From Salinibacter ruber DSM 13855 (GTDB lineage Bacteria; Bacteroidota; Rhodothermia; Rhodothermales; Salinibacteraceae): a stretch of 64,000 nt of DNA. Each line of letters opens with the position of its first letter. Within the stretch, counting starts at the first letter, position 1. The translations under genes and the position numbers were made by a program. This document shows, piece after piece, positions 1-64,000 of the stretch. The notes below the pieces were generated by a model. That model was given only the letters and a program-made list of their open reading frames with translations, made no database searches and had not been told where the DNA came from. The stretch lies in contig NC_007677.1 of assembly GCF_000013045.1 (NCBI RefSeq), positions 868,001 to 932,000 of the forward strand. Direction: 5' to 3'.

Positions 1-1
1 C

Positions 2-490
<489 letters not shown>

Positions 491-650
491 CCGGCAAGAG
501 GCGGCGCCGGGCGGGTGCCGGCGGCGCCGTTGATGCGAGAGCGAACGGCCGTCTCACGTCGACCACGATGCGCTTGCGGCAGGATTGTAACAAAGATGGG
601 GGCGCGGTCCGTTGCCCAAGGCCCATCCCCTCAAAAGACCCCGTGTCTCC

Positions 651-839
651 ATGGACCTCGACATCCGCACCGTTCTTCGCTGGCTCATCATCGGCGTGAT
701 TGCACTCCTCGGCCTCAGCCTCGTGGGCGTGCTGGTGGACGTGGCGGGGGCGCTGCTCCAGCTCGTGCTGAAGGCGGGGGCGGTCGTGCTCGTGGTGCTT
801 CTCGTGATTCGCATATTGGAGGGCGTGCGGTCTGGATAG
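651..839 (+). CDS. small hydrophobic membrane protein, unknown function
   Basis: A 62-residue protein starting MDLDIRTVLRW. Two hydrophobic stretches (about residues 10-31 and 35-56) should form a membrane hairpin, followed by a short basic end (RILEGVRSG). The ATG at 651 is preferred over an upstream in-frame start because the extra residues would be basic and proline-rich, unlike the rest. It lies between truA and arcA on the same strand. I do not recognise a family; codon use and the regular hydrophobic pattern support it as real. Confidence 0.6.
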   Translation: MDLDIRTVLRWLIIGVIALLGLSLVGVLVDVAGALLQLVLKAGAVVLVVLLVIRILEGVRSG

Positions 840-907
840 GTGGCTTTTCTCCGGGTTGATTTCGACCTTACGGGTGCACAATTCCTTCCGAACAACCCCC
901 GTTTCCC

Positions 908-2215
908 GTGGACACGGTTCAGGCGTCCCCTACCCCTTCCGTTGAGCAGTCGTCGGCCTACAGCATTCCCGCCGAGGCCCATTTGCTCGAACAAGTCATC
1001 GTCCACACCCCAGGGTCGGAGATGGAGCTCGTGTCGCCGGCGAACCGAGAAGACCTGCTCTTCGACGACATCCTCTTCGTGGGCCACGCGCGGCAGGAGC
1101 ACCTGCTCATGTGCTCGGTCTTTGAGAAAATTGTCGGCCGCCCCGACGCGGTGCTCCAAATTAAAGACCTCCTGCGCGAAACGTTCGAGGCGGCCGAGGA
1201 GGCCCGTCACGCCTTCGTGGAGAAGCTGTGCCGAAGCCTGCCGGAGCAAAACCTGGGGGCGGTGGAGGACGAGCTGAAGCGGTTCTCTCCCGAGGAGCTC
1301 CAGCAGTTTGCCCTGACCGGCCAGTCGGACCTCGCCATTCAGGCCCAGCCGGTGCCCAACCTCATGTTCACGCGCGACCTCGCGGCGGTGGTGCACGACC
1401 ACATCATCCTGAGCCACGCGGCGACGGTGGCGCGGACGCGGGAGAGCATCATCATCAACGTCATTCTCCACCACCACCCGCGGTTTGCGCCCCACAGCGA
1501 CAAGGTGATCGAGCTGCCCCCCGGCGTCACCTTCGAGGGGGGCGACCTGCTCGTGGCGAGCCCCGACACGGTACTGATCGGCCACTCGGAGCGGACCTCG
1601 CTCGGGGCCATCATGGCGATTGCGCACGAGTTGTTCGAGCGCACGTCGATCGAGCACGTCCTCGCCGTCGACCTGCCCAAGCGGCGGGCCACCATGCACC
1701 TCGACACGGTGTTTACCTTCGCGTCGCCGGAGGAGGTGATCGTCTTTCCCCCGCTCCTCGAAACCCATGGCTTCGGGTACGCGATGCACTTCACCGCCGC
1801 GGACGAGACGGGGCGCTTCGTGACGGACATGCGCCGCAACCTGCGCGACGTGCTCGACGAGCTGCTCGATCGCGACCTGACGTTCATCCCCTGCGGCGGC
1901 ACGGAGCGCCTCCACCAGGAGCGCGAGCAGTGGACGGACGGGGCCAATGTGTTTGCGGCCGCACCGGGGGCCATCCTGGGCTACGAGCGCAACAGCCGCA
2001 CCTTCGAGCGCCTGCGAGAGCACGGCTACCGAATCGTGTCCGCCGAAAGCTTCCTCTCCTACTTCGAGTCGGGAGAGTTTCACCCCGGCCGGGAGAAGGT
2101 CGCAATCCAGTTGGGGGGGACCGAACTGTCGCGGGGACGGGGGGGGCCGCGCTGCATGACGCTTCCGGTCGCCCGCCACGCCACGCCGTCGGGCGACGCT
2201 CCCGCGGGCGAGTAG
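908..2215 (+). CDS. arcA: arginine deiminase
   Basis: Hydrolyses L-arginine to citrulline and ammonia, first step of the arginine deiminase pathway; cytoplasmic. The 435-residue length is normal. Family motifs are all visible: PNLMFTRD (150-157), EGGD (210-213), HLDT with catalytic His264, and a nucleophilic cysteine at 416 in GPRCMTLPV near the C-terminus. The start is a GTG at 908; it gives an N-terminus of typical length. No ornithine carbamoyltransferase, carbamate kinase or arginine/ornithine antiporter lies in the window, so the enzyme stands alone here. It could serve arginine catabolism or ammonia generation; that role is inferred. Confidence 0.9.
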   Translation: MDTVQASPTPSVEQSSAYSIPAEAHLLEQVIVHTPGSEMELVSPANREDLLFDDILFVGHARQEHLLMCSVFEKIVGRPDAVLQIKDLLRETFEAAEEARHAFVEKLCRSLPEQNLGAVEDELKRFSPEELQQFALTGQSDLAIQAQPVPNLMFTRDLAAVVHDHIILSHAATVARTRESIIINVILHHHPRFAPHSDKVIELPPGVTFEGGDLLVASPDTVLIGHSERTSLGAIMAIAHELFERTSIEHVLAVDLPKRRATMHLDTVFTFASPEEVIVFPPLLETHGFGYAMHFTAADETGRFVTDMRRNLRDVLDELLDRDLTFIPCGGTERLHQEREQWTDGANVFAAAPGAILGYERNSRTFERLREHGYRIVSAESFLSYFESGEFHPGREKVAIQLGGTELSRGRGGPRCMTLPVARHATPSGDAPAGE

Positions 2216-2385
2216 GGGCGTCGGGGACGAGCCGGGTGCGGCGCCCGCACACAGGATGCCGCGTCCTGGGGCGCCCCGGGCTCGTTCCCCCATTCTTCCA
2301 TTCTCCAACGCAGGCCCCGAAACTGCCGCCCGCGCCTGCAGGTTCAGATACCACGTCGATCTTCTGAACCCATTTTCCGGTGCCT

Positions 2386-3369
2386 ATGCGTGACGTGATT
2401 ATTATCGGGGCCGGCCCCGTCGGGCTTGCCTGTGGCGTGGAGGCCAAGCGCCGCGACCTCGATGCGCTCCTCATTGAAAAGGGCGCCCTCTGCAACTCGT
2501 TTATCGGATACCCCACCCGGATGGAGTTTTTCTCCACCCCGGGCCCGCTGGAGATTGGAGGGCACCCGTTCCCGACCCGCGACTACAAGCCGCGTCGCGA
2601 GGAGGCGCTCGACTACTACCGCCGCGTCGCCACGACGGAGGACCTGAACCTGCGCCTCTACGAGCCCATGACGGACCTGCGGGGGCAGGACGGGCACTAC
2701 ACGGTCGTGACCGAGAACGACACGTACGAGGCCCGAAAGGTGGTGGTGGCCACCGGCTTCTACGACGTGCCCAACCAGATGGGCGTGCCGGGGGAGGACC
2801 GCGACAAGGTGCGGCACTACTTCAAGGAGCCGTTCCCGTACGCCCTCACGGACGTGGCCATCGTGGGTGGGGCCAACTCGGCGGTGAAGGCGGCCCTCAA
2901 CTGCTACCGCCACGAGGCGAACGTGACGATGGTGGTGCGCGACTCGGCGCTCGACGACGGGGTGAAGTACTGGCTCCGGCCCGACGTGGAAAACCGGATC
3001 GACGAAGGCTCCATCGACGCCTACTTCGACACGACCGTCTCGGCCATCGAGTCGGACACCCTTCACCTCGACACCCCCGACGGGCCGCAGACGATCGACA
3101 ACGACTTCGTCCTCGCGATGACGGGGTACCGGCCGAACTACGACTTCCTGGAGCGGCTCGGCATCGCCATCCGCAACGACGAGGCCCGCACGCCGGTGCA
3201 CGACGAGGAGGGCACGTTCGAAACGAACCGTGACGGCCTGTACCTCGCCGGGACCATCTGTGGCGGCTGCGACACGAGCCGGTGGTTCATTGAGAACGGG
3301 CGCGTCCACGCCGAGAAGATTACGGACCACATCGCCGCCACGCTCGACCCCGAGCCCGCCGTGGTGTAA
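2386..3369 (+). CDS. ypdA: YpdA-type flavoprotein (putative bacillithiol disulfide reductase)
   Basis: A 327-residue FAD/NADPH oxidoreductase. The N-terminus has the FAD-binding GAGPVG motif (residues 8-13); a second Rossmann motif (AIVGGANSA) near residue 160 should bind NADPH, and an ATG motif (VVVATGFYD) follows the first domain. There is no CxxC redox pair, which is typical of YpdA and separates it from thioredoxin reductase. In low-GC Gram-positives YpdA reduces oxidised bacillithiol; the thiol used here cannot be told from the window. ATG at 2386 is preferred to a GTG two codons upstream because the Rossmann strand begins at once. A terminator-like hairpin follows. Confidence 0.83.
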   Translation: MRDVIIIGAGPVGLACGVEAKRRDLDALLIEKGALCNSFIGYPTRMEFFSTPGPLEIGGHPFPTRDYKPRREEALDYYRRVATTEDLNLRLYEPMTDLRGQDGHYTVVTENDTYEARKVVVATGFYDVPNQMGVPGEDRDKVRHYFKEPFPYALTDVAIVGGANSAVKAALNCYRHEANVTMVVRDSALDDGVKYWLRPDVENRIDEGSIDAYFDTTVSAIESDTLHLDTPDGPQTIDNDFVLAMTGYRPNYDFLERLGIAIRNDEARTPVHDEEGTFETNRDGLYLAGTICGGCDTSRWFIENGRVHAEKITDHIAATLDPEPAVV

Positions 3370-3817
3370 GGGGGGCGGGAGGGGGCATCCCGAGCCATCG
3401 CTGGGGCTTCGGATCCGAGCCCCGGGTTTTCGTTTCCGGAGCCTCATCCGACTTCACGCAACTCCTGCTCGATGAGAGCGACTGTCGGGGCGCGAACGGC
3501 TCCTGAGTTGGCATTTCCCGGACCGGTCCGTCGGTGGGATAGGGACAGACCTGCGGTCCAAGGCCGCCCGTGGCGCGTGTCTCAACCCGATCGGGCAGTC
3601 GCCGCGTCTCCGGTGGGCCAGCGCGGCCCGTGTGAACCCGCTCCTGCTGACCCTGTATGGTCGGTTGCGTCATCGTTGCCTGAGTCCGTCTCCGCATCGG
3701 CTCTTGTCGCAGGCGACGGCGCGGGTGCTCTGCTCAGACCGAAAGTCCCCCTCCCCGAGCCCACACGCTTCCCGGACGCCCCTCTTCTCCCTCACCGTCC
3801 CGAAACGCAAAACCGCA
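3370..3817. other. intergenic, 448 bp
   Basis: Between ypdA and the DUF4920 lipoprotein gene. Apart from the hairpin at 3403-3435 I see no gene or clear promoter. Open frames here are basic and arginine/proline-rich, unlike the acidic proteins around them. Confidence 0.5.
3403..3435 (+). terminator. Rho-independent terminator candidate after ypdA
   Basis: GGGGCT (3403-3408) pairs with AGCCCC (3418-3423), enclosing the self-complementary CGGATCCG, so the stem can extend with one bulged T. It is followed by GGGTTTTCGTTT, a broken T tract. The position just downstream of ypdA fits a terminator. Confidence 0.5.
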
Positions 3818-4309
3818 ATGTCTACGCTGGGTCGTCTCTGCTCCCTGCCCGTCCTCTTTTGCTTCGCCGTGCTTGCCGGCGCCTGCCAGTCGGAGCCGTC
3901 GTCGCCCCCGGACGCGGCTGCGCAGGACGTGCAGACGTACGGGGCGTCCGTCGATACGGCGGCGGCGCGGGCGGCGGCGGAGGTGGCGGCCAAGCCGTCA
4001 AGGCTTGCCGACACGACCGTGACGGTTCGGGGACGCATCTCGACGGTGTGCCAGAAGAAAGGGTGCTGGCTCGCGCTGGACACGGGCACGGCGATGCCGA
4101 TCCGCGTGCTCGTGCCGCGTACCGACGACGGGTACGAGTTCACGGTGCCGACGACACTGGCCGGCGAGGCCACGGTCACGGGCACCCTCCGAACCGTCGA
4201 GCTCGACTCCGCCACGCAGAATCATCTTGCCGAGGACGGGGCCGCGTCGGCACGCGCCCGAGAAGTGCAGATTGCGGCGACCGGCATCCGGGTGGTGCCC
4301 GACGCCTGA
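3818..4309 (+). CDS. DUF4920 lipoprotein
   Basis: A 163-residue exported lipoprotein. The N-terminus is a type II signal peptide (hydrophobic residues 9-20) ending in a lipobox LAGAC with Cys23 as the lipidation site. The mature part has the DUF4920 pattern: a VTVRGRIS strand, then VCQKKGCWLALD with two cysteines five apart, and a DGYEFTVP segment, suggesting a small beta-barrel. The function of the family is not known; the CxxxxC pair could bind a metal or form a disulfide. ATG 3818 is chosen because it places the signal peptide at the N-terminus; the frame is open far upstream. It faces serA tail to tail. Confidence 0.72.
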   Translation: MSTLGRLCSLPVLFCFAVLAGACQSEPSSPPDAAAQDVQTYGASVDTAAARAAAEVAAKPSRLADTTVTVRGRISTVCQKKGCWLALDTGTAMPIRVLVPRTDDGYEFTVPTTLAGEATVTGTLRTVELDSATQNHLAEDGAASARAREVQIAATGIRVVPDA

Positions 4310-4434
4310 CCGCCCGTCTCGGGCAGTGCTGCGGCGCAGCTGCATTCGCTACGCTGCCCGGTCGCTCCGTCCGCGACGGAAGAGGAGATCGGCCCTCCCC
4401 CCCTCCGCGTCGAAAGGCGGCCCGCCAGTGGGCC

Positions 4435-5775
4435 TCACGCCGTGTCGTTCACCTTGAACTGGCGGAGGGCCCGAATGGCGTGGGGGTCTTCGGAAAGCGA
4501 CGTGGCCGCCTCAACGAGCTGACGGAGCTGGTCGTCGCTCAGGGGCTGGTCGATCGCGTTTACGTCGTAGGCGATGCCGAGGTCGGGAAAGTCGCGGTGG
4601 CTCGACTGGAGGTTGCTGGCCCCGGCCTCGTAGATGGTGTCGTCGATCGCCTTCTTGGTCCCGCGCACGTCGCTATGCACCACGGCCAGCACCCAGTGGG
4701 GGAGTTCGGCGTTCACGCCGATCGTGTGCCCCTGCCCGAAGACGGTGTCGCGGACGGTGCCCTGCTCGTTTAGGAGCCGGGTGGAGGTGCTCATCCGCGA
4801 GGCAATGCGGGGCTGGGCCTCCTGCGTGGCGGCGCCGATGTGGGGGGTGGTAAAGACGTTGTCCATCTCGGCGTACGGGTTGGTCCAGTCCTCGTCGGCG
4901 CTGCCCGGCTCCTCGGGGAAGACGTCGACCGCCGCGGCGCGCACGTGATCCTCGTCGATGGCCCGCTTCAGGTCGGCCGGGTCGTACAGAAAGCCGCGGG
5001 CCGCGTTGATGAAGGCCCGCGGGCTGTTGTCCGGCCGGTCCGCGCCGAGCTGCCGGAAGTGGCTGTAGTCGAGCAGGCCGCTGTTGGGCTGTCCCTGCGG
5101 GTCCTCCGCCGAGACGTGCACCGTCACGAAGTCGCCCTTCCGAAACGCCTCCGCGAGGCTGGAGCACGAGGTCCAGCCCAGCGTGGTCCCCACCTCACGG
5201 GCCACGTCCGCCTCGTCGTAGAAGCGAATGTTCATCCCGAAGGCGTCGGCCAGGCGGGCCAGCTGCTTGCCGATGTTGCCGAGCCCGATGACGGAGAGGG
5301 TCTTGTCCATCAGCTCGTAGCGGCGGGTGCTGTCCTTCGTCCACAGGTGCCGCCGTCCCGTTTCGTTGGCCGTGTAGAGCCGGCGCGCCAGCACGACCAT
5401 TTCGCCCATCACCATCTCCACGACCGACCGGCCGTTGCTAACCGGGTCGTTGAGCACGAGCACGCCCTCGTCGGCACAGGCCTGCTTGTCGACGGTGTCG
5501 TCGCCGATGCAGCACAGCATCACGGCCGCCAGGTTGTCGGAGGCCTGTACCACGTGCTCGTCGACGACGAACTTGCTGCGCTTGTAGATGAGGTCGTGCT
5601 GGCCCTGGCGCAGCCGCTCGACCATCGCGTCCTGGTCGTAGCACTCCGGCTTGGGCACCCGATCCGGCTCGATGCCCTGTTCGCGCAGGAGCGTGTCGAG
5701 GCTCGGGTCCGGCTCCTCCAAGATCAGGGCCTTTTCGAAATGATCGTTGAGGAAGCGCGTCTGCAGAGACTCCAT
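4435..5775 (-). CDS. serA: D-3-phosphoglycerate dehydrogenase
   Basis: Oxidises 3-phosphoglycerate to 3-phosphohydroxypyruvate with NAD+, the first step of serine synthesis. The 446-residue protein has the D-2-hydroxyacid dehydrogenase layout: a split substrate-binding domain, a central NAD domain with GLGNIGKQLARLADAFGM, the INAARG arginine motif, and catalytic His in TTPHIGAATQEA. About 90 C-terminal residues after the catalytic part form an ACT-like extension, as in forms with serine feedback control. The ATG at 5775 is preferred over longer in-frame versions whose N-terminal residues are not family-like. No other serine gene is adjacent. Confidence 0.87.
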   Translation of the reverse strand: MESLQTRFLNDHFEKALILEEPDPSLDTLLREQGIEPDRVPKPECYDQDAMVERLRQGQHDLIYKRSKFVVDEHVVQASDNLAAVMLCCIGDDTVDKQACADEGVLVLNDPVSNGRSVVEMVMGEMVVLARRLYTANETGRRHLWTKDSTRRYELMDKTLSVIGLGNIGKQLARLADAFGMNIRFYDEADVAREVGTTLGWTSCSSLAEAFRKGDFVTVHVSAEDPQGQPNSGLLDYSHFRQLGADRPDNSPRAFINAARGFLYDPADLKRAIDEDHVRAAAVDVFPEEPGSADEDWTNPYAEMDNVFTTPHIGAATQEAQPRIASRMSTSTRLLNEQGTVRDTVFGQGHTIGVNAELPHWVLAVVHSDVRGTKKAIDDTIYEAGASNLQSSHRDFPDLGIAYDVNAIDQPLSDDQLRQLVEAATSLSEDPHAIRALRQFKVNDTA

Positions 5776-5994
5776 GGTGTAGACGGAGGGTTCGCGAAGC
5801 GGGAGGACGGGCGTAGACCAACTAGATACAACGGAAGCCCCCATTCCGTGCAGGGGACATCCGTAAAAAACGGGCCACGTTTTCGGATGGATGAGGGGAC
5901 AACAAAGAAGCCGCCGGGCCGGGGGGCGCGGCGGCTCCTCAGTCGTCGCGACGGCAGGGGGCGCCGTCGGCAAACCGGCATGCCTCGCACCGGG

Positions 5995-6861
<867 letters not shown>

Positions 6862-7167
6862 GCGTCCAGAAGTTTGAAATGGAAGATCTTAGCGTGGAAG
6901 GGAGGGCCTACGGCCGGCCAATGGATTCAGCCTGCAGGCTAATGAGCATTGGCAACAACTGCCAGGGGCGAGGACGAAAAACAATCCAAAATCGGCAGCA
7001 CGGCAGAATGGCGGGGGCCCTCAGTCGGTTGGGGCCGTCCCGCGCGGCGGAGGAAGTCGGAGGCCGGGGCTGGGGGGCGAGAAGCGAGACTCGTGATTCG
7101 CAGGCCCGTGGCCTCGCGCAGCCCAATTCAGGCAGCCCAATTCATGTCACAATTCATGCAGCGCGGG
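6862..7167. other. intergenic between gatA and sucD with short direct repeats
   Basis: About 306 bp lying upstream of sucD and downstream of gatA. CAGCCCAATTCA occurs at 7119-7130 and again at 7133-7144, with a partial third copy (CAATTCATGCAG) from about 7150. No gene is visible. The region must carry the sucD promoter, but I could not pick one out. Confidence 0.5.
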
Positions 7168-8712
7168 TCACTCCATGATCGCCGCGCCGATGCGTAGGAG
7201 CAGTGCCTCGTCGAAGTGGGGCCCGAGGACCTGCAGCCCCACGGGCAGCCCCGGCGTGTCGGGGTGCTCGCCGATGGGCACCGTGAGGCCGGGCAGGCCC
7301 GCGAGGTTGGCCGTGACGGTGTAGATGTCGTTCAGGTACATTTCGAGCGGGTCGTCGGTCTTCTCGCCAAGCCGGAACGGGGGGGTAGGCGTCGTGGGCG
7401 TGATGAGGGCGTCGACGTCCTCGAAGGCCCGTTCGAAGTCGTGGCGGATGAGGGTGCGCACGCGCTGGGCCTTCTCGTAGTACTTGTCGTAGTAGCCGGC
7501 GGAGAGGGCGTAGGTGCCGAGCATGATGCGGCGTTTTACCTCGTCGCCGAAGCCCTCGGTGCGGCTGCGGGTGTAGAGGGCGTCGAGGGTGCTCTGCTCG
7601 TCGTCGAGTTGGGCTTCGAGGGTGTCCGCGCGCGCCTCGTCGCCCTGTGCGCGGGCGCTGGCGAGCTCCTCTTTCAGCTCCTCGCGGCGCTCCTGGAGGG
7701 CCTGCTTCGTCTCCTGCAGGTCGGCCCGGTGGCCGTAGCGGATGCCGTCGTAGCGGGCGAGGTTGCTGGAGGCCTCGGCCGTGGCGACGAGGTAGTAGGT
7801 GGCCACGCCGTACTCGGTGTGAGGGAGCGACACCTCCTCGACGGTCGCGCCGGCGTCGTCGAGCCGGTCGACCTGTTCCGTCACCATGCGGCGGATGTCG
7901 TCGTCGAGCCCCTCGGCGAAGTACTCTTCGGGAAGGCCGAGACGGAGGCCCTCCACGCCGTCGCCGAGCCCCTCGGTGTAGTCCGGTACATCGACCGGCG
8001 CGCTGGTCGAGTCGCGCTCGTCCTCGCCCGCGATCACGTTGAGGATGGTCGCCGCGTCCTCCGCGCTGCGGGTCAACGGCCCGATCACGTCGAGCGACGA
8101 CGCGAACGCGACGAGGCCGGAGCGGCTGACGCGGCCGTACGTGGGCTTCAGGCCCACGGTGCCGCAGAACGCGGCGGGCTGGCGCACCGACCCGCCCGTG
8201 TCGCTGCCGAGGGCGGCGTGGCACAGGCCAGCGGCCACCGCCGCGGCCGACCCGCCCGACGACCCGCCGGGCACGTACTCGGGGGCGTGCGGGTTGCGCA
8301 CCGGACCGAAGTGGGACGTCTCGTTCGACGAGCCCATCGCAAACTCGTCGCAGTTCGTCTTGCCGATGAAGATGGCGCCGGCGTCACGGAGGCGGTCGAT
8401 CACCGTCGCGTCGTAGAGCGACGAGAAGTCCGCCAGCATCTTCGACCCGCAGCTGACCGGGTAGCCGCGGATGCAAATGTTGTCCTTGACGGCCAGGACG
8501 AGGCCCGCGAGCGGGCGCGGGTTGCCGCGCTCACGTTGGCTGTCGAGGTAGCGGGCGTGGTTCAGGGCGCCGTCCTGGTCGACGCTCGTGAACGCGTTGA
8601 TCTCGTTGTCGCGCGCGTCGATGCGCTCCAAAAAAGAAGAGACCAGGGCTTCGCAGCTGGTCTCTCCGGCGTCGAGGGCGCGACGGGCGTCGGTAAATGT
8701 CGGGTACTCCAT
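7168..8712 (-). CDS. gatA: Asp-tRNA(Asn)/Glu-tRNA(Gln) amidotransferase subunit A
   Basis: The amidase subunit of GatCAB, which releases ammonia from glutamine to convert Glu-tRNA(Gln) or Asp-tRNA(Asn) to the correct amide form. The 514-residue protein carries the amidase-signature triad: Lys76 (AVKDNICIRG), cis-Ser151 (VPGGSSGGSAAAV) and nucleophile Ser175 (GSDTGGSVRQPA). The middle contains an Asp/Glu-rich insertion around residues 330-360 (coiled-coil-like, EERREELKEELASARAQ), a family feature with a halophilic bias. gatB and gatC are not adjacent. tatA lies immediately upstream on the same strand. Confidence 0.93.
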   Translation of the reverse strand: MEYPTFTDARRALDAGETSCEALVSSFLERIDARDNEINAFTSVDQDGALNHARYLDSQRERGNPRPLAGLVLAVKDNICIRGYPVSCGSKMLADFSSLYDATVIDRLRDAGAIFIGKTNCDEFAMGSSNETSHFGPVRNPHAPEYVPGGSSGGSAAAVAAGLCHAALGSDTGGSVRQPAAFCGTVGLKPTYGRVSRSGLVAFASSLDVIGPLTRSAEDAATILNVIAGEDERDSTSAPVDVPDYTEGLGDGVEGLRLGLPEEYFAEGLDDDIRRMVTEQVDRLDDAGATVEEVSLPHTEYGVATYYLVATAEASSNLARYDGIRYGHRADLQETKQALQERREELKEELASARAQGDEARADTLEAQLDDEQSTLDALYTRSRTEGFGDEVKRRIMLGTYALSAGYYDKYYEKAQRVRTLIRHDFERAFEDVDALITPTTPTPPFRLGEKTDDPLEMYLNDIYTVTANLAGLPGLTVPIGEHPDTPGLPVGLQVLGPHFDEALLLRIGAAIME

Positions 8713-8805
8713 GCGTAGACGGGAAGGTTCTGCGGCGAGGGAAGCGCAGCGAAGAGAGGGGAAGAGGCGTGGACGAGGCCCGGCTCCAGCGAGCCCGGGT
8801 GGCGG

Positions 8806-9168
8806 CTAGGAGGGCTGCTCCTTCTCCTGCCCCTGAGCGTTCGACTCGGTGGCGCCTGGAGACTGCGAGCCGCCGTCCGCCGGCTCTTCGGCGGCCGGCT
8901 CCGAGGGACGGTCCTGGGGCTGTCCCTGTGGGCGCTGCTGTTGGCCCTGACGGGGCTGGGGGGCGCCCTGCTGCGGGGCCTGCGGCTCGTTGATCTGACG
9001 CCCCTGACCCTCGTTCTCGATCTCGCGGGAGATTTCGTTCGTCGCGCTCTTGAACTCCCGGATGCCCTTGCCGATGCCGCGCGCAATTTCGGGGATCCGC
9101 TTCGCCCCGAACACGAGCAGTAGGACCAAGAAAATGATAATCAGTTCGGGAAAGCCGATGCCGCCCAT
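8806..9168 (-). CDS. tatA: Sec-independent protein translocase TatA
   Basis: A component of the twin-arginine translocation pore. The 120-residue protein has one N-terminal membrane helix (FPELIIIFLVLLLVFG, residues 6-21), the hinge and amphipathic helix FGAKRIPEIARGIGKGIREF, then a low-complexity Gln/Pro/Gly/Glu-rich tail. The ATG at 9168 puts the family start MGGIGFPEL at the N-terminus; longer in-frame versions add unlikely residues. It sits 93 bp upstream of gatA. Halophiles that fold proteins in high salt often rely on Tat export, which fits but is inference. tatC is not in the window. Confidence 0.88.
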   Translation of the reverse strand: MGGIGFPELIIIFLVLLLVFGAKRIPEIARGIGKGIREFKSATNEISREIENEGQGRQINEPQAPQQGAPQPRQGQQQRPQGQPQDRPSEPAAEEPADGGSQSPGATESNAQGQEKEQPS

Positions 9169-9465
9169 GGGAATCGTGGAGGGCTTGGTGGGAAGAAAAA
9201 GAGCACGCACGTTCCGGCCTGTCGGCTGCCTCGAGGCGGGCAGACACGACCGACAGCGCCGGAAGCGTCACTTGTGATCGGACACGAGGCAAACGAGGTG
9301 GGGGAATGGGGGTTCCAGCCTGTGTGGCCTCCGCAAAGATGAACGCGGTTCCCGAAACAGCCCCCCGTGCGGGCATGTATCGGTGGAAAACTTTTTTCGC
9401 CATGTGCCCCGGACCGCTCGCTCGGGCACCGGCGATGCTCGTCTGTTCTTCGTGATGCGCCCCCC

Positions 9466-10557
9466 ATGCCGATGTCCTCGACCCCCGCCCCCGACGCCGC
9501 GACGCTTACCCAAGACGACATTCGGAGCTGGCCGAAGGCCGAACTGCACTGCCACCTCGACGGCTCGGTGCGGCTGGAGACGATGCTCGACCTGGCGCAG
9601 CAGCAGGGCAAAATGAGCGTGCTCCCCGCCGACAGCGTGGAGGGGCTCCGCGATGAGCTCCGGCAGGTGGAAGCGTCCGGCACCCTGGAGGCCTATCTCG
9701 CCTGGTTCGACTACACGATTCCGCTGCTCCAGACCGAAGCGGCGCTCCGGCGGACGGCCTACGAGCTGGCGGCGGACAACGCGGCGGAGAACGTCCGGTA
9801 CCTGGAGGTGCGGTATTCGCCCATCCTTCACGTCGAGTCGGACCTGTCCCTCGAGGCTGTGAACGACGCGGTGATCGAGGGGCTTCGGCGGGCGGAGGCG
9901 GACTTCGACATTACGACCTCCCTCATCGTCTGCGGCCTTCGGGATCGGTTCGAGAGTGCATCGATGCGGCTGGCGGAGCTGGCCGTCGAGTATCAGCACG
10001 AAGGGGTCGTGGCGTTTGACCTGGCGGGGGGCGAGGCGGGGAATCCGCCGAAGGGACACCTCCACGCGTTCTACCGGGCCCGCAACAACCTCCTCAACCT
10101 CACGATCCACGCCGGGGAGGCCTGGGGCCCCGACTCCATCCGCCAGGCGCTCTTCTACTGCGGGGCGCACCGCATCGGGCACGGCATCTCGCTGCGGAAG
10201 GACCCGGAGCTCATGCAGTACTTTGCTGACCACCGCATCCCGCTCGAAATCTGCCCGACCAGCAACGTGGACACGCAGGCGGTGCCGAGCCTGGAGGCCC
10301 ACCCCATCGAAACGTACGTGCGGTCCAACATTCCGGTCACCGTCAACACCGACAATCGGCTCTTCAGCCGCACCTCGGTGACGAAAGAGCTCTGGCGCGT
10401 GCACCAGCACTGCAACCTGGAGGCGCGCCATCTCCGCGAGATTGCCCTCAACGGGTTCCGGTACGCGTTCCTGCCGCACCAGCAGAAGCAGGACCTGCTC
10501 CGGTCCGTGACGGACGACTTTCCGCTGGCGGAGACCGCCGAGACGCCGCTGTGGTAG
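9466..10557 (+). CDS. add: adenosine deaminase
   Basis: Deaminates adenosine (and deoxyadenosine) to inosine in purine salvage. The 363-residue TIM-barrel metallohydrolase has zinc ligands His28 and His30 in AELHCHLDGS, the catalytic HAGEAWGP motif, RIGHGISL, and the TVNTDNRLF motif with the metal-binding aspartate. Start ATG 9466 (MPMSS) or the ATG two codons later (9472) both give the normal N-terminus. It is divergent from tatA across about 300 bp. A purine nucleoside phosphorylase occurs elsewhere in the window (33062-33919), so both belong to nucleoside salvage, although they are not linked. Confidence 0.9.
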   Translation: MPMSSTPAPDAATLTQDDIRSWPKAELHCHLDGSVRLETMLDLAQQQGKMSVLPADSVEGLRDELRQVEASGTLEAYLAWFDYTIPLLQTEAALRRTAYELAADNAAENVRYLEVRYSPILHVESDLSLEAVNDAVIEGLRRAEADFDITTSLIVCGLRDRFESASMRLAELAVEYQHEGVVAFDLAGGEAGNPPKGHLHAFYRARNNLLNLTIHAGEAWGPDSIRQALFYCGAHRIGHGISLRKDPELMQYFADHRIPLEICPTSNVDTQAVPSLEAHPIETYVRSNIPVTVNTDNRLFSRTSVTKELWRVHQHCNLEARHLREIALNGFRYAFLPHQQKQDLLRSVTDDFPLAETAETPLW

Positions 10558-10851
10558 TTTCGGGTGTGGGGGAACGGGCGAATGGGAGAGAGGGAGTGTA
10601 GGAGAGGGGAAGAATGTGAAAGAGCTGGACGACGACGGCTCGGCCTGTCATCTGGTTCGATCCTGGGAGGTCTGATTCCTATCATGCCACAAGCTAATTT
10701 GACCAAATAGACATGGAAAAAAGGGACGCAGTGAGGCCGCGTCCTCCGTTCTCCGCGTCCCCGTGTCGAGCCGAACGAGGCGCTCCCCCAACGAGTCCCA
10801 GTTTGGCTTGTCAGAGTCCTCTTCACTTCTCGCCAATCATCCCCACCGCCC

Positions 10852-12144
10852 ATGGTTCAGACGATCGATCAGGCCGCCTCCCTGCGCGGCACCGTGTCCC
10901 TGCCCGCCGACAAGTCGATCTCGCACCGCTCCGCCCTCCTGTCGGCGCTCGGGACGGGGCGCTCGCGGGTGTACAACTTTCCCGACTCGGCCGATCCGCA
11001 GTCGACCCTCGACTGTGTGCGTACCCTCGGAATCGAGGCCGGCCGGAACGACGAGGGCGTGCTCGCGATCCACGGCCGCGGGCTCGGGGGGTTGCACCCG
11101 CCGAGCGAGCCGCTCGACTGTGGAAACTCCGGCACCACCATGCGCCTGCTCTCGGGCATGATGGCCGGCCAGGAGTTTGGGAGCGTCCTGACCGGGGACG
11201 AGTCCCTGCAGCAGCGGCCGATGGAGCGCATTGCCGACCCCCTGCAGGCCATGGGGGCACGGATTGACCTACGAAGTGGACACGCGCCCATCCGCATCCG
11301 CCCGCAGCGTTCGGACGGACTGCGGCCCCTCGAGTACCGGCTGCCGGTGGCCTCGGCCCAGGTCAAGTCGTGCGTGCTGCTCGCCGGGCTGTACGCGTCG
11401 GGGCGCACCGTTGTGATCGAGACGACCCCCTCGCGCGACCACACCGAGCGCATGCTGGGCCTGGAGGTGCAGGAGGTGGGCGGCGAACGGCACATCATCG
11501 TGGAGGAGGACCACACCGTGCCGGCCGTCGACTGGTCGGTGCCCGGCGATTTCTCGGGGGCGGCCTTCTTCCTGGTGGCTGGCACGCTGGTGCCCGACAG
11601 CGAGCTGCACCTCGACGACGTGGGCCTCAACCCGTCGCGCACGGCCCTGCTCGACGTGCTGGACGGGATGGGGGCCGACATTACGGTTGAGAACGAGCGC
11701 GTGCAGGGCAGCGAGCCGGTGGGCGACATCACCGTCCGCTCCGCGTCGCTCTCCGGCATCGACATCGGGGGGCGTCTCATCCCCAATCTCATCGACGAGA
11801 TTCCCGTCATCGCCGTGGCCGCGGCCTGCGCGGAGGGGCGCACTGAGATTCGGGACGCGGAGGAGCTGCGCGTGAAGGAGACCGACCGCCTCCACGCGAT
11901 GGCGCAGAACCTGGAGGCGCTGGGGGCGAAGGTGCAGGAGCGAGAGGACGGCCTTATCATCGACGGCAACGGCCCCAATCTGTTGGGGGCCGCGGTGACG
12001 AGCCACGATGACCACCGCATTGCCATGGCAATGGGCGTGGCCGGCCTCGTGGCGCACGGCACCACCACCATCTCGGACGCCGAGTGCGCCCGCGTGTCGT
12101 TTCCGGGCTTCTGGGACGAACTCTCGCGCGTGTCGGTGTCCTAG
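10852..12144 (+). CDS. aroA: 3-phosphoshikimate 1-carboxyvinyltransferase (EPSP synthase)
   Basis: Transfers enolpyruvyl from PEP to shikimate-3-phosphate, the sixth step of chorismate synthesis. The 430-residue protein shows the shikimate-3-phosphate site LPADKSISHRSAL (Lys21, Ser22), the LDCGNSGTTMRLL PEP loop (Asn92 to Thr96), catalytic Asp315 in IDEIPVIAVAAA, the RVKETDRL motif (Lys342-Glu343) and DDHRIAMAM. Length and motif order are those of class I/II bacterial enzymes. Tandem ATG start at 10852. No other shikimate gene is in the window. It faces the small monooxygenase tail to tail. Confidence 0.94.
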   Translation: MVQTIDQAASLRGTVSLPADKSISHRSALLSALGTGRSRVYNFPDSADPQSTLDCVRTLGIEAGRNDEGVLAIHGRGLGGLHPPSEPLDCGNSGTTMRLLSGMMAGQEFGSVLTGDESLQQRPMERIADPLQAMGARIDLRSGHAPIRIRPQRSDGLRPLEYRLPVASAQVKSCVLLAGLYASGRTVVIETTPSRDHTERMLGLEVQEVGGERHIIVEEDHTVPAVDWSVPGDFSGAAFFLVAGTLVPDSELHLDDVGLNPSRTALLDVLDGMGADITVENERVQGSEPVGDITVRSASLSGIDIGGRLIPNLIDEIPVIAVAAACAEGRTEIRDAEELRVKETDRLHAMAQNLEALGAKVQEREDGLIIDGNGPNLLGAAVTSHDDHRIAMAMGVAGLVAHGTTTISDAECARVSFPGFWDELSRVSVS

Positions 12145-12319
12145 GGGCACGTCCGGGTGGCCTCGGAGAAGGGGCCGTGTCTGGAGGGAAACGCGGAGCA
12201 CGAAGGATGCCCGCGGCGATGCGTCGGTTGCCAGCCCCGCACACACGATCGAGGGGTGGGCCCCGGCGGCCCGTGCCGACTACGGCCGTCCGCCGCCGGG
12301 GGCCGGCCCGCAACCTGCG

Positions 12320-12619
12320 CTACTTGGCCGCCAGGACATCTACGTGCTCGATCTGGGGCGGCTCCTCGAGAAGCTCGTCGGCGTGCTCCATCAGGGCCGC
12401 AGCAATGTCGCCGTCGAGGTGTGCCTGTCGGCCCTCTTCGCCCGCGAAGGTGTCGAAGATGCCGAAGGTGGTGTCGTCGATCTGGAGGGCGTACCAGGAG
12501 ACGGTCTTCTCTTCGTCCTCGGCGAGCGGAAGGGCGTCCTCAAGGAAGGTGCGGACCTCCTCCACCTTGTCGGGCTTTGCGTGCAGGCGAGCGAGGAGCG
12601 ATTTCTGTTCGTTGGCCAT
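12320..12619 (-). CDS. antibiotic biosynthesis monooxygenase (ABM) domain protein
   Basis: A 99-residue single-domain dimeric alpha-beta barrel protein. It matches the ABM/YgiN layout: an N-terminal strand (LLARLHAKPDKVEEVRTFL), a WYALQIDDTTFGIFDTFAGEEGRQAH middle containing the conserved F-D-x-F, and an L-x-x-x-P-x-I-E-x-V-D-V-L-A-A-K end. Related proteins include quinol monooxygenases and stress-linked proteins; the substrate here is unknown. ATG at 12619. It lies tail to tail with aroA, with no operon partner. Confidence 0.75.
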   Translation of the reverse strand: MANEQKSLLARLHAKPDKVEEVRTFLEDALPLAEDEEKTVSWYALQIDDTTFGIFDTFAGEEGRQAHLDGDIAAALMEHADELLEEPPQIEHVDVLAAK

Positions 12620-12844
12620 GGTGGGGATGGAACCGGATTGGGGAAAGGGGCAAGAAAACTGGTACTGGCAGTGCCGCCAGGTCTGCTTTCTGTAATTCTC
12701 GGGCCGTGGCAGTGTCTCCCCGCAAGCGTTACCATCCCCCAATATCTTGAGGCTGTCGGCAGGGCCCGCTGAACGTCTTTGGGGCCACAGTATACCTGTC
12801 CGCCGCGCGGTCATGTCGTGCATCTGCAAATAATCCCTCCGACC

Positions 12845-13138
12845 ATGAGGCCCCCTTTCTCCGGCCCGAACGGTCCCCGTTCTCTCACCGACCGGGAGGC
12901 GAAGGTCGCCCGTCGGGTCCGTCGGGCCCTTTACCTGCCGGAATCCATGTCGGAGGAGGAGGTGGCGCGGCAGTTTCGGGACAGTGTGGCCTGGCGACGA
13001 GCGCGGCTGGTGCTGGCGAGCGAAGAGTTGCGCGGGCGGCTCGCTGAGGCCCTCGGGCCGCTCGCGTCGCGGATGCGTGGCCACGCTCGGTCTCTATTCC
13101 GCCGCGCACGAGGAGTGTGGGGGCGGCTCTGGGAGTAG
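12845..13138 (+). CDS. hypothetical basic protein
   Basis: A 97-residue reading frame starting MRPPFSGPNG. It is predicted helical and Arg-rich, with a SMSEEEVARQFRDSVAWRRARL segment followed by basic amphipathic helices. No family recognised. Its basic character is unusual beside acidic neighbours, so it may be a nucleic-acid or membrane-surface binding protein, or a spurious frame. It stands alone between the ABM gene and a convergent UspA gene; a GGCCGG/CCGGCC hairpin at 13207-13221 follows. Confidence 0.4.
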   Translation: MRPPFSGPNGPRSLTDREAKVARRVRRALYLPESMSEEEVARQFRDSVAWRRARLVLASEELRGRLAEALGPLASRMRGHARSLFRRARGVWGRLWE

Positions 13139-13225
13139 TGAAGGGGCGCGTTCGGGCAGGGAGGGGCGGCCGGGCCGACTGGGCGCCCCCGCGGTCCCCC
13201 CGACAAGGCCGGAAGCCGGCCCGCG

Positions 13226-14167
13226 CTACGCGTCCTCGCCGTCTCGGGACGGGACGAGCGACTTCCCGAAGCTTTTCACGGTGAAGACAGGGCAGGAGGC
13301 GCTTCGTGTCACCTTCTCCGCCACGCTCCCGATGAGGAAGCGCTGGAGCCCCGTGCGGCCGTGCGTCGCCATCACGACCAGGTCGGCGGCGTGGTCCGCG
13401 GCGAAATCCACGATGTCGCGGGCGGCGTAGCCGGCGAGCACGTGCGTGTCGATTGGCGCGTCGACGTCGCCGAGGTCCGCCGCCAGCGCCTCGAGGGCCT
13501 CGCGGGCCCGCTCCTGCACGTCGGGCTGGGAGGGAGCGAGCGGATCGATGCCGTACGCGGTCGGGAAGGTCGCCTCTTCGACCACGTGCAGGAGGTCGAT
13601 CGACGCGCCGTAGGCGTCCGCCAGGGCCGTGGCGTGGTCCACCACGAGGGGCGACTGCTCCGACAGGTCGACAGGCACGAGCACGCGGTCGATCGGCGTT
13701 CGGGCGGGGGCGTCCTCGTCGTCCGCGAGGACCGTAAACACCGGGCAGGGCGCCTGGCGCACCACCTCTTCGGCCACGCTCCCGCTCAGCAGACGGTCCA
13801 TGCCCTGCCGGCCGTGGGTGCCCATCACCACGAGGTCCATGTCGTGCTCGGTGGCCTGCTCCACGATCGCCGTCTCGGGCGAGGTGCTGTCCGTCTGGGC
13901 GTACACGACCGGCACCGTGCCACGCTCCTGCGTCACGGTTTGGACCTCCACGCGCTGGGGGGCCGCGTCGTCGACCGCGCCCCCCTCCACGGGGGTCACC
14001 GGCAAGAAGTCCATGGGGTTGGACGCGTCCCCGTCGTCCGGCGTCACCACGTTGAACACGCAGATCGTAGCGCCGGACCGCAGCGCCAGGTGCGCGGCGT
14101 GGGCGAATGCGTCCTCGGCCACCGAGGAGAAGTCGGTCGGGAATAGAATGGTGTCAATGTTGAGCAT
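13226..14167 (-). CDS. tandem universal stress protein (two UspA domains)
   Basis: A 313-residue cytoplasmic protein made of two UspA domains (about 1-155 and 156-313). Both carry the ATP-binding signature G-2x-G-9x-G-S/T: VMGTHGRQGMDRLLSGS in domain one and VMATHGRTGLQRFLIGS in domain two, each followed by CPVFTV. Such proteins bind ATP and respond to starvation, oxidative or salt stress. It is transcribed in the same direction as, and just downstream of, a NarL-type regulator (44 bp gap) and a sensor kinase, suggesting they share a stress response. ATG 14167 gives the domain's first strand directly (MLNIDTILFPTDFS). Confidence 0.87.
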   Translation of the reverse strand: MLNIDTILFPTDFSSVAEDAFAHAAHLALRSGATICVFNVVTPDDGDASNPMDFLPVTPVEGGAVDDAAPQRVEVQTVTQERGTVPVVYAQTDSTSPETAIVEQATEHDMDLVVMGTHGRQGMDRLLSGSVAEEVVRQAPCPVFTVLADDEDAPARTPIDRVLVPVDLSEQSPLVVDHATALADAYGASIDLLHVVEEATFPTAYGIDPLAPSQPDVQERAREALEALAADLGDVDAPIDTHVLAGYAARDIVDFAADHAADLVVMATHGRTGLQRFLIGSVAEKVTRSASCPVFTVKSFGKSLVPSRDGEDA

Positions 14168-14211
14168 CGGAAGGGGGACAGAATCAGAGACGAAACGGTG
14201 AGGGAACGAGG

Positions 14212-14865
14212 TTACGTGCTCTCTTCGCTTTCCACCCACTGCACGGCGTGCTTCATGAGCTCGTTGGCGGAGTCGAGGTTGAGCTTGTTCTTGATCCGGG
14301 CCCGGTACGACTCGACGGTCTTGACGGACAGGTGGAGCCGCTCGGCGATTTCGCGCGTCGAGAGGCCCTGGCCCGTCAGCTCAAACACCTCCAGTTCGCG
14401 GTCGCTCAGCACCTCGAGCGGCGACTGCATGATGCGCTCGCGCCCGCCCTCGGCCATGCTCTGTAGCAGTCGCTCGTTGATCTCTTCGCTGACGAAGATG
14501 CGGTCGTTGAGCACCTTCCGGATGGCCTGCACAATGTCGTCGCCGGCCTCCTGCTTCATTACGTAGCCCCGCGCCCCGGCCCGGATGCAGCGCTCGGCGT
14601 AGAGGGTCTCGTCGTGTCGCGAGACGACAAGAATCTGCACGTCGGGCACCCGCGATTGGAGGTGCTTGATGAGCTCCATCCCGCTCATGCCGGGCAGGGA
14701 AATGTCCACGATGACGAGGTCGGGGGCCAGGTCCTCGATCTCGCTGAGGGCCTCCTCGGCGCTGTCCATCTGGCCGGCCACGTTGAGGTCGGCCTCCGCC
14801 TCGATGGTGCGGGCCAGGCCCTTTCGCAGAAGCGGATGGTCGTCAACCAGGGCGATGTCTTCCAT
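14212..14865 (-). CDS. NarL/FixJ-type response regulator
   Basis: A 217-residue two-component regulator. The receiver domain (1-120) has the acidic pocket LVDDHPLL and phospho-acceptor Asp54 (VIVDISLPGMSG). The C-terminal LuxR-type helix-turn-helix lies around residues 155-205 (GLSTREIAERLHLSVKTVES). It lies between a PAS histidine kinase gene (about 195 bp upstream, same strand) and a UspA gene downstream. The pairing with that HisKA_3 kinase is the standard arrangement for NarL-type regulators. The regulon is unknown; the flanking Usp genes are natural candidates. Confidence 0.88.
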   Translation of the reverse strand: MEDIALVDDHPLLRKGLARTIEAEADLNVAGQMDSAEEALSEIEDLAPDLVIVDISLPGMSGMELIKHLQSRVPDVQILVVSRHDETLYAERCIRAGARGYVMKQEAGDDIVQAIRKVLNDRIFVSEEINERLLQSMAEGGRERIMQSPLEVLSDRELEVFELTGQGLSTREIAERLHLSVKTVESYRARIKNKLNLDSANELMKHAVQWVESEEST

Positions 14866-15060
14866 GGGAGGGCGCGGTGTGGCGGCAAAAGAAGAAAACG
14901 TGCATCCCGGCTCCGATCCAGATGGCCTCGTGCGGTCACCAGACAGGATAACGTGTGTTGCGGGAAACAGAAAGTACCGAGGCGGGCCGGGCGTCTGTAC
15001 CGGGCGCCCGTCGTCTCCCCCTGTGGGGGATCGCCCGACGGTGGCACGTCCCGACGTGCT

Positions 15061-16458
15061 TTACGACTCGGCCGGCACGGGGGACGAGGCCTCGTCCACG
15101 GGCACATCGGCCGTTCGGGGGATCGTGCAGGTCACCACCGTTCCGTCTCCGGGGTCGCTCGTGATCTCGAGGCCCCCTCCGATGATGCGGGCGCGGTACT
15201 GCATGATGTGGACCCCCATCCCGGACCCGTCCGACACGCCGGGATCGAAGCCGGTGCCGTCGTCCCGCACCTGAAGGCGGATCTGCTCGTCGCCGGAGGC
15301 GAGAATGACCTTGATGTTGTCGGCCTCGCCGTGGCGCACGGCGTTGCTCACGGCCTCCTGGGCGATGCGGTAAAGGTGCGTCGCAACGGTGTTGTTGTGG
15401 ACGAGAACGGTGTCGACCTCCCGGAACGAACACGCCACGTTGAACATCCGCACGGCATTCTGGGACAGGCGGCGCAGGGCCTCGGTCAGGCCGTTGGCCT
15501 CCACGTCCACCGGAATGAGGCCGTGCGACAGGTCGCGGGCGTACTGGTCGGCCTCCTTGACGTGGTCGGTGATCTCGGCCATGTCCGCGGCGCGCTCGTG
15601 GCCCTCCTCCTCCAGCTGCCGGGCCAGGTCCTGACTCAGCAGGCCGATGCCGGTCAGCATCTGCCCGAGGCCGTCGTGCAGGTCCTGTCCAATGCGGCGG
15701 CGCTCCTCTTCGCTGATCTCCAGGATTTCCTTCTCGAGCCGGCGCCGCTCGCTAATGTCGCGCACGATGCCGGTGAAGAGGATTCGATCGCCCAATTCCA
15801 CTTCGCTCACGGCCAGGTCCATCGGGAAGGTGGATCCGTCCTTGCGACGGCCCCATACCTCTCGTCCAATGCCGATGATGCGCTTGCGCCCGGTCTCGTG
15901 GTAGTTCCGAAGGTACTCGTCGTGCTCGTCGCGGTACGGGGGCGGCATGAGCACCTTCACGTTCTTCCCGATCACCTCTTCGGCGTCGTACCCGAAGATG
16001 TCCTCGGCGGCTTCGTTGAACGACTCGATCTCCCCGTCCGCGTCGATCGTGATGATGCCGTCGACCGTCGTTTCGAGGATGGCCTGGGCCTTCGCCTCGC
16101 TCTCGCGCTGGGCCTGGCGCACGCGCTTGTAGCGGAGCACCACCGCCACTGCGGTCCAGAGGCCGGCCAGCACCAGGCCGCGCTCCATGAGCGCCTCGGC
16201 GGGGACGGAGGCCGCGAACTCAAGGGCGCACCCGAGCCCGACGAACGCCGTCGTCAGGAGGCCAAATCCGATCGTAGGGCCCCGCCCTTCGAGAAAGAGG
16301 GTCAGCAGAATGACCGCGACCTGAAGCATCTCCACGGTCGCCCCCATCGGGAGCATCCAGTCCAGGAGAAAGAACGCCCCGGACAGCAGGCCGAGGCCGA
16401 CGTAGAGGGGAATACGTCGCGAAGGGAGGGGCATGCGGGCGAACAGGGGGCGAAGCAT
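15061..16458 (-). CDS. membrane PAS-domain sensor histidine kinase (HisKA_3 type)
   Basis: A 465-residue sensor. The N-terminal 110 residues form about four membrane helices (17-35, 44-58, 62-82, 92-110) with almost no periplasmic domain. A PAS domain follows (about 122-245; ITIDADGEIESFNEAAEDIFGY) with a PAC-like end. The HisKA_3 dimerisation box has His261 in RRIGQDLHDGLGQ, and the HATPase domain has RDDGTGFDPG. The absence of an external sensor domain suggests it detects a membrane or cytoplasmic cue; bound cofactor is unknown. It pairs with the NarL-type regulator just downstream and diverges from a second UspA gene. Confidence 0.88.
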   Translation of the reverse strand: MLRPLFARMPLPSRRIPLYVGLGLLSGAFFLLDWMLPMGATVEMLQVAVILLTLFLEGRGPTIGFGLLTTAFVGLGCALEFAASVPAEALMERGLVLAGLWTAVAVVLRYKRVRQAQRESEAKAQAILETTVDGIITIDADGEIESFNEAAEDIFGYDAEEVIGKNVKVLMPPPYRDEHDEYLRNYHETGRKRIIGIGREVWGRRKDGSTFPMDLAVSEVELGDRILFTGIVRDISERRRLEKEILEISEEERRRIGQDLHDGLGQMLTGIGLLSQDLARQLEEEGHERAADMAEITDHVKEADQYARDLSHGLIPVDVEANGLTEALRRLSQNAVRMFNVACSFREVDTVLVHNNTVATHLYRIAQEAVSNAVRHGEADNIKVILASGDEQIRLQVRDDGTGFDPGVSDGSGMGVHIMQYRARIIGGGLEITSDPGDGTVVTCTIPRTADVPVDEASSPVPAES

Positions 16459-16677
16459 AGAGGCACCGAGAGCAACGAGGCGGCGTGGCGTGGTGCCGGG
16501 GACGTGGGGCGTGCCCCCACGGTCGCTCTCTGGAAGCTCCTACGACGGAATGGAGCGGCTGCCGGACCGACGAAGCAATCCACAAGACGCTTTTTACTAA
16601 TGCTTTTTGCGGAGCAGAGTTCGTCGCGTCCGTCTTCATTGGCGGCAGCGCCTTCTCGTCACCCGTCCCGGCCCGCA

Positions 16678-17520
16678 ATGCTCCACGCCGCCCACATTCT
16701 GTGTTTGGGGTCGTCCACGTCGGCGGCCGGCACACAGGCCGCGCAGCTGGCCCGTCGCACCGGGGCGACGCTGCACGTGATGCCCCTCCCGTCCGGCCGG
16801 GCCGCCGGCCCGACGGGGTCGGATCCGGGCTCCGGGGCAGAGGCGGCGGTGCCGGCGCACGTCGTCGAGACACAACCCCGCTCCGTGACGGCGGTGCTCC
16901 AGTACGTGGGGGACGCGGACATCGACCTCGTGGTGGCCGACACCCCGCTCGACCGTGGGCCGGTTCCGCCGCTTGCCACCGACCTGACCCGGGCCCTCAC
17001 CCGGCGCCTCGACCGTCCCGTTTTTATTGTGGAGCGCCAGGACGACCCGGACGCCATTCAGCGTCTCCTCGTCCCCACCGACCTGTCCGCCTCCGCCCTC
17101 CGCGCCTTCCGGCACGCCGTGGCGCTGGCCCGCCTGTACGACGCCGCCATCGATGTCCTGCACGTGATCGAGTCCGTCCCGTACGTGGCCCTAACACCGA
17201 CGGATCGCCTTTCGTTAGGGGCCACGACGCTGTTGGAGCGGCGCGGGCGCCGCCGGCTCCGCGCCTTCCTGCAGGAAGGCGAGGCGGCGGGCGTACAGGT
17301 GCAGTCCCACATCATGCGCGGCGCCGCCGCGGATCAGATTAGCCGCTTTGCGAACCAGGGCGACGTGGACTTGATGGTACTCTCCGCCCACGGCAGTGAC
17401 GCAGAAGAGGGCCCGCTCGGGCCGGTCGGCACGCGCGTGCTGGGGCGGGTAACCCGTCCCCTGTTCCTGGTACGAGCCTCCGGCCCATCGCTCCTCGGCC
17501 CGCCCGACGACGCGGCGTAG
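16678..17520 (+). CDS. tandem universal stress protein, diverged
   Basis: A 280-residue protein with two UspA-like halves. The second half is recognisable (LLVPTDLSASALRAFRHAVALARL; LMVLSAHGSD; TRPLFLV), while the first half is degenerate. The ATP-binding loop of domain two reads SAHGSDAEEGPLGPVGT rather than the canonical G-2x-G-9x-G-S/T, so nucleotide binding may be lost or altered. It is divergent from the PAS kinase gene, forming a Usp-regulator-kinase-Usp block. ATG 16678 gives a natural first strand (MLHAAHILCLG); the frame stays open far upstream only by chance. Confidence 0.77.
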   Translation: MLHAAHILCLGSSTSAAGTQAAQLARRTGATLHVMPLPSGRAAGPTGSDPGSGAEAAVPAHVVETQPRSVTAVLQYVGDADIDLVVADTPLDRGPVPPLATDLTRALTRRLDRPVFIVERQDDPDAIQRLLVPTDLSASALRAFRHAVALARLYDAAIDVLHVIESVPYVALTPTDRLSLGATTLLERRGRRRLRAFLQEGEAAGVQVQSHIMRGAAADQISRFANQGDVDLMVLSAHGSDAEEGPLGPVGTRVLGRVTRPLFLVRASGPSLLGPPDDAA

Positions 17521-17590
17521 CCGCATCGAAAGCGGGGGCCATGCGGTTGCGCCTCGCTGCCTGGGATGGACGCCGTCGGCCGCCTTCATT

Positions 17591-17632
17591 ACATTGGGAC
17601 TGCTCACATTGGGACCCACATTGGGACTGCTC
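17591..17632. repeat. triplicated ACATTGGGAC upstream of the fibronectin-like gene
   Basis: ACATTGGGAC occurs at 17591-17600, 17606-17615 and 17618-17627. The first and third copies share the longer ACATTGGGACTGCTC. The array lies 36-77 bp before the ATG at 17668, where an operator or promoter would be expected. Confidence 0.7.
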
Positions 17633-17667
17633 CCGTTCGCCGCTCTTCTGCATCGGTTTACACATTC

Positions 17668-18507
17668 ATGACCACGTCTCCCCCCACCCCGTACCAGGAA
17701 TCGCCCCCCGCGACGCTCCCGGCGCCGTGTCCCACCCGGCCCGTGGCGGGCCGCCCGGTCGACACCGACACGCCGGTGTTCGACTGGACGCCGGTGCCCG
17801 ACGCGACCCGCTATCGGGTCCAGATCGCACGCACGGAGGCCTTCGAGGCCGTCCACTACGACGAGATCATGGATCGCGGCACCGCTGTGTCGCTCGGGGC
17901 CGTGCTCCCGGACGCGGACGCCACGGCCTGTTGGCGCGTGCGGGCAGAGGGGGCGGACGAGGCCCGGTCCGACTGGAGCGGGCCGGCCCGCTTTGCGGCC
18001 CCGTCCGCGGAGCTGGAGTCCGCGGCGGGCACGGTCCGGGTGGAGGCGCCGCCGGTGCCGCTCCACCCCACGAGCGATCAGAATCCCCCGCTCGACCAGA
18101 GCGCCGTTCCGTTTACGTGGGAGGCCGTGCCGGAGGCCACTGGGTACCAGCTTCAGGTGGCGCCGGCCGACGCCCCTGAGGACCCGGTCGTCGACTGTAC
18201 GGTTGACCAGACCACGTCGGTTACCCTCTACGACACGCTGTCCGGAACGGGCACGTCGTTTCGCTGGCGTGTGCGCCCGCTCTTCCGCGTGGCCGAGCCC
18301 GGGCCCTGGAGCGATCCGGTGCCGTTCGTCGTTGCGCCGCCGACGGACGACGAGCGTGCGCCCGAGGGCAAAAACCCGCGGGCGGCGGCCCGGATCGCGG
18401 GGCCGGCCACACAGGCACGAACGAGCACGACCCTCTCGCTCACTGTGTCGCTGTTTGCCGTGCTGAGCTTCCTCGCCACCATTGCACTCATCATCCTCGC
18501 CGGGTAG
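17668..18507 (+). CDS. fibronectin type III-like protein with C-terminal membrane anchor
   Basis: A 279-residue protein with two repeated beta-sandwich units. Each contains the pattern F-x-W-x-x-V-P-x-A-T-x-Y-x-x-Q-V (FDWTPVPDATRYRVQIA near residue 35 and FTWEAVPEATGYQLQVA near 150), followed by a W-R-V-R strand. The C-terminus is a single membrane helix (about 257-277, LTVSLFAVLSFLATIALIILAG). There is no N-terminal signal peptide, so it is probably tail-anchored, with the Fn3-like domains likely cytoplasmic. Function unknown. It is followed at 46 bp by the ldh gene on the same strand. Confidence 0.68.
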   Translation: MTTSPPTPYQESPPATLPAPCPTRPVAGRPVDTDTPVFDWTPVPDATRYRVQIARTEAFEAVHYDEIMDRGTAVSLGAVLPDADATACWRVRAEGADEARSDWSGPARFAAPSAELESAAGTVRVEAPPVPLHPTSDQNPPLDQSAVPFTWEAVPEATGYQLQVAPADAPEDPVVDCTVDQTTSVTLYDTLSGTGTSFRWRVRPLFRVAEPGPWSDPVPFVVAPPTDDERAPEGKNPRAAARIAGPATQARTSTTLSLTVSLFAVLSFLATIALIILAG

Positions 18508-18553
18508 TCCGGCGAGGGATTCTCGATTCGTCCCCACAACGCTCGCTTGTCCC

Positions 18554-19504
18554 ATGATTCAGCGACGCACCGTCGGCATCGTCGGCACCGGCAACGTCGG
18601 CACCGCGGCCGCCTACGCCATGTTCAACCAGAGCCTCGCCAGTGAAATCCTGCTTCTCGACCAGGATACCCGCCGGGCCGAGGGGGAGGCCATGGACCTG
18701 ATGCACGGCCAGCAACTGGTGGGGGGCATCACGTGCCGCGCGGTCGAGTACGCGGCCCTCAGCAACGCCCAAATCATCGTCCTCTCGGCGGGGGCAAGTC
18801 AGCAGTCGCCGGACGAGACGCGGCTCGGGCTGCTGCAACGCAACGCGGAAATCTTCCGCGAAATTATCATCCAACTCGACAAGCACGCGCCGAACGCCAT
18901 CCTCGTGGTGGCGACGAACCCCGTCGATGTGCTCACCTACATCTGCCAGGAGCTGAGCAGCCGGCCGAACCGGCGCATCCTGGGCACCGGTACGCTGCTG
19001 GACACGGCCCGCTTCCGGGCGCTGCTCGGGCGGCACTACGGCGTGGACCCTCGCTCGGTGCATGCGTACATCCTCGGGGAGCACGGCGACTCCGAGGTGC
19101 CCATCTGGAGCAACGCCACGATCGGGGGCCAGAAGATCCGCGGGGAAACCGTGCTGGGGAAGGAGTGGGAGGAAGAGGCGATGCAGTCGATTTTTGAGCA
19201 GGCGCGCGATGCGGCCTACGAAATCATCGACCGGAAGGGCCACACGGACACGGCCATCGGCCTCGTCATTGCCCGCATCGTCCGTGCCGTGCTCGAGGAT
19301 CAGCAGAACGTGCTGCCCGTCAGCACACGGCCCGACGGCGCGTACGGCATCGACGACGTGTGCCTGAGCGTCCCGTGCGTCGTGGGGCTGGAGGGCATGG
19401 AGAAACGCGTGGATCCGGGGCTCAGCGACGAGGAGCGAGAGGCCCTCCGCGATTCCGCACGGGCCCTTCGCGACAGCCGCGCCGACTTAACGGTGGGGAC
19501 GTAG
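18554..19504 (+). CDS. ldh: L-lactate dehydrogenase
   Basis: A 316-residue NAD-dependent 2-hydroxyacid dehydrogenase of the LDH/MDH superfamily. GTGNVG (11-16) binds NAD, DTARFR and LGEHGDSEVPIWS provide the catalytic Asp149, Arg152 and His176. The substrate-specificity loop reads AGASQQSPDETRL: glutamine at the position where malate dehydrogenases have arginine points to lactate/pyruvate. The loop is one residue longer than usual, so a broader substrate range is possible. It may form an operon with the upstream Fn3-like gene, but no functional link is evident. Confidence 0.86.
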   Translation: MIQRRTVGIVGTGNVGTAAAYAMFNQSLASEILLLDQDTRRAEGEAMDLMHGQQLVGGITCRAVEYAALSNAQIIVLSAGASQQSPDETRLGLLQRNAEIFREIIIQLDKHAPNAILVVATNPVDVLTYICQELSSRPNRRILGTGTLLDTARFRALLGRHYGVDPRSVHAYILGEHGDSEVPIWSNATIGGQKIRGETVLGKEWEEEAMQSIFEQARDAAYEIIDRKGHTDTAIGLVIARIVRAVLEDQQNVLPVSTRPDGAYGIDDVCLSVPCVVGLEGMEKRVDPGLSDEEREALRDSARALRDSRADLTVGT

Positions 19505-19540
19505 GGGCATCTGGCGGGCGCGTCGGGGCGAGGAGCGACG

Positions 19541-19572
19541 ACGCCCGGAATCTACGACGCCCGGAATCTACG
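19541..19572. repeat. perfect 16-bp tandem duplication over the ispG stop codon
   Basis: ACGCCCGGAATCTACG is present twice back to back (19541-19556, 19557-19572). The ispG TAG (complement of 19568-19570) lies in the second copy. It looks like a recent slippage event between ldh and ispG. Confidence 0.8.
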
Positions 19573-20764
19573 ACGTCGGAAGGTCCGGCTTGGTGACGCC
19601 GGTCGCCTCCGCGGCGTCTTCGTCGGCGGCCTCGTCGCCTGTCGGGGCGCCGTCTCCGGTGGCGCCCGCGGCGGGGTCCTCGTCGCCCGACTCGTCCTCC
19701 TCGTCCCAGTTCTCGATGGCCTCCAGGACAGTATCCACGATTTCGTCCTCCGGGACGGTGTCCACCACCTCGCCGTGCTTGAAGAAGTGCGCGCGGCCCC
19801 GTCCCAGAGAAACGCCGAGGTCGGCCCCTTCGGCCTCGCCGGGGCCGTTGACGGCGCAGCCCATGAGGGCCACGTCGAGGTTCTTGTCGAAGCTCTTCTC
19901 GGCCACGGCCTCTTCGACCTCTTCCACGACCGAGAAGAGATCGCCCACGAGCCGCCCGCAGGTGGGGCACGCGATGATATTGACGCCGGGCCGCCCGATC
20001 CCTAGCGACTTGAGAATGCGGTGCCCCACCTTCACCTCCTCCACCGGGTCGGCGGCGAGGGAGACGCGAATCGTGTCGCCAATGCCGTCGGCCAGCAGCG
20101 AGCCGATGCCGATGGAGCTCTTGACCGTGCCGGTGTCGAGACTGCCGCTCTCTGTGACGCCTAGGTGCAGCGGGTAGTCCGTCTCCTCGGCCACCTTGCG
20201 GTAGGCCTGAATCATCATGTAGGGGTCGGAGTGCTTCACCGAGATGACGATGTCCTCGAAGTCGTTGCGCCTGCAGACCTCCACGTGGCGCATCGCGCTC
20301 TCGAAGAGGGCCTGCGGCTTGGGGTAGCCGTGCTTGTCGAGGATGTCCTCCTCCAGGGAGCCGGAGTTGACGCCAATCCGGATCGGGACGCCGGCCTCCT
20401 TTGCGGCCTCCAGCACCTCGCGTTCCCACTCGCGCTTCCCGATGTTACCGGGGTTGATGCGCACCTTGTGGATGCCCGCCTCGATGGCCTTGAGGGCGTA
20501 CTGGTAGTTGAAGTGAATGTCGGCCACGACGGGCACGGGCGCCCCCTGCACGATGTCTTCGAGCGCGTCGGCGTCTTCGGGACGGGGCACGGCCACGCGC
20601 ACGATGTCGGCGCCCGCGTCCGCCACCCGCTCAATTTCTTCGAGGGTCGTCTCCACCTCGTGCGTCTTCGAGACGGTCATGGTTTGCACGGAGATCGGCG
20701 CCCCGCCTCCGATTTGGACATCACCAACCTGAACGGGGCGGGACGAGCGACGAGGACGTTCCAT
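19568..20764 (-). CDS. ispG: 4-hydroxy-3-methylbut-2-enyl diphosphate synthase
   Basis: The [4Fe-4S] enzyme of the MEP isoprenoid pathway that converts MEcPP to HMBPP. The 398-residue protein has an N-terminal TIM barrel and a C-terminal iron-sulfur domain with Cys266, Cys269 (ACPTCGR), Cys303 (MGCAVNGPGEA) and Glu310. It is the short form, lacking the large middle insertion common in Bacteroidota and Chlamydiae. About 50 residues at the C-terminus form a disordered, strongly acidic Asp/Glu/Ala tail, probably a salt adaptation. ispE, another MEP gene, is in the window at 28446-29300 but not linked. Confidence 0.92.
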   Translation of the reverse strand: MERPRRSSRPVQVGDVQIGGGAPISVQTMTVSKTHEVETTLEEIERVADAGADIVRVAVPRPEDADALEDIVQGAPVPVVADIHFNYQYALKAIEAGIHKVRINPGNIGKREWEREVLEAAKEAGVPIRIGVNSGSLEEDILDKHGYPKPQALFESAMRHVEVCRRNDFEDIVISVKHSDPYMMIQAYRKVAEETDYPLHLGVTESGSLDTGTVKSSIGIGSLLADGIGDTIRVSLAADPVEEVKVGHRILKSLGIGRPGVNIIACPTCGRLVGDLFSVVEEVEEAVAEKSFDKNLDVALMGCAVNGPGEAEGADLGVSLGRGRAHFFKHGEVVDTVPEDEIVDTVLEAIENWDEEDESGDEDPAAGATGDGAPTGDEAADEDAAEATGVTKPDLPTS

Positions 20765-20897
20765 AGACCGGGGCGAACTTAGTGACGAAAGGGGGTGTGA
20801 AGGCAGAGAGAGCAAAAGTGGATTCCATGTCCGCGGTGGGCCCCCGTGTCGGGGCCCCACGACCGGCGCGTGAGGGGCGTCCCGTGCTTCTGGGCCG

Positions 20898-21851
20898 TCA
20901 CGACTCGCTGGCCTCGTACAGGGTCCGCTTCTCCTCCTCACTGAGCGCGTCGTACCCCTCCTCACTGATTTTGTCGAGGATGCGGTCCACCTCCTTGGTA
21001 TGCCCGGAGGACGGGGCCGAGGCCCCGTTCGTGTCGACGGGGCGCTGCGTGGGGGCGGAGCCTGAGGAAGAAGAGCCCGAAGAGGACGAGGACTGGAACC
21101 AGCCCGTGACGCGGGCCCACAGCCCGGAGCCGGAGCGGCGGGAGGAGCGGCCCCGAAACAGAACACCGATCCCCGGCAGCGTCCCGAGGGCACCCTGCTG
21201 ATTCTTCGCATAGAGGAAGCCGGTGAGCGCGCCGCCCCAGTGGGCCGCGACGGCCGTGTTGCCGCCAGGGCGCAGCGCCATCAACGCGTCGATGCCCAGA
21301 AACCCAATGACGACCCACAGGAGGGGCACGACCCCGAAGAAAAGCAGTCGGATCTGCTTGTACGGGTACAGGATCGCCACGGTTGTCAGGACCCCGAGCA
21401 CCGAGGCGGAGGCCCCCAGCACCGGAATGCTCCGCCCGCCCTGCATCCCGCCCGAAATGCTGGGCGCGATCGGGCTCAGGAGCAGGCAGATGAGCGCGCC
21501 GCCGACGGCCGTCGTGAGGTAGACGCTCCAGAACTGGTCCGACCCGTGCATCCGCTCAAACTCGCGCCCCACCCAGAAGAGCAGGAGCATGTTGATCCCG
21601 ATGTGGAACAGCCCGGTGTGCATGAAGCTGTATGTCACCAACTGCCAGGGCTCCAGCAGGATGTCCGGAAACACCGGGTGCAGCGCCAGGTGCGACCGGA
21701 CGAACATGAGCCCGGTGCTCCACAGGTTGAGGAACTGCAGGGCCACCCACACCACGACGTTAATCGTGATGATGGTGCGCAGCGCCGGCGGCTGCTGGTA
21801 GTACCACGTCTTGAAGTCGTACACGGTCGATGGCTGGGCTGTTGACCCCAA
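20898..21851 (-). CDS. rhomboid family intramembrane serine protease
   Basis: A 317-residue polytopic membrane protease that cleaves transmembrane substrates. Six or so hydrophobic segments lie between residues 25 and 215. Catalytic Ser148 is in PVLGASASVLG and His204 in VAAHWGGALTGFL; the supporting H-x-x-x-N (FHIGIN) is in helix two. The C-terminal 100 residues are a Ser/Gly linker followed by an acidic, helical cytoplasmic tail. The start is uncertain: TTG 21851 gives the full length, GTG 21824 removes nine residues. A second rhomboid gene lies about 300 bp upstream on the same strand. Confidence 0.85.
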   Translation of the reverse strand: MGSTAQPSTVYDFKTWYYQQPPALRTIITINVVVWVALQFLNLWSTGLMFVRSHLALHPVFPDILLEPWQLVTYSFMHTGLFHIGINMLLLFWVGREFERMHGSDQFWSVYLTTAVGGALICLLLSPIAPSISGGMQGGRSIPVLGASASVLGVLTTVAILYPYKQIRLLFFGVVPLLWVVIGFLGIDALMALRPGGNTAVAAHWGGALTGFLYAKNQQGALGTLPGIGVLFRGRSSRRSGSGLWARVTGWFQSSSSSGSSSSGSAPTQRPVDTNGASAPSSGHTKEVDRILDKISEEGYDALSEEEKRTLYEASES

Positions 21852-22019
21852 TCAAAGGCAAAACGAGGAAAAGGCGCCGTTCTGGACGTGCCGTTTCCTA
21901 AATACACCGCCTTATACCGCGGAGTGAGGGCAAGGTTTGCTCGGGGGGCAGTCCCGATTGTCCGGTTTGCGTTCGGTGAGCGATCGTCATATTCCTCGTA
22001 TTTGGCGTCGTTGGACAGT

Positions 22020-22072
22020 GTGATGCGTGAGGAGTGATGCGTGATTCTGAAAACTCACGTCTCACGCATCAC
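22020..22072. repeat. GTGATGCGTGA repeats forming an inverted repeat
   Basis: GTGATGCGTGA occurs at 22020-22030 and 22034-22044, and its exact inverse TCACGCATCAC at 22062-22072. The second copy and the inverse can form an 11-bp stem with a 17-nt loop. It lies between the two rhomboid genes, downstream of one and upstream of the other. It may act as a terminator or protein-binding site; there is no T tract. The rest of 21852-22154 shows no gene. Confidence 0.6.
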
Positions 22073-22154
22073 GTCTCCCGGTTCGACTGTCGAAGTAGGC
22101 GTACGGTCGGAGAATGAGCCGACCTCGATGCGGCCAGTCGCTCCCCGGATCCTC

Positions 22155-22820
22155 TTACCACCGCATCACCCGATCCGGCTGCACCGGCAGCTTGCCCCGC
22201 CAGTACTGGATGAGGAGAAAACCAATCACCATGCCGCCGAGGTGAGCAAAGTTGGCCACCCCCGCCTGTGTGCCCGTGACCGCCGAGTAGAGCTCCAGCG
22301 CTCCAAACCCGGCGACGAGCCACTTGGCCTTGATCGGAAACAGAAACCAGATGTAGATTGGCTGATTCGGAAACATCATGCCGAAGGCCAGCAGGATGCC
22401 GTACACCCCGCCCGAGGCCCCCACCGTCGGAATCGGCGCGCTCACGAACGCGAGGTGGGTGAGGGCGGCGCCGATGACGCACGCGAAGTAGAAAAACACG
22501 AATCGCTGCGAGCCCCAGCGGTTTTCGATCTGAACCCCAAACATCCAGAGGGCGAACATATTGAAGAACAGGTGCCCAAAGCTCCCGTGCAGGAAGCCGT
22601 AGGACACCAACTGCCAGGGCCAGAAGTCGGGACCGGCGGTGCCGGGCGGGTAGAGGGGCATGAGGTCCAGCACGCTCGCCAGCATTGAGGACCGCGCCAG
22701 CGTCTCGGCCGCCACAAACTGGGCCAGGAAGAACAGGCCGTTGAGGATGAGGAGGTTCTTAATCACCGGCGGCATCACCGAGACCCGAGTGGGCGGCCGG
22801 TACTGGGTGCGTTGCGGCAT
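22155..22820 (-). CDS. rhomboid family intramembrane serine protease (second copy)
   Basis: A 221-residue membrane protease in compact six-helix form. Catalytic Ser136 lies in TVGASGGVYGI and His193 in NFAHLGGMVIGF; the HGSFGHLFFNM segment (H-x-x-x-N) is in place. Unlike the neighbouring rhomboid it lacks the long acidic tail. ATG 22820 is chosen because the upstream extension is basic and unlike a membrane protein start. It is divergent from the LpxH-like phosphoesterase gene. The two rhomboids differ considerably in sequence, so they are not a recent duplication. Confidence 0.88.
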   Translation of the reverse strand: MPQRTQYRPPTRVSVMPPVIKNLLILNGLFFLAQFVAAETLARSSMLASVLDLMPLYPPGTAGPDFWPWQLVSYGFLHGSFGHLFFNMFALWMFGVQIENRWGSQRFVFFYFACVIGAALTHLAFVSAPIPTVGASGGVYGILLAFGMMFPNQPIYIWFLFPIKAKWLVAGFGALELYSAVTGTQAGVANFAHLGGMVIGFLLIQYWRGKLPVQPDRVMRW

Positions 22821-22970
22821 GCGATAAGAACGTCTTGTTCGGAGGGGGAGAAAACCGCACGGCAGTGCGGATCCAGTTAACAATCGTACAGCCTGCGGGG
22901 CCGTGCGTTCGGGCGGCGGGGGACGGGCCCCATCACCATCGCGTCACTCGTCGCCTTCCTGTTCGGTCCC

Positions 22971-23726
22971 GTGGTTCTCTTTGTTTCCGACATGCACTTT
23001 GGGCGCGGGGCCCGCTCGGCGGAGCGGACGAAGGAGGCGGCGCTCGTCGAGTGCCTGAAGGCCCACGCGTCGGACATCGACCATCTGTACCTGCTGGGCG
23101 ACGTGTTTGACGGGTACATCGAATATCGCCACCTCGTCCCGAAAGGGTTCGTTCGGTTTCAAGGCCTGCTTGCGCGCTGGACCGATCGGGGGATTCCGGT
23201 GACGTACCTGCTCGGCAACCACGATCCGTGGCACCAGGATCACTTCTCGGAGGAGTTGGGGGTCACGCTCATTCCCGACTCGATCGAGGCGACCCACTTC
23301 GGGCGACGCCTCCACCTCGCGCACGGCGACGGCCTGGCGGCAACCGACCCGCCGCGCTCCTGGGTGCGGGCCCTGCTCCGCCATCCGGTGCCGGTGCGGC
23401 TCTACCGGTCGCTGCTGCCCGCGGACATCGGGCTTGGCCTTGCGCGCTGGGTGAGCCGGCGGCTCCACGACCCGGACGAGACGGACGCGGCCACGCCGGC
23501 CCGCCTCCGAACACAGGCCCACAGGCTCCTCCGGCACGAGGCGCTGGACGGGGTCGTGCTGGGGCACGGCCACGAACCGGCCCTGGACCGCGGCCCGGAC
23601 GGGGTGTATCTCAACACCGGCAACTGGTACGAACGACGGACCTTTGCCCGTTTGGACGAGGCGGGGCTGCGCCTCCAGCACTGGAACGGCACGCGCGCTC
23701 AGAGCATTGAATCCGTTCCGTCGTGA
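22971..23726 (+). CDS. LpxH-like metallophosphoesterase (UDP-2,3-diacylglucosamine diphosphatase family)
   Basis: A 251-residue calcineurin-like phosphoesterase. The metal-binding motifs are SDMHFG (Asp7, His9), GDVFD, GNHD, HGDGL and GHGHEP. Motif spacing and the TGNWYERRTFARLD end fit the LpxH-like family, which cleaves UDP-2,3-diacylglucosamine to lipid X in lipid A synthesis. Activity on that substrate is inferred from the family. GTG start at 22971, since no ATG precedes the first strand. A penicillin-binding protein gene starts 51 bp downstream, so both may serve envelope assembly. Confidence 0.77.
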   Translation: MVLFVSDMHFGRGARSAERTKEAALVECLKAHASDIDHLYLLGDVFDGYIEYRHLVPKGFVRFQGLLARWTDRGIPVTYLLGNHDPWHQDHFSEELGVTLIPDSIEATHFGRRLHLAHGDGLAATDPPRSWVRALLRHPVPVRLYRSLLPADIGLGLARWVSRRLHDPDETDAATPARLRTQAHRLLRHEALDGVVLGHGHEPALDRGPDGVYLNTGNWYERRTFARLDEAGLRLQHWNGTRAQSIESVPS

Positions 23727-23777
23727 CAGGGCGCACCGGCCCCGTTCGCTTGTTCTTTTGTACCGGCCCGCTGGTCC

Positions 23778-26153
23778 ATGTCTGAGTGGTCCTATTCCGA
23801 CGAAGAGCTCGATCAGTACTTTCGTGACCGGTCCGCTCGGGAGGGCAATCGACCGGGGGAGGGCTCGTCGGGGGACGAAGAAGACGGACACGGGCGTCCC
23901 ACCACCGGCTTCCGGGGGTTCTTTCACCGCCGGATCGCGGACCCGTGGGCGGCCCAGGCCGCCGCCGTGCTCTCCGTCCTCACGGGGCTATTGGCAATTG
24001 GGGTGCTGGCAGGCGGTACGTACGTCTGGACCCTGACCGACGACATCCCGTCGACCGAGCGCCTGGAAGACCCCACCATGCAGCTGGCCACCATCGCCTA
24101 CACGGCCGACGGCAAAGAGCTGGCCCGGTACGCCCGCCAGAACCGCTCCTGGGCTCCCTACGACAGCATCTCGTCCCACGTCACCGACGCCCTCATCGCG
24201 ACGGAGGACCAGCGGTTTTACAGGCACTGGGGCGTGGACCCGCAGGCCATCATGGCCGCGGTGGCCGACATCCTGACCGGCGACTTTCGGGGGGCGTCGA
24301 CCATCACACAGCAGCTCGCGCGCAACCTGTACAACGAAGCGGTGGGGCGGGCCGTCACCATTCCGCGCAAGGTGCGGGAAATGGTGACGGCCGTGGAGCT
24401 GGAGCGGCGCTACACGAAGCGGGAGATCCTGGAGATGTACCTCAACACCGTGAGCTTCGGGGGAAACGTGTACGGCATCGAGTCCGCAGCCCGGACGTAC
24501 TTTGGCCGGCGCGCCGCGGAGCTCGATCCCCTCCAGGCCGCCACCCTGGTGGGCATGCTGCGGGCGACCACCTACTACAACCCGGTGCGAAACCCGCAAA
24601 ACGCGAAGCAACGGCGCAACGTGGTCCTGCGGCTGATGCGGGAGCAGGGCGCGATCAGCGCCGCCTACTACCGCGACCACGTTGACGACCCGGTACGGGC
24701 CGACTACCACTCCTCCCGCCTCTCTGCGAGCCTCGCCCCGTACTTTGCCGAGCACGTGCGCACCACCCTCTCGGACTGGGCCACGGACGAGAAATACAGC
24801 GACCATCCCCTCCACGGCCGCGACATCTACGGCGACGGGCTGCGGGTGTACACGACCCTCGACTCCAAGCTGCAAAAGCTGGCCCGAGCGTCGGTGGAGC
24901 ACAACATGACCGCGCTCCAGAAGGTGGTGGGCTACCAGTGGAGCGAGCCCTCGCCCGGCCTCTACAGCAGCTCGCTGGAGGACTACCGGTCGCTGACGCC
25001 CGGGGAGGACTACGAGCCGTTCGCCCACTTCTGGGAGTCCAACCCCGAGGTCCTGAACGACTTCATCCGCCAGACGACCCGCTACGACACGCTTCGGGCC
25101 CGCGGGATGGGGCCGAAGGCGGCGGTGGACCGGCTCCGCGACGCCCCGTCGATTCTCGACTCGCTGAAGGCGGCGAAGAGCCGCCTGGGGGCGGGGCTCG
25201 TCTCCCTCGATCCCCGGAACGGACACGTAAAGGTGTGGGTGGGGGGGCGCGACTTCGAAACCGAGAAGTACGATAAGGTCGGGACCGCCCGGCGCCAGCC
25301 GGGGTCGACGTTCAAGCCGTTCACCTACACCGCCGCCATCGACAACGGCTACTCCCCCTACGACACGCTCCTCGACAGCACGTTTACCTGGAAAGACGCG
25401 GGGGCGGACACGACGTGGTCCCCCCAGAACTACGACGGAGAGTCCTCCGGGGAGATGCTGACCCTGAGCCAGGGGCTGGCCAACTCCAAAAACACGATCA
25501 CGGCCCGGCTCGCGCTCGACCTGAACCCGCAGACGGTCACCACGTACGCCCGCCGAATGGGCATTCCGGACGAAACCCTGAAGGCGGTTCCGTCCATCGC
25601 GCTCGGCACCAGCAACGTGCGGCTGCTCGACATGGCCGCGGGCTATAGCACCCTGGCGAACGGGGGGCTCTACAACGAGCCGGTCGCCATCACGCGGGTC
25701 GAAGACCGGTACGGCAATGTGCTCTGGGAGTCGTCGTCGAGCCCCCGGGAGGCACTCTCCAAGCGAACGGCCTACACGGTCGTCGACATGATGCGGGGGG
25801 TGATCGATTACGGCACCGGCGTGCGCATCCGCACGCAGTTCAACCTTGGGGAGTACGATCTGGGCGGAAAAACGGGGACCACCGACCGGGCGGCGGACAC
25901 GTGGTTCATGCTCATGCATCCCGAACTGGTGAGCGGCTCCTGGGTGGGCTTCGAAGACCAGCGACTGACCTTCCGGACGGGCTTCTGGGGGCAGGGGGCG
26001 CACACCGCGCTCTTCCTCGTCGGCGACTACTACCGGCGCATCACCGAGTCGGATACGGTGTCGCTCGCAAATACGTCCTTCCCGCTGGTGGAGGGCTACG
26101 GCGCCCCGGAGGACACGACCGGTAGCCCCAATGGCGGGCGCGTCGGGTGGTAG
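23778..26153 (+). CDS. mrcA: bifunctional penicillin-binding protein 1A
   Basis: A class A PBP that polymerises and cross-links peptidoglycan. Of 791 residues, the N-terminal about 65 are cytoplasmic and acidic, followed by a membrane helix (about 65-85). The GT51 glycosyltransferase domain shows EDQRFYRHWGVDP, STITQQLARNLYN and RRYTKREILEMYLN. The transpeptidase domain has the nucleophile motif PGSTFKPF (S-x-x-K), the S-x-N triad in LANSKNT and KTGTTD. All catalytic motifs are intact. It may be co-transcribed with the upstream LpxH-like gene. Confidence 0.91.
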   Translation: MSEWSYSDEELDQYFRDRSAREGNRPGEGSSGDEEDGHGRPTTGFRGFFHRRIADPWAAQAAAVLSVLTGLLAIGVLAGGTYVWTLTDDIPSTERLEDPTMQLATIAYTADGKELARYARQNRSWAPYDSISSHVTDALIATEDQRFYRHWGVDPQAIMAAVADILTGDFRGASTITQQLARNLYNEAVGRAVTIPRKVREMVTAVELERRYTKREILEMYLNTVSFGGNVYGIESAARTYFGRRAAELDPLQAATLVGMLRATTYYNPVRNPQNAKQRRNVVLRLMREQGAISAAYYRDHVDDPVRADYHSSRLSASLAPYFAEHVRTTLSDWATDEKYSDHPLHGRDIYGDGLRVYTTLDSKLQKLARASVEHNMTALQKVVGYQWSEPSPGLYSSSLEDYRSLTPGEDYEPFAHFWESNPEVLNDFIRQTTRYDTLRARGMGPKAAVDRLRDAPSILDSLKAAKSRLGAGLVSLDPRNGHVKVWVGGRDFETEKYDKVGTARRQPGSTFKPFTYTAAIDNGYSPYDTLLDSTFTWKDAGADTTWSPQNYDGESSGEMLTLSQGLANSKNTITARLALDLNPQTVTTYARRMGIPDETLKAVPSIALGTSNVRLLDMAAGYSTLANGGLYNEPVAITRVEDRYGNVLWESSSSPREALSKRTAYTVVDMMRGVIDYGTGVRIRTQFNLGEYDLGGKTGTTDRAADTWFMLMHPELVSGSWVGFEDQRLTFRTGFWGQGAHTALFLVGDYYRRITESDTVSLANTSFPLVEGYGAPEDTTGSPNGGRVGW

Positions 26154-26246
26154 GGACGGGCCGACGCGTGTCGCGGCGCGGTGTTCGAACGATTGGCGGG
26201 TCCTGCTCCTCTCGCTCCTTCCTTCCCAACCCGGTCGCTCGACGTC

Positions 26247-27542
26247 GTGACGCTGCTCCACACCGCGGACATCCACCTGGGGTTCAAGACCCACGGACGC
26301 CGCGATCCGGACACGGGCCTGAACACGCGGCTCCTCGACGTGCGGCGCTCGTTGGAGGCCGTGGTCCAGCGTGCCCTCGACGCCGACGTGGACGCGTTTC
26401 TGTTCTGTGGGGACGCCTACCATACCGCCGACCCCACCCCCACGCAACAGGACATTTTTGTCCAGTGCCTCCGGCCCCTCGCCGACGCGGACATTCCGGT
26501 CGTGCTGATCGTGGGCAATCACGACCACCCCGTCACGTTCGGCCGCGCCTCGTCGCTCGACATTTTCGACCACATCGCCGGCGCGGTGCATTGCTACCGC
26601 AAGCCGGCGTCCAGCGTCCAGGTCCTCGACACGAAAAGCGGGCCGCTTCAACTCATCCCGCTGCCCTGGCCCATCCGGAGCCAAATCCTTGCAAAGGACG
26701 AGTACCGCCGCATGTCGCCGGATGAGCTTCGGCAGTTCGTGGAGGAGCACTACGTGACCTACGTCCAGCGCCGGGCGGCCGAGATCATGGAGGCGGAGAC
26801 GGGCATTACGCCCGAGGGCACCGAGCATGCCCTGTCGCCCGACGTGCCCACCGTGCTGGCGGGACACGTGACCGTGCAGGGGGCCGCCCTGTCCGGCTCG
26901 GAGCACACCACCACGATCGCGTCGGAGCCGAAGTTCACCGTGGGGCAGCTTGCCGTACGTCCCATCGACTACGTGGCCCTGGGCCACGTGCACCGGCCGC
27001 AGAACCGCAACGAGGAGGGCCATCCCCCCGTCGTGTATTCCGGCAGCATCGAGCGCGTGACGTTCAACGAGGCCGATGAGGACAAGGGGGTTCAACTGGT
27101 CGACATCGACCCGGCGCGCGACCCGGTTACCCACACCACCTTTGTCGAGACGCCGGCCCGCCCGTTCGTGGCGGTTTCGGTCGACGCCCGGGACGCGGAC
27201 GATCCGACCGAACGGGTGCTGGCGGCGATCCAGGAGCGCGATGTCGCCGACGCCATCGTGCGGGTCCGGTACCGCGTGCGGGAGGAGCAGGTGGCGCAGG
27301 TCGACCCCGAACGGCTCCGGGAGGCCCTTGCGGCCGCCGACACGGTCGCCGGGATCGAACGCACGGTGGACCCGGCCGACCGCAAGCGCCGGACGGCCGT
27401 CACGCGCGAGTCCGGACTCGAGGAGGCGGTGCGCCAGTACGTGGGGCAGCATGACGAGCTGTCCGGACTGGAGGAGGACCTCGTGGAGGCGGCCCTGGCG
27501 CTCGAGGCGGGGCTGGAGGCCGACGAGGCGAACCCTGGGTGA
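26247..27542 (+). CDS. sbcD: DNA repair exonuclease SbcD/Mre11 family
   Basis: A 431-residue Mn-dependent nuclease of the Mre11 type, which with SbcC/Rad50 opens hairpins and processes DNA ends. Phosphoesterase motifs are TADIHLG (Asp8, His10), CGDAYH, GNHDHPVTF, LAGHV and GHVHRPQN. The C-terminal third forms the capping domain. GTG 26247 is chosen: it begins the first strand (VTLLHTADIH); the upstream extension is proline-rich and not family-like. The expected partner sbcC does not follow; the next gene encodes an unrelated acidic protein. Confidence 0.87.
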   Translation: MTLLHTADIHLGFKTHGRRDPDTGLNTRLLDVRRSLEAVVQRALDADVDAFLFCGDAYHTADPTPTQQDIFVQCLRPLADADIPVVLIVGNHDHPVTFGRASSLDIFDHIAGAVHCYRKPASSVQVLDTKSGPLQLIPLPWPIRSQILAKDEYRRMSPDELRQFVEEHYVTYVQRRAAEIMEAETGITPEGTEHALSPDVPTVLAGHVTVQGAALSGSEHTTTIASEPKFTVGQLAVRPIDYVALGHVHRPQNRNEEGHPPVVYSGSIERVTFNEADEDKGVQLVDIDPARDPVTHTTFVETPARPFVAVSVDARDADDPTERVLAAIQERDVADAIVRVRYRVREEQVAQVDPERLREALAAADTVAGIERTVDPADRKRRTAVTRESGLEEAVRQYVGQHDELSGLEEDLVEAALALEAGLEADEANPG

Positions 27543-27765
27543 GCACCAGTTCCCGCGGCACCCACGGCGACTCATGAGCCTCTTCTCCCCCCCGAGGCGA
27601 TCGTGCCGAATCTGTAATTGACACCATCGCGCCGAGGCACGGTTGAATGTCCGCCCACCTACCTCCATGTTATGGGCATCCCATCATTCATTCCGTGCTC
27701 GAAACTGGGGACGTACGGCTGTACAGGGCGTACGGACAGTTTCGCAATCAACGCATCAAACACCC

Positions 27766-28308
27766 GTGGATATCGAAAATCGTACCGTAGTCGTCCCGCG
27801 AAAGGAAGACACGACCAAGGAGGAAGAGCCCGTCGAAGTGTGGCCGCTGGTTGAGGCGGCCCTCGACAAGGTTGACGCCGACCCGACCACCTACCAGGCG
27901 GCCCAAGCGGCCATGGAGGTGAGCGATGGCTGTGCAACCCTGGCCAACTTCTTGATCAGCCAGGCCGAGCAGGTCGAGAAGATGGACTACCGTTTCAAGG
28001 TTCCCCTGGTTGTGCTCGGCGCCAAGCTTGCCCGCGAGGACGACGGTTCTACGACCATTTACGACCCCGGCGAGGGAGCCTTTCACTTCGAGACCGACGA
28101 TCACCACTTTGCCTTTGAGGTCTACGAGGACTGGACGGTCGACTGGGAAGAGGTGGTCGACCGGATCGAGAAGGGATACAACTGGGACGGCGTCGAGAAG
28201 CAGGTCTGGGCCCTCGATTGGCTCATGGCCTATCTTGAGGTTCCCTCGGACGACTACATGGTCGACGACGAAGGGGACGACGACGACCAGTATTACAGCC
28301 GCATCTGA
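27766..28308 (+). CDS. acidic hypothetical protein
   Basis: A 180-residue soluble protein starting at GTG 27766 (MDIENRTVVV). It is very acidic, ending VDDEGDDDDQYYSRI. A helical N-terminal half (VWPLVEAALDKVDADPTTYQAAQAAM) is followed by strands (FHFETDDHHFAFEVYEDW) and aromatic helices. No family recognised and no cysteine or catalytic signature. It sits 223 bp after sbcD, where sbcC would usually be. Codon use and composition support a real gene. Confidence 0.65.
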   Translation: MDIENRTVVVPRKEDTTKEEEPVEVWPLVEAALDKVDADPTTYQAAQAAMEVSDGCATLANFLISQAEQVEKMDYRFKVPLVVLGAKLAREDDGSTTIYDPGEGAFHFETDDHHFAFEVYEDWTVDWEEVVDRIEKGYNWDGVEKQVWALDWLMAYLEVPSDDYMVDDEGDDDDQYYSRI

Positions 28309-28445
28309 CGGCGGCTGACGTCCTTCGTTGTCCCGGCCCCACGCTGTCCGCCGTACCGCTCTGGGGGGAGTGCTTCCGAGGGAACACCCATCCTGTACCT
28401 GTCCCGGCCAAACGGCCAAACCAGCACCCCCGGTCGCGCCCGAGA

Positions 28446-29300
28446 TCAGTTCGGCGCCGGCATGAGGTGGGTTCGGAGGTCCCGCGGCTTCAGTGACTGA
28501 AGGGCCGCCCGGGCTGCGGCCGTCTCTTCGAAAAGCCCGTACACGGCACTGCCGGACCCGGAGAGAGAGACGCAGGCCGCGTCTGTCGCCCGCAGGGCCG
28601 TGCGCGCCGCGTCAACCGCCGGTATGGCCGTCGTCACCGGGGGGGCGAAGTCATTGGTGAGCGCTTCGTCCCAGCGAGACAGGTCATTCGAAAGCACGAG
28701 ACGCCGTAGGTCGGGCCGGTTGGCCTCTGCGGGGGTTACCCGGTCGTAGGCCCAAGGGGTGGCGATCTCGGCGGACGGCACGGCGATGAGCAGGGAAAAC
28801 GGCAGCCGGTACGATGCGCCGTCTTTGGAAAGTGGCGAAAGCGTGTCGCCGCGTCCGGTGGCGTAGGCGGCCGGCGCATCCTGGAGAAAAAACGGCACGT
28901 CGGCCCCGATCGTGCGCCCGATTTCCTGGAGGGTTTCGGAGGTCGGGTCCACGTCCCACAGCCGCGCAAGGAGCCGGAGTGTGGCCGCGGCGTCGCTGGA
29001 TCCACTGCCCAGGCCGGCGCCGTACGGCACCCGCTTCTCGAGGTGGAGGTCGGCGCCTGCGGGTACGTCACACGCCGACGCGAGCCGGTGGGCCGCCTGG
29101 AGGCACAGGTTGTCCCTGTCTGTGGGAAGCGACGGGTCCGAGCATGTGAGGGAGAGGGTGTCGGCGGGCGTTGCCGTAATCGTATCGGCCCAGTCGATCC
29201 GGTGCAGGACCGTTTCGATGTCGTGGTATCCGTCGGGGCGCCGACGGAGGACGTGGAGGCCCAGGTTGATCTTGGCCGGGGCATCTTGGGCGAGGGGCAT
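28446..29300 (-). CDS. ispE: 4-diphosphocytidyl-2-C-methyl-D-erythritol kinase
   Basis: Phosphorylates CDP-ME at the 2-hydroxyl with ATP in the MEP isoprenoid pathway. The 284-residue GHMP kinase has the substrate motif APAKINLGLHVLRRRPDGYH at the N-terminus, the ATP loop PYGAGLGSGSSDAA, and a C-terminal SLSGSGSAVYGLF motif. It is the last of three genes (thrA, thrB, ispE) on the minus strand; thrB is also a GHMP kinase but of another subfamily. ATG 29300 puts the substrate motif near residue 10, as in other family members. Confidence 0.91.
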   Translation of the reverse strand: MPLAQDAPAKINLGLHVLRRRPDGYHDIETVLHRIDWADTITATPADTLSLTCSDPSLPTDRDNLCLQAAHRLASACDVPAGADLHLEKRVPYGAGLGSGSSDAAATLRLLARLWDVDPTSETLQEIGRTIGADVPFFLQDAPAAYATGRGDTLSPLSKDGASYRLPFSLLIAVPSAEIATPWAYDRVTPAEANRPDLRRLVLSNDLSRWDEALTNDFAPPVTTAIPAVDAARTALRATDAACVSLSGSGSAVYGLFEETAAARAALQSLKPRDLRTHLMPAPN

Positions 29301-29376
29301 CGACCGGGGAGGGGCGGGGCAGAGAGAAAACGCGCGAAGCAGTGTAGATTTGGGCTGCCCTCCTGTCTTCCCGTGC

Positions 29377-30336
29377 CTACGACGCCTGCGAGTCGGCAGG
29401 GGGGCGCGCGGCGACACGGGCCCCCTCGGAGGGAATGGGGGAGATCCAGGCCTCCGTGGACACGTCGTGCTGCGCGAAGGCCTCGACCATGGCGTCCCGC
29501 ACGCGTTCGGACTGATCGGGCCCCTCGCACCAGGCGAACAGGGTGGGGCCGGCGCCCGAGAGCGAGCAGCCCAGGGCGTCGTGCGCCCGTGCCGCGTCCT
29601 GCACGTCCGGGAAGCCGGGAACGAGCGCGGCCCGGTGGGGCTCCACGATAAAGTCGCGCAGGGCGCGCCCGATGAGCGCGAGGTCGTCGCGGTAGCAGCC
29701 CGCCACGAATGCACCCAGGTGGGCCGTCTGCCGGACCGACTCGGACAGCGGAATCGTGTCGGGCAGGCACGCCCGGGCCTCCCGGGTCGGGAGGACCCGG
29801 TCCGGGTGGACGAGGACACAACGGATGTCGGAGGGGACCGGAATGGGCACTACGTCCGGGGGATCCATCTCGCGGGTGAGCACGAGGCCGCCGAACAGGC
29901 AGGGGGCGACGTTGTCGGGATGCAGGTCGCCGCTTGCGACGGCCTCCCCGGCCAGCGCGTGGGGCAGTAAATCTGCCTGCGACCAGGACGCCGAAAGCAG
30001 TTCGGCCCCGGCCACGACCGCGCCCACGGCGGAGGCGGCCGAGCCCCCGAGCCCGGACCCGAGCGGGATGCCCTTTTCGATAGAAACCTCGAACCCGCCG
30101 TTCATGCCCGCGGCGTCCCGAAGGGACTGCAGGGCGACGGTGGCCGTGTTGTCGGCGGGCGTGGTGGGCAGGTCGGGGACGCGCCCGGTGATGGAGCCGA
30201 CCCGTACCGTCGGCGTTTCGAGCCGCCGCACCGTAACCCGGTCGCCGAGGCCGCTGAGGGCGCCCCCCAGCACGTCGTACCCCACGGCGACATTGCCCAT
30301 CGAGGCAGGGGCAAATGCGGTCACTTCGTCGTCCAT
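29377..30336 (-). CDS. thrB: homoserine kinase
   Basis: Phosphorylates L-homoserine to O-phosphohomoserine, the step before threonine synthase. The 319-residue GHMP kinase has the N-terminal FAPASMGNVAVGYDVLG motif, the ATP loop GIPLGSGLGGSAASAVGAV and the C-terminal GCSLSGAGPTLFAW motif. It lies 151 bp downstream of thrA on the same strand, so the two act in succession and are probably co-regulated. thrC is not in the window. Confidence 0.92.
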   Translation of the reverse strand: MDDEVTAFAPASMGNVAVGYDVLGGALSGLGDRVTVRRLETPTVRVGSITGRVPDLPTTPADNTATVALQSLRDAAGMNGGFEVSIEKGIPLGSGLGGSAASAVGAVVAGAELLSASWSQADLLPHALAGEAVASGDLHPDNVAPCLFGGLVLTREMDPPDVVPIPVPSDIRCVLVHPDRVLPTREARACLPDTIPLSESVRQTAHLGAFVAGCYRDDLALIGRALRDFIVEPHRAALVPGFPDVQDAARAHDALGCSLSGAGPTLFAWCEGPDQSERVRDAMVEAFAQHDVSTEAWISPIPSEGARVAARPPADSQAS

Positions 30337-30487
30337 CGGGTCCTTTTTCTCAGTGGAGCATTTTTGGGTGAAGTGTGAATGAGAGACCTTCTCTCCGGTC
30401 TCCTCACAGTCCGTAGATCCTGCGTTCTGTTTCCTCGCCTCCGAGGTCTTCGAGCCTCTATGCCCTTACGCGCCCGCCCTCCCACGC

Positions 30488-32953
30488 TCAGGACATCAAG
30501 CGGAGCAGGTCGGCAAAGACGCCCGCCGCGGTGACCTGGGGGCCGGCGCCGGGGCCCTGCACGATCAGGGGCGTCTCGTCGTACCGGTCCGTTTGGAAGC
30601 GGACGATGTTGTCCGTGTGGTTGATGCGGGCGAAGGCGTGGTCGGCGGGGTAGCGGCGCAGGCGCACCGACGCGTCGCCGTCCCGCGTGACGCCGCCCAC
30701 GAACCGGAGTACCTTGTTTTCGGCCTGAGCGTCCCGCAGGAGTTTGGTCATGTCCGCGTCGTGTTCGGGAAGCCGATCCAGGAATGCCTCAACCGAGCCG
30801 TCACGGAGCGGCCCCGGCACGAGCCCGTCCACGGACACCTCCTCCAGCTCCAGCGGCACGCCCATTTCGCGGGCCAGAATGACGACCTTGCGGGCCACGT
30901 CCATGCCGGAGAGGTCGTCGCGGGGGTCGGGCTCGGTAAAGCCTTCGTCCTTGGCCTGGCGGAGAATGGCGGAGAAGGGCCGGTCGCCATCGAACGCGTT
31001 GAAGAGATACGACAGCGTGCCGGAGAGGATGCCCTCAACTCGGTGCACCTGATCGCCCGTCTCGGTGAGACTGTTCAGGGTTTGCAGGATGGGCAGGCCC
31101 GCCCCCACTGTCGTTTCGTACAGATACTGGGGCCCGGGCCCCTGGCTCGCGGTTTGTAGGGCCTGGTACGTCTCCCACGTGTCGGTATTCGCCTTCTTGT
31201 TGGGCGTCACCACGTGGATGCCGCGCTCCAACCAGTCCCCGTAGCGCCGGGCGATGGGGGCGCTGGCCGTGCAGTCGACGATCACCGTGTGTGGGTGGTA
31301 GTCGGTTTGTACGTGGTCGACGAAGGCGTCGAGGTCGGTCGCCTCCCCCGCAGACAAGTCGGCCCGCCACGTTTCGAGGTCGAGGCGCTGCTCGGCCCGG
31401 AGCATGCGCGAGGACGCGGCGATGCCGCGCACACGGAGGTCGATGTCCTGTTGGTCGCGGAGCCGGCCGGCCTCGGTGCGAATCTGGTCGAGCAGGGCCG
31501 CGCCGACATTGCCGGCGCCAATGACGCCGATCGACAGGGTCCGCTTCGAGAGGTAAAAGCCCGCGTGGGCGGCCCGTAGGGCGCGGCGGGCGTCGTCCCT
31601 GTCCACCACGGCGGAGATGTTGCGCTCCGAGGAGCCCTGGGCGACGGCCCGCACGTTGACGCTGGCCTCGCCCAGGGCCCCGAAGAAGGTAGCGGCGACG
31701 CCGGGCGTGCCCGCCATTTGGTCCCCCACCACGGCGAGGATGCTGCAGTTGGGCACCAGCTCGACCGTCCGGAGCTGGCCGCGGTCCAGCTCGGCGTAGA
31801 AGGCGTGCTCGGCGGCCTCGCGGGCGACCTCGGCCTGGGCCTGGGGCACGGCGAAGCAGATCGAGTGCTCGGAGCTGCCCTGCGAGATCAGGATGACGGA
31901 CACCCCCTCGTCCTCCAGCGCGTCGAAGAGGCGCCGGGCGATGCCGGGCACCCCGATCATGCCGCTGCCCTCCAGGTTGAGAAGGGCCACGTCGTCGATC
32001 GTGGAGAAGCCCTTCACGACCGACGCGCCGTCGTCGTTGAGGTGAATGCGGGTGCCGGGCCGGTCCGGCGCAAAGGTGTTGCGGATCGTGATCGGGATCT
32101 CGTGCTCGACGGCCGGCGACAGCGTGCGCGGGTGAATGACGCCGGCCCCGAAGTAGGCCATCTCCATGGCCTCCTCGTAGGAGAGGCCGTCGAGGCGGCG
32201 CGCGTCGGGGACGTACTGCGGGTCGGCACTCATCACCCCGTCGGTGTCCGTCCAGATCGTGAGGGCCTCCGCCTCCAGCAGCGCCGCGAAGAGGGCGGCG
32301 GAGTGGTCCGAGCCGTTCCGCCCGAGGGTGGTGGGCACCCCGTCGGGCGTGGTGGCGATAAAGCCGGTGGCGACGATCGTATCGGGGGCGTCGTGCGCGG
32401 CCCGCCAGTCGGCAAACCGTTCCTGAGTGGCGTCCCAGTCGACCACCGGGCCCATCTCCTCGTGGGTGACGACGAGCACCTCGCGGGCGTCGCACACGGC
32501 GGCCGACAGCCCCCGATCACGCAGCACCCCCCCGAGCACGCGGGCGGACCACAGCTCGCCGTACCCGGCCACGAGGTCGCGGGTCGTGTCGGGGGCCGTG
32601 CCCATAAGGCGGGTGGCCCGGAGCACGTCGGCCAGGTCGTCTAGGTCCTGGTCCAGTGTGCGGAGCACGGAGGCGGCGGCGTCCCCGTCCAGCAGATCGG
32701 TCACCACGGCCCGCTGATCGTCGCGCAGGGACTGAAGGCGATCGGCCAGTCCGTCGGCGTCGGTGTGGGCCTTCTCGGCGAGGGCGAGCAGGCGGTCGGT
32801 CACCCCGCTCATGGCCGACACAACGACGGCGACCGGAGGGGTGCGGGCACCGAGCAGGTCGGCCACGTGCCGGATGCGGGCCGGGTCGGCGAGGCTGGTG
32901 CCGCCGAACTTGTGAACCCGCCAGTTGGCGGACGCAGGGGCGGACGATTCCAT
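30488..32953 (-). CDS. thrA: bifunctional aspartokinase/homoserine dehydrogenase
   Basis: Carries out the first and third steps from aspartate towards threonine, methionine and lysine. Of 821 residues, about 1-290 form the aspartokinase (KFGGTSLADPARI at Lys15), about 310-460 two ACT regulatory domains (VALLNLEGSGMIG; CSILAVVGDQMAG), and about 465-821 the homoserine dehydrogenase (SIGVIGAGNVGAALLDQI; VTPNKKANTDTW). Domain order and length match E. coli ThrA/MetL. Feedback inhibition by threonine is likely from the ACT pair. thrB follows on the same strand. Confidence 0.94.
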   Translation of the reverse strand: MESSAPASANWRVHKFGGTSLADPARIRHVADLLGARTPPVAVVVSAMSGVTDRLLALAEKAHTDADGLADRLQSLRDDQRAVVTDLLDGDAAASVLRTLDQDLDDLADVLRATRLMGTAPDTTRDLVAGYGELWSARVLGGVLRDRGLSAAVCDAREVLVVTHEEMGPVVDWDATQERFADWRAAHDAPDTIVATGFIATTPDGVPTTLGRNGSDHSAALFAALLEAEALTIWTDTDGVMSADPQYVPDARRLDGLSYEEAMEMAYFGAGVIHPRTLSPAVEHEIPITIRNTFAPDRPGTRIHLNDDGASVVKGFSTIDDVALLNLEGSGMIGVPGIARRLFDALEDEGVSVILISQGSSEHSICFAVPQAQAEVAREAAEHAFYAELDRGQLRTVELVPNCSILAVVGDQMAGTPGVAATFFGALGEASVNVRAVAQGSSERNISAVVDRDDARRALRAAHAGFYLSKRTLSIGVIGAGNVGAALLDQIRTEAGRLRDQQDIDLRVRGIAASSRMLRAEQRLDLETWRADLSAGEATDLDAFVDHVQTDYHPHTVIVDCTASAPIARRYGDWLERGIHVVTPNKKANTDTWETYQALQTASQGPGPQYLYETTVGAGLPILQTLNSLTETGDQVHRVEGILSGTLSYLFNAFDGDRPFSAILRQAKDEGFTEPDPRDDLSGMDVARKVVILAREMGVPLELEEVSVDGLVPGPLRDGSVEAFLDRLPEHDADMTKLLRDAQAENKVLRFVGGVTRDGDASVRLRRYPADHAFARINHTDNIVRFQTDRYDETPLIVQGPGAGPQVTAAGVFADLLRLMS

Positions 32954-33061
32954 ACGAGGAGGCGAATTAGGGAGGGGGACCCGTGGCGGGTGACTTCAGC
33001 TTCGACCCGCAAGAGAACAATGCCGGTCGTCCCTGTGCGGCCGAGACGGACGGGAGAGTGT

Positions 33062-33919
33062 TTATCGGGACCCCGCCTGCTCGTTCGCGGCGACGGTGGC
33101 CACGAGAAGGCGATGGAGCTGGGAACGGCTCGTTTGGAGGGAAGGGCCCTCCGAGGACGGGGCGCCATCGTCCTCCGCCAGATGCTGCGCGGTGAGGAGC
33201 GTGAGGGCCATGACGTGCACGCCCATGTGGCGGGCCGCAAGCACTTCGGGCACCACGCCTGTTCCCACGACGTCGGCCCCCAGCCGATGGGCCATCCGGT
33301 GCTCGGCGGTCGTTTCGTGATGGGGGCCCAGGAGGCCCATGTAGATGCCTTGCCGCAGGGGGACGCCCGCGCTCCGGGCCGCGTCGCTCGCCCGTTGCCG
33401 GAGCGTCGCGTCGTAGGGGGCGGTCATGTCGGGGAAGCGCGGGCCCCACTCCTCCACGTTGGGCCCGACGAGCGGGTTCTGGCCCTGAAAGTTGATGTGA
33501 TCGGTCAGCAGCATCAGGTCGCCGCGATCGGCCTGTGCGGTGACGCTGCCGGCCGGGGCCGCCAGCAAGAGCGAGTCGATGCCCGCGGTGGCGAGCATGC
33601 GCACAGGGAAACTGACCTCCCGGGGCGTGTGTCCGTCGTAGAGGTGGAACGCCTGGTCCAACTCGACGACCTGGGTCCCGCCGAGCGTGCCGATCGTGAG
33701 CGTGCCGTCCGACGCCGGGTAGTGCGGAAGATTGGCGTACGGAATCGTGTGCTCGACCGTCCCCGCCTGAAGAACGTCGTCGAGCTCCACGTCGCGCACG
33801 ATGGCAACGGTGGGGGAGGCGTCTAGGTCGGGGAGGGCGGCAGCCGCCGCGTTGACCTGCTGTTTGTACGCGGCGGTTCCGTCGGCGGTGAGGGCGGAGG
33901 CGTCGGCGGCCGTAGGCAT
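33062..33919 (-). CDS. type I purine nucleoside phosphorylase homologue with altered base site
   Basis: A 285-residue protein of the trimeric PNP/MTAP family, which splits purine nucleosides with phosphate. GDLMLLTDHINFQGQNPL, GPRFPDMTAPYD and the active-site GPHHETTAEHRM (Glu equivalent to human Glu201) are kept. Three usually conserved elements differ: the TNAAGG loop is AAPAGS, GMSTVPEV is GTGVVPEV, and the base-binding Asn (human Asn243 in SLITN) is replaced by Ala (LTLLTAQ). The enzyme may prefer another nucleoside such as adenosine or methylthioadenosine; this is inference. It follows divIVA and yggS on the same strand. Confidence 0.82.
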   Translation of the reverse strand: MPTAADASALTADGTAAYKQQVNAAAAALPDLDASPTVAIVRDVELDDVLQAGTVEHTIPYANLPHYPASDGTLTIGTLGGTQVVELDQAFHLYDGHTPREVSFPVRMLATAGIDSLLLAAPAGSVTAQADRGDLMLLTDHINFQGQNPLVGPNVEEWGPRFPDMTAPYDATLRQRASDAARSAGVPLRQGIYMGLLGPHHETTAEHRMAHRLGADVVGTGVVPEVLAARHMGVHVMALTLLTAQHLAEDDGAPSSEGPSLQTSRSQLHRLLVATVAANEQAGSR

Positions 33920-33973
33920 GCGGAGGGCGGATTGAAAGCAGTGTGGCGCGGAGGAGGGCGAGACGACCCGGGA

Positions 33974-35170
33974 CTAGTCCTCCATGTCTTCGAGGATGCT
34001 CCAGATCTTCTCGATCTCCTCGGAGGTGGCGTCCTGGTCGTCCCCGGAGCGGCTTTTCTGTTTCGACTCGTCGGTTTGCTCGGCACCGGACGCCTGGGCG
34101 TCGGGGGCGGCGTTTGCCTCCTGGTTCGGTTGGGAGGGGGCATCGGCTTGTTGATCCGGCGCGTCGGCCTGGGGAACGGACTGTTCGTCTCGCCCATGGA
34201 GACGGTCTTCAGGGGCCTCCGGTTCGGAGGACGGCTGTTCCGCCGGGGCGTCCGGCTCCGAGGAAGAGCGGGGCGTGGGGGCAGCCTCGCTCGCGACATC
34301 GTCCGTGAACACCTCCGACGGGGCGCGCTCCTCGGAAGGCTCCTCGGCCGGGGCGTCGGCGTCGGTCAACGGCTCGGTTTCGGCGGGAACGTCCTCTTCG
34401 GGCGAGGCGGGGGCGTCTGTGTCTGTGGAGGAGGCCGTGGATGAGTCGACGGTCGGGGGCGCCTCGGACGCGTCAGCGTCGTCGACCGACGCGGCATCGG
34501 GGGCGGCCGGCTCCGTGTCGGCGGCCTCGTCGTCCGCCTGGGTCAGATCCGGAGCGGAGGGGGCGCCGGACGGGCCTCCGGGGCCGGCCGGCGATTCGGG
34601 CTCGGGCGACGCGGCCTCGTCGGCCGGCGGCTCCGCGGCTCCGGTCGAAGGGGGATCGGACGGGTCGTCCTCCCGGTCGTACGCCTCCAGCACCTCAAGC
34701 TCCGAGTTGAGGAAGCCGCGCAGCCGCGCGACGGCCTCGGTGCGCCGGTTTTGGAGGTGGCGGATGTCGGCTTTCAATTGCTCGCGCTCGGCCTCGGCGT
34801 CCCGCTTGATTTCCTGGGCCTGGTCGCGGGCGTCCTCCACGATGCGCTCGGCTTCGCGCTCAATCTCCGCCGCCTCCGCCTTGGCGTCCTCCACGATGCG
34901 ATCGGCCTTCTCACGGGCGTTCTGGAGCGTCTCCTCGGCGTTTTTGCGGGTCTGGTCGAGGGCCTGCTGGAGGGCCTCCTCGACCTCCTGGTAGTGGTCC
35001 ATCCGGCTCTGCAGTTCCTCCACCTTGTTCTTCAGGCGGCGGCGCTCGTCGTCGAGGTCCTCCCACTGCTCGGCCACCATGTCGAGAAACGCGTCGACCT
35101 CCTGGGGGTCGTACCCGCGGAGGCTCCGGTCAAACTCTCGCTTTCGAATGTCGAGCGGCGTGAGGTTCAT
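33974..35170 (-). CDS. divIVA: DivIVA domain protein with long acidic tail
   Basis: A 398-residue protein. Residues 1-60 match the DivIVA N-terminal module (LTPLDIRKREFDRSLRGYD, then QEVDAFLDMVAEQW), which targets curved membranes; residues 35-170 are a long coiled coil. From about 175 on the chain is disordered, rich in Asp, Glu, Pro, Ala and Ser, ending DATSEEIEKIWSILEDMED. The tail is more than half the protein and much more acidic than in other families, fitting a halophile. ATG 35170 gives the family N-terminus. It lies downstream of yggS, the same linkage as ylmE-divIVA in Gram-positives, suggesting a role in growth or division. Confidence 0.85.
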   Translation of the reverse strand: MNLTPLDIRKREFDRSLRGYDPQEVDAFLDMVAEQWEDLDDERRRLKNKVEELQSRMDHYQEVEEALQQALDQTRKNAEETLQNAREKADRIVEDAKAEAAEIEREAERIVEDARDQAQEIKRDAEAEREQLKADIRHLQNRRTEAVARLRGFLNSELEVLEAYDREDDPSDPPSTGAAEPPADEAASPEPESPAGPGGPSGAPSAPDLTQADDEAADTEPAAPDAASVDDADASEAPPTVDSSTASSTDTDAPASPEEDVPAETEPLTDADAPAEEPSEERAPSEVFTDDVASEAAPTPRSSSEPDAPAEQPSSEPEAPEDRLHGRDEQSVPQADAPDQQADAPSQPNQEANAAPDAQASGAEQTDESKQKSRSGDDQDATSEEIEKIWSILEDMED

Positions 35171-35360
35171 GGCGACTGCGGCTTGGATCGGGAGACACGT
35201 GCAGCAACGGGGGGGCGACCGCCCGGGACGAACCGCTTGTCCTGTGCGATCCGCCACGCGAAGCAGAAAGGCTCAGAGGTCTACCCCGTGTGCACCGGGC
35301 TGCCCGAACACTGTTTCGGGGCACCCCGGTCGTCGAGGGGCGGCCCGCCGGGGGGGCGAC

Positions 35361-36119
35361 CTAGTCGTAGTCGCGCGGCCCGAAGATCGATGTGCCGAGC
35401 CGGATCATGGTGCTTCCTTCTTCGATGGCCACCTCGAAGTCGTTGCTCATCCCGATGGAGAGCTCGGTCATCTCCACCTGCGGGTTGCCGGACGCGTCGT
35501 AGGTGTCGAACAGCTCCCGCATCTTCTGAAACTCGCCCCGCACGTCTTCGGGATCGTCCACGAACGAGCCGAGGGCCATGAGCCCCTCAACGGCAAGGTG
35601 GTCGTACTGGGCACAGTGGTCGAGGTACTCGTGCGTCTCGGACGGGGCGAGCCCGTACTTCTGGTCGTCGCCCGTGATGTTGACCTGCACCAGGCACGGG
35701 AGCACGCGGTCGTTCTTGGCGGCCCGCTTGTTGAGCTCCTCCGCGAGGCGGGGGCTGTCGAGCGCGTCGAACCAGTCGGCGTGGCGGGCAATAAATTTGG
35801 CCTTGTTCCTCTGCAGGTGGCCCACCATGTGCCACTTCACGTCGCCGCCCTCGACGGCGCCCGGGCGGGCCTTCGCCTTGTCGCGAAGCTGCCGGGCCCG
35901 GTTTTCGCCGAAGTGCTCCAGCCCCACGCCCGTGCCGGACGCGATGGCCTGCATCGGAAACGTTTTGGAGACGGCGACGACCGTGATCTCGTCGGGGGAC
36001 CGTCCGGCCCGCCCGCAGGCCTGAGCGATGCGCTCACGGATGGACTCGACGCGTTCCGTCACGGCTTCGGGGCGGATTTGGGATTCCACCTCCGGCGTGG
36101 CGTCCGGAATCTTGCTCAT
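35361..36119 (-). CDS. yggS: YggS/PLPBP-family pyridoxal phosphate homeostasis protein
   Basis: A 252-residue PLP-binding protein with a single alanine-racemase-like TIM barrel; it has no known enzyme activity and buffers PLP and amino-acid pools. The PLP lysine lies in ITVVAVSKTFP, and the family motifs HFGENRARQL, WHMVGHLQRNKAKF and a C-terminal ELSIGMSNDFEVAIEEGSTM segment (phosphate site) with RLGTSIFG are present. It is 190 bp upstream of divIVA on the same strand. Confidence 0.91.
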   Translation of the reverse strand: MSKIPDATPEVESQIRPEAVTERVESIRERIAQACGRAGRSPDEITVVAVSKTFPMQAIASGTGVGLEHFGENRARQLRDKAKARPGAVEGGDVKWHMVGHLQRNKAKFIARHADWFDALDSPRLAEELNKRAAKNDRVLPCLVQVNITGDDQKYGLAPSETHEYLDHCAQYDHLAVEGLMALGSFVDDPEDVRGEFQKMRELFDTYDASGNPQVEMTELSIGMSNDFEVAIEEGSTMIRLGTSIFGPRDYD

Positions 36120-36236
36120 GTGCGGGACAGGGTTGCGTGTTGCGAAGCGTCTGCGAACCGGGTATTGGTATTCGGGGGTGGGTGCGCATGATCCGGTGCG
36201 GGCGCACCCCGCCTCGCGTCCGGGTCCGGCGTGTGG

Positions 36237-36422
36237 CTACTGGGTCGGCTGCACGTCAAACGACACGACGCGGCCGCCCTGCGCGACGATGTGGACGCGC
36301 AGGGGGCGGCAACAGACGCCACAGTCCTCGATGTAGGTCTGCTCGCGGACCGACGGGTCGACGAGCACGGCGGTCGTCTCCCAGCAGTGCGGGCACGTAA
36401 ATGACTGCTCGCGGACGTTCAC
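36237..36422 (-). CDS. small CPxCG-type zinc protein
   Basis: A 61-residue cysteine-rich protein with FTCPHCWE and EDCGVCCRPL, giving two CxxC pairs about 25 residues apart and an ending with alternating strands (RVHIVAQGGRVVSFDVQ). It matches the CPXCG-motif cysteine-rich family, probably a single zinc ribbon; function unknown. GTG 36422 (MNVREQSFTC) is preferred because family members begin just before the first CxxC. Another GTG at 36467 would add 15 residues. It lies between the ABC permease and yggS genes on the same strand. Confidence 0.7.
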   Translation of the reverse strand: MNVREQSFTCPHCWETTAVLVDPSVREQTYIEDCGVCCRPLRVHIVAQGGRVVSFDVQPTQ

Positions 36423-36508
36423 GGCGTGAGGGGCGTTGGGGAACGAATAGCGAGTGGGAGGGGCCACGGGCAGGGCCCGGGGACTCCTGGCCGGGCCACA
36501 CAGGGCCC

Positions 36509-39055
36509 TTACGTCTCCGTCCGCAGCACGTCGAGCGGCGGGCGGTCGTAGAGGCCGCGGCTGTTCCAGAGGCCAATCGCGATGGTCACGAGCACGGCGA
36601 GGACGAACGCCGCGAGAAGCACGAGCGGCGCGACCACGAAGGGCCCCTCAAAGACGAAGTAGGAAAGCCCCCACGCGCCCGTCAGGGCCAGCAGCAGGCC
36701 GGTCGCGGCCGCAAAGGCCCCGAGGAAGAGATACTCCACCGTCATGATGGTCTGCACGGTGCGGCGCGAGGCGCCCAGCGTTTTCAGAAGGACGCTCTCC
36801 TCAGCCCGCTGGTAGCGGCTCACCACCACCGCCCCGGCCAGCACGATGAGCCCCGTAAACACGCTGAAGAGGGCCATAAACCGAATCACGTACGCGAGGC
36901 GCCCGAAGAGGTCCTGGAACGTGGAAAGGATGAGGGACAGGTCGATGGCGGACACGTTCGGGTATTCCTGCACCACGTTCCGCTGCGCCGCGGCCGCCAC
37001 GTCGTCGTTCGGGGTGCGCCCGAGCAGGACGTGGGTCTGTGGGGCCGCCCCGAGCACGCCCTCGGGAAAGACCACGAAGTAGTTGGTGCCGATGCGCTGC
37101 CAGTTCACGTCGCGCAGGCTGGAGATGTAGGTCGTGACCGGCCGGCCCTGCACGTCGAACGTGAGGGTGTCGCCGACGCCCACGTTGAGCTCCTCCCGGG
37201 CCATTTCCTGCTCCATCGAGATGGGAACGGCCTCGCCGGACTGCATCGGGGTGCCCTCCACGGAGCCGACGAACTCGCCCGCCACGACCGTTTCGCTCTC
37301 GGTGAGGTGGTCCCGGTACGTGACGCGGTACTCGCGCTCGTAGGCCCAACTCACGTTGACCGTCGAGTCCTGCCGCAGGGCCTTGAGGGAGCGGCCCTGC
37401 AGGGCCTGCAGGCGTGTCGTCACGATGGGCTCGCTGGCCAGGACCGGGGCGCCCGCCTTCTCCACGGCGTTGCGGACGCCGTCGATCTGGTCGTTTTGGA
37501 TGCCGAACATCACGAGGTTGGGGCGGTTCTCGCCGCCGGCCACCTGAATCTGCTCCAGGAGGGTCCGCTCCACGAGCACGAGGGTCGTGATGAGAAAGAC
37601 ACCGAGGCCGAGCGTCAGCAGCAGCACGGTGGTCTGGTTGTGGGGCCGGTACAGGTTCGCCAGGCCCTGCCGCCAGGGGTAGGACCAGGAGGTGGGGAAA
37701 AAGCGGCGCACGCCCGCCATGATGCCCCGAGCCACGAGGGCGAGCACCCCAAACACAGCCCCTACGCCGACGGCGTAGCCGAGCCCAATTTCCCAGGTGG
37801 GCGCCTGGAGCACGGCGATGCCCGAGACCGTGGCCGCCACGGCGATGGCCACGGCCCACCGGGCGGGGTCGCGCCAGCCTCCCGTCGAGGGGTCCACCTC
37901 GGTGCGTAGCGCCTGGAGCGGCGAGACGCCCCGCACCTCCAGCAGCGGCCAGAGCGCGAAGAGGAGCGTCACGCCCAGCCCGACGACCAGCCCCAGGCCC
38001 ACGGCGGTCCACGACACCGCGAAGGCGACCTCGACGGGCAGGAAGTCGGCCAGGAGGCGGGGCACGAAGGCCTGCAGGGCCACGCCGAGAAGGCTGCCGA
38101 GGCCGGCCCCAATCAGGCCCAGCACGCCGGCCTGGGCGAGGTAGATGCGGAACGTGGGCCCGGCCTTCGCCCCCAGACAGCGCAGGACGGCGATCGAGGT
38201 GAGGCGGCGCTGGACGTACACGTGCACCGCACTCGCCACGCCGAGGCTCCCCAGCAGCAGCGCCACGAAGCCGGCGAGGCCGAGGAACCGATACAGGTCG
38301 CTGAGGCCGTCCTGCCAGCCCGAGGCCGCCTCCTCCACGGTGTCGAGGTCAAGGTCGTGCCGGTCCAGGTAGGGGTCGATCCCCGCAATCAACTCATTCC
38401 GGTCGCGGGCCTCCGTGAACTCGAACATCACCTCGTACTCCACGCGGCTCCCGCGGCCGAAGAGGGACGTGTCGAGCCGGGCGCGGGGCAGGTAGATGCG
38501 GGGGCTGGCGGCCGAGGTAAAGCTCGACTCGCCTGGGGCCTGCTTCAGCTCCCCGAGAATGGGATACTGCGTCTCCCCGATGCGGACGGAGTCGCCCACC
38601 TCCACACCGAACTGGCGCAGGAGCGCCCCGTCCACGAGGGCGCCGTCCTCGGCCTGATAGCGGGCCGCCGCGTCGTCGGGGCGCGTCTCCAAAGCGCCGT
38701 AGAACGGAAAGCCGCCCTCCACGGCCCGCACGGCGGAGAGCCGCGTGCCGCCGGTGGCGGGAAAGTAGGCCATCGACGCGAACGAGATGCGGCGCGACTG
38801 GGTGCCGCCGATCGAGTCGAGGAGCGCCTCGGTGGAGTCCCGAAACGGCGCATCGCTCTCGATTTTCAGGTCGGCCCCCAGGAGCGTCTTCGCCTCCCGG
38901 TCGACCGTCCGCGTCAGATTTTCGCCGAAGCCCCGAATGGCCACGAGGGCCGCCACGCCCAGCACCATCGCGGAGAGGTAGAGGGCCAGTCGCGTGCGGC
39001 TGCCGCGACTGTCGCGCCAGGCCATCTTGAGAATCCACGGGACGTTCTCGCTCAT
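36509..39055 (-). CDS. FtsX-type ABC transporter permease (YbbP-like)
   Basis: An 848-residue inner membrane protein with two FtsX-like permease blocks. The N-terminal part has a first helix (LALYLSAMVLGVAALVAI) and a periplasmic MacB-like domain, followed by helices in about 260-440 and a second periplasmic domain, with a final cluster around 720-835. The layout is that of YbbP (with ATPase YbbA), a family linked to export of lipids, lipoproteins or peptides. The partner ATPase is not adjacent in the window, so it must be encoded elsewhere. Substrate unknown. Confidence 0.83.
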   Translation of the reverse strand: MSENVPWILKMAWRDSRGSRTRLALYLSAMVLGVAALVAIRGFGENLTRTVDREAKTLLGADLKIESDAPFRDSTEALLDSIGGTQSRRISFASMAYFPATGGTRLSAVRAVEGGFPFYGALETRPDDAAARYQAEDGALVDGALLRQFGVEVGDSVRIGETQYPILGELKQAPGESSFTSAASPRIYLPRARLDTSLFGRGSRVEYEVMFEFTEARDRNELIAGIDPYLDRHDLDLDTVEEAASGWQDGLSDLYRFLGLAGFVALLLGSLGVASAVHVYVQRRLTSIAVLRCLGAKAGPTFRIYLAQAGVLGLIGAGLGSLLGVALQAFVPRLLADFLPVEVAFAVSWTAVGLGLVVGLGVTLLFALWPLLEVRGVSPLQALRTEVDPSTGGWRDPARWAVAIAVAATVSGIAVLQAPTWEIGLGYAVGVGAVFGVLALVARGIMAGVRRFFPTSWSYPWRQGLANLYRPHNQTTVLLLTLGLGVFLITTLVLVERTLLEQIQVAGGENRPNLVMFGIQNDQIDGVRNAVEKAGAPVLASEPIVTTRLQALQGRSLKALRQDSTVNVSWAYEREYRVTYRDHLTESETVVAGEFVGSVEGTPMQSGEAVPISMEQEMAREELNVGVGDTLTFDVQGRPVTTYISSLRDVNWQRIGTNYFVVFPEGVLGAAPQTHVLLGRTPNDDVAAAAQRNVVQEYPNVSAIDLSLILSTFQDLFGRLAYVIRFMALFSVFTGLIVLAGAVVVSRYQRAEESVLLKTLGASRRTVQTIMTVEYLFLGAFAAATGLLLALTGAWGLSYFVFEGPFVVAPLVLLAAFVLAVLVTIAIGLWNSRGLYDRPPLDVLRTET

Positions 39056-39201
39056 TCGGGCTCTGAAAAGCGTCAGGAAAGTGGCGAGAGGAGAGGCGAG
39101 GGCAGGACGCGAGCTGAGAGGGGCCCGACGTGCGGTGCCGGAGGCCGCGCGCCATGGCTGACGCGTGCACGTGCATCAGGGACGAAAGGCCGCTCCACAG
39201 G

Positions 39202-39714
39202 CTACCTCAGTTCTGTGTCGCCGAATTGCGCGCCGAGGTCCCGACACAGGGCCTCCAGGTGCTCCCGGTCGGTCGGGTCGAACGCGCCGAGTGTATCGGA
39301 GTCGACGTCGAGCACGGCCAGCAGGGCATCGTCTGGCGTAAGGACGGGCACGACGATTTCCGACTGGGTGGACGACTGGCACGCGATGTGGTCCGGGGCC
39401 TTGGACACGTCCGGCCATAGCTGCGTCTCGCGGGTCCGTGCCGCCGCGCCGCACACGCCCCGATCAACGTCGATGTGGAGGCAGCCGTGCGGGCCCTGGT
39501 ACGGCCCCACGAGCAGCTCGTCATCGGACACCGCCCGGTAGAAGCCCGTCCAGTCGTAGTGGTCGAATGAGTGGTGGAGTTCGCACGCCACGGTGGCCAT
39601 CGCCGACACCCAGTCGGTCGGGCCGTCCAGCAGCGCGTCGATGCGACGACGGGTGTCGGCGTAGCGTTCGGCTTTGTCCGACGCAGTAGCGGTGGAGGAG
39701 GCGGGGGAAGGCAT
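39202..39714 (-). CDS. free methionine-(R)-sulfoxide reductase (GAF domain)
   Basis: A 170-residue single GAF-domain enzyme that reduces free L-methionine-R-sulfoxide. The fRMsr signature is complete: WTGFYR, GPYQGPHGCLHI with Cys78, GVCG with catalytic Cys88, HIACQ with Cys112, and SEIVVPV with Glu119. This distinguishes it from regulatory GAF domains. ATG 39714 fits the family length; a GTG at 39735 would add seven residues. It is upstream of the ABC permease on the same strand (146 bp). Confidence 0.87.
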   Translation of the reverse strand: MPSPASSTATASDKAERYADTRRRIDALLDGPTDWVSAMATVACELHHSFDHYDWTGFYRAVSDDELLVGPYQGPHGCLHIDVDRGVCGAAARTRETQLWPDVSKAPDHIACQSSTQSEIVVPVLTPDDALLAVLDVDSDTLGAFDPTDREHLEALCRDLGAQFGDTELR

Positions 39715-39781
39715 CTGGGGCGGGCGGTCGTGCACGAAAACGATTGGGGGCGGCCCGACGGCCGGACCGCGAGGGGCAATT

Positions 39782-40066
39782 CTACTCCGTCACCTCCACC
39801 TGACTGGTGTAGAAGGCAACGTGGTCCTTGAGCTCGGAGGCCTCGTCGGACGGATCCGGGTAGTACCAGGCGGAGTCCTCCGCGCGGTTGCCGTTGTCGA
39901 CCAGGTCGTAGTAGTGGGCCTTGCCCTTCCACGGGCAGGTGGTGCGGTGCTCGCTCTTCTTGAAGTAGTCCTTGTTCAACGACTCGGGCGGGAAGTAGTG
40001 GTTGCCTTCAACGACGACGGTATCGTCGCTCTCGGCGAGAACGATGTCGTTCCAGGTGGCTTTCAT
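39782..40066 (-). CDS. DUF427 family protein
   Basis: A 94-residue protein matching DUF427: starts MKATWNDIVLAESDDTVVVEGN, then YFPPESL and TTCPWKGKAHYYDL, ending with a strand (HVAFYTSQVEVTE). It forms a small beta-barrel and has no assigned function; it is often found as a single domain. It is 67 bp upstream of the methionine-sulfoxide reductase gene and may share its transcript. Confidence 0.85.
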   Translation of the reverse strand: MKATWNDIVLAESDDTVVVEGNHYFPPESLNKDYFKKSEHRTTCPWKGKAHYYDLVDNGNRAEDSAWYYPDPSDEASELKDHVAFYTSQVEVTE

Positions 40067-40546
40067 GGCTGTTGGGCGGTTATGACGAAGGACACGAGCG
40101 GAGGGGGAAGTAGTCCCTCCGTATCAGAGAGTGCGAATTTCAACATTACGATACGGACCGGAAGCCCGCAGGTGCCACACCGTGTCGAAGTCGTTGCAGT
40201 GTGCCCGAATGTTCTGCACGAGAGGGGCGGAAGCCGGCGGCGTACGTCACGAAAATACCGCACGGGGCCCACCGCTGCCGATGGTCGCGACGGGCCCGAG
40301 AGCGAACATGGGGGAGACGCCCATTCGGGCCGGCAACGGTCCAGTGTACGCTCCTGTCCCGAGCCCGATGCAGGCCGTGACGAGACCGATGTTCGTAGCG
40401 TGCATTCCGCTTTCGCTCATCTGCCCCGGGCGTTCGTAGATGGCGGAATCCATCTCGGAGGATCGTTGCCCCCGACGGCAGTCCCGCTTCTCCTTTCGCG
40501 ACCATGATGGGGGCCGGCTCGCGGCGATGGCCGGCGCAGGCCACGG
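40067..40546. other. intergenic, 480 bp, no gene supported
   Basis: Between DUF427 (start at 40066) and the frameshifted zinc-ribbon gene. A few open frames (for example 40247-40453, minus) have no family features and do not share the acidic bias of neighbours. No clear promoter or hairpin seen. Confidence 0.45.
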
Positions 40547-40812
40547 TCACCCCCCAATCCCGCCAACCAGCGCGGTGCCCGCGATGGTCAAGACGAAGTA
40601 CAGAAGCACGGCGATGATGGCGACCGGGAACGCGGCCAGGCCGGCCTTGAGAAGAATAACTGCCCAGTCGTTGAACCCGATGTCGATGTCCGTGAGGACG
40701 ACGCCTCCCTGTCGGGACCGCTGGGCTCCTCGAACGGATAGCCGCAGTGGGGACAACGTTCCGCGTGCTCACTCACGTCGGTCGCGCACTCGGGACAGTC
40801 GATGAGCGCCAT
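40547..40812 (-). pseudogene. zinc-ribbon membrane protein, frameshifted
   Basis: Two frames make one sensible protein. From ATG 40812 the first reads MALIDCPECATDVSEHAERC then PHCGYPFEEP, a double CxxC zinc ribbon of a widespread small-protein family. Near 40710-40735 it loses coding character, while the next frame over continues with VVLTDIDIGFNDWAVILLK and a hydrophobic helix to a stop at 40547. Adding one base in the CCCAGCGGTCCCGACAGGGAGG stretch (minus strand) would join them. It is thus a one-base deletion, a sequencing error, or much less likely programmed frameshifting. Such proteins combine a cytoplasmic ribbon with one or two membrane helices. Confidence 0.65.
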
Positions 40813-40962
40813 GGCGGAGTCGGGGACGGGATGAGGGGATGCGGAAGTGGGCTCCTTGTTGGGGGATACCCAAATTCGGTCGGGGCAGTTTCGCCTCGGG
40901 ACGGAGCCGCCAGTCGCGCGGGCACCGGGAGAGCGCCGTCGACGCACTCCCAAAATAAGGAA

Positions 40963-40990
40963 CGGCCCCCGGCGTCTGTGCCGGGGGCCG
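40963..40990 (-). terminator. Rho-independent terminator after the THI5/NMT1-like gene
   Basis: A perfect 11-bp stem (40963-40973 with 40980-40990) around a 6-nt loop, 63 bp after the stop of the minus-strand gene. Reading the minus strand, it is followed by TTCCTTATTTTG, a T-rich tract. The remaining bases of 40813-41052 hold no gene. Confidence 0.7.
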
Positions 40991-41052
40991 CACGGCGGAC
41001 GACGAGCTGGCGAGTCGACGCTCGCGCCTTTTTTCGTGAAAGCGGGGGCGCT

Positions 41053-41994
41053 TCATCTGAGGGCCGCCGCGGTCTCTTGCGACGGCGTTCCCGGACCCGG
41101 GAGCGCGAGCGCATTCGTCCAGTACGCCCCTTTCCCGGGACGGTCGTCGATCAGGTTGCGACCTGCCATCCAGGCCTCCAGCTGCTCGTAGTACTGTGCC
41201 GTCATCGACAGGTCGTACGTGAAGCACGGCAGGGTGGCCCCGAAGATCGCGTCGGTCTGCTCGTCGTCCAGGTCCGCCCCGGTGCGGCGCGCGTAGACGG
41301 CCCGCGCCTCCGCCGGGCGCTGGTGCAGAAGGTCGATTCCCCGGCGCAGCACCTCCACGAGGCGGGCGAAGGCGTCTCGGCGCTCCTCCAGCCGACTGGG
41401 CGTGCTGATCAAGACGAGTTGGCAGAAGTCCGGTATGCCCCAATCCTTGAGGGCGAAAAACTCCGCCTCAAGGCCCCGGTGGGCCGCCTCCACGAGCTCG
41501 AAGTTATAGAAGGCCAGCGTGGCCGCGTCGGCCTCCCCGTCGACCAGGGCGTCGGTGTGGTAGAAGCCGTAGTCGACCGGCGTGAACGCGTCGGGATCGT
41601 ACGTTCCGCCGTCGGCCTCGACCATCGAACCGGCGATCGCGGGGCCGCCGGGGCCGGGGGCCCCAGGATACTGCAGGCGTGTCCCGGCGAGGTCGCGAGG
41701 GCGCTCAATGCCGGCGTCGGGGCGGTACATCACCCCGCCGTTGGTGTGCAGGAACCGGGTGAAGCCGACGACCGGTCGGCCGGCGGCGCGGTCCTCAACG
41801 AGGTGGAGCGGCTCGGTGACCGCCACGTCCATGTCGCCTTCTTCGATAGCGGTGACGGCGTCGAGGTGCTCCTCCGGCTCAATGACCTCGAGGTTCAGGC
41901 CGGCGTCTTCGAGCCAGCCGTGTTCTTTGGCGAGAAGAAGGGGGGTGTGGTCCGGATTCAGAAACCACTCGAGCCCCAGGCGAATCGTGTCCAT
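41053..41994 (-). CDS. THI5/NMT1-like thiamine-precursor protein under TPP control
   Basis: A 313-residue periplasmic-binding-protein fold of the NMT1/THI5-like family. It begins MDTIRLGLEWFLNPDHTPLL with the usual LAKEHGWLEDAGLNLEV motif and a D-V-A-V-T-E-P segment. In bacteria such proteins bind a pyrimidine thiamine precursor (ThiY) or make HMP-P (THI5 proper). The THI5 CCCFC motif is absent, so a binding role is more likely. No clear signal peptide or lipobox precedes the ATG at 41994; a TTG at 42090 would add a weakly hydrophobic stretch but lies against the riboswitch. No permease or ATPase gene adjoins. A TPP riboswitch upstream sets its regulation. Confidence 0.8.
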   Translation of the reverse strand: MDTIRLGLEWFLNPDHTPLLLAKEHGWLEDAGLNLEVIEPEEHLDAVTAIEEGDMDVAVTEPLHLVEDRAAGRPVVGFTRFLHTNGGVMYRPDAGIERPRDLAGTRLQYPGAPGPGGPAIAGSMVEADGGTYDPDAFTPVDYGFYHTDALVDGEADAATLAFYNFELVEAAHRGLEAEFFALKDWGIPDFCQLVLISTPSRLEERRDAFARLVEVLRRGIDLLHQRPAEARAVYARRTGADLDDEQTDAIFGATLPCFTYDLSMTAQYYEQLEAWMAGRNLIDDRPGKGAYWTNALALPGPGTPSQETAAALR

Positions 41995-42094
41995 TTCGGG
42001 AACGGAGGTTGTGCTGGCGATTGACGAGAAAAGAAGCGCCAGCAGTGCCTCCCTGCCCACGGCCGTGGGCGAAGAGTCAGGACGGGCCAAGACG

Positions 42095-42195
42095 AGTTCC
42101 TACGCCGGTGCGAACCGGGTCAGGTTCAAAGGGTGTGATCTCAGCCTCGACTGCGCTGCATTGGCCACAGGCACAGGCGTCGAGGCACCCCTAGC
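42095..42195 (-). promoter_or_regulatory. TPP riboswitch (THI element)
   Basis: Read on the minus strand, the sequence has all the conserved parts of a thiamine pyrophosphate riboswitch: AGGGGTGCC at the 5' end, GGCTGAGATCACACCC, TTTGAACCTGACCCGG, and the closing CACCGGCGTAGG. It lies between a sigma70-type promoter (42210-42238) and the THI5/NMT1-like gene, about 100 nt before the ATG. Binding of TPP would be expected to switch expression off. Confidence 0.93.
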
Positions 42196-42209
42196 GCGTG
42201 CACAAATGC

Positions 42210-42238
42210 ATCATAAGGAGTGCCCGAATCGACGTCAA
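42210..42238 (-). promoter_or_regulatory. sigma70-type promoter for the TPP-controlled gene
   Basis: On the minus strand TTGACG (42238-42233) and TATGAT (42215-42210) are separated by exactly 17 bp. Transcription would start near 42203, about 8 nt before the riboswitch. This is the clearest promoter in the window and shows that classic -35/-10 hexamers are used. Confidence 0.78.
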
Positions 42239-42804
42239 TGGCCACCCGGCGGAAATTTTTGCAAGCAGTGGGGCGTGGCGATCCTGTTACAGTACAGGGA
42301 GCCCCGCGGAGGGCAGCCCAGAGGAGTTCGTTCGGGGACGGCACGCCACGTCCCCTCAACCCATACGCCGTCGCCATCCTGCCTGGAAGGCTCAGCGGGT
42401 GCCTCCTCGTGACAGGCGGACTGAGACACAACAACTTAACTAAGCAACCAAAATCGCCCGCCCCCGGAATCTTTCCGGCTGTCCCTCGTTGCCTCCTTCT
42501 AGCACAAAACTCACAAGAACCCGTTTCCAATTTTCCGAAGGGGTCAACCCCATACTTCGGCCCTGCGCCGCCCCTTTTGTGCGTTTCCGTGAACGTCACG
42601 GCCCCGGTCGCGTCCCGTTCGACCCTCGCCTGGCCTTTTGGAAATTGCGCCGGGCAGTATGATTGTCTCTTCGGTTGCACGACCGGTCGTCCGTACGCCT
42701 GACGTTCCCACCCCACCCGGATTGCGGTCTGTTGACCATCACCCTCGATGTAAAGCGGCCTGCACTCCCCTTCTGAACTCTACCAACGCAAGAACCCGCC
42801 CCCT
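42239..42804. other. divergent intergenic region, 566 bp
   Basis: Between the riboswitch promoter and the flavin reductase-like gene. No gene is supported. A TATGAT at 42658-42663 preceded at about 17 bp by CTTTTG could be the promoter of the plus-strand gene, with a leader of roughly 135 nt; this is weak. Confidence 0.4.
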
Positions 42805-43512
42805 ATGGCTTCCGACACGCTAGAAACCACGCTTACCTCCATCCACGAAATGACCCCTCGGGTCAAGCAGTTCATCCTTGAGGCGGGGGACCATACCTTC
42901 TCCTACCAGCCGGGCCAGCACGTCGTGATCAAGTTTGAGCAGAACGGAGACGTCGTCGGGCGGCCCTACACGCCGGTCAACCTGCCGGGCACCGGGGCCC
43001 TGGCCCTCGGCATCAAGCGCTACGAGGACGGCACGGCCTCGACCTGGATGCACGACCGGTCGGTGGGGGAGGAGATCACAATTACCAAGCCCAGCGGCAA
43101 CCTGCATCTGCGCGACTTGGACCGAGATGTCGTGTTCCTCTCGACGGGGACGGGCATCACCCCAATGATCGCGATGCTCAAGCAGTACTTGAGCGAGGGC
43201 AGCGGCCGGGCGGCGTTCCTCTACGGGGAGCGGACGCAGGAGGACATCATGTACCGGGAGACCCTCGACCACCTGTCCGCGGGCCGCGACAATCTGGAGG
43301 TGCTCTACTCCCTGTCCGACGAGGACTGGGACGGGCCGACCGGGCACGTACAGACCCACCTGGGCGATGTGGTGGACGAGCGCTTCGAGGACCCGCACTA
43401 CTACATCTGCGGGATCCCCCCGATGGTGGTCGACAGCGAAGAGATGCTGCAGGAGGAGGGCGTCGACGACGGCCGCATCTTCACCGAGGGCTGGGAAAGC
43501 GACGCGGTGTAG
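42805..43512 (+). CDS. ferredoxin-NADP reductase-like FAD/NAD(P) oxidoreductase
   Basis: A 235-residue member of the FNR superfamily. The FAD domain (1-105) has the motif GRPYTPVN (R-x-Y-T/S) and ITIKPSGNL-like ITKPSGNLHL; the NAD(P) domain begins VVFLSTGTGITPMIAML and has YGERTQEDIMY and the end YICGIPPMV. No iron-sulfur domain is fused, so it needs a separate partner. It transfers electrons between NAD(P)H and a small carrier; the partner is unknown. It is the only gene on its transcript; a hairpin at 43579-43599 follows. Confidence 0.83.
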   Translation: MASDTLETTLTSIHEMTPRVKQFILEAGDHTFSYQPGQHVVIKFEQNGDVVGRPYTPVNLPGTGALALGIKRYEDGTASTWMHDRSVGEEITITKPSGNLHLRDLDRDVVFLSTGTGITPMIAMLKQYLSEGSGRAAFLYGERTQEDIMYRETLDHLSAGRDNLEVLYSLSDEDWDGPTGHVQTHLGDVVDERFEDPHYYICGIPPMVVDSEEMLQEEGVDDGRIFTEGWESDAV

Positions 43513-43578
43513 CCTGCGTGCCCCCGCCCTGGGGAGCCCGTCGCCTCACATCCGCCGTGTAGCTTCCGCCCCTGCTTT

Positions 43579-43599
43579 CAACCCGGTCGCTCCGGGTTG
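43579..43599 (+). terminator. hairpin after the FNR-like gene
   Basis: CAACCCGG (43579-43586) pairs with CCGGGTTG (43592-43599) around TCGCT, 67 bp after the stop codon. There is no T tract downstream, so factor-independent termination is uncertain. No gene is supported elsewhere in 43513-43897. Confidence 0.4.
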
Positions 43600-43897
43600 C
43601 CGCTGTGCCTCAGCACCTGTCCCGCTGCGGACGGCGGCCCCGGTGCCCCAAACCGGGCCGGCTCCCGATCGTGGGGGCTGTGGATCTCCCGGCGGATGTG
43701 GTTCCGACGGAGGCGCTGCCCGAGCGGATGCGTCTCCTGCCTTGGCGCAGCTGTAACTCCCTGCCCCCGCCGGGCACACATGATTGGGGGACGAGTGTGC
43801 GGCCGGAGAGGTGCGCCCGTTGTCCTCGCCCGCGCCGCAGAGGGTAGACCCAGTCTGTCCCACCTACACTGCTTCTTTTCCGGCTCGCCTTTGTCCC

Positions 43898-45088
43898 ATG
43901 CGTCGTGTCACAGGGGGTCCCCATCTCGCTTTTTTCCTCTGCCTCTGTGCGCTACTTGGCGCCGGGCAGGCGGCCAACGCCCAGCAGCCCGCCCCTGCAC
44001 GCGGACGGGCCACCCTGGTGGGCACCGTCGTAGACTCGGCGACCGGCGCTCCCCTGTCGGACGTGAACGTCTTCATCGCGGAGAGCATGCGGGGGACGAC
44101 GACCGACGACCAGGGGCGCTTCCGGCTCACGGGCGTGCCGCTCGGGGCTCAGCAGCTCTACGTCTCTTTCGTGGGGTACAAGTCGGCGTCCCGGAGCCTC
44201 AACCTGCGGGAGGCGAGGCCGTATCGGTTCGAGTTTGCGCTGCCGGAAACGGTCCTGGAAGGGGAGGGCGTCGTCGTCGAGGCCGAGCGGGACGAGCAGT
44301 GGCAGCGGCGCTTCGAGCGATTTAAGTCGGCCTTCCTGGGGGAGACCCCCAACGCGGAGCAGGCGAACATCCGAAACCGGGAGGTGCTCAGCTTCGACGG
44401 GGGCCTGGGCTCGCTGGAAGCCTTTGCCGCCCGCCCCATCGTGATCGAAAACCAGGCCCTCGGCTACCGGGTGGAGTACCACCTGGAGGACTTCAAGGTC
44501 ACCCAGCGGCGGACACAGTACGATGGGGAGCCGTTCTTTGAAGAACTGGAGGGCACCCCGGCCCAAGAGGCGGAGTGGGAGAAGGCCCGCCGGGAGGCAT
44601 TCCTTGGGTCCTTCCACCACCTCATGCTCGCCATGATTGAGGATCGGGTCGAGGAACAGGGCTTCAAGCTGTTCTACCGCCAGAATGCACCGGGCAGCCC
44701 CCCCGGCAGCTCGTCGTCGGGCCCGCCGGGGAGCGGCGGCTTCGGGTCGGGCTTTTCTGGGGGCGGACGGATGTCCATCGAGGTGGGCGACATCATGACC
44801 GAGGGAGACGGGCCGGACGAACACATTCTTGACTTTCAGGGGGCGGCCGAGGTCATCTACCTCGGGGAGAAGCAAAGTGAGGCCTATTCGGCCTGGCGCG
44901 AAGAGCGCACCGGGCGCCGGGGCGGACGGGCGCCCCGCTACCAGACCTCCCAATTTTGGCTGGAGCGGGGCCCGGCCACTGTCGACTACAAGGGCGAGGT
45001 CGTGGAGCGGTACGGCGTGACGGTGTCGGGATACTTCGGGTTCGAGCGGGTGGCCGACCAAGTGCCAAAGGAGTACCGCCCGCAGTAG
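43898..45088 (+). CDS. carboxypeptidase-like regulatory domain envelope protein
   Basis: A 396-residue secreted protein. A signal peptide (LAFFLCLCALLGAGQAANAQ, cleavage near residue 30) precedes a carboxypeptidase-like regulatory beta-sandwich (about 38-115: LVGTVVDSATGAPLSDVNVFI, then GTTTDDQGRFRLTGVPLG and LYVSFVGYKS). This domain is typical of Bacteroidota outer-membrane systems. The rest is a mixed alpha/beta region with FRFEFALPETVL-like strands and a Gly/Ser/Pro-rich insertion near 268-295. No TonB barrel follows in this protein. Function unknown. ATG 43898 places the signal peptide first. Confidence 0.75.
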   Translation: MRRVTGGPHLAFFLCLCALLGAGQAANAQQPAPARGRATLVGTVVDSATGAPLSDVNVFIAESMRGTTTDDQGRFRLTGVPLGAQQLYVSFVGYKSASRSLNLREARPYRFEFALPETVLEGEGVVVEAERDEQWQRRFERFKSAFLGETPNAEQANIRNREVLSFDGGLGSLEAFAARPIVIENQALGYRVEYHLEDFKVTQRRTQYDGEPFFEELEGTPAQEAEWEKARREAFLGSFHHLMLAMIEDRVEEQGFKLFYRQNAPGSPPGSSSSGPPGSGGFGSGFSGGGRMSIEVGDIMTEGDGPDEHILDFQGAAEVIYLGEKQSEAYSAWREERTGRRGGRAPRYQTSQFWLERGPATVDYKGEVVERYGVTVSGYFGFERVADQVPKEYRPQ

Positions 45089-45217
45089 GCGCCGATGCGG
45101 GCGGCCGAAAACCTTCCCTGAGGAGAGGAATATAGCCCGTGGGGATTCCGATTCCACGCCCTCATGGCACGCGGCCCGCCGCGCGCCCTCGCATCCACCA
45201 GAAGCCCATCCACCCAC

Positions 45218-45895
45218 ATGACTGCCATTTCCAACCCAGACTCGGAGGATCTCCACATCATTATCGCCGGGGCCGGGCGCGTTGGGCACCGGACGGCCCG
45301 GGTCCTGAGAGACCAGGGCCACGAGGCGTATCTCATCGACAAGGACCCGGACATCGTCGAGGACGCCCGGCAGGCACTGGGGGCGACGGTTATCGAAGGG
45401 GACGCCACAGACCCGAAGGTGCTGGCGCAGGCCGATCCCGAGCGGGCCGACGTCCTCGCCGCCCTCACGGAGACCGGAGCAACAAACTTCGCAATTTGTG
45501 CGGTTGTCAAGCACCTCACCGGCGACATCCGCACGGTTGCCCGGATCGAACGGCCCGATCAGCTCGACGAGGAAGGCACGTTCTTTGACCGGGTGGTCTA
45601 CCCGGAACGGGCCGGGGCAAAGTCCGCGGTCAATCAAATCCTGACCGGGGACACGCGGGTCTTCGAGGACGTTGGCGGCGACCTTGATGTGGCGGAGGTT
45701 CAGGTCGCCCCGGAGGCCCCGGCCGCCGGCAAGCAGCTGGATGCCGCCGCGCTCCCGGACCAGAGTCACGTCGTGTTCGACGTCACGAACGACGAGGTGC
45801 CCCAGCCCAGCACCGAGCTCGTGCCGGGACACCGGTACCTGATTGCGGCGGCCCCCGGCGTGGCCCGCGAGGCGCGGAGACGACTGGTCGGCTAG
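45218..45895 (+). CDS. TrkA-N/RCK domain NAD-binding protein
   Basis: A 225-residue cytoplasmic protein with an N-terminal Rossmann domain (HIIIAGAGRVGHRTARVL at 12-29; EAYLIDKDPDIVEDA; VIEGDATDP) and a C-terminal TrkA-C-like part (about 140-225). Such proteins are regulatory subunits of K+ transport (TrkA, KtrA) or channels, binding NAD(H) or ATP. A K+ uptake system would be central in a salt-in halophile, but no membrane subunit lies in the window. ATG 45218 gives a short, family-like N-terminus. Confidence 0.83.
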   Translation: MTAISNPDSEDLHIIIAGAGRVGHRTARVLRDQGHEAYLIDKDPDIVEDARQALGATVIEGDATDPKVLAQADPERADVLAALTETGATNFAICAVVKHLTGDIRTVARIERPDQLDEEGTFFDRVVYPERAGAKSAVNQILTGDTRVFEDVGGDLDVAEVQVAPEAPAAGKQLDAAALPDQSHVVFDVTNDEVPQPSTELVPGHRYLIAAAPGVAREARRRLVG

Positions 45896-45997
45896 CGCCG
45901 AGGCCGCCGAGACACACCGCTCAGTGGGGACGGAGGGGCGGCTGCTTTTCTCCTGCTCCCGGCTGGTGGCCAGGGACATTCGTGGCCTCGCGCTTCG

Positions 45998-46312
45998 CTA
46001 GCCCGACGCGGGAAGGTAGTTCATCTCCTCCCCGACCGGGTCCGCCAACTGGAGTTCATCGATGACGTGCCGCTTCGTGTTGGGGCCCAGCTCCGTCCAC
46101 CGGGCATGAGCGAGACGGCCCAGTTCGATCGGGCTGCCGTACACCTCGTACCACTCCTCCGCGAACTGCTCGCCTCGTTGTTCGCTCACCCTGCGGCGCA
46201 GCTGCTGTAGTTTCTCGGCCTGCCGCTCGAAGTCAGGGGTCCGGCTTCCGAACAGTCGCTCGAACTGGTCCAAAAGATCGGAGCGGGAAGGGATAGAGTC
46301 TGTATCGTCCAT
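45998..46312 (-). CDS. acidic helical hypothetical protein
   Basis: A 104-residue soluble, mostly helical protein starting MDDTDSIPSRSDLLDQFERL. It has a charged coiled-coil-like centre (DFERQAEKLQQLRRRVSEQ) and no cysteine. No family recognised. Its composition matches other genes of the window. It is convergent with the TrkA-N gene (about 100 bp between). Confidence 0.6.
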   Translation of the reverse strand: MDDTDSIPSRSDLLDQFERLFGSRTPDFERQAEKLQQLRRRVSEQRGEQFAEEWYEVYGSPIELGRLAHARWTELGPNTKRHVIDELQLADPVGEEMNYLPASG

Positions 46313-46603
46313 CGGCCTGTTGGTCTGTGGGGGGAGCGTGGAGCAGTCGCCCGACTGCGGTCATTGGGACCCGCGGCCAGCTGCCAGGCACCTGTCAGGA
46401 ATCTGTGCCGCTGGGGCAGGACATTCTGGTCCACAAAATGTGTGCGACGTTAAATGAGAACGGCCCGGTGGTCTGTCCATGCGCGCCTCCCTCCCGGTGT
46501 GATGTGGAAGAAATGTCGAGGACGACCGTGCGAATCGGCCGGCAAGGGGGGCGTAGGCGCACGCGGCATCGTCATTGGGTGGGGGCCGAGTTCCCCCGGC
46601 GTC

Positions 46604-47089
46604 TCAGCCGAGCCCGTAGTGCAGTGCACTGCCGAGGAGCGGGAGGAGGGTCAGCAGGCCGAGTTCAAGCCCGACGGTGCTCCGCAGTCGCCCGTTGCGG
46701 GGGGCTGCCCGCGGGGGAATCGAGAGCCCCAACAGGTTCTGAACGGGCACGTCCTCGCCGTCGAGCTCGGCCTGCCACCGCAGAAACGTGAGCGTGGGGT
46801 AGACGGACGCCACGCCGACCAGCGTAAACAGCCCGACCTTCGTCCACAGCACTGGGCTTTGCATGTAGTAGGCGAACCCCTTCCCGAAGTACAGAACCTG
46901 CACCGCACCGGTGACGAACACGCCGACGGCGGCAATTCCGTACACGAGGTCGGCCGTCCCCAGTGACCGGACCGTGGCGGCGTCGGTGGGGCCGCGCAGC
47001 AGGGCGTACTCGGCCGCCACCGCGGCGTAGGTGAGCATGAAGCTGAGGATGTGCAAGTACAGCACGAGCGCGGAGGACCAGAGGGCCAT
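46604..47089 (-). CDS. DUF2214 family integral membrane protein
   Basis: A 161-residue protein with four predicted membrane helices (about 5-25, 47-65, 78-97, 137-158). The start MALWSSALVLYLHILSFMLT and the LVYGIAAVGVFVTGAVQVLYFGKG segment match DUF2214. Family function unknown; conserved His and Tyr in membrane helices hint at heme or electron-transfer roles, which is speculative. ATG 47089 puts the first helix at the N-terminus. It is the last of three minus-strand genes for envelope proteins. Confidence 0.8.
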   Translation of the reverse strand: MALWSSALVLYLHILSFMLTYAAVAAEYALLRGPTDAATVRSLGTADLVYGIAAVGVFVTGAVQVLYFGKGFAYYMQSPVLWTKVGLFTLVGVASVYPTLTFLRWQAELDGEDVPVQNLLGLSIPPRAAPRNGRLRSTVGLELGLLTLLPLLGSALHYGLG

Positions 47090-47161
47090 CGGCGTACACG
47101 GAGTGGCGACAGATGCATGCGAAAGCATTCCCAATGCCCCACAGAAGACCCCGGCGGCCCG

Positions 47162-47563
47162 CTACGCCGGCACTCCGGCCGCCGGCACCCGCCGCACGGA
47201 CGCGACGCGCCCGTCCTCGAACCGAACGTGGAGCCAGGACGGCGTCGCAGTGTCCTCCGCGTCGTAGATCAGCAGCGGGCGCTTGCCTTCGGACGCGTAG
47301 GCCCGGGGGACGCCCCGAAGCAAGATCACCTGTCGGCGGGTCATGCCCACCGCCACTGTGCCGCGGCGCAGGGCGTGCTCGATGGGGGCCGAAACCGTAT
47401 GGGTATCGAGGTAGTGCTCAAGCGCCGCACAGCACAGTCGTGGTGTGCCGCCGCTGCCGTCGCCCTCAGGTGCGGTGAGCACGTACCCGAGACCAGCGCC
47501 CACGTACGCCAGCAGGGCGAGCGCGGCCGGGAGAACATGCGAGACGAGCGGGAGATCAGGCAT
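47162..47563 (-). CDS. SmpA/OmlA (BamE)-like fold protein with membrane anchor
   Basis: A 133-residue protein. An N-terminal hydrophobic helix (VLPAALALLAYVGAGLGYVL) may be an uncleaved anchor. The C-terminal half has the BamE-like pattern: a helix VAVGMTRRQVILLRGVPRA (G-M-T-x-x-Q-V-x-x-x-x-G-x-P), then strands LLIYDAED, SWLHVRFEDGRV and VRRVPA. BamE is a lipoprotein of the outer-membrane assembly machine, but this fold also occurs in unrelated exported proteins, and no lipobox is present. Its 47-bp distance from the upstream OMP gene suggests co-transcription. Confidence 0.6.
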   Translation of the reverse strand: MPDLPLVSHVLPAALALLAYVGAGLGYVLTAPEGDGSGGTPRLCCAALEHYLDTHTVSAPIEHALRRGTVAVGMTRRQVILLRGVPRAYASEGKRPLLIYDAEDTATPSWLHVRFEDGRVASVRRVPAAGVPA

Positions 47564-47609
47564 ACTAATCGCGGAGGCAAGAGATCGTTGGGCGCCTCGT
47601 CGGGCGCGT

Positions 47610-48398
47610 TCACTGCTTGTCGCCGGTTGCGTCGCCCAGCGCCGCCCTCACCCCGCCCACGGTGAGGCGGAGAAACGGCCCCTGCATGCTGGCGTCCGGG
47701 CCGCCCCCGAGGCGGCTCTGCCCGAGCTGCCAGTCGGAGCTGAGGGCGGAGAGCAGGTAGCCGCCCCGCAGGCCGAGACGAAGCCCATCGCCCCCCGGCG
47801 TGCCGAACTGATACTCCAGCCCCGCCCCTAGGCTCACCAGCAGGCTCCCCGTGCTGAGCGTGGCGGACCGGTTCGGATCGGCGAGAACGTCGTCAAAATG
47901 GGCCGAGCCGTCGTCCCCAATGTTGAGCAGGAGGCCGCCCGCCCCGACGCCCGCCGTTGGGAACGCGCGCAGCCGAGGGGTCGGCTCAATCCAATACCCC
48001 AGCGACAACAGCCCGTACCCGCCCCCGAGAAAGACATCCCGTCCCTCAAACCCCTGGCTTGGGGCGAGAAGGCCGTTTAGCTCGGCCCCCAGCAGAATAC
48101 GGCCCGCCACGACACGGTACGTGCCTCCGCCGATGGACAGCAGCTCTGTGGAGAAGGTCGGGTAGCTGTTGGCGGACAGGCGGTTGTTGAGCGGCCCAAG
48201 ATCAGTTCCGCTCACGCCGATGGCAACGTAGCTGCGCTCTTCGGGCCTCTCGCCCGCATTCGCCGTGGGCCCGTCCTGCGCGACCGCCGGGGGAGCGGCG
48301 GCAGCCAGCAGAAGGCCCCCGAAGAGGAGCGCCTGGGCGGAGAGAAGGAGGGAGCGCGGGCATGCGGACGAGCGGGCAGGGGAGGTCTTCCAGTACAT
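47610..48398 (-). CDS. outer-membrane beta-barrel protein
   Basis: A 262-residue protein with a signal peptide (LLLSAQALLFGGLLLAAAAP, cleaved near VAQDG, about residue 41). The mature part has alternating amphipathic strands (YVAIGVSGTDLG, RILLGAELNGLL, YGLLSLGYWIEP, LLVSLGAGLEYQF, LRLGLRGGYLLS, FLRLTVGGVRAAL), as in eight-stranded porin-like barrels. Function unknown. ATG 48398 gives the standard signal peptide. The upstream region has an AT-rich stretch at about 48579-48630. Confidence 0.75.
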   Translation of the reverse strand: MYWKTSPARSSACPRSLLLSAQALLFGGLLLAAAAPPAVAQDGPTANAGERPEERSYVAIGVSGTDLGPLNNRLSANSYPTFSTELLSIGGGTYRVVAGRILLGAELNGLLAPSQGFEGRDVFLGGGYGLLSLGYWIEPTPRLRAFPTAGVGAGGLLLNIGDDGSAHFDDVLADPNRSATLSTGSLLVSLGAGLEYQFGTPGGDGLRLGLRGGYLLSALSSDWQLGQSRLGGGPDASMQGPFLRLTVGGVRAALGDATGDKQ

Positions 48399-48833
48399 CA
48401 GCACGGAGGCATCTGTGACCAGCTGTTGAGACAGAGAGAAGCGACCGACGCCCACGCCCGGACCGGCAAATGCAATTCGCTGCCGAGGGGACCGGTGCCG
48501 AAGTCCCCAGTCCCGAATCCTTGAGCCCGTCGCTTCCTCGCGGGAAGTCATTCGGCACGAAGGAGGCGAAGGTTCGCCTATTTTATTAAAAGAAGACCCT
48601 TTTATCATCTTTATTACGCTTGCGGATCGGGGATGTGGCTCTGCAGTGCCAACGGCCGAGGAGGCGTTCGGGATGGTGACGGGGCGGCGTCTAGAACAGA
48701 CGAGCAGACCCTGTCTCGTCTGCTGGGGGGACGGTGTGCCTGCCTGGGCGAAAACCGAAGCGGTCGGCCCGCGACGAGTCGCCTTCGGAAGGGGCACTGA
48801 ACGGCCCATCAGCGTCTTGCGTCCCGCCGGTCG
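48399..48833. other. intergenic with AT-rich stretch
   Basis: About 435 bp upstream of the OMP gene and downstream of the DUF2805 gene. Positions 48579-48630 are strongly AT-rich (CTATTTTATTAAAAGAAG...), exceptional in this genome. On the minus strand it contains TAAAAT, a likely -10 for the OMP operon. No gene is supported. Confidence 0.45.
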
Positions 48834-49226
48834 CTACCCGTCCGGGTCCGGGTCGTCGTTTTCGGGGACATCGGGTGCGCCGTCCGTGTCGCCCGGACGG
48901 TCCCGAAATGGAGACCCATCCTCCAGATCTGCAGGGGAATTCGGGCCGTCGAGGGGCTCCAGCGAACGGGCACCCGGGGGGCGTTTGCTGACCGAGTCGG
49001 TCAGAGACTGTCGGGCGGCATGCTTCGACGGGCGGCCGCTGACCCGCTCGCGCCAGAGCTTCCAACTCGACCGCTTCAGTCGGTCGCGCATCAGTGCGAT
49101 GACGGCTTCTTCGTCAAGTCCGTACCGCGCCTCGATGGCCTCGAAGGGCACGTCGTCTTTCCAGGCCATGCCGATGACGTGGGACACGTCTTCATCCGAA
49201 AGGTCGTGGTCGCTTTGGACGCCCAT
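48834..49226 (-). CDS. DUF2805 (TIGR03643) family protein
   Basis: A 130-residue protein. The N-terminal about 70 residues match DUF2805: VIGMAWKDDVPFEAIEARYG, DEEAVIALMRDRLKRSSWKL and WRERVSGRPSKH, a helical domain reminiscent of a winged or sigma-like helix-turn-helix. The rest is a disordered acidic tail (DPDPDG at the end). Function unknown; the family is widespread in Bacteroidota and other bacteria. ATG at 49226. Confidence 0.83.
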   Translation of the reverse strand: MGVQSDHDLSDEDVSHVIGMAWKDDVPFEAIEARYGLDEEAVIALMRDRLKRSSWKLWRERVSGRPSKHAARQSLTDSVSKRPPGARSLEPLDGPNSPADLEDGSPFRDRPGDTDGAPDVPENDDPDPDG

Positions 49227-49764
49227 GGCGAGCGAGGGATCTCAACGTGGAGCATGCATGGCGAAACGGTCCCCCAAAGGCTCGGCACGACGGCTCCCCC
49301 CAGCCGACGGCGACTGGGGACCTGACGGGAAACGGACGGGTCCCCGAACTGAAGCGTGTCTGTGCCGCCTATCGGGCAAGACAATTCATCAACTTGGACA
49401 TGGACGGCACGACGATCGATTCGCCTAGGGCCTGGACCCGAGAGTAACAAGGTCGAAAGGTTGCGTGGTCGACCCAGGCGTTGCGGACCCGCTCCCGTCG
49501 ATTGGGCGGGGCTGTCTTCCGTTTGGCGGGTGCAACCCAGGAAGGGGGTCTGGTCCGTCTCCCGGATCGGCATCGTCCCTGGCCGGTTCCGGGTATCCGC
49601 TGAACGAGATGACCGGCAGCCTGCATGTGCATTTGAAGGACGAGGACAGAAGACGAAAACAAACCGTGCCCTGGGGCTGCCGCTTTCCGGACGAAGAGGC
49701 CCCAAGGGTCGCTCAGCGGAAGTCTTTGAGGGGACTCCCTTCGTGTAATCAAACCCCATTCACC
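49227..49764. other. divergent intergenic, 538 bp
   Basis: Between the DUF2805 gene and a membrane protein gene, so it should hold two divergent promoters. I could not single out convincing hexamers, and no open frame here looks like a gene. Confidence 0.4.
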
Positions 49765-50148
49765 GTGAATTACGTCCGCAGCGCCCTCACCTACGGCGCG
49801 ATTTTTTGCCTGATCGGCCTGCTTCTCTTGTTTTTCGGCGGCCTCTTGCTCGGTGGGGAGTCCCGCCTGCCGGCGCCCCGTGGGGGCTGGGCGGGGGGAG
49901 GAGCCGGCGTGGACCCCGTCCGGGCCGGCATGCTGTTCGTGGCACTGGGGGCCGGGCTGGGCATGCTGGTGGCCCTGTGGGTGCAGGCGTCCTGGGGCGA
50001 GACCGCCGCGGTTCTCGTCATCATCGCCGGGGGAATCTGGGCCTTTGGGCCGGCGGGGGTCAACGAGGTCGGGGAGGTGCTGTGGCGGATCGGCCGGGTG
50101 TGGAACGGCATTCTGGAGTGGGGCCCCGATCCGGGGTGGGGGCCGTAA
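49765..50148 (+). CDS. hypothetical membrane protein
   Basis: A 127-residue protein starting at GTG 49765 (MNYVRSALTYG). Three hydrophobic helices are predicted (about 8-30, 53-73, 78-96), with a short Gly/Pro-rich loop between the first and second and an ending rich in Trp and Gly (NGILEWGPDPGWGP). No family recognised. Membrane pattern and codon use support it as real. It converges with a small DNA-binding-like gene. Confidence 0.6.
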   Translation: MNYVRSALTYGAIFCLIGLLLLFFGGLLLGGESRLPAPRGGWAGGGAGVDPVRAGMLFVALGAGLGMLVALWVQASWGETAAVLVIIAGGIWAFGPAGVNEVGEVLWRIGRVWNGILEWGPDPGWGP

Positions 50149-50165
50149 CACCCAGTCCGGAGGGG

Positions 50166-50414
50166 TCATTCCTGTCCGCCCCGCATGAAGGCCCTCAGGA
50201 CCCGGCTCTGCCTCTTGAGGTACGTCGTGTCCGTCTCTGTGATTTTTGACATCGCCTCGTCGGGCACTTCGTAGATCACCTGCCGGCCGCGTCGCAGTGC
50301 CCAGGCGGCTACGGGGTGGCCCTCGCAGGACTCCCCCCGGCGCGTCGCCCGCGCCACGGCGGCCCGGCGCACGTTCAGGTGGCGGGCAAGCTCCGACTGA
50401 ATGAGTCGCTGCAT
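50166..50414 (-). CDS. small helix-turn-helix-like protein
   Basis: An 82-residue basic protein starting MQRLIQSELARHLNVRRAAV. The first 30 residues resemble a helix-turn-helix (ELARHLNVRRAAVARATRRGE), followed by a strand pair (HPVAAWALRRGRQVIYEVP) and a basic helix. It may be a small DNA-binding regulator; no family recognised. ATG 50414 is used; longer in-frame versions are proline-rich and doubtful. Confidence 0.5.
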   Translation of the reverse strand: MQRLIQSELARHLNVRRAAVARATRRGESCEGHPVAAWALRRGRQVIYEVPDEAMSKITETDTTYLKRQSRVLRAFMRGGQE

Positions 50415-50991
50415 GGTTGCTGGAAGACGGTCAAGGAAGGAAAGGAGCTGAGCGCGGTGCGGCGGGGCGGGCACGTTTGCCGGGACCCTGCGTGCCCCGG
50501 GCCCGCTCTGATGCCTCGTCATCGTCGAGACCACGGTCTCAGGAGGATGCGCAAGGAATCTCAGTTCTGAGGCGCCCGGGAGGTTCCCCGCCTGGGGCAC
50601 AGCTACACGGGGCGACTGTCACCATCCGGGGAAAAGAGACCCGCCCGCAGTCCGTTTTCGTGCCGCTCTGTCCCCTGGGGCCGGCTCAGATTCCGTGGGG
50701 GCGGCGCGAGGGCTGAAAATGCTGAGCTCCCTTCAGCAGGTGTGGAAAGCGGTACAGACTTGTAACAAACCCGCCTCCGTCCCTTCCGGCTGCGTTTACG
50801 CGCTTGTCAGAGGGGGACGAACCGTTCAACCCGGCCTTGCCCCCTCCTTCCTCAGAAACGTAGGAGGCATGCCCCCGTGAATGAAAGAGAATTTGACCCG
50901 GCGGCCCCACCTATCGCGGTGGCGTAGAGCCACGGGGCCGCCGTGGATTCGTGCCGAATTCTCCGTTCCGAACCTGACGCTCCTCCAACCG
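50415..50991. other. intergenic, 577 bp
   Basis: Between the small basic protein gene and an alcohol dehydrogenase gene. Nothing certain is seen. Open frames overlapping it are short, lack family features and do not resemble neighbours. Confidence 0.4.
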
Positions 50992-52032
50992 ATGAGAGCC
51001 GCCGTCTTCCACGAGCCGGGCGACATCCGCGTCGAGGATGTGCCCGACCCCAGCATCGAAGCGCCCACCGACGCCATCCTGCGCATCACCCGCACGGCGA
51101 TCTGCGGGTCGGACCTGTGGTTCTACCGTGGGCACCGGGACTACGAGGCCGGCTGGCGCACGGGCCACGAGCCGATGGGGGTGGTTGAGGACGTGGGGAG
51201 CGAGGTGCGCTCTCTGGAGCCCGGAGACCGCGTGCTCGCGCCCTTCGCGATCAGCGACGGCACCTGTGAGTTTTGCCGGCAGGGGCTGCACACCTCCTGC
51301 GTGCACGGCAACGTCTGGGCCGCAGAACATGACGGCGCCCAGGGGGAGGCCGTCCGCGCCCCGCAGGCCGACGGAACGCTCGTCAAAATCCCTGAACGCG
51401 CAGAGGGGGACGCGTCGCTGCTCCGGGCGCTGTTCCCACTGACCGATGTGATGGGCACGGGGCACCACGCGGCCGTGTCGGCGGGCGTGGAGGCCGGCTC
51501 GACCTGTGTGGTCGTTGGCGACGGGGCCGTGGGGCTCTGTGCCGTGCTGGCCGCCCAGCGGCTCGGGGCCGAGCGCATCATTGCGATGGGCCACCACGAG
51601 GAGCGGCTCGAGAAGGCCCGCGGCTTCGGCGCAACGGACATTGTCTCTAGCCGCGGGGAAGAGGCGGTCGAGGAGGTTCGAGAAATGACGCGTGGGGGCG
51701 CACGTCACGTCATGGAGTGTGTTGGCGCGGCCTCGGCGATCGAAACGGCGATCAGCGTATGCCGGCCGGGAGGGACGATCGGCTACGTCGGGGTTCCGTT
51801 CGGGGCCGAGGACGGAGGGCTGGACATGTTCCGGCTCTTTCGGGAGAACATCACGCTTCAGGGCGGCATCGCGCCGGTGCGGGCGTACATCCCCGAGCTG
51901 ATGGACGACGTCCTCGACGGGACGCTCGACCCGTCGCCCGTCTTCGACACGACCATCGGCCTGGAGGAGGTGCCCGACGGCTACGCCGCGATGGACGAGC
52001 GGGAATCCATCAAAGTGATGGTGGAGCTGTAG
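50992..52032 (+). CDS. zinc-dependent alcohol dehydrogenase (MDR superfamily)
   Basis: A 346-residue NAD(P)-dependent dehydrogenase. Catalytic zinc motifs are TAICGSDLW (Cys38) and GHEPMG. The structural zinc site SDGTCEFCRQGLHTSC has three cysteines with Asp in place of the first, a pattern seen in a related subfamily. The Rossmann motif is VVVGDGAVGLCAVL. Substrate unknown; the sequence resembles threonine/formaldehyde-type dehydrogenases. The start at ATG 50992 (MRAAVFHEPGD) is the family N-terminus. It converges with a second zinc alcohol dehydrogenase. Confidence 0.84.
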   Translation: MRAAVFHEPGDIRVEDVPDPSIEAPTDAILRITRTAICGSDLWFYRGHRDYEAGWRTGHEPMGVVEDVGSEVRSLEPGDRVLAPFAISDGTCEFCRQGLHTSCVHGNVWAAEHDGAQGEAVRAPQADGTLVKIPERAEGDASLLRALFPLTDVMGTGHHAAVSAGVEAGSTCVVVGDGAVGLCAVLAAQRLGAERIIAMGHHEERLEKARGFGATDIVSSRGEEAVEEVREMTRGGARHVMECVGAASAIETAISVCRPGGTIGYVGVPFGAEDGGLDMFRLFRENITLQGGIAPVRAYIPELMDDVLDGTLDPSPVFDTTIGLEEVPDGYAAMDERESIKVMVEL

Positions 52033-52072
52033 CGGGGCCCCGACGCGCCGGTTCCTCTCGGGGAGCCTGGGG

Positions 52073-53140
52073 TCACACCTCTGCCTGCGTCCTGCCTCCC
52101 CCGAAGTCATCAATCACGGCGATGCCCGTGCCGGCGAAGTCGCCCATCTGCCGCAGGCGATCGGCCGCCTCCGGAAGCGAGATCGTCTGCCGGACGAGCT
52201 GACGGGGATGGAGGCGGCCCGTCTCGATCATGTTGAAGAGGGCCGGATAGCGGTGGGCCTGCAGGCCGTGTGCGCCGCGCACCTCCAGCTCGTCGGCCAC
52301 CACGCGGTCGAAGGGAATGGCGGTGCGTGCGTGCTCGCCCATCAGGAGGCCGACCTGGACGTGCCGGCCGTGCGTTCGCAGGTTCGCTACGGAGTTGCGG
52401 CACGTGTCCGGGCTGCCCAGGGCGTCGAGGGAGAGGTGGGCGCCGCCCCTGGTGGCCTCGCGGACGGCGGCGGCCACGTTCTCGGTGTCGTCGGCGTTGA
52501 TCGTGCGGCTGGCCCCCACCTCGTCGGCGAGCGCGAGGGCCGGATCGGCAACGTCCACCGCGACGACCCGGGCGCCGGCGGCTTGGGCAATCATGACGGC
52601 CGACAGGCCCACGCCGCCGCACCCGTGGACGGCCACCCACTCGCCGCTGCGCACCGCTCCCTGGTCGACCACGGCCCGGAAGGCGGTGGCGAAGCGGCAG
52701 CCGAGGCTCGCCCCGGTGACTGCGTCGATCGACCCCGGAAGGCGGACCAGGTTCTCGTCGGCGTAGTCGATGCCCACGTACTCGGCGAAGGCCCCCGGGG
52801 CCGAAAAGCCGGGTTGAAACTGATGGGGGCACACCTGATGCTGGCCGGCGCGGCACTGGGCGCATGTGCCGCAGCCGCCCACGAACGGCACCGTCACGCG
52901 CTCCCCCCCAGACCACTCCTCTACACGGTCCCCGACCGCCGTCACGATCCCCACGACCTCGTGCCCCGGCACGTTCGGCGGGGTGATCATCGGGTCGTGC
53001 CCCTTCCAGCCGTGCCAGTCGCTCCGGCACACCCCACACGCAAGCACCTGCAGCACGACGCCCCGCGGCGTAGGGGTGGGCCGTGAAACCGTCCGGAGCG
53101 TCAGGGGCGCGTCAAAATCGTCGTAGACGAGGGCGTTCAT
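52073..53140 (-). CDS. zinc-dependent alcohol dehydrogenase (second)
   Basis: A 355-residue MDR dehydrogenase. The catalytic zinc residues are in ACGVCRSDWH and GHEVVG, the structural zinc site GGCGTCAQCRAGQHQVC has all four cysteines, and the NAD site is VHGCGGVGLSAVMIAQ. Length and order are typical for alcohol or aldehyde dehydrogenases of this type; substrate unknown. It shares only general family similarity with the convergent gene 40 bp away, so the pair is not a recent duplication. Confidence 0.84.
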   Translation of the reverse strand: MNALVYDDFDAPLTLRTVSRPTPTPRGVVLQVLACGVCRSDWHGWKGHDPMITPPNVPGHEVVGIVTAVGDRVEEWSGGERVTVPFVGGCGTCAQCRAGQHQVCPHQFQPGFSAPGAFAEYVGIDYADENLVRLPGSIDAVTGASLGCRFATAFRAVVDQGAVRSGEWVAVHGCGGVGLSAVMIAQAAGARVVAVDVADPALALADEVGASRTINADDTENVAAAVREATRGGAHLSLDALGSPDTCRNSVANLRTHGRHVQVGLLMGEHARTAIPFDRVVADELEVRGAHGLQAHRYPALFNMIETGRLHPRQLVRQTISLPEAADRLRQMGDFAGTGIAVIDDFGGGRTQAEV

Positions 53141-53306
53141 GAAAACAGTGGGACACGGCAGAAAACGGGCGATCCCCTATACGAGAGCGCCGGAGCCGTG
53201 ATGCAGGCGGGGAACGACCGTTGGGGGAGGGGAGGGACAGCGAACCCCGAGACGCGCCTGGGCCAGTGGGCTGGGACGGGACGGGATACGGGGCCCGGCC
53301 GACCGC

Positions 53307-53780
53307 CTAGGAAAACGAAAACAGCTGCAGGGACGAGAGGTACTGGCCGATGTGGTACAGGGAGGTGGTGCTCCGGTCCCGTTCCGCAATCCACTTCCGG
53401 GCGTCCGCTGGGGCATCGGTGGGAAAGAAAAGCGGAGCGGTCTCGGCCTGCCGAAACCGCTCGTTGAGGGCCTCCATCTCGGTTCGGGCAATCAGATCAT
53501 CCTCGTGGACGACCGCGACGTATTCGACGCCGGCCGCCGCCACCTCTGGCATCCACTCCCGGACCAGCCACTCTATGCTAGAGCGTTGATGGGCCGTCAC
53601 ATTCCGTGCATCGACGATCAGTCCAGCCACCGCACGCGACCGAACAAACTCGAGAAGCTGGTTGGCGCCGTATCGAAACTCCTCCCCTGTGGGCTGTCCC
53701 GTCCAGCGAAACCGGACCGCGTTGATTTCAGCATCAACCTCCATTGAGTACAGGCGGGATGTGCCGTGGGGTGAAGGCAT
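53307..53780 (-). CDS. SpoIIAA/STAS-like hypothetical protein
   Basis: A 157-residue protein. Its pattern (strand INAVRFRWTGQPTGEEFRYG, helix QLLEFVRSRAVAGLIVDAR, helix EWLVREWMPEVAAAGVEYVA, strand VVHEDD) fits a STAS/SpoIIAA-like alpha/beta fold common in Bacteroidota, without the conserved phosphorylated serine. A role in sensing or structural binding is possible; function unknown. ATG 53780 is used; an internal ATG at 53744 would shorten it by 12 residues. Confidence 0.6.
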   Translation of the reverse strand: MPSPHGTSRLYSMEVDAEINAVRFRWTGQPTGEEFRYGANQLLEFVRSRAVAGLIVDARNVTAHQRSSIEWLVREWMPEVAAAGVEYVAVVHEDDLIARTEMEALNERFRQAETAPLFFPTDAPADARKWIAERDRSTTSLYHIGQYLSSLQLFSFS

Positions 53781-54169
53781 GGCCGATCGGGGTCAATCTG
53801 TTCAGATGCCAGTGTGGACGGCCTCTTCCGTTGGAGCAACGGGGCAGGGACGACAAAATGCGCCCCTCGCAGTGCCGACACAAAGGGGGCAGGCACAACG
53901 AAAATAGATTTGATATACTTCAACACTAGAGTTATCGGGCACGACGCGGGAGTTTTAAACTCGGTTTTCCGGGCATCGGGGGGAGAACGGAGGACAGCCC
54001 CGGTCCCGGCGGTGGACGTGAAAAACTCCGAAACAGACACATGACGTGGAGACCCTACCCCGCTGGGTCCCGTTACTGGACAGCGCCCGGCCTGCGGGGC
54101 CGGTCCGAACCCTGGCATCAGGGGGCGGAGGCACCGATGGTGTCCGCGTAGGGTCCTGCCTCACAGATT
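53781..54169. other. region left of the IS1-family element
   Basis: About 390 bp with no gene. It was contiguous with the S10-like gene before the insertion, so it probably holds that gene's original promoter. A short AT-rich stretch (53904-53935, ATTTGATATACTT) and a GAGTTT-T-AAACTC dyad near 53951 are candidate sites. Confidence 0.4.
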
Positions 54170-54177
54170 GATTTTTT
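54170..54177. repeat. target-site duplication, left copy
   Basis: GATTTTTT directly abuts the left end of the IS element; an identical copy lies at 54986-54993 at the right end. Eight to nine base pairs is normal for IS1. Confidence 0.85.
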
Positions 54178-54251
54178 GGTAGCGGCTCAACAAGTAGTGA
54201 GTCTTTCTGTTTGAACTGCGTCGCGTCTGGCCCACCAGCCTGGTCTATCCG

Positions 54252-54530
54252 ATGATCAAAGAGACTTACGAGTGTAGAGAGTGTGGCTCCTCGAACATCG
54301 TCAAAAACGGACACAGCGCTAGCGGCTCTCAGCAGTATCACTGCAAGGACTGTGGAGCGCACAAGGTTCTCGATCCAGAGCCGCGAGGCTACTCCGAGGA
54401 GGAGAAAGAGAAAATCCTCCGTGCTTACCGCGAGCGCGGGTCAAAGCGGGCAATCAGCCGGATATTCGGCATCAGCCGCAATACATTGACCCGGTGGCTC
54501 AAAAAAAGGGACGAGAATCCGATTCAGTAG
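54252..54530 (+). CDS. insA: IS1-family InsA protein
   Basis: A 92-residue DNA-binding protein of IS1. A zinc finger is formed by YECRECGSS and YHCKDCGA, followed by a helix-turn-helix (AYRERGSKRAISRIFGISR). It binds the ends of the element and represses transcription in IS1. Its 3' end overlaps the InsB frame with the slippery run of seven A at 54501-54507, where a -1 shift makes the InsAB' transposase. Confidence 0.87.
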   Translation: MIKETYECRECGSSNIVKNGHSASGSQQYHCKDCGAHKVLDPEPRGYSEEEKEKILRAYRERGSKRAISRIFGISRNTLTRWLKKRDENPIQ

Positions 54531-54970
54531 CCGAAGGGCTCCGGCCTGCTGAGGAAGGCGATGTCCTTGAACTCGATGAATGCTGGACGTATGTCCGAGA
54601 GCGGGCGAATAAACGGTGGCTGTGGGTTGCTCTGTGCCGGAGAACCCGGCAGGTCGTGGCATTTGTGATCGGAGACCGTTCGGCCAGAACCTGTGCTCGG
54701 CTCTGGAGCCGGATTCCGGAGGAATACCGTCAGGGCAGAAGCTTCAGCGACTTCTGGAAGTCCTATCGCCCAGTGTTTGCGGGCGACCCCAGCCACCGGC
54801 AGGTCGGAAAGTCCAGTGGTGAGATGGCCCACGTGGAAAGATTCTTCGGGCGACTGCGCCAGAAGCTGGCCCGGTATGTCCGCCGGACGCGAGCGGCCTC
54901 CGAGTCAGAACGGATGCTCCATCTGACGACGAAACTGTTCGTGGAGTGGTACAACGAAGCCATCACTTAA
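54494..54970 (+). CDS. insB: IS1-family InsB (DDE transposase part)
   Basis: A 158-residue frame containing the catalytic domain. It has the family motifs ELDECWTYV (first Asp), NKRWLWVAL, FSDFWKSYR (second Asp) and HVERFFGRLRQKLARYVRR (Glu). It is normally made fused to InsA by -1 frameshifting; the frame has no independent good start apart from a GTG at 54494. Intact DDE residues indicate a functional transposase. Confidence 0.87.
   Translation: MAQKKGRESDSVAEGLRPAEEGDVLELDECWTYVRERANKRWLWVALCRRTRQVVAFVIGDRSARTCARLWSRIPEEYRQGRSFSDFWKSYRPVFAGDPSHRQVGKSSGEMAHVERFFGRLRQKLARYVRRTRAASESERMLHLTTKLFVEWYNEAIT
54501..54507 (+). promoter_or_regulatory. programmed -1 frameshift site (A7)
   Basis: A run of seven A in CTCAAAAAAAGGG within the InsA/InsB overlap. 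InsA reads CTC AAA AAA AGG; slipping back by one gives CAA AAA AAG GGA in the InsB frame. IS1 elements use such an A run to make transposase. Confidence 0.8.
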
Positions 54971-54985
54971 CATCTATCCGCTACC

Positions 54986-54993
54986 GATTTTTT
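54986..54993. repeat. target-site duplication, right copy
   Basis: GATTTTTT after the right IS end, identical to 54170-54177. The downstream ATG follows after two more bases. Confidence 0.85.
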
Positions 54994-54995
54994 GT

Positions 54996-55817
54996 ATGAC
55001 CGACTCGCCTGTGTACTCCGCTCAAGACGCTCCCAACTCCGCCGAGGCGGAGGGGGCGACGTACCTCAAAACGTGCAGCCGGTGTGGGCAGCTGGTCCGG
55101 ATGGCCCGGTCCGACGATGGGACCTGGCGTTCCCTGGAGCCGGCGGCAGAGGGCGCCTCGTCCCAGCACACCCACGAATGCGGGTCCGTCCCCAGGATCA
55201 GCCAGGACTGGAGCCTTCAGGACCTGAATCACCCACTCACCTGCCGGCTCGACTGCTGGTGGTGCGGGGAAGAAGTGTACCTGCACACCGACGGCAGCGG
55301 CCCCTTCACGCTCTTCGACAACCTGAGCTGGCCGTGGCCGACCCACGACTGCTGGCATCAGCAGCGTGACGAGCGAGACCGGGCTCTCTTGAAGCTCGAG
55401 AGCGATCTTCGGGCCGGTGGGTACCAGGGGCAGGGCCGCTTGGTCAACCTCGCGCCCTCCTCCATTCCGGACGCAATTCCCCCGAAGGGCCGCAAGAACC
55501 CGCCGGTGCTCCAGATTCGCCTCTCGAGTACGGATCACCAGATGGTGGACCGGGCCGTCCGGCAGATCACCCAGTTCGTATCCGACCGCCAGCCCCGGGC
55601 GCCGGTCGCGGTGCCCCTTCCGGTCGGCAAGAAAGCCGCCGCGGACGAGCGCCAGGGCAGGACAAACGGACCGCCGAGCCGCGACGAGTCCTTCAGCCAG
55701 CACATCCACCACCGCGCGATTGAGATGTGGACGGCGGGCCCCAAGCTGGTCGCTCAGCTCGGCCAGGTGCAGCTGCCGGAGGCCGTAGACGTCACCGTCC
55801 GGCAGGCCAAAAGTTGA
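54996..55817 (+). CDS. double zinc-knuckle protein with ribosomal S10-like domain
   Basis: A 273-residue protein with no close family known to me. Two related N-terminal knuckles each have CxxC followed 26-29 residues later by HxC: Cys27, Cys30, His60, Cys62 and Cys87, Cys90, His117, Cys119. After a linker, residues 171-270 resemble ribosomal protein S10 (NusE): LQIRLSSTDHQMVDRAVRQI matches the S10 opening IRIRLKAFDHRLIDQ; VAVPLPVGKK matches GPIPLPTRKE; SRDESFSQHIHHRAIEMW matches the ARDQYEIRTH part; and PEAVDVTVRQ matches the AGVDVQIS end. The gene begins two bases after the IS target duplication, so its original upstream region is 0.8 kb away. Role unknown; RNA- or ribosome-binding is a reasonable inference. 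Confidence 0.72.
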   Translation: MTDSPVYSAQDAPNSAEAEGATYLKTCSRCGQLVRMARSDDGTWRSLEPAAEGASSQHTHECGSVPRISQDWSLQDLNHPLTCRLDCWWCGEEVYLHTDGSGPFTLFDNLSWPWPTHDCWHQQRDERDRALLKLESDLRAGGYQGQGRLVNLAPSSIPDAIPPKGRKNPPVLQIRLSSTDHQMVDRAVRQITQFVSDRQPRAPVAVPLPVGKKAAADERQGRTNGPPSRDESFSQHIHHRAIEMWTAGPKLVAQLGQVQLPEAVDVTVRQAKS

Positions 55818-56064
55818 TCTGCGGGAAACGATCCCACCTCGCCTCAACACGCCCGGTCCGCAAAAAGTTACCGTGTGTGGACCTGGATGCCCGGCCCGGA
55901 AGAGGCACCCGGTACGTCTCCCGTTGCGCAGAGAAGGATGGACGCGCCTTGCGCCCAGTCCCCCGGTCAAGACCGAAAAAGAGGCCGGCCACGGGAAGAA
56001 GGAAGCACGCGCGCTTCAGAAGCCGCCTCGATCGAACGCCCCGATCAACCACCCCTGCTCGGCA

Positions 56065-56583
56065 ATGGACGTTTTTCTCGATACAGAGACCACCGGCTCG
56101 GGGCCCCAGGATGCCGTGATCGAGCTTGGCGTCGTCGCGGCCCAGGGGGAGGTGCTGATTCACACCCTCGTGGCGCCCCTGGCGCCCGTGACCCGTGGCG
56201 CCCGGCGGGTGCACGGCATCACGGATGAGGAGCTGGCGGATGCCCCCCCGTTCCCGACGGTTGCCGACCGGCTGGACACGGTCCTGGCCGATGCCGAGTG
56301 TGTGTGGACCTTCGGGCCCACCTACGACAGGCGGATGCTCCTTCAGACCGCTGCCCTGGCCGAGTGCCCCGAGACCCACCGCCGGATTCAGGACAGCACG
56401 TGGCGGGATCTGCAGCCCGACGCCACCCGCGTCCTCGGGGACGCGGAGCGGGTCGCGCTCACTGACGCGGCGAAGCGCCTAGACGTATCAATTCCGACGG
56501 AGGGACATCACCACCGCGCCCTCTACGACGCCAAGCTTGCGCGCCGGGTTTGGACGAGCGTCCGCCGCCCCGCCTCTGGTTGA
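56065..56583 (+). CDS. DEDDh 3'-5' exonuclease (DnaQ/epsilon-like)
   Basis: A 172-residue stand-alone exonuclease. ExoI motif FLDTETTG has Asp6 and Glu8, ExoII WTFGPTYDRRML has Asp88, and ExoIII GHHHRALYDA has His150 and Asp155, giving the DEDDh set. It resembles the proofreading subunit of DNA polymerase III but has no polymerase-binding tail, so it may act in repair, RNA turnover or proofreading. ATG 56065 begins the catalytic strand directly. It lies between the S10-like gene and ssb. Confidence 0.87.
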   Translation: MDVFLDTETTGSGPQDAVIELGVVAAQGEVLIHTLVAPLAPVTRGARRVHGITDEELADAPPFPTVADRLDTVLADAECVWTFGPTYDRRMLLQTAALAECPETHRRIQDSTWRDLQPDATRVLGDAERVALTDAAKRLDVSIPTEGHHHRALYDAKLARRVWTSVRRPASG

Positions 56584-56747
56584 GGGCGGTCTGCGGCTCC
56601 CGTCGGCGCGGTTTGAGGCGTGCAACCAGAGCGGCCCCAATCGCTTGAACAATTGTACGACGCGGAGGCCTCTTCGCGCTCCGGCAGCGGTTTGGCACCG
56701 ACGCCCTTACGACCTCGACACTGTCCTCAACAACCCCACTGAACGCC

Positions 56748-57260
56748 ATGGCTCGAAGCGTAAACAAAGTCGTCCTGATCGGGAACCTCGGGGACGATCC
56801 GGAGCTCCGATATACCGGCAGCGGGACGGCCGTCTGCAACATGAGTCTCGCCACCAACGAGTCCTACACCAACAGCGACGGGGAGGAGGTCCAGCAGACC
56901 GAGTGGCACGACGTGGTGGCCTGGGGGCGTCTCGGAGAAGTGTGCAACGAGTACCTCGAGAGGGGCTCGCAGGTGTACTTCGAAGGGAAGATCGAGACCA
57001 ACCAGTGGGAGGACCAGGACGGCAACACCCGCTACTCGACGGAAGTGAAAGCCCTGGAGGCGACATTTCTTGGGGAGGGGCCGGACGGGGCCGTTCCCGG
57101 AGGCGGACAGCCGGCGCAAGGCCAGAGTCCTGCCCCCAGCCAGCGACGCGCCGGCGGCCAGGGGGGCGCCTCGGGCGGAGGGCCGCCGAGCCAGTCCGGC
57201 GGAGATGGGCAGCCCGGTAGCGACGAGACCTTCGAGCCCGACGATGACCTCCCGTTTTAG
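56748..57260 (+). CDS. ssb: single-stranded DNA-binding protein
   Basis: A 170-residue protein with an OB-fold (about 1-110: RSVNKVVLIGNLGDDPELRY, MSLATNESYT, TEWHDVVAWGRLGEVCNEYL, VYFEGKIETNQWEDQDG), then a flexible Gly/Pro/Gln/Ser-rich linker and an acidic end DDDLPF, the tip that recruits replication and repair proteins. The complete C-terminal tip indicates a functional main or paralogous SSB. The neighbouring exonuclease and helicase suggest a DNA metabolism setting. Confidence 0.92.
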   Translation: MARSVNKVVLIGNLGDDPELRYTGSGTAVCNMSLATNESYTNSDGEEVQQTEWHDVVAWGRLGEVCNEYLERGSQVYFEGKIETNQWEDQDGNTRYSTEVKALEATFLGEGPDGAVPGGGQPAQGQSPAPSQRRAGGQGGASGGGPPSQSGGDGQPGSDETFEPDDDLPF

Positions 57261-57440
57261 GCGGTACGAACCGGTTTAGGGACGCGTTGGCGCTGCGAGA
57301 GACCGGCCTCTTGGGCCCTCGGTTGGCGCATCGATCTGCTTCGGGCGCGCGCTACCCGTCCCTGTCCCGACCGCATGTGTTCGTCCGGCCGCGCCGTCCG
57401 GTGTTTCGCTTGTCGGAATCCCCTCAGTTGACGCCCGCCC

Positions 57441-58994
57441 ATGTCCACCCCCTCCGCACCGGATACGCCCGCATTGCGGATCGGTCCGGATGTCGCACTT
57501 GCCTGTGAGGACATCGAAGCGGCGGCCCGGGACGAGCACACGAGGCTCCGAACGACCGATGCGGCCACAGAAGCCCTCGCGTCCTCGCGTGCCGCCTTGG
57601 AGCGCGCCCGGGACGCCGGACGCCCCGTCTACGGCGTGACGACCGGCCTCGGGCCGCTCGTGGACGAGGCCGTGGAGTCCGACGAAGAATCGGCGTCGGC
57701 CCACGGGCCGTCCCCCGAAGGCGACCGTGGACGAAAATTGATTGCTCATCTCGGGGCCGGGGCCGGATCGTTCGCGCCGCCGCCGCTCGTTCGCGCCACG
57801 ATGATCGCGCGGCTCCAGACCCTGGTGCAGGGGCACTCGGCCGTGCGGCCCGCCCTCGTGGACGAGGTGATCGAGGTGTTCGAGTCCGGCCTGATCCCAG
57901 CGGTCCCCGAAGTCGGGTCCCTGGGGGCGAGTGGCGACCTCACACCGCTTGCGCACATTGCTCGGGTCTGCACCGGGGACGGGGCCGTGGTGACGAGCGA
58001 CGGCGAGCTGCTGGACGCCGCCGAGGCCTTGGAGGCGGTCGGGTGTGCTCCGTTGCGGCTGGGCCGCCGCGACGCATTGGGGCTGGTCAACGGCACGGCC
58101 TTCATGACGGCCTACGCGGCGCATGCCGTGGCCCGCGGGCGGCGTCTGTTGGAGCGGGCCGAGGCCCTCACAGGTCTGATCTACCGACTTCTGGGGTGCT
58201 CGCGGGAGGCGCTGGACGCGGACCTGCATCGGGCCCGCGGCCACTCCGGACAAGTCCAAAGTGCCGCCGCAATTCGGGACGTGGCGACGCGGGAGGGGGC
58301 GCGTCCCTCGGAAGAACGTCCCCTTCAGGAGGTGTACTCGCTCCGCTGTGCCCCCCAAATCTTGGGGGCGGTTCGTGAGCAGCTCCGGCACGCCCGTGAC
58401 CTCGTCGAGACGGAGCTGAACGGGGCCACGGACAATCCGGTGTTCGACACGGACGGGGCGGATGTGCTCCACGGGGGAAACTTCCAGGGCCAACAGGTTG
58501 CGTTCGCCGCCGACGCCCTGAACGAGGCCCTCACCCAGGCGGGTGTGCTGGCCGAGCGGCAGCTGGACGTGCTCCTGTCCCCGGACCAGAACGGCGGGGC
58601 CCCGCCGCTGCTTGCCTGGGAGCCGGGCCCTAACAGCGGATTCGGCGGCACGCAGCTTACCGCGACGGCCCTGGTGGCCGAGATGCGCAACGACGCGCAG
58701 ATGGCGGCCACGTCTTCGATCCCGACGAACGGAGACAACCAGGACGTCGTCTCCATGGGCGCCCTTTCGGCCCGACGGGCACACGGCCAGACGCGCCATC
58801 TCGCGACGATTCTGTCGATCCTGGGGCTGGCCCTGACGCAACTGACCCACCTCCGTGCGGAGGGCCGGGCCGAGGGGGCCGCGCCCGACCTGCCCGGGTG
58901 GATGCCGGCGGTCGACCCCGTCCGTGAAGACCGGGCCCTTCGGGCTGAGATCGACGACCTGACCGACCGTTGGGTGACCCCGCCCACCGCGTAG
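57441..58994 (+). CDS. hutH: HutH-family aromatic amino-acid ammonia-lyase, probable tyrosine type
   Basis: A 517-residue MIO enzyme. The MIO triad Ala163-Ser164-Gly165 is in GSLGASGDLTPLAH, catalytic Tyr64 in YGVTTGLG, and RC in VYSLRCAPQ. Histidine ammonia-lyases carry Ser-His at the substrate-selectivity pair and NQEDHVS near residue 435; here the pair is His103-Leu104 (LIAHLGAGAG) and the later motif is NQDVVSMG (433-440). In the known tyrosine ammonia-lyase, His-Leu at this pair selects tyrosine. No hutU, hutI or hutG is nearby. I therefore favour tyrosine to p-coumarate activity, although by overall family it would be called HutH. ATG 57441. Confidence 0.83.
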   Translation: MSTPSAPDTPALRIGPDVALACEDIEAAARDEHTRLRTTDAATEALASSRAALERARDAGRPVYGVTTGLGPLVDEAVESDEESASAHGPSPEGDRGRKLIAHLGAGAGSFAPPPLVRATMIARLQTLVQGHSAVRPALVDEVIEVFESGLIPAVPEVGSLGASGDLTPLAHIARVCTGDGAVVTSDGELLDAAEALEAVGCAPLRLGRRDALGLVNGTAFMTAYAAHAVARGRRLLERAEALTGLIYRLLGCSREALDADLHRARGHSGQVQSAAAIRDVATREGARPSEERPLQEVYSLRCAPQILGAVREQLRHARDLVETELNGATDNPVFDTDGADVLHGGNFQGQQVAFAADALNEALTQAGVLAERQLDVLLSPDQNGGAPPLLAWEPGPNSGFGGTQLTATALVAEMRNDAQMAATSSIPTNGDNQDVVSMGALSARRAHGQTRHLATILSILGLALTQLTHLRAEGRAEGAAPDLPGWMPAVDPVREDRALRAEIDDLTDRWVTPPTA

Positions 58995-59058
58995 CGTCCA
59001 TTTCGTACCGCGGCGAGCAGCGTGGCGGTACGTGCCCCTTGTCTCATGTCCGTGTCTC

Positions 59059-61626
59059 ATGATTGACCGCGAGCAGCTTACCGACGAGCAGACCCGGATC
59101 GTCCAGCACGGCCGCGGGCCGGCCCTCGTGTTTGCCGTGGCGGGCGCGGGGAAGACCACGTCGCTGGTCCACCGCATCGCGCGTCTCGTGACGCAGGGGG
59201 GCGTGGCCCCGGGCAACATCCTGGCCAGTTCGTTCAGTCGGGCCACGGCGCAGGACCTGGAGGCGGGGCTGACGGAGCTCGGGCTGCCGGACGTAAACTG
59301 CCGCACGCTGCACTCGCTGGGCCGGCAGTTCCTAAAGTGGGCCGAGGCGGAGCACCACTGGTCGCGTCGGCTCGGGGACGAGGATCTGAACCCGTCCCGC
59401 CTCGGCCCGGTCCTGGCCGGCCGCGCCCTCACGCGCCTCGCCCGCGAGCGGGACGTCGACGACCACGAGCTGGACATCGATCGCGGCGAGCTGGAGGACC
59501 AGGTCAGCGCCTGGAAGGCTCAGCTTTGCTACCCCGACCTGGACGAGGCGGCCCTCCCGCCCGCGGCCCGCGAGGAGGCCCGCCAGGCCGAGCACGACAA
59601 CGAGGACTTCGTCACCCTCTACCAGTACTACGAAGAAGAGCGGCGGCGGGAGGGGTGGGTCACGTTCGACGACATGCTGCTGGAAGGGTGGGAGGCCCTC
59701 CTCCGGTTCGACGACCTGCGGGCACGGGCCCAGCAGGCCTACGAGCACGTCCTGATCGACGAATTCCAAGACATCAGCCGCGTCCAGTACCAGATGCTGG
59801 ACGTGCTCACCGAGCCGCACCGCAACTACATGGCCGTGGGCGACGACGACCAGTGCATCTACGAGTGGCGCGGGGCAAACCCGTCGTTCATTCTGGACTT
59901 TCGGGAAGAGTACGAGGCCGACGAGTACCTCATCCGGGACACGTTTCGGTCGCAGGCCCCGCACACGGTTCTCGCCAACGCGGTCATCGCCCACAACGAC
60001 CACCGGCGCGAGAAGCACCTCAACCTGACCCGCGGCTTCGGCGGCAGCACGCAGGTCCACGCCGCCGACGGGGCCGACGCCGAGGCGACCCATGTAGCCG
60101 GTGCCATCGAGTCTCAGCTCGACACGGGCCGCACCCTGCCCGAAATGGTGGTGCTCGTCCGCCAGTACGCGCAGACGCCGTCCCTCGAGCAGGTCTTCAT
60201 CGACCGCGATCTGCCCTACCGGATCGTGGGAAACGTGCCCTTCTACCGCCGCCGCCCGGTCCAGGTGCTGCTCCGGCACCTGTTCTGGGGCACCCTCGAA
60301 GCGACGGTCCGCACGGCGGGTTGGTTCGACCACCGGCGCAACGCGCAGCGCTACGTCGACCGGTTCCAAAAGCTCATGCGGGAGCCGAACCGGTACGTCA
60401 GCACGGACCTCATCACGCGCCTCTGTCGGGAGGCGGTCGGCGACGAGACGTCGATCACGGACCTTCTCGCCGCCTCGATGGGGGCGATGCACGACCGGAC
60501 CGCCGAGCGGGTGGAGCGCTTCCTGGACACGGCCGACCAGCTCGTGGACCGGCTCGACGAGCCGGCCCACAGGACCGTCGACTGGCTCATCAAGGCCCTC
60601 GACTACGAGGACTACCTCCGGCGCTACAGCGCCTTCGAGGAGCTGGCCGACCGGCGCATCCGGACGGCCCGGTCGCTCATCGACTTCGCGCGGGGACACC
60701 CCGACGTCGCGTCGGTCCTCCGTCGAATCAAGGAGATTTCCGTGGACCGCCCCGATCGTGGGGCCCAGGCGGACGTGCTGGAAATCCGGAGCATCCACCG
60801 GGCCAAGGGCCGCGAGTGGCCCGTCGTGTTTGTGCCGGGCTGCAACGACGGCACGATCCCCACGTCGCGCGACGACAGCACAATGCCCCCTCCCGACGAG
60901 GACGATTCGGCGGGGGCATCCGATGATTCCGGGTCCGAGGACTCCGACACAGACGACGCCCCGGCCGCCCGCCGGGAGGAGGAGCGTCGCCTGTTTTACG
61001 TCGCCCTCACGCGGGCGCAGGAGCAACTGCACCTGTCCTACGACCGCACCGAGCCGCCGTCGCCCTTCCTGGCGGAGGCCGACGCTGAGCACCGGCTTGC
61101 CCTGTGCGACCGGGTGCGACCGGTTTTCCACCGCCCGGCCGACGACTGGGCGGCCGCGGACGTGGCCTGGCTCTGCATCGGGGCCGGGGCGTTGCGGCTC
61201 CGCCGCTACCTAACGACGTGGTGGGATCCCACAGAGGCACAGCGGCGCGCCCTGGCGGCCCACCTCGGTCGTGAAGAGGCGCTTCGGGAGGCGGCAGACG
61301 CCGAGATTGCGGCGTACGCCCGCGACCCCGGTGCCGAAGAGAAGGGAGCGCACGACGCCTCCAGCCCGATGGAGGAGGGAAGCGATGCCTCCGAGACGAA
61401 CGGGCACGCTGGTCAGACGGCCGAACAAGACGCGGGCGTTCCTACGGAGGCACCGGTGGACGAGGCGACGGCCCAGCAGTTGCGGACGGCGTTCGAGGAC
61501 GGTCGTGAGGTCGTCGAGGACGCCCTCGGGCTCGGCCCCGACGAGGCCGATCCTGCCAATGCTCCTGCCGAGAAGCCCGAGGGCGTCCCGGAAGACGACG
61601 CCGTGGGCGGCACCGTGGCGGAATGA
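59059..61626 (+). CDS. UvrD/Rep-type superfamily 1 helicase
   Basis: An 855-residue ATP-dependent DNA helicase. Motifs in order: Walker A AGAGKTT (28-34), Ia SFSRATAQDL, II LIDEFQDIS, III GDDDQCIYEWRGA, IV FRSQAPHTV, V IRSIHRAKGREWPVVFVPG and VI RRLFYVALTRAQEQL. It differs from the main UvrD in having a DDSAGASDDSGSEDSDTDD acidic insert before motif VI and about 130 acidic disordered residues at the end. It is probably a UvrD paralogue in repair or replication-fork maintenance. ATG 59059 gives the family N-terminus. It is 64 bp downstream of the ammonia-lyase gene. Confidence 0.9.
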   Translation: MIDREQLTDEQTRIVQHGRGPALVFAVAGAGKTTSLVHRIARLVTQGGVAPGNILASSFSRATAQDLEAGLTELGLPDVNCRTLHSLGRQFLKWAEAEHHWSRRLGDEDLNPSRLGPVLAGRALTRLARERDVDDHELDIDRGELEDQVSAWKAQLCYPDLDEAALPPAAREEARQAEHDNEDFVTLYQYYEEERRREGWVTFDDMLLEGWEALLRFDDLRARAQQAYEHVLIDEFQDISRVQYQMLDVLTEPHRNYMAVGDDDQCIYEWRGANPSFILDFREEYEADEYLIRDTFRSQAPHTVLANAVIAHNDHRREKHLNLTRGFGGSTQVHAADGADAEATHVAGAIESQLDTGRTLPEMVVLVRQYAQTPSLEQVFIDRDLPYRIVGNVPFYRRRPVQVLLRHLFWGTLEATVRTAGWFDHRRNAQRYVDRFQKLMREPNRYVSTDLITRLCREAVGDETSITDLLAASMGAMHDRTAERVERFLDTADQLVDRLDEPAHRTVDWLIKALDYEDYLRRYSAFEELADRRIRTARSLIDFARGHPDVASVLRRIKEISVDRPDRGAQADVLEIRSIHRAKGREWPVVFVPGCNDGTIPTSRDDSTMPPPDEDDSAGASDDSGSEDSDTDDAPAARREEERRLFYVALTRAQEQLHLSYDRTEPPSPFLAEADAEHRLALCDRVRPVFHRPADDWAAADVAWLCIGAGALRLRRYLTTWWDPTEAQRRALAAHLGREEALREAADAEIAAYARDPGAEEKGAHDASSPMEEGSDASETNGHAGQTAEQDAGVPTEAPVDEATAQQLRTAFEDGREVVEDALGLGPDEADPANAPAEKPEGVPEDDAVGGTVAE

Positions 61627-61786
61627 GAGGCGCCTAGGCTCTTGTGATGCGGGCGGTTCCCATCCCTGTTTAGAACAGCCCGGTGAGGCCGAGATAGATC
61701 TACGGTCTTGACCCACTCACCGGCCCAGATGGGCCTGTCCTGCCGATCTCCACCGACTGTTCGGGCTCTGCTTTCCGCGGTGCTCT

Positions 61787-62305
61787 TCAATCACCCTCGG
61801 CAGGTCCGTGATAGACCGTGGTCCACTCGTCCGTGCCGAGGGCGCTGCCGACCGTGCCAAGAAGTACCCCGCCGATTGCCGCGATCATCAGCCCACCTCC
61901 GATCGTCAGTACGGAGAGAGCATTCCAGGAGTCCGATGAACGGTCGATACGTTCCCTCACCCCCAGGGCTACGAGAAACAAGCCCGGGACCGCACCTGCG
62001 ATGAAGCCCCTTCGAGACCTGCTGCGTTTCTGGACTTGCACCGCACGGACGCGCCGCGTGGGGAGAAATCGTTCCTCCTGGTCCATCCGGTGGTAGAACG
62101 TCGTGGTGTCCGGGCCCACCGTCACATCCTCGACGTGTTCGATCAGGTCTCCGTTGGCCTGCCGGATGCGCGCCCAGCGCCCGTCCAGCTGCTCGTTGAC
62201 CTGCTGCAGCGTTTGGGGAGGGTCCTCCGGCAGACGGCTTCCGGCACACCCGCCTCCCAGCATTGGGGCAATCAGGAGAAGTGCGATTGGAGCGAGTCGC
62301 GTCAT
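61787..62305 (-). CDS. lipoprotein with membrane helices, unknown function
   Basis: A 172-residue protein with a type II signal sequence (APIALLLIAPMLGGGC, lipobox LGGGC, Cys about 20). A charged region follows with GDLIEHVEDVTVGPDTTTFY and a basic RVRAVQVQKRSRSRRGF, then two hydrophobic stretches (about 101-118 and 130-160, TIGGGLMIAAIGGVLLGTVG). The pattern suggests a lipid-anchored protein with membrane-embedded helices. No family recognised. It converges with the helicase gene. ATG 62305 gives the signal peptide. Confidence 0.65.
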   Translation of the reverse strand: MTRLAPIALLLIAPMLGGGCAGSRLPEDPPQTLQQVNEQLDGRWARIRQANGDLIEHVEDVTVGPDTTTFYHRMDQEERFLPTRRVRAVQVQKRSRSRRGFIAGAVPGLFLVALGVRERIDRSSDSWNALSVLTIGGGLMIAAIGGVLLGTVGSALGTDEWTTVYHGPAEGD

Positions 62306-62385
62306 CGCGCTGTTGTTAGACTGCATTATCACACATTGTAGCGCCCAAACTTGCACAAATCATGAATCTCTTGAAGCACCGAAAT

Positions 62386-63141
62386 TTATACACTATCAAG
62401 CTCCATTAGTGAATACAACTGCCTGCCGAATTTTGATACAACGTACTTTTCGGGGTCGAGAGGAAAATCCATAAATGCCTCTAGATCCATCAGGAGTCTC
62501 ATTTGCTGTAATTCCGAGAACTCATGCAAAAAATCGTCTGGGGGCAGCTCTAATCCTCGTATACTAACGAAATCGAAAGTGTGAGCTTCCCTGTTTCGTC
62601 CGGTGAATTCCTGTAGGCGCGAGATGTAAGATAAGATCCGGATCTGCCTCCAACTCATGCGTTCAGCGGTGCTGATCAAGGCGTTGGACTGAGAGCTGTC
62701 CAACGACTCGTCGAAGCAGATATTTGCAATCAGGGACCCAATGTACTCAATCTTACGCTCCTCATGCTCTCGTTGAGCTGCGATTAGAGCCCCCTCTATG
62801 ATCTCATCAGCTGTACTTCGACTGTCTGTTTCCTCATCGAAGAAGCCATCATTGCGAATCTCTTTTCCCTCCTCCAGCTTTTCTCCAGTTCGCTCAATGG
62901 CATGTTGGAGTGCTGAAGCAACCCGCTTATCCTCCCTTGGACTGATGTATCGATTATTGATCTCAGCTCCGATTTTCCTAAAAGCGTGTGACAAAGGGGG
63001 ACCCACCGCTGCTCCAAAGACTGCACCGCCTGGACCCCCCAACAACATTCCCAAAGTGGCTCCAGTAGTTGCACCTGCAGTATCGGCTCCAGTATTGGCA
63101 ATTTCCTGCGCGGCCGAGCCCTTGCCTTCAGGTTCGATCAT
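62386..63141 (-). CDS. low-GC hypothetical protein with glycine-rich membrane segment
   Basis: A 251-residue protein on DNA much poorer in GC than the rest of the window. Residues 17-48 are a glycine-zipper-like hydrophobic segment (TGATLGMLLGGPGGAVFGAA). The remainder is helical and charged, with EIIEGALIAAQREHEERKIE and a TAERMSWRQIRILSYISRLQ motif, a layout seen in proteins near mobile or defence genes. Unlike most neighbours it is not very acidic, and it uses AT-rich codons. It was probably acquired by transfer. Function unknown. Confidence 0.68.
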   Translation of the reverse strand: MIEPEGKGSAAQEIANTGADTAGATTGATLGMLLGGPGGAVFGAAVGPPLSHAFRKIGAEINNRYISPREDKRVASALQHAIERTGEKLEEGKEIRNDGFFDEETDSRSTADEIIEGALIAAQREHEERKIEYIGSLIANICFDESLDSSQSNALISTAERMSWRQIRILSYISRLQEFTGRNREAHTFDFVSIRGLELPPDDFLHEFSELQQMRLLMDLEAFMDFPLDPEKYVVSKFGRQLYSLMELDSV

Positions 63142-63182
63142 ACATCACAGCTCACTTTTTAGCTGCAGGACGACCTGTTTAG

Positions 63183-63356
63183 CTATGCGAAAAGAATCAG
63201 GGTAAACACACACCCATCTGGACAACCTTCTAAAGAAGTAAAGGTTTTGGGAACCAAAATAACGGGTACGTCAAGTTGATTGGGCGGGTGGAATATATCA
63301 ACCCGCTTGACATATTCAGGACTCAGCGGTGCATCCCTACAGAATTGAATCTGCAT
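63183..63356 (-). CDS. small low-GC hypothetical protein
   Basis: A 57-residue frame (MQIQFCRDAPLSPEYVKRVD...) sharing the low GC of the gene 41 bp downstream on the same strand, so the two look like one transferred unit. It ends CVFTLILFA. No family recognised. It could be a partner of the larger protein, or a remnant. The frame is open further upstream, but composition changes sharply there, so ATG 63356 is used. Confidence 0.45.
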   Translation of the reverse strand: MQIQFCRDAPLSPEYVKRVDIFHPPNQLDVPVILVPKTFTSLEGCPDGCVFTLILFA

Positions 63357-63406
63357 GGTTGAGGAAGGGGGGGAACAGAAGCAGCCAGGGAGGGCCCCAT
63401 CGCCCC

Positions 63407-63841
63407 TCAGCCCCCCAGGCCCCGCCCGAGCATCCAGCACACGAGCCCGGCCCGGAGCGCCCAGGCGGCCGTGCGGACCCAGTTGGTCGCGACGAGGCGG
63501 CGGTGGGCGGCGGCGTCGAAGCCCTGCGTGAGCCGCGCGTGGAGGGGCACCTGCACGAGGCCGGTGGTGGCCCAAATGGCGAGCACGAGCGCCAGGCCCG
63601 TCCAGCCCATCCACGCGGGCAGGCCGGGCGGCGGGGCCCAGGCGATCCACCCCGCCGTGGCGAGTTCCACCGCCATGGCGGGCCCCACGATCCAGGTAAT
63701 GCGCCGCATGTGGATCGCCTGAAACGCCTCGTAGTCGGCCGTTCGAACGTAGCGAAAAAGAGGATAGTGGACGCGCTGGACGATGAGGATCACCCCGAAC
63801 ATGACCAGGGTGGCCGCGGCGTGGAGGGGAAGGAGGATCAT
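63407..63841 (-). CDS. integral membrane protein, unknown function
   Basis: A 144-residue protein with four predicted helices (about 3-20, 48-66, 74-92, 118-138). A conserved-looking RVHYPLFRYV segment follows the first helix, and QVPLHARLTQGFD the third. This resembles small membrane proteins of the DUF1772 type, but I am not sure. ATG 63841 gives a hydrophobic N-terminus. It starts 10 bp after the stop of the FAD oxidoreductase gene, so they are likely co-transcribed. Confidence 0.65.
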   Translation of the reverse strand: MILLPLHAAATLVMFGVILIVQRVHYPLFRYVRTADYEAFQAIHMRRITWIVGPAMAVELATAGWIAWAPPPGLPAWMGWTGLALVLAIWATTGLVQVPLHARLTQGFDAAAHRRLVATNWVRTAAWALRAGLVCWMLGRGLGG

Positions 63842-63851
63842 GACAGGGAGC

Positions 63852-64000
63852 TCAGTCCGTGTGGTCCGCCCAGACGGCATCGGCGGCGGCCCGGCCCGCG
63901 GCGAGGGCGCCGTTGAGGGACGCGGTGCGGCGGTGGTCGCCGCACACGTACAGCCCGCGGCGCCGGCGCACCGGCCGCTCGTAAGGGGACAGGAATGGCG
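63852..64000 (-). CDS. FAD-dependent amine oxidase-like oxidoreductase, C-terminal end
   Basis: The last 49 residues of a gene running off the window's right end. They read SPYERPVRRRRGLYVCGD, then HRRTASLNGALAAGRAAAD and a final AVWADHTD. The GLYVCGDHR...SLNGALAAGRAAA pattern is the second FAD-binding motif of flavin amine oxidases and related dehydrogenases (protoporphyrinogen oxidase, phytoene desaturase relatives). The exact enzyme cannot be told. Stop codon TGA at 63852-63854. Confidence 0.75.
   Translation of the reverse strand, partial: PFLSPYERPVRRRRGLYVCGDHRRTASLNGALAAGRAAADAVWADHTD

Follow-up and report, generated by a model that had tools for sequence, protein, structure and literature searches.

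Chromophore supply to photoactive yellow protein (PYP) is established for the operon of Halorhodospira halophila, in which an MIO tyrosine ammonia-lyase (TAL) converts tyrosine to p-coumarate, a p-coumaroyl-CoA ligase (pCL) activates it and the product is loaded onto PYP (PMC12826048). In surveys a TAL gene adjoins only 5–10% of pyp genes, and the authors suggest that the enzymes may be encoded at other loci or p-coumarate obtained from an external source (PMC12826048, PMC9664959). The PYP of Salinibacter ruber is a studied photoreceptor with a dark recovery of about 1 h (PMC12826048). Substrate choice in these lyases responds to single replacements: with His89Phe the Rhodobacter sphaeroides enzyme (RsTAL) uses Phe in place of Tyr (Watts 2006, as relayed in PMC9002059) and H87L produces the same switch in the TAL of Treponema socranskii (PMC8750797). 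Our literature search found no paper linking the S. ruber lyase described here to the S. ruber PYP. The primary paper on this PYP, by Memmi et al. in 2008, is said to remark only that pyp stands without flanking biosynthetic genes.

We analysed a window of 64,000 nucleotides of the S. ruber DSM 13855 genome (contig NC_007677.1, positions 868,001 to 932,000), a genome of two contigs and 3,587,328 bases in total, with a chromosome of 3,551,823 bases. One open reading frame of the window, encoding 517 amino acids, starts with ATG and runs uninterrupted and without frameshift (Table 1). We propose, with a probability of about 0.88, that it encodes an MIO tyrosine ammonia-lyase, the p-coumarate from which, once activated by pCL, would be loaded onto PYP. 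Orthology, gene order in relatives and individual residues support this reading, and from them we infer the substrate, the reaction and the joint use of the three proteins. The triad Ala163-Ser164-Gly165 would cyclise to the MIO electrophile that removes ammonia from L-tyrosine; in the predicted geometry His103 would hydrogen-bond the phenol oxygen and Leu104 pack against the ring, giving trans-p-coumarate. Encoded on the minus strand at C1:2941881-2943413, the divergent CoA ligase pCL would carry out the activation, and loading onto the cysteine of PYP (C1:2756874-2757344) would complete the blue-light receptor.

Table 1. The candidate lyase gene, its diagnostic codons and its flanking genes (positions in the window).
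Feature	Positions	Strand	Basis
Candidate tyrosine ammonia-lyase (TAL) gene, MIO-family aromatic amino acid lyase	57441..58994	+	Pfam Lyase_aromatic; orthologues in PYP-pCL-TAL clusters
His103-Leu104 codons, selectivity pair homologous to RsTAL His89-Leu90	57747..57752	+	Alignment
Ala163-Ser164-Gly165 codons, triad predicted to cyclise to the MIO group	57927..57935	+	Alignment with RsTAL 149-151; invariant among orthologues
NQDVVSMG (433-440) codons, TAL/TAM-type motif replacing HAL QEDHVSMG	58737..58760	+	Alignment
ssb gene, upstream flank of the relocated TAL; site marker outside the pathway	56748..57260	+	Pfam SSB; same neighbour in G066, G063 and TAL-less G062
uvrD-like helicase gene, downstream flank; site marker outside the pathway	59032..61626	+	Pfam UvrD

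PYP, ligase and lyase genes in relatives and in S. ruber

Our survey comprised 114 genomes of the order, 21 with a PYP gene and 93 without. Model TIGR02373 stays under its cut-off in all genomes of the order, and PYP matches were accepted on E-values of about 1e-30, the cysteine motif (APCSNN or APCTNN) and the known S. ruber protein. TAL orthologues, defined by at least 55% identity to the query (range 55–95%), occur in 17 of the 21 PYP genomes and in none of the 93 others (Fisher p = 8e-17, a value that counts genomes as independent despite their kinship). A pCL orthologue is present in 20 of the 21 and again in none of the 93; in the remaining PYP genome, G055, a contig end falls inside pCL. 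Four genomes, 83% (G069) and 93–99% complete (G062, G072 and G073), possess PYP with its cysteine and pCL and have no TAL orthologue. Hence, TAL is not strictly required wherever PYP occurs.

In 11 relatives (G033, G049, G052, G054, G056, G064, G065, G067, G068, G070 and G071) the PYP and lyase genes lie 1.5–2.9 kb apart on the same strand with the CoA ligase between them, the order being PYP, AMP-ligase, lyase and, in most, a DUF427 gene. G064 and G065 are near-duplicates within this set, and loci L012-L016 duplicate the records of G071, G064, G065, G052 and G055, and so are not independent of the count of 11; the named relatives are Salinivenus. In G049 the pCL and TAL are fused in a single frame of 1023 amino acids with both Pfam domains (L154:4807-7878, minus strand), directly 3' of PYP. 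An Acidobacteriota MAG (L031, 39% identity) has a cluster of PYP, AMP-ligase and a His-Leu lyase, and no PYP match was found in the loci of Ser-His homologues, most of which include 6 kb flanks.

The cassette is present in G033 (family f9) and G049 (family f12) and missing from their sister genomes, which suggests that both gained it by horizontal transfer. Upstream of PYP in relatives is a gene with a PYP-like domain (35–40% to PYP) and a long extra N-terminal region, for example at L151:3809-5458, L153:8963-10378 and L155:8779-10521; its product is a possible signalling partner of PYP.

The first-pass annotation had suggested searching the genome for pyp and p-coumaroyl-CoA ligase, and S. 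ruber has both a PYP gene, with the cysteine motif APCSNN, and a pCL orthologue (L166:5882-7414). The latter shares 61–65% identity with the ligases found in the operons of relatives in the genus Salinibacter and is a divergent AMP-ligase, scoring approximately 90–92 bits to PF00501, with no 4-coumarate ligase model among the matches listed for it. The genes around it run TPR, PLP enzyme, DUF427, pCL, a 97-aa remnant, phosphoglucomutase and COX15, reproducing the operon site of relatives gene by gene, minus TAL (from the gap between DUF427 and pCL) and the upstream PYP. The remnant is the PYP-like partner gene, shortened to an N-terminal piece (L166:7475-7768). TAL itself stands between ssb and the uvrD-like gene in S. 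ruber, G066 and G063; the uvrD-like gene, the true start of which is possibly the ATG at 59059, was found among Salinibacter-genus genomes at E <= 1e-200 only in G000, G062, G063 and G066. The ancestral arrangement would have been PYP, pCL and TAL next to the DUF427 gene. On the way to S. ruber, TAL would have moved between ssb and the uvrD-like gene and PYP elsewhere, while pCL and DUF427 stayed in place. G074 provides a second case of TAL separated from PYP and pCL.

In G062, ssb and the uvrD-like gene are 202 bp apart and TAL is absent. Within the gap, a stretch of 34 bp matches the 3'-terminal part of the G066 TAL and the bases downstream of it (score 51, against 35 for the best of 300 shuffles), and there is no such match to the S. 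ruber or G063 copy. This apparent remnant favours, short of proof, a later deletion of TAL from the site rather than its never having been there.

Three further observations were made in S. ruber. An IS1-type transposase (PF03400) occupies positions 54494-54970 of the window, 2.5 kb 5' of TAL. A short gene without Pfam match adjoins PYP (L165:8077-8520), and one of similar look does so in G069 (L205:5091-5537). A 23-bit match to the PYP model at window positions 15958-16089 (minus strand), within a frame of 492 amino acids, was set aside as probably the PAS domain of another sensor.

Since TAL, pCL and PYP are mutually distant in S. ruber, their functional link rests on orthology. The same distance, together with the retention of PYP and pCL in the four relatives that have no TAL, could be taken to mean that the S. 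ruber enzyme, though a TAL, is no longer involved in maturing PYP and provides p-coumarate for a different purpose. We consider this unlikely: the genome has intact genes for all three proteins, the PYP cysteine included, no other consumer of p-coumarate emerged among the genes analysed, and purifying selection acts on TAL (dN/dS of its lineage approximately 0.14–0.16), also at the new ssb-uvrD site. A TAL supplying p-coumarate to PYP, as the first-pass annotation had envisaged, gains support from the homology of the selectivity pair, the presence of PYP and pCL in the genome and the clusters of the 11 relatives. In the comparisons made here, no outcome that the annotation had named as counter-evidence was observed. 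Its reading appears to have been right on residues and function, its thin argument having been made strong by comparative evidence.

Residues, family scores and phylogeny of the lyase

The predicted protein matches PF00221 (Lyase_aromatic) with 453 bits across residues 20-477, and falls below the cut-offs of five more specific models: the HutH subfamily, its top full-length NCBIfam score (382 bits, cut-off 524), TIGR01225 for histidine ammonia-lyase (367.5, cut-off 539), TIGR03832 for tyrosine 2,3-aminomutase (338, cut-off 501), NF053541 for the flexirubin TAL FlxA (270.7, cut-off 700) and TIGR01226 for phenylalanine ammonia-lyase (226.6, cut-off 519). Residues were compared with RsTAL (PDB 2o6y), using a sequence identical to that entry except at the MIO triad, which is one residue in the PDB. 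The triad is intact in S. ruber, and Tyr60, Asn203, Tyr300, Arg303, Asn432, Asn435 and Gln436 of RsTAL correspond to Y64, N217, Y299, R302, N430, N433 and Q434. The equation of His103-Leu104 with RsTAL His89-Leu90, first made in the first-pass annotation, is confirmed by alignment, and both residues are unchanged in all 15 aligned orthologues; this invariance and the purifying selection show that the pair is no chance variant. Equally, the replacement of the HAL motif claimed in the first-pass annotation is borne out, NQDVVSMG lying opposite NQDVVSLG in RsTAL where the genome's own HutH has QEDHVSMG.

Among the 80 closest genome_contigs loci, His-Leu is confined to the Salinibacter-family loci L012-L016 and the Acidobacteriota MAG; wherever the pair aligns in the remaining homologues, among them actinobacterial and Cupriavidus ones, it is Ser-His (L045 is unaligned there). 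HutH proteins across the order, like the genome's own, combine Ser-His with QEDHVSMG. SgTAM uses tyrosine with Ser-His, and the pair by itself therefore does not fix the substrate.

Another reading takes the enzyme for a phenylalanine or dual Phe/Tyr ammonia-lyase, making cinnamate for another product. Promiscuity is frequent in MIO lyases and RsTAL itself has some Phe activity, yet the S. ruber protein has His where Phe or Leu confers Phe selectivity, misses the phenylalanine ammonia-lyase cut-off by a score of 227 bits to 519, and has orthologues that cluster with PYP, the chromophore of which is p-coumarate; we regard such a role as distinctly improbable.

In a tree of 39 rows the 15 orthologues form a single clade with support of 100. 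This clade joins RsTAL and the Acidobacteriota lyase with an SH-aLRT of 91, below the threshold of 95 and on long branches, and the resulting group lies apart from HutH, the Ser-His homologues and SgTAM. An AlphaFold model of the S. ruber lyase (pLDDT 81.8) has RsTAL 2o6y as its top Foldseek match in the PDB; VIA Z is alike for TAL, TAM and HAL at 36–38, and the fold, being uninformative on substrate, was not used as substrate evidence. The top phmmer matches in the PDB are to SgTAM, with which the protein also shares the motif NGDNQDVVSMG, but an SgTAM-like tyrosine 2,3-aminomutase yielding beta-tyrosine is very unlikely given His-Leu rather than Ser-His in all aligned orthologues, a score beneath the TIGR03832 cut-off, the clustering with PYP in relatives and a tree that groups the lyase with RsTAL rather than SgTAM.

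Histidine ammonia-lyase beyond the window

The first-pass annotation had noted no histidine-degradation gene nearby, which is true inside the window, but a canonical hutH lies at C1:933243-934763 (L003:12244-13764), 6.2 kb downstream of TAL and 1.2 kb beyond the window's end. Its product, 37% identical to the TAL candidate, reaches 610 bits with TIGR01225, over the cut-off, and has the Ser-His pair and QEDHVSMG. This is the true HutH, and the lyase of the window is therefore not the genome's HAL. Co-regulation with hut genes had been named as evidence that would count against a TAL; the uvrD-like gene and two genes in opposite orientation lie between the two lyase genes, so that hutH is not co-transcribed with TAL.

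The proposed search for a second hutH accompanied by hutU succeeded in its first part and not in its second, the urocanase gene (hutU) having no match in the S. ruber genome with either of two models. Nor was hutU found in any of the Salinibacter-family (f1) genomes listed. HutH-like genes are nevertheless present in G000, G062, G066, G072, G056, G057, G075 and G076. In this family urocanate may be an end product, perhaps a UV screen, or may be degraded by an alternative route.

The best full-length score to the HutH subfamily and a true hutH only a few genes away are what recommend an additional HAL, or an aromatic lyase of broad specificity chiefly for amino-acid breakdown, a reading that is nonetheless scarcely credible with Ser-His and QEDHVSMG both missing, the TIGR01225 cut-off unreached, no hutU found in the genome or the listed family members, a separate gene for the real HutH and a distribution that tracks PYP; on pair, motif, model score and distribution we rejected identity as a second HutH.

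Significance and comparison with known systems

A concrete candidate TAL and pCL can now be named for the chromophore of the S. ruber PYP, both descended from a PYP cluster that is intact in relatives. The enzyme type is known, and the value of the result is in assigning missing chromophore genes to a studied PYP. Annotation by sequence would conceal both genes, the lyase scoring best as a HAL and the ligase having no listed 4-coumarate ligase match. Of wider interest is that PYP and pCL were retained through the relocation of TAL and through its loss from several relatives; relatives with PYP and pCL and without TAL make the chromophore supplier directly testable. A tentative extension, which we hold to be possible and on balance doubtful, is that chromophore supply has been loosened from the operon and that TAL-less relatives rely on p-coumarate from TAL-bearing neighbours, plants or algae, much like a shared vitamin.

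Of the known enzymes, HutH (TIGR01225) shares the MIO fold and family with the S. ruber lyase and differs in its Ser-His pair, its QEDHVSMG and a cut-off that the lyase does not attain. SgTAM (PDB 2rjr/3kdz) shares the MIO fold and the longer motif, but has Ser-His where the S. ruber TAL family has His-Leu. RsTAL, the best Foldseek match, has the MIO triad, His-Leu, NQDVVS and equivalents of Tyr60, Asn203, Tyr300 and Arg303 in common with the S. ruber protein at approximately 35% identity over the whole chain; the latter is divergent in sequence, has Gly402 in place of Met405, belongs to a clade with an N-terminal loop insertion (residues ~76–96) and is encoded by a gene that does not adjoin pyp. 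The H. halophila operon of pyp, pCL and TAL (PMC12826048) comprises the same three functions, and its order is kept in the relatives of S. ruber, which add the DUF427 gene and the PYP-like partner gene, whereas in S. ruber itself the genes are placed at three loci and the predicted pCL is a divergent AMP-ligase with 92 bits to PF00501.
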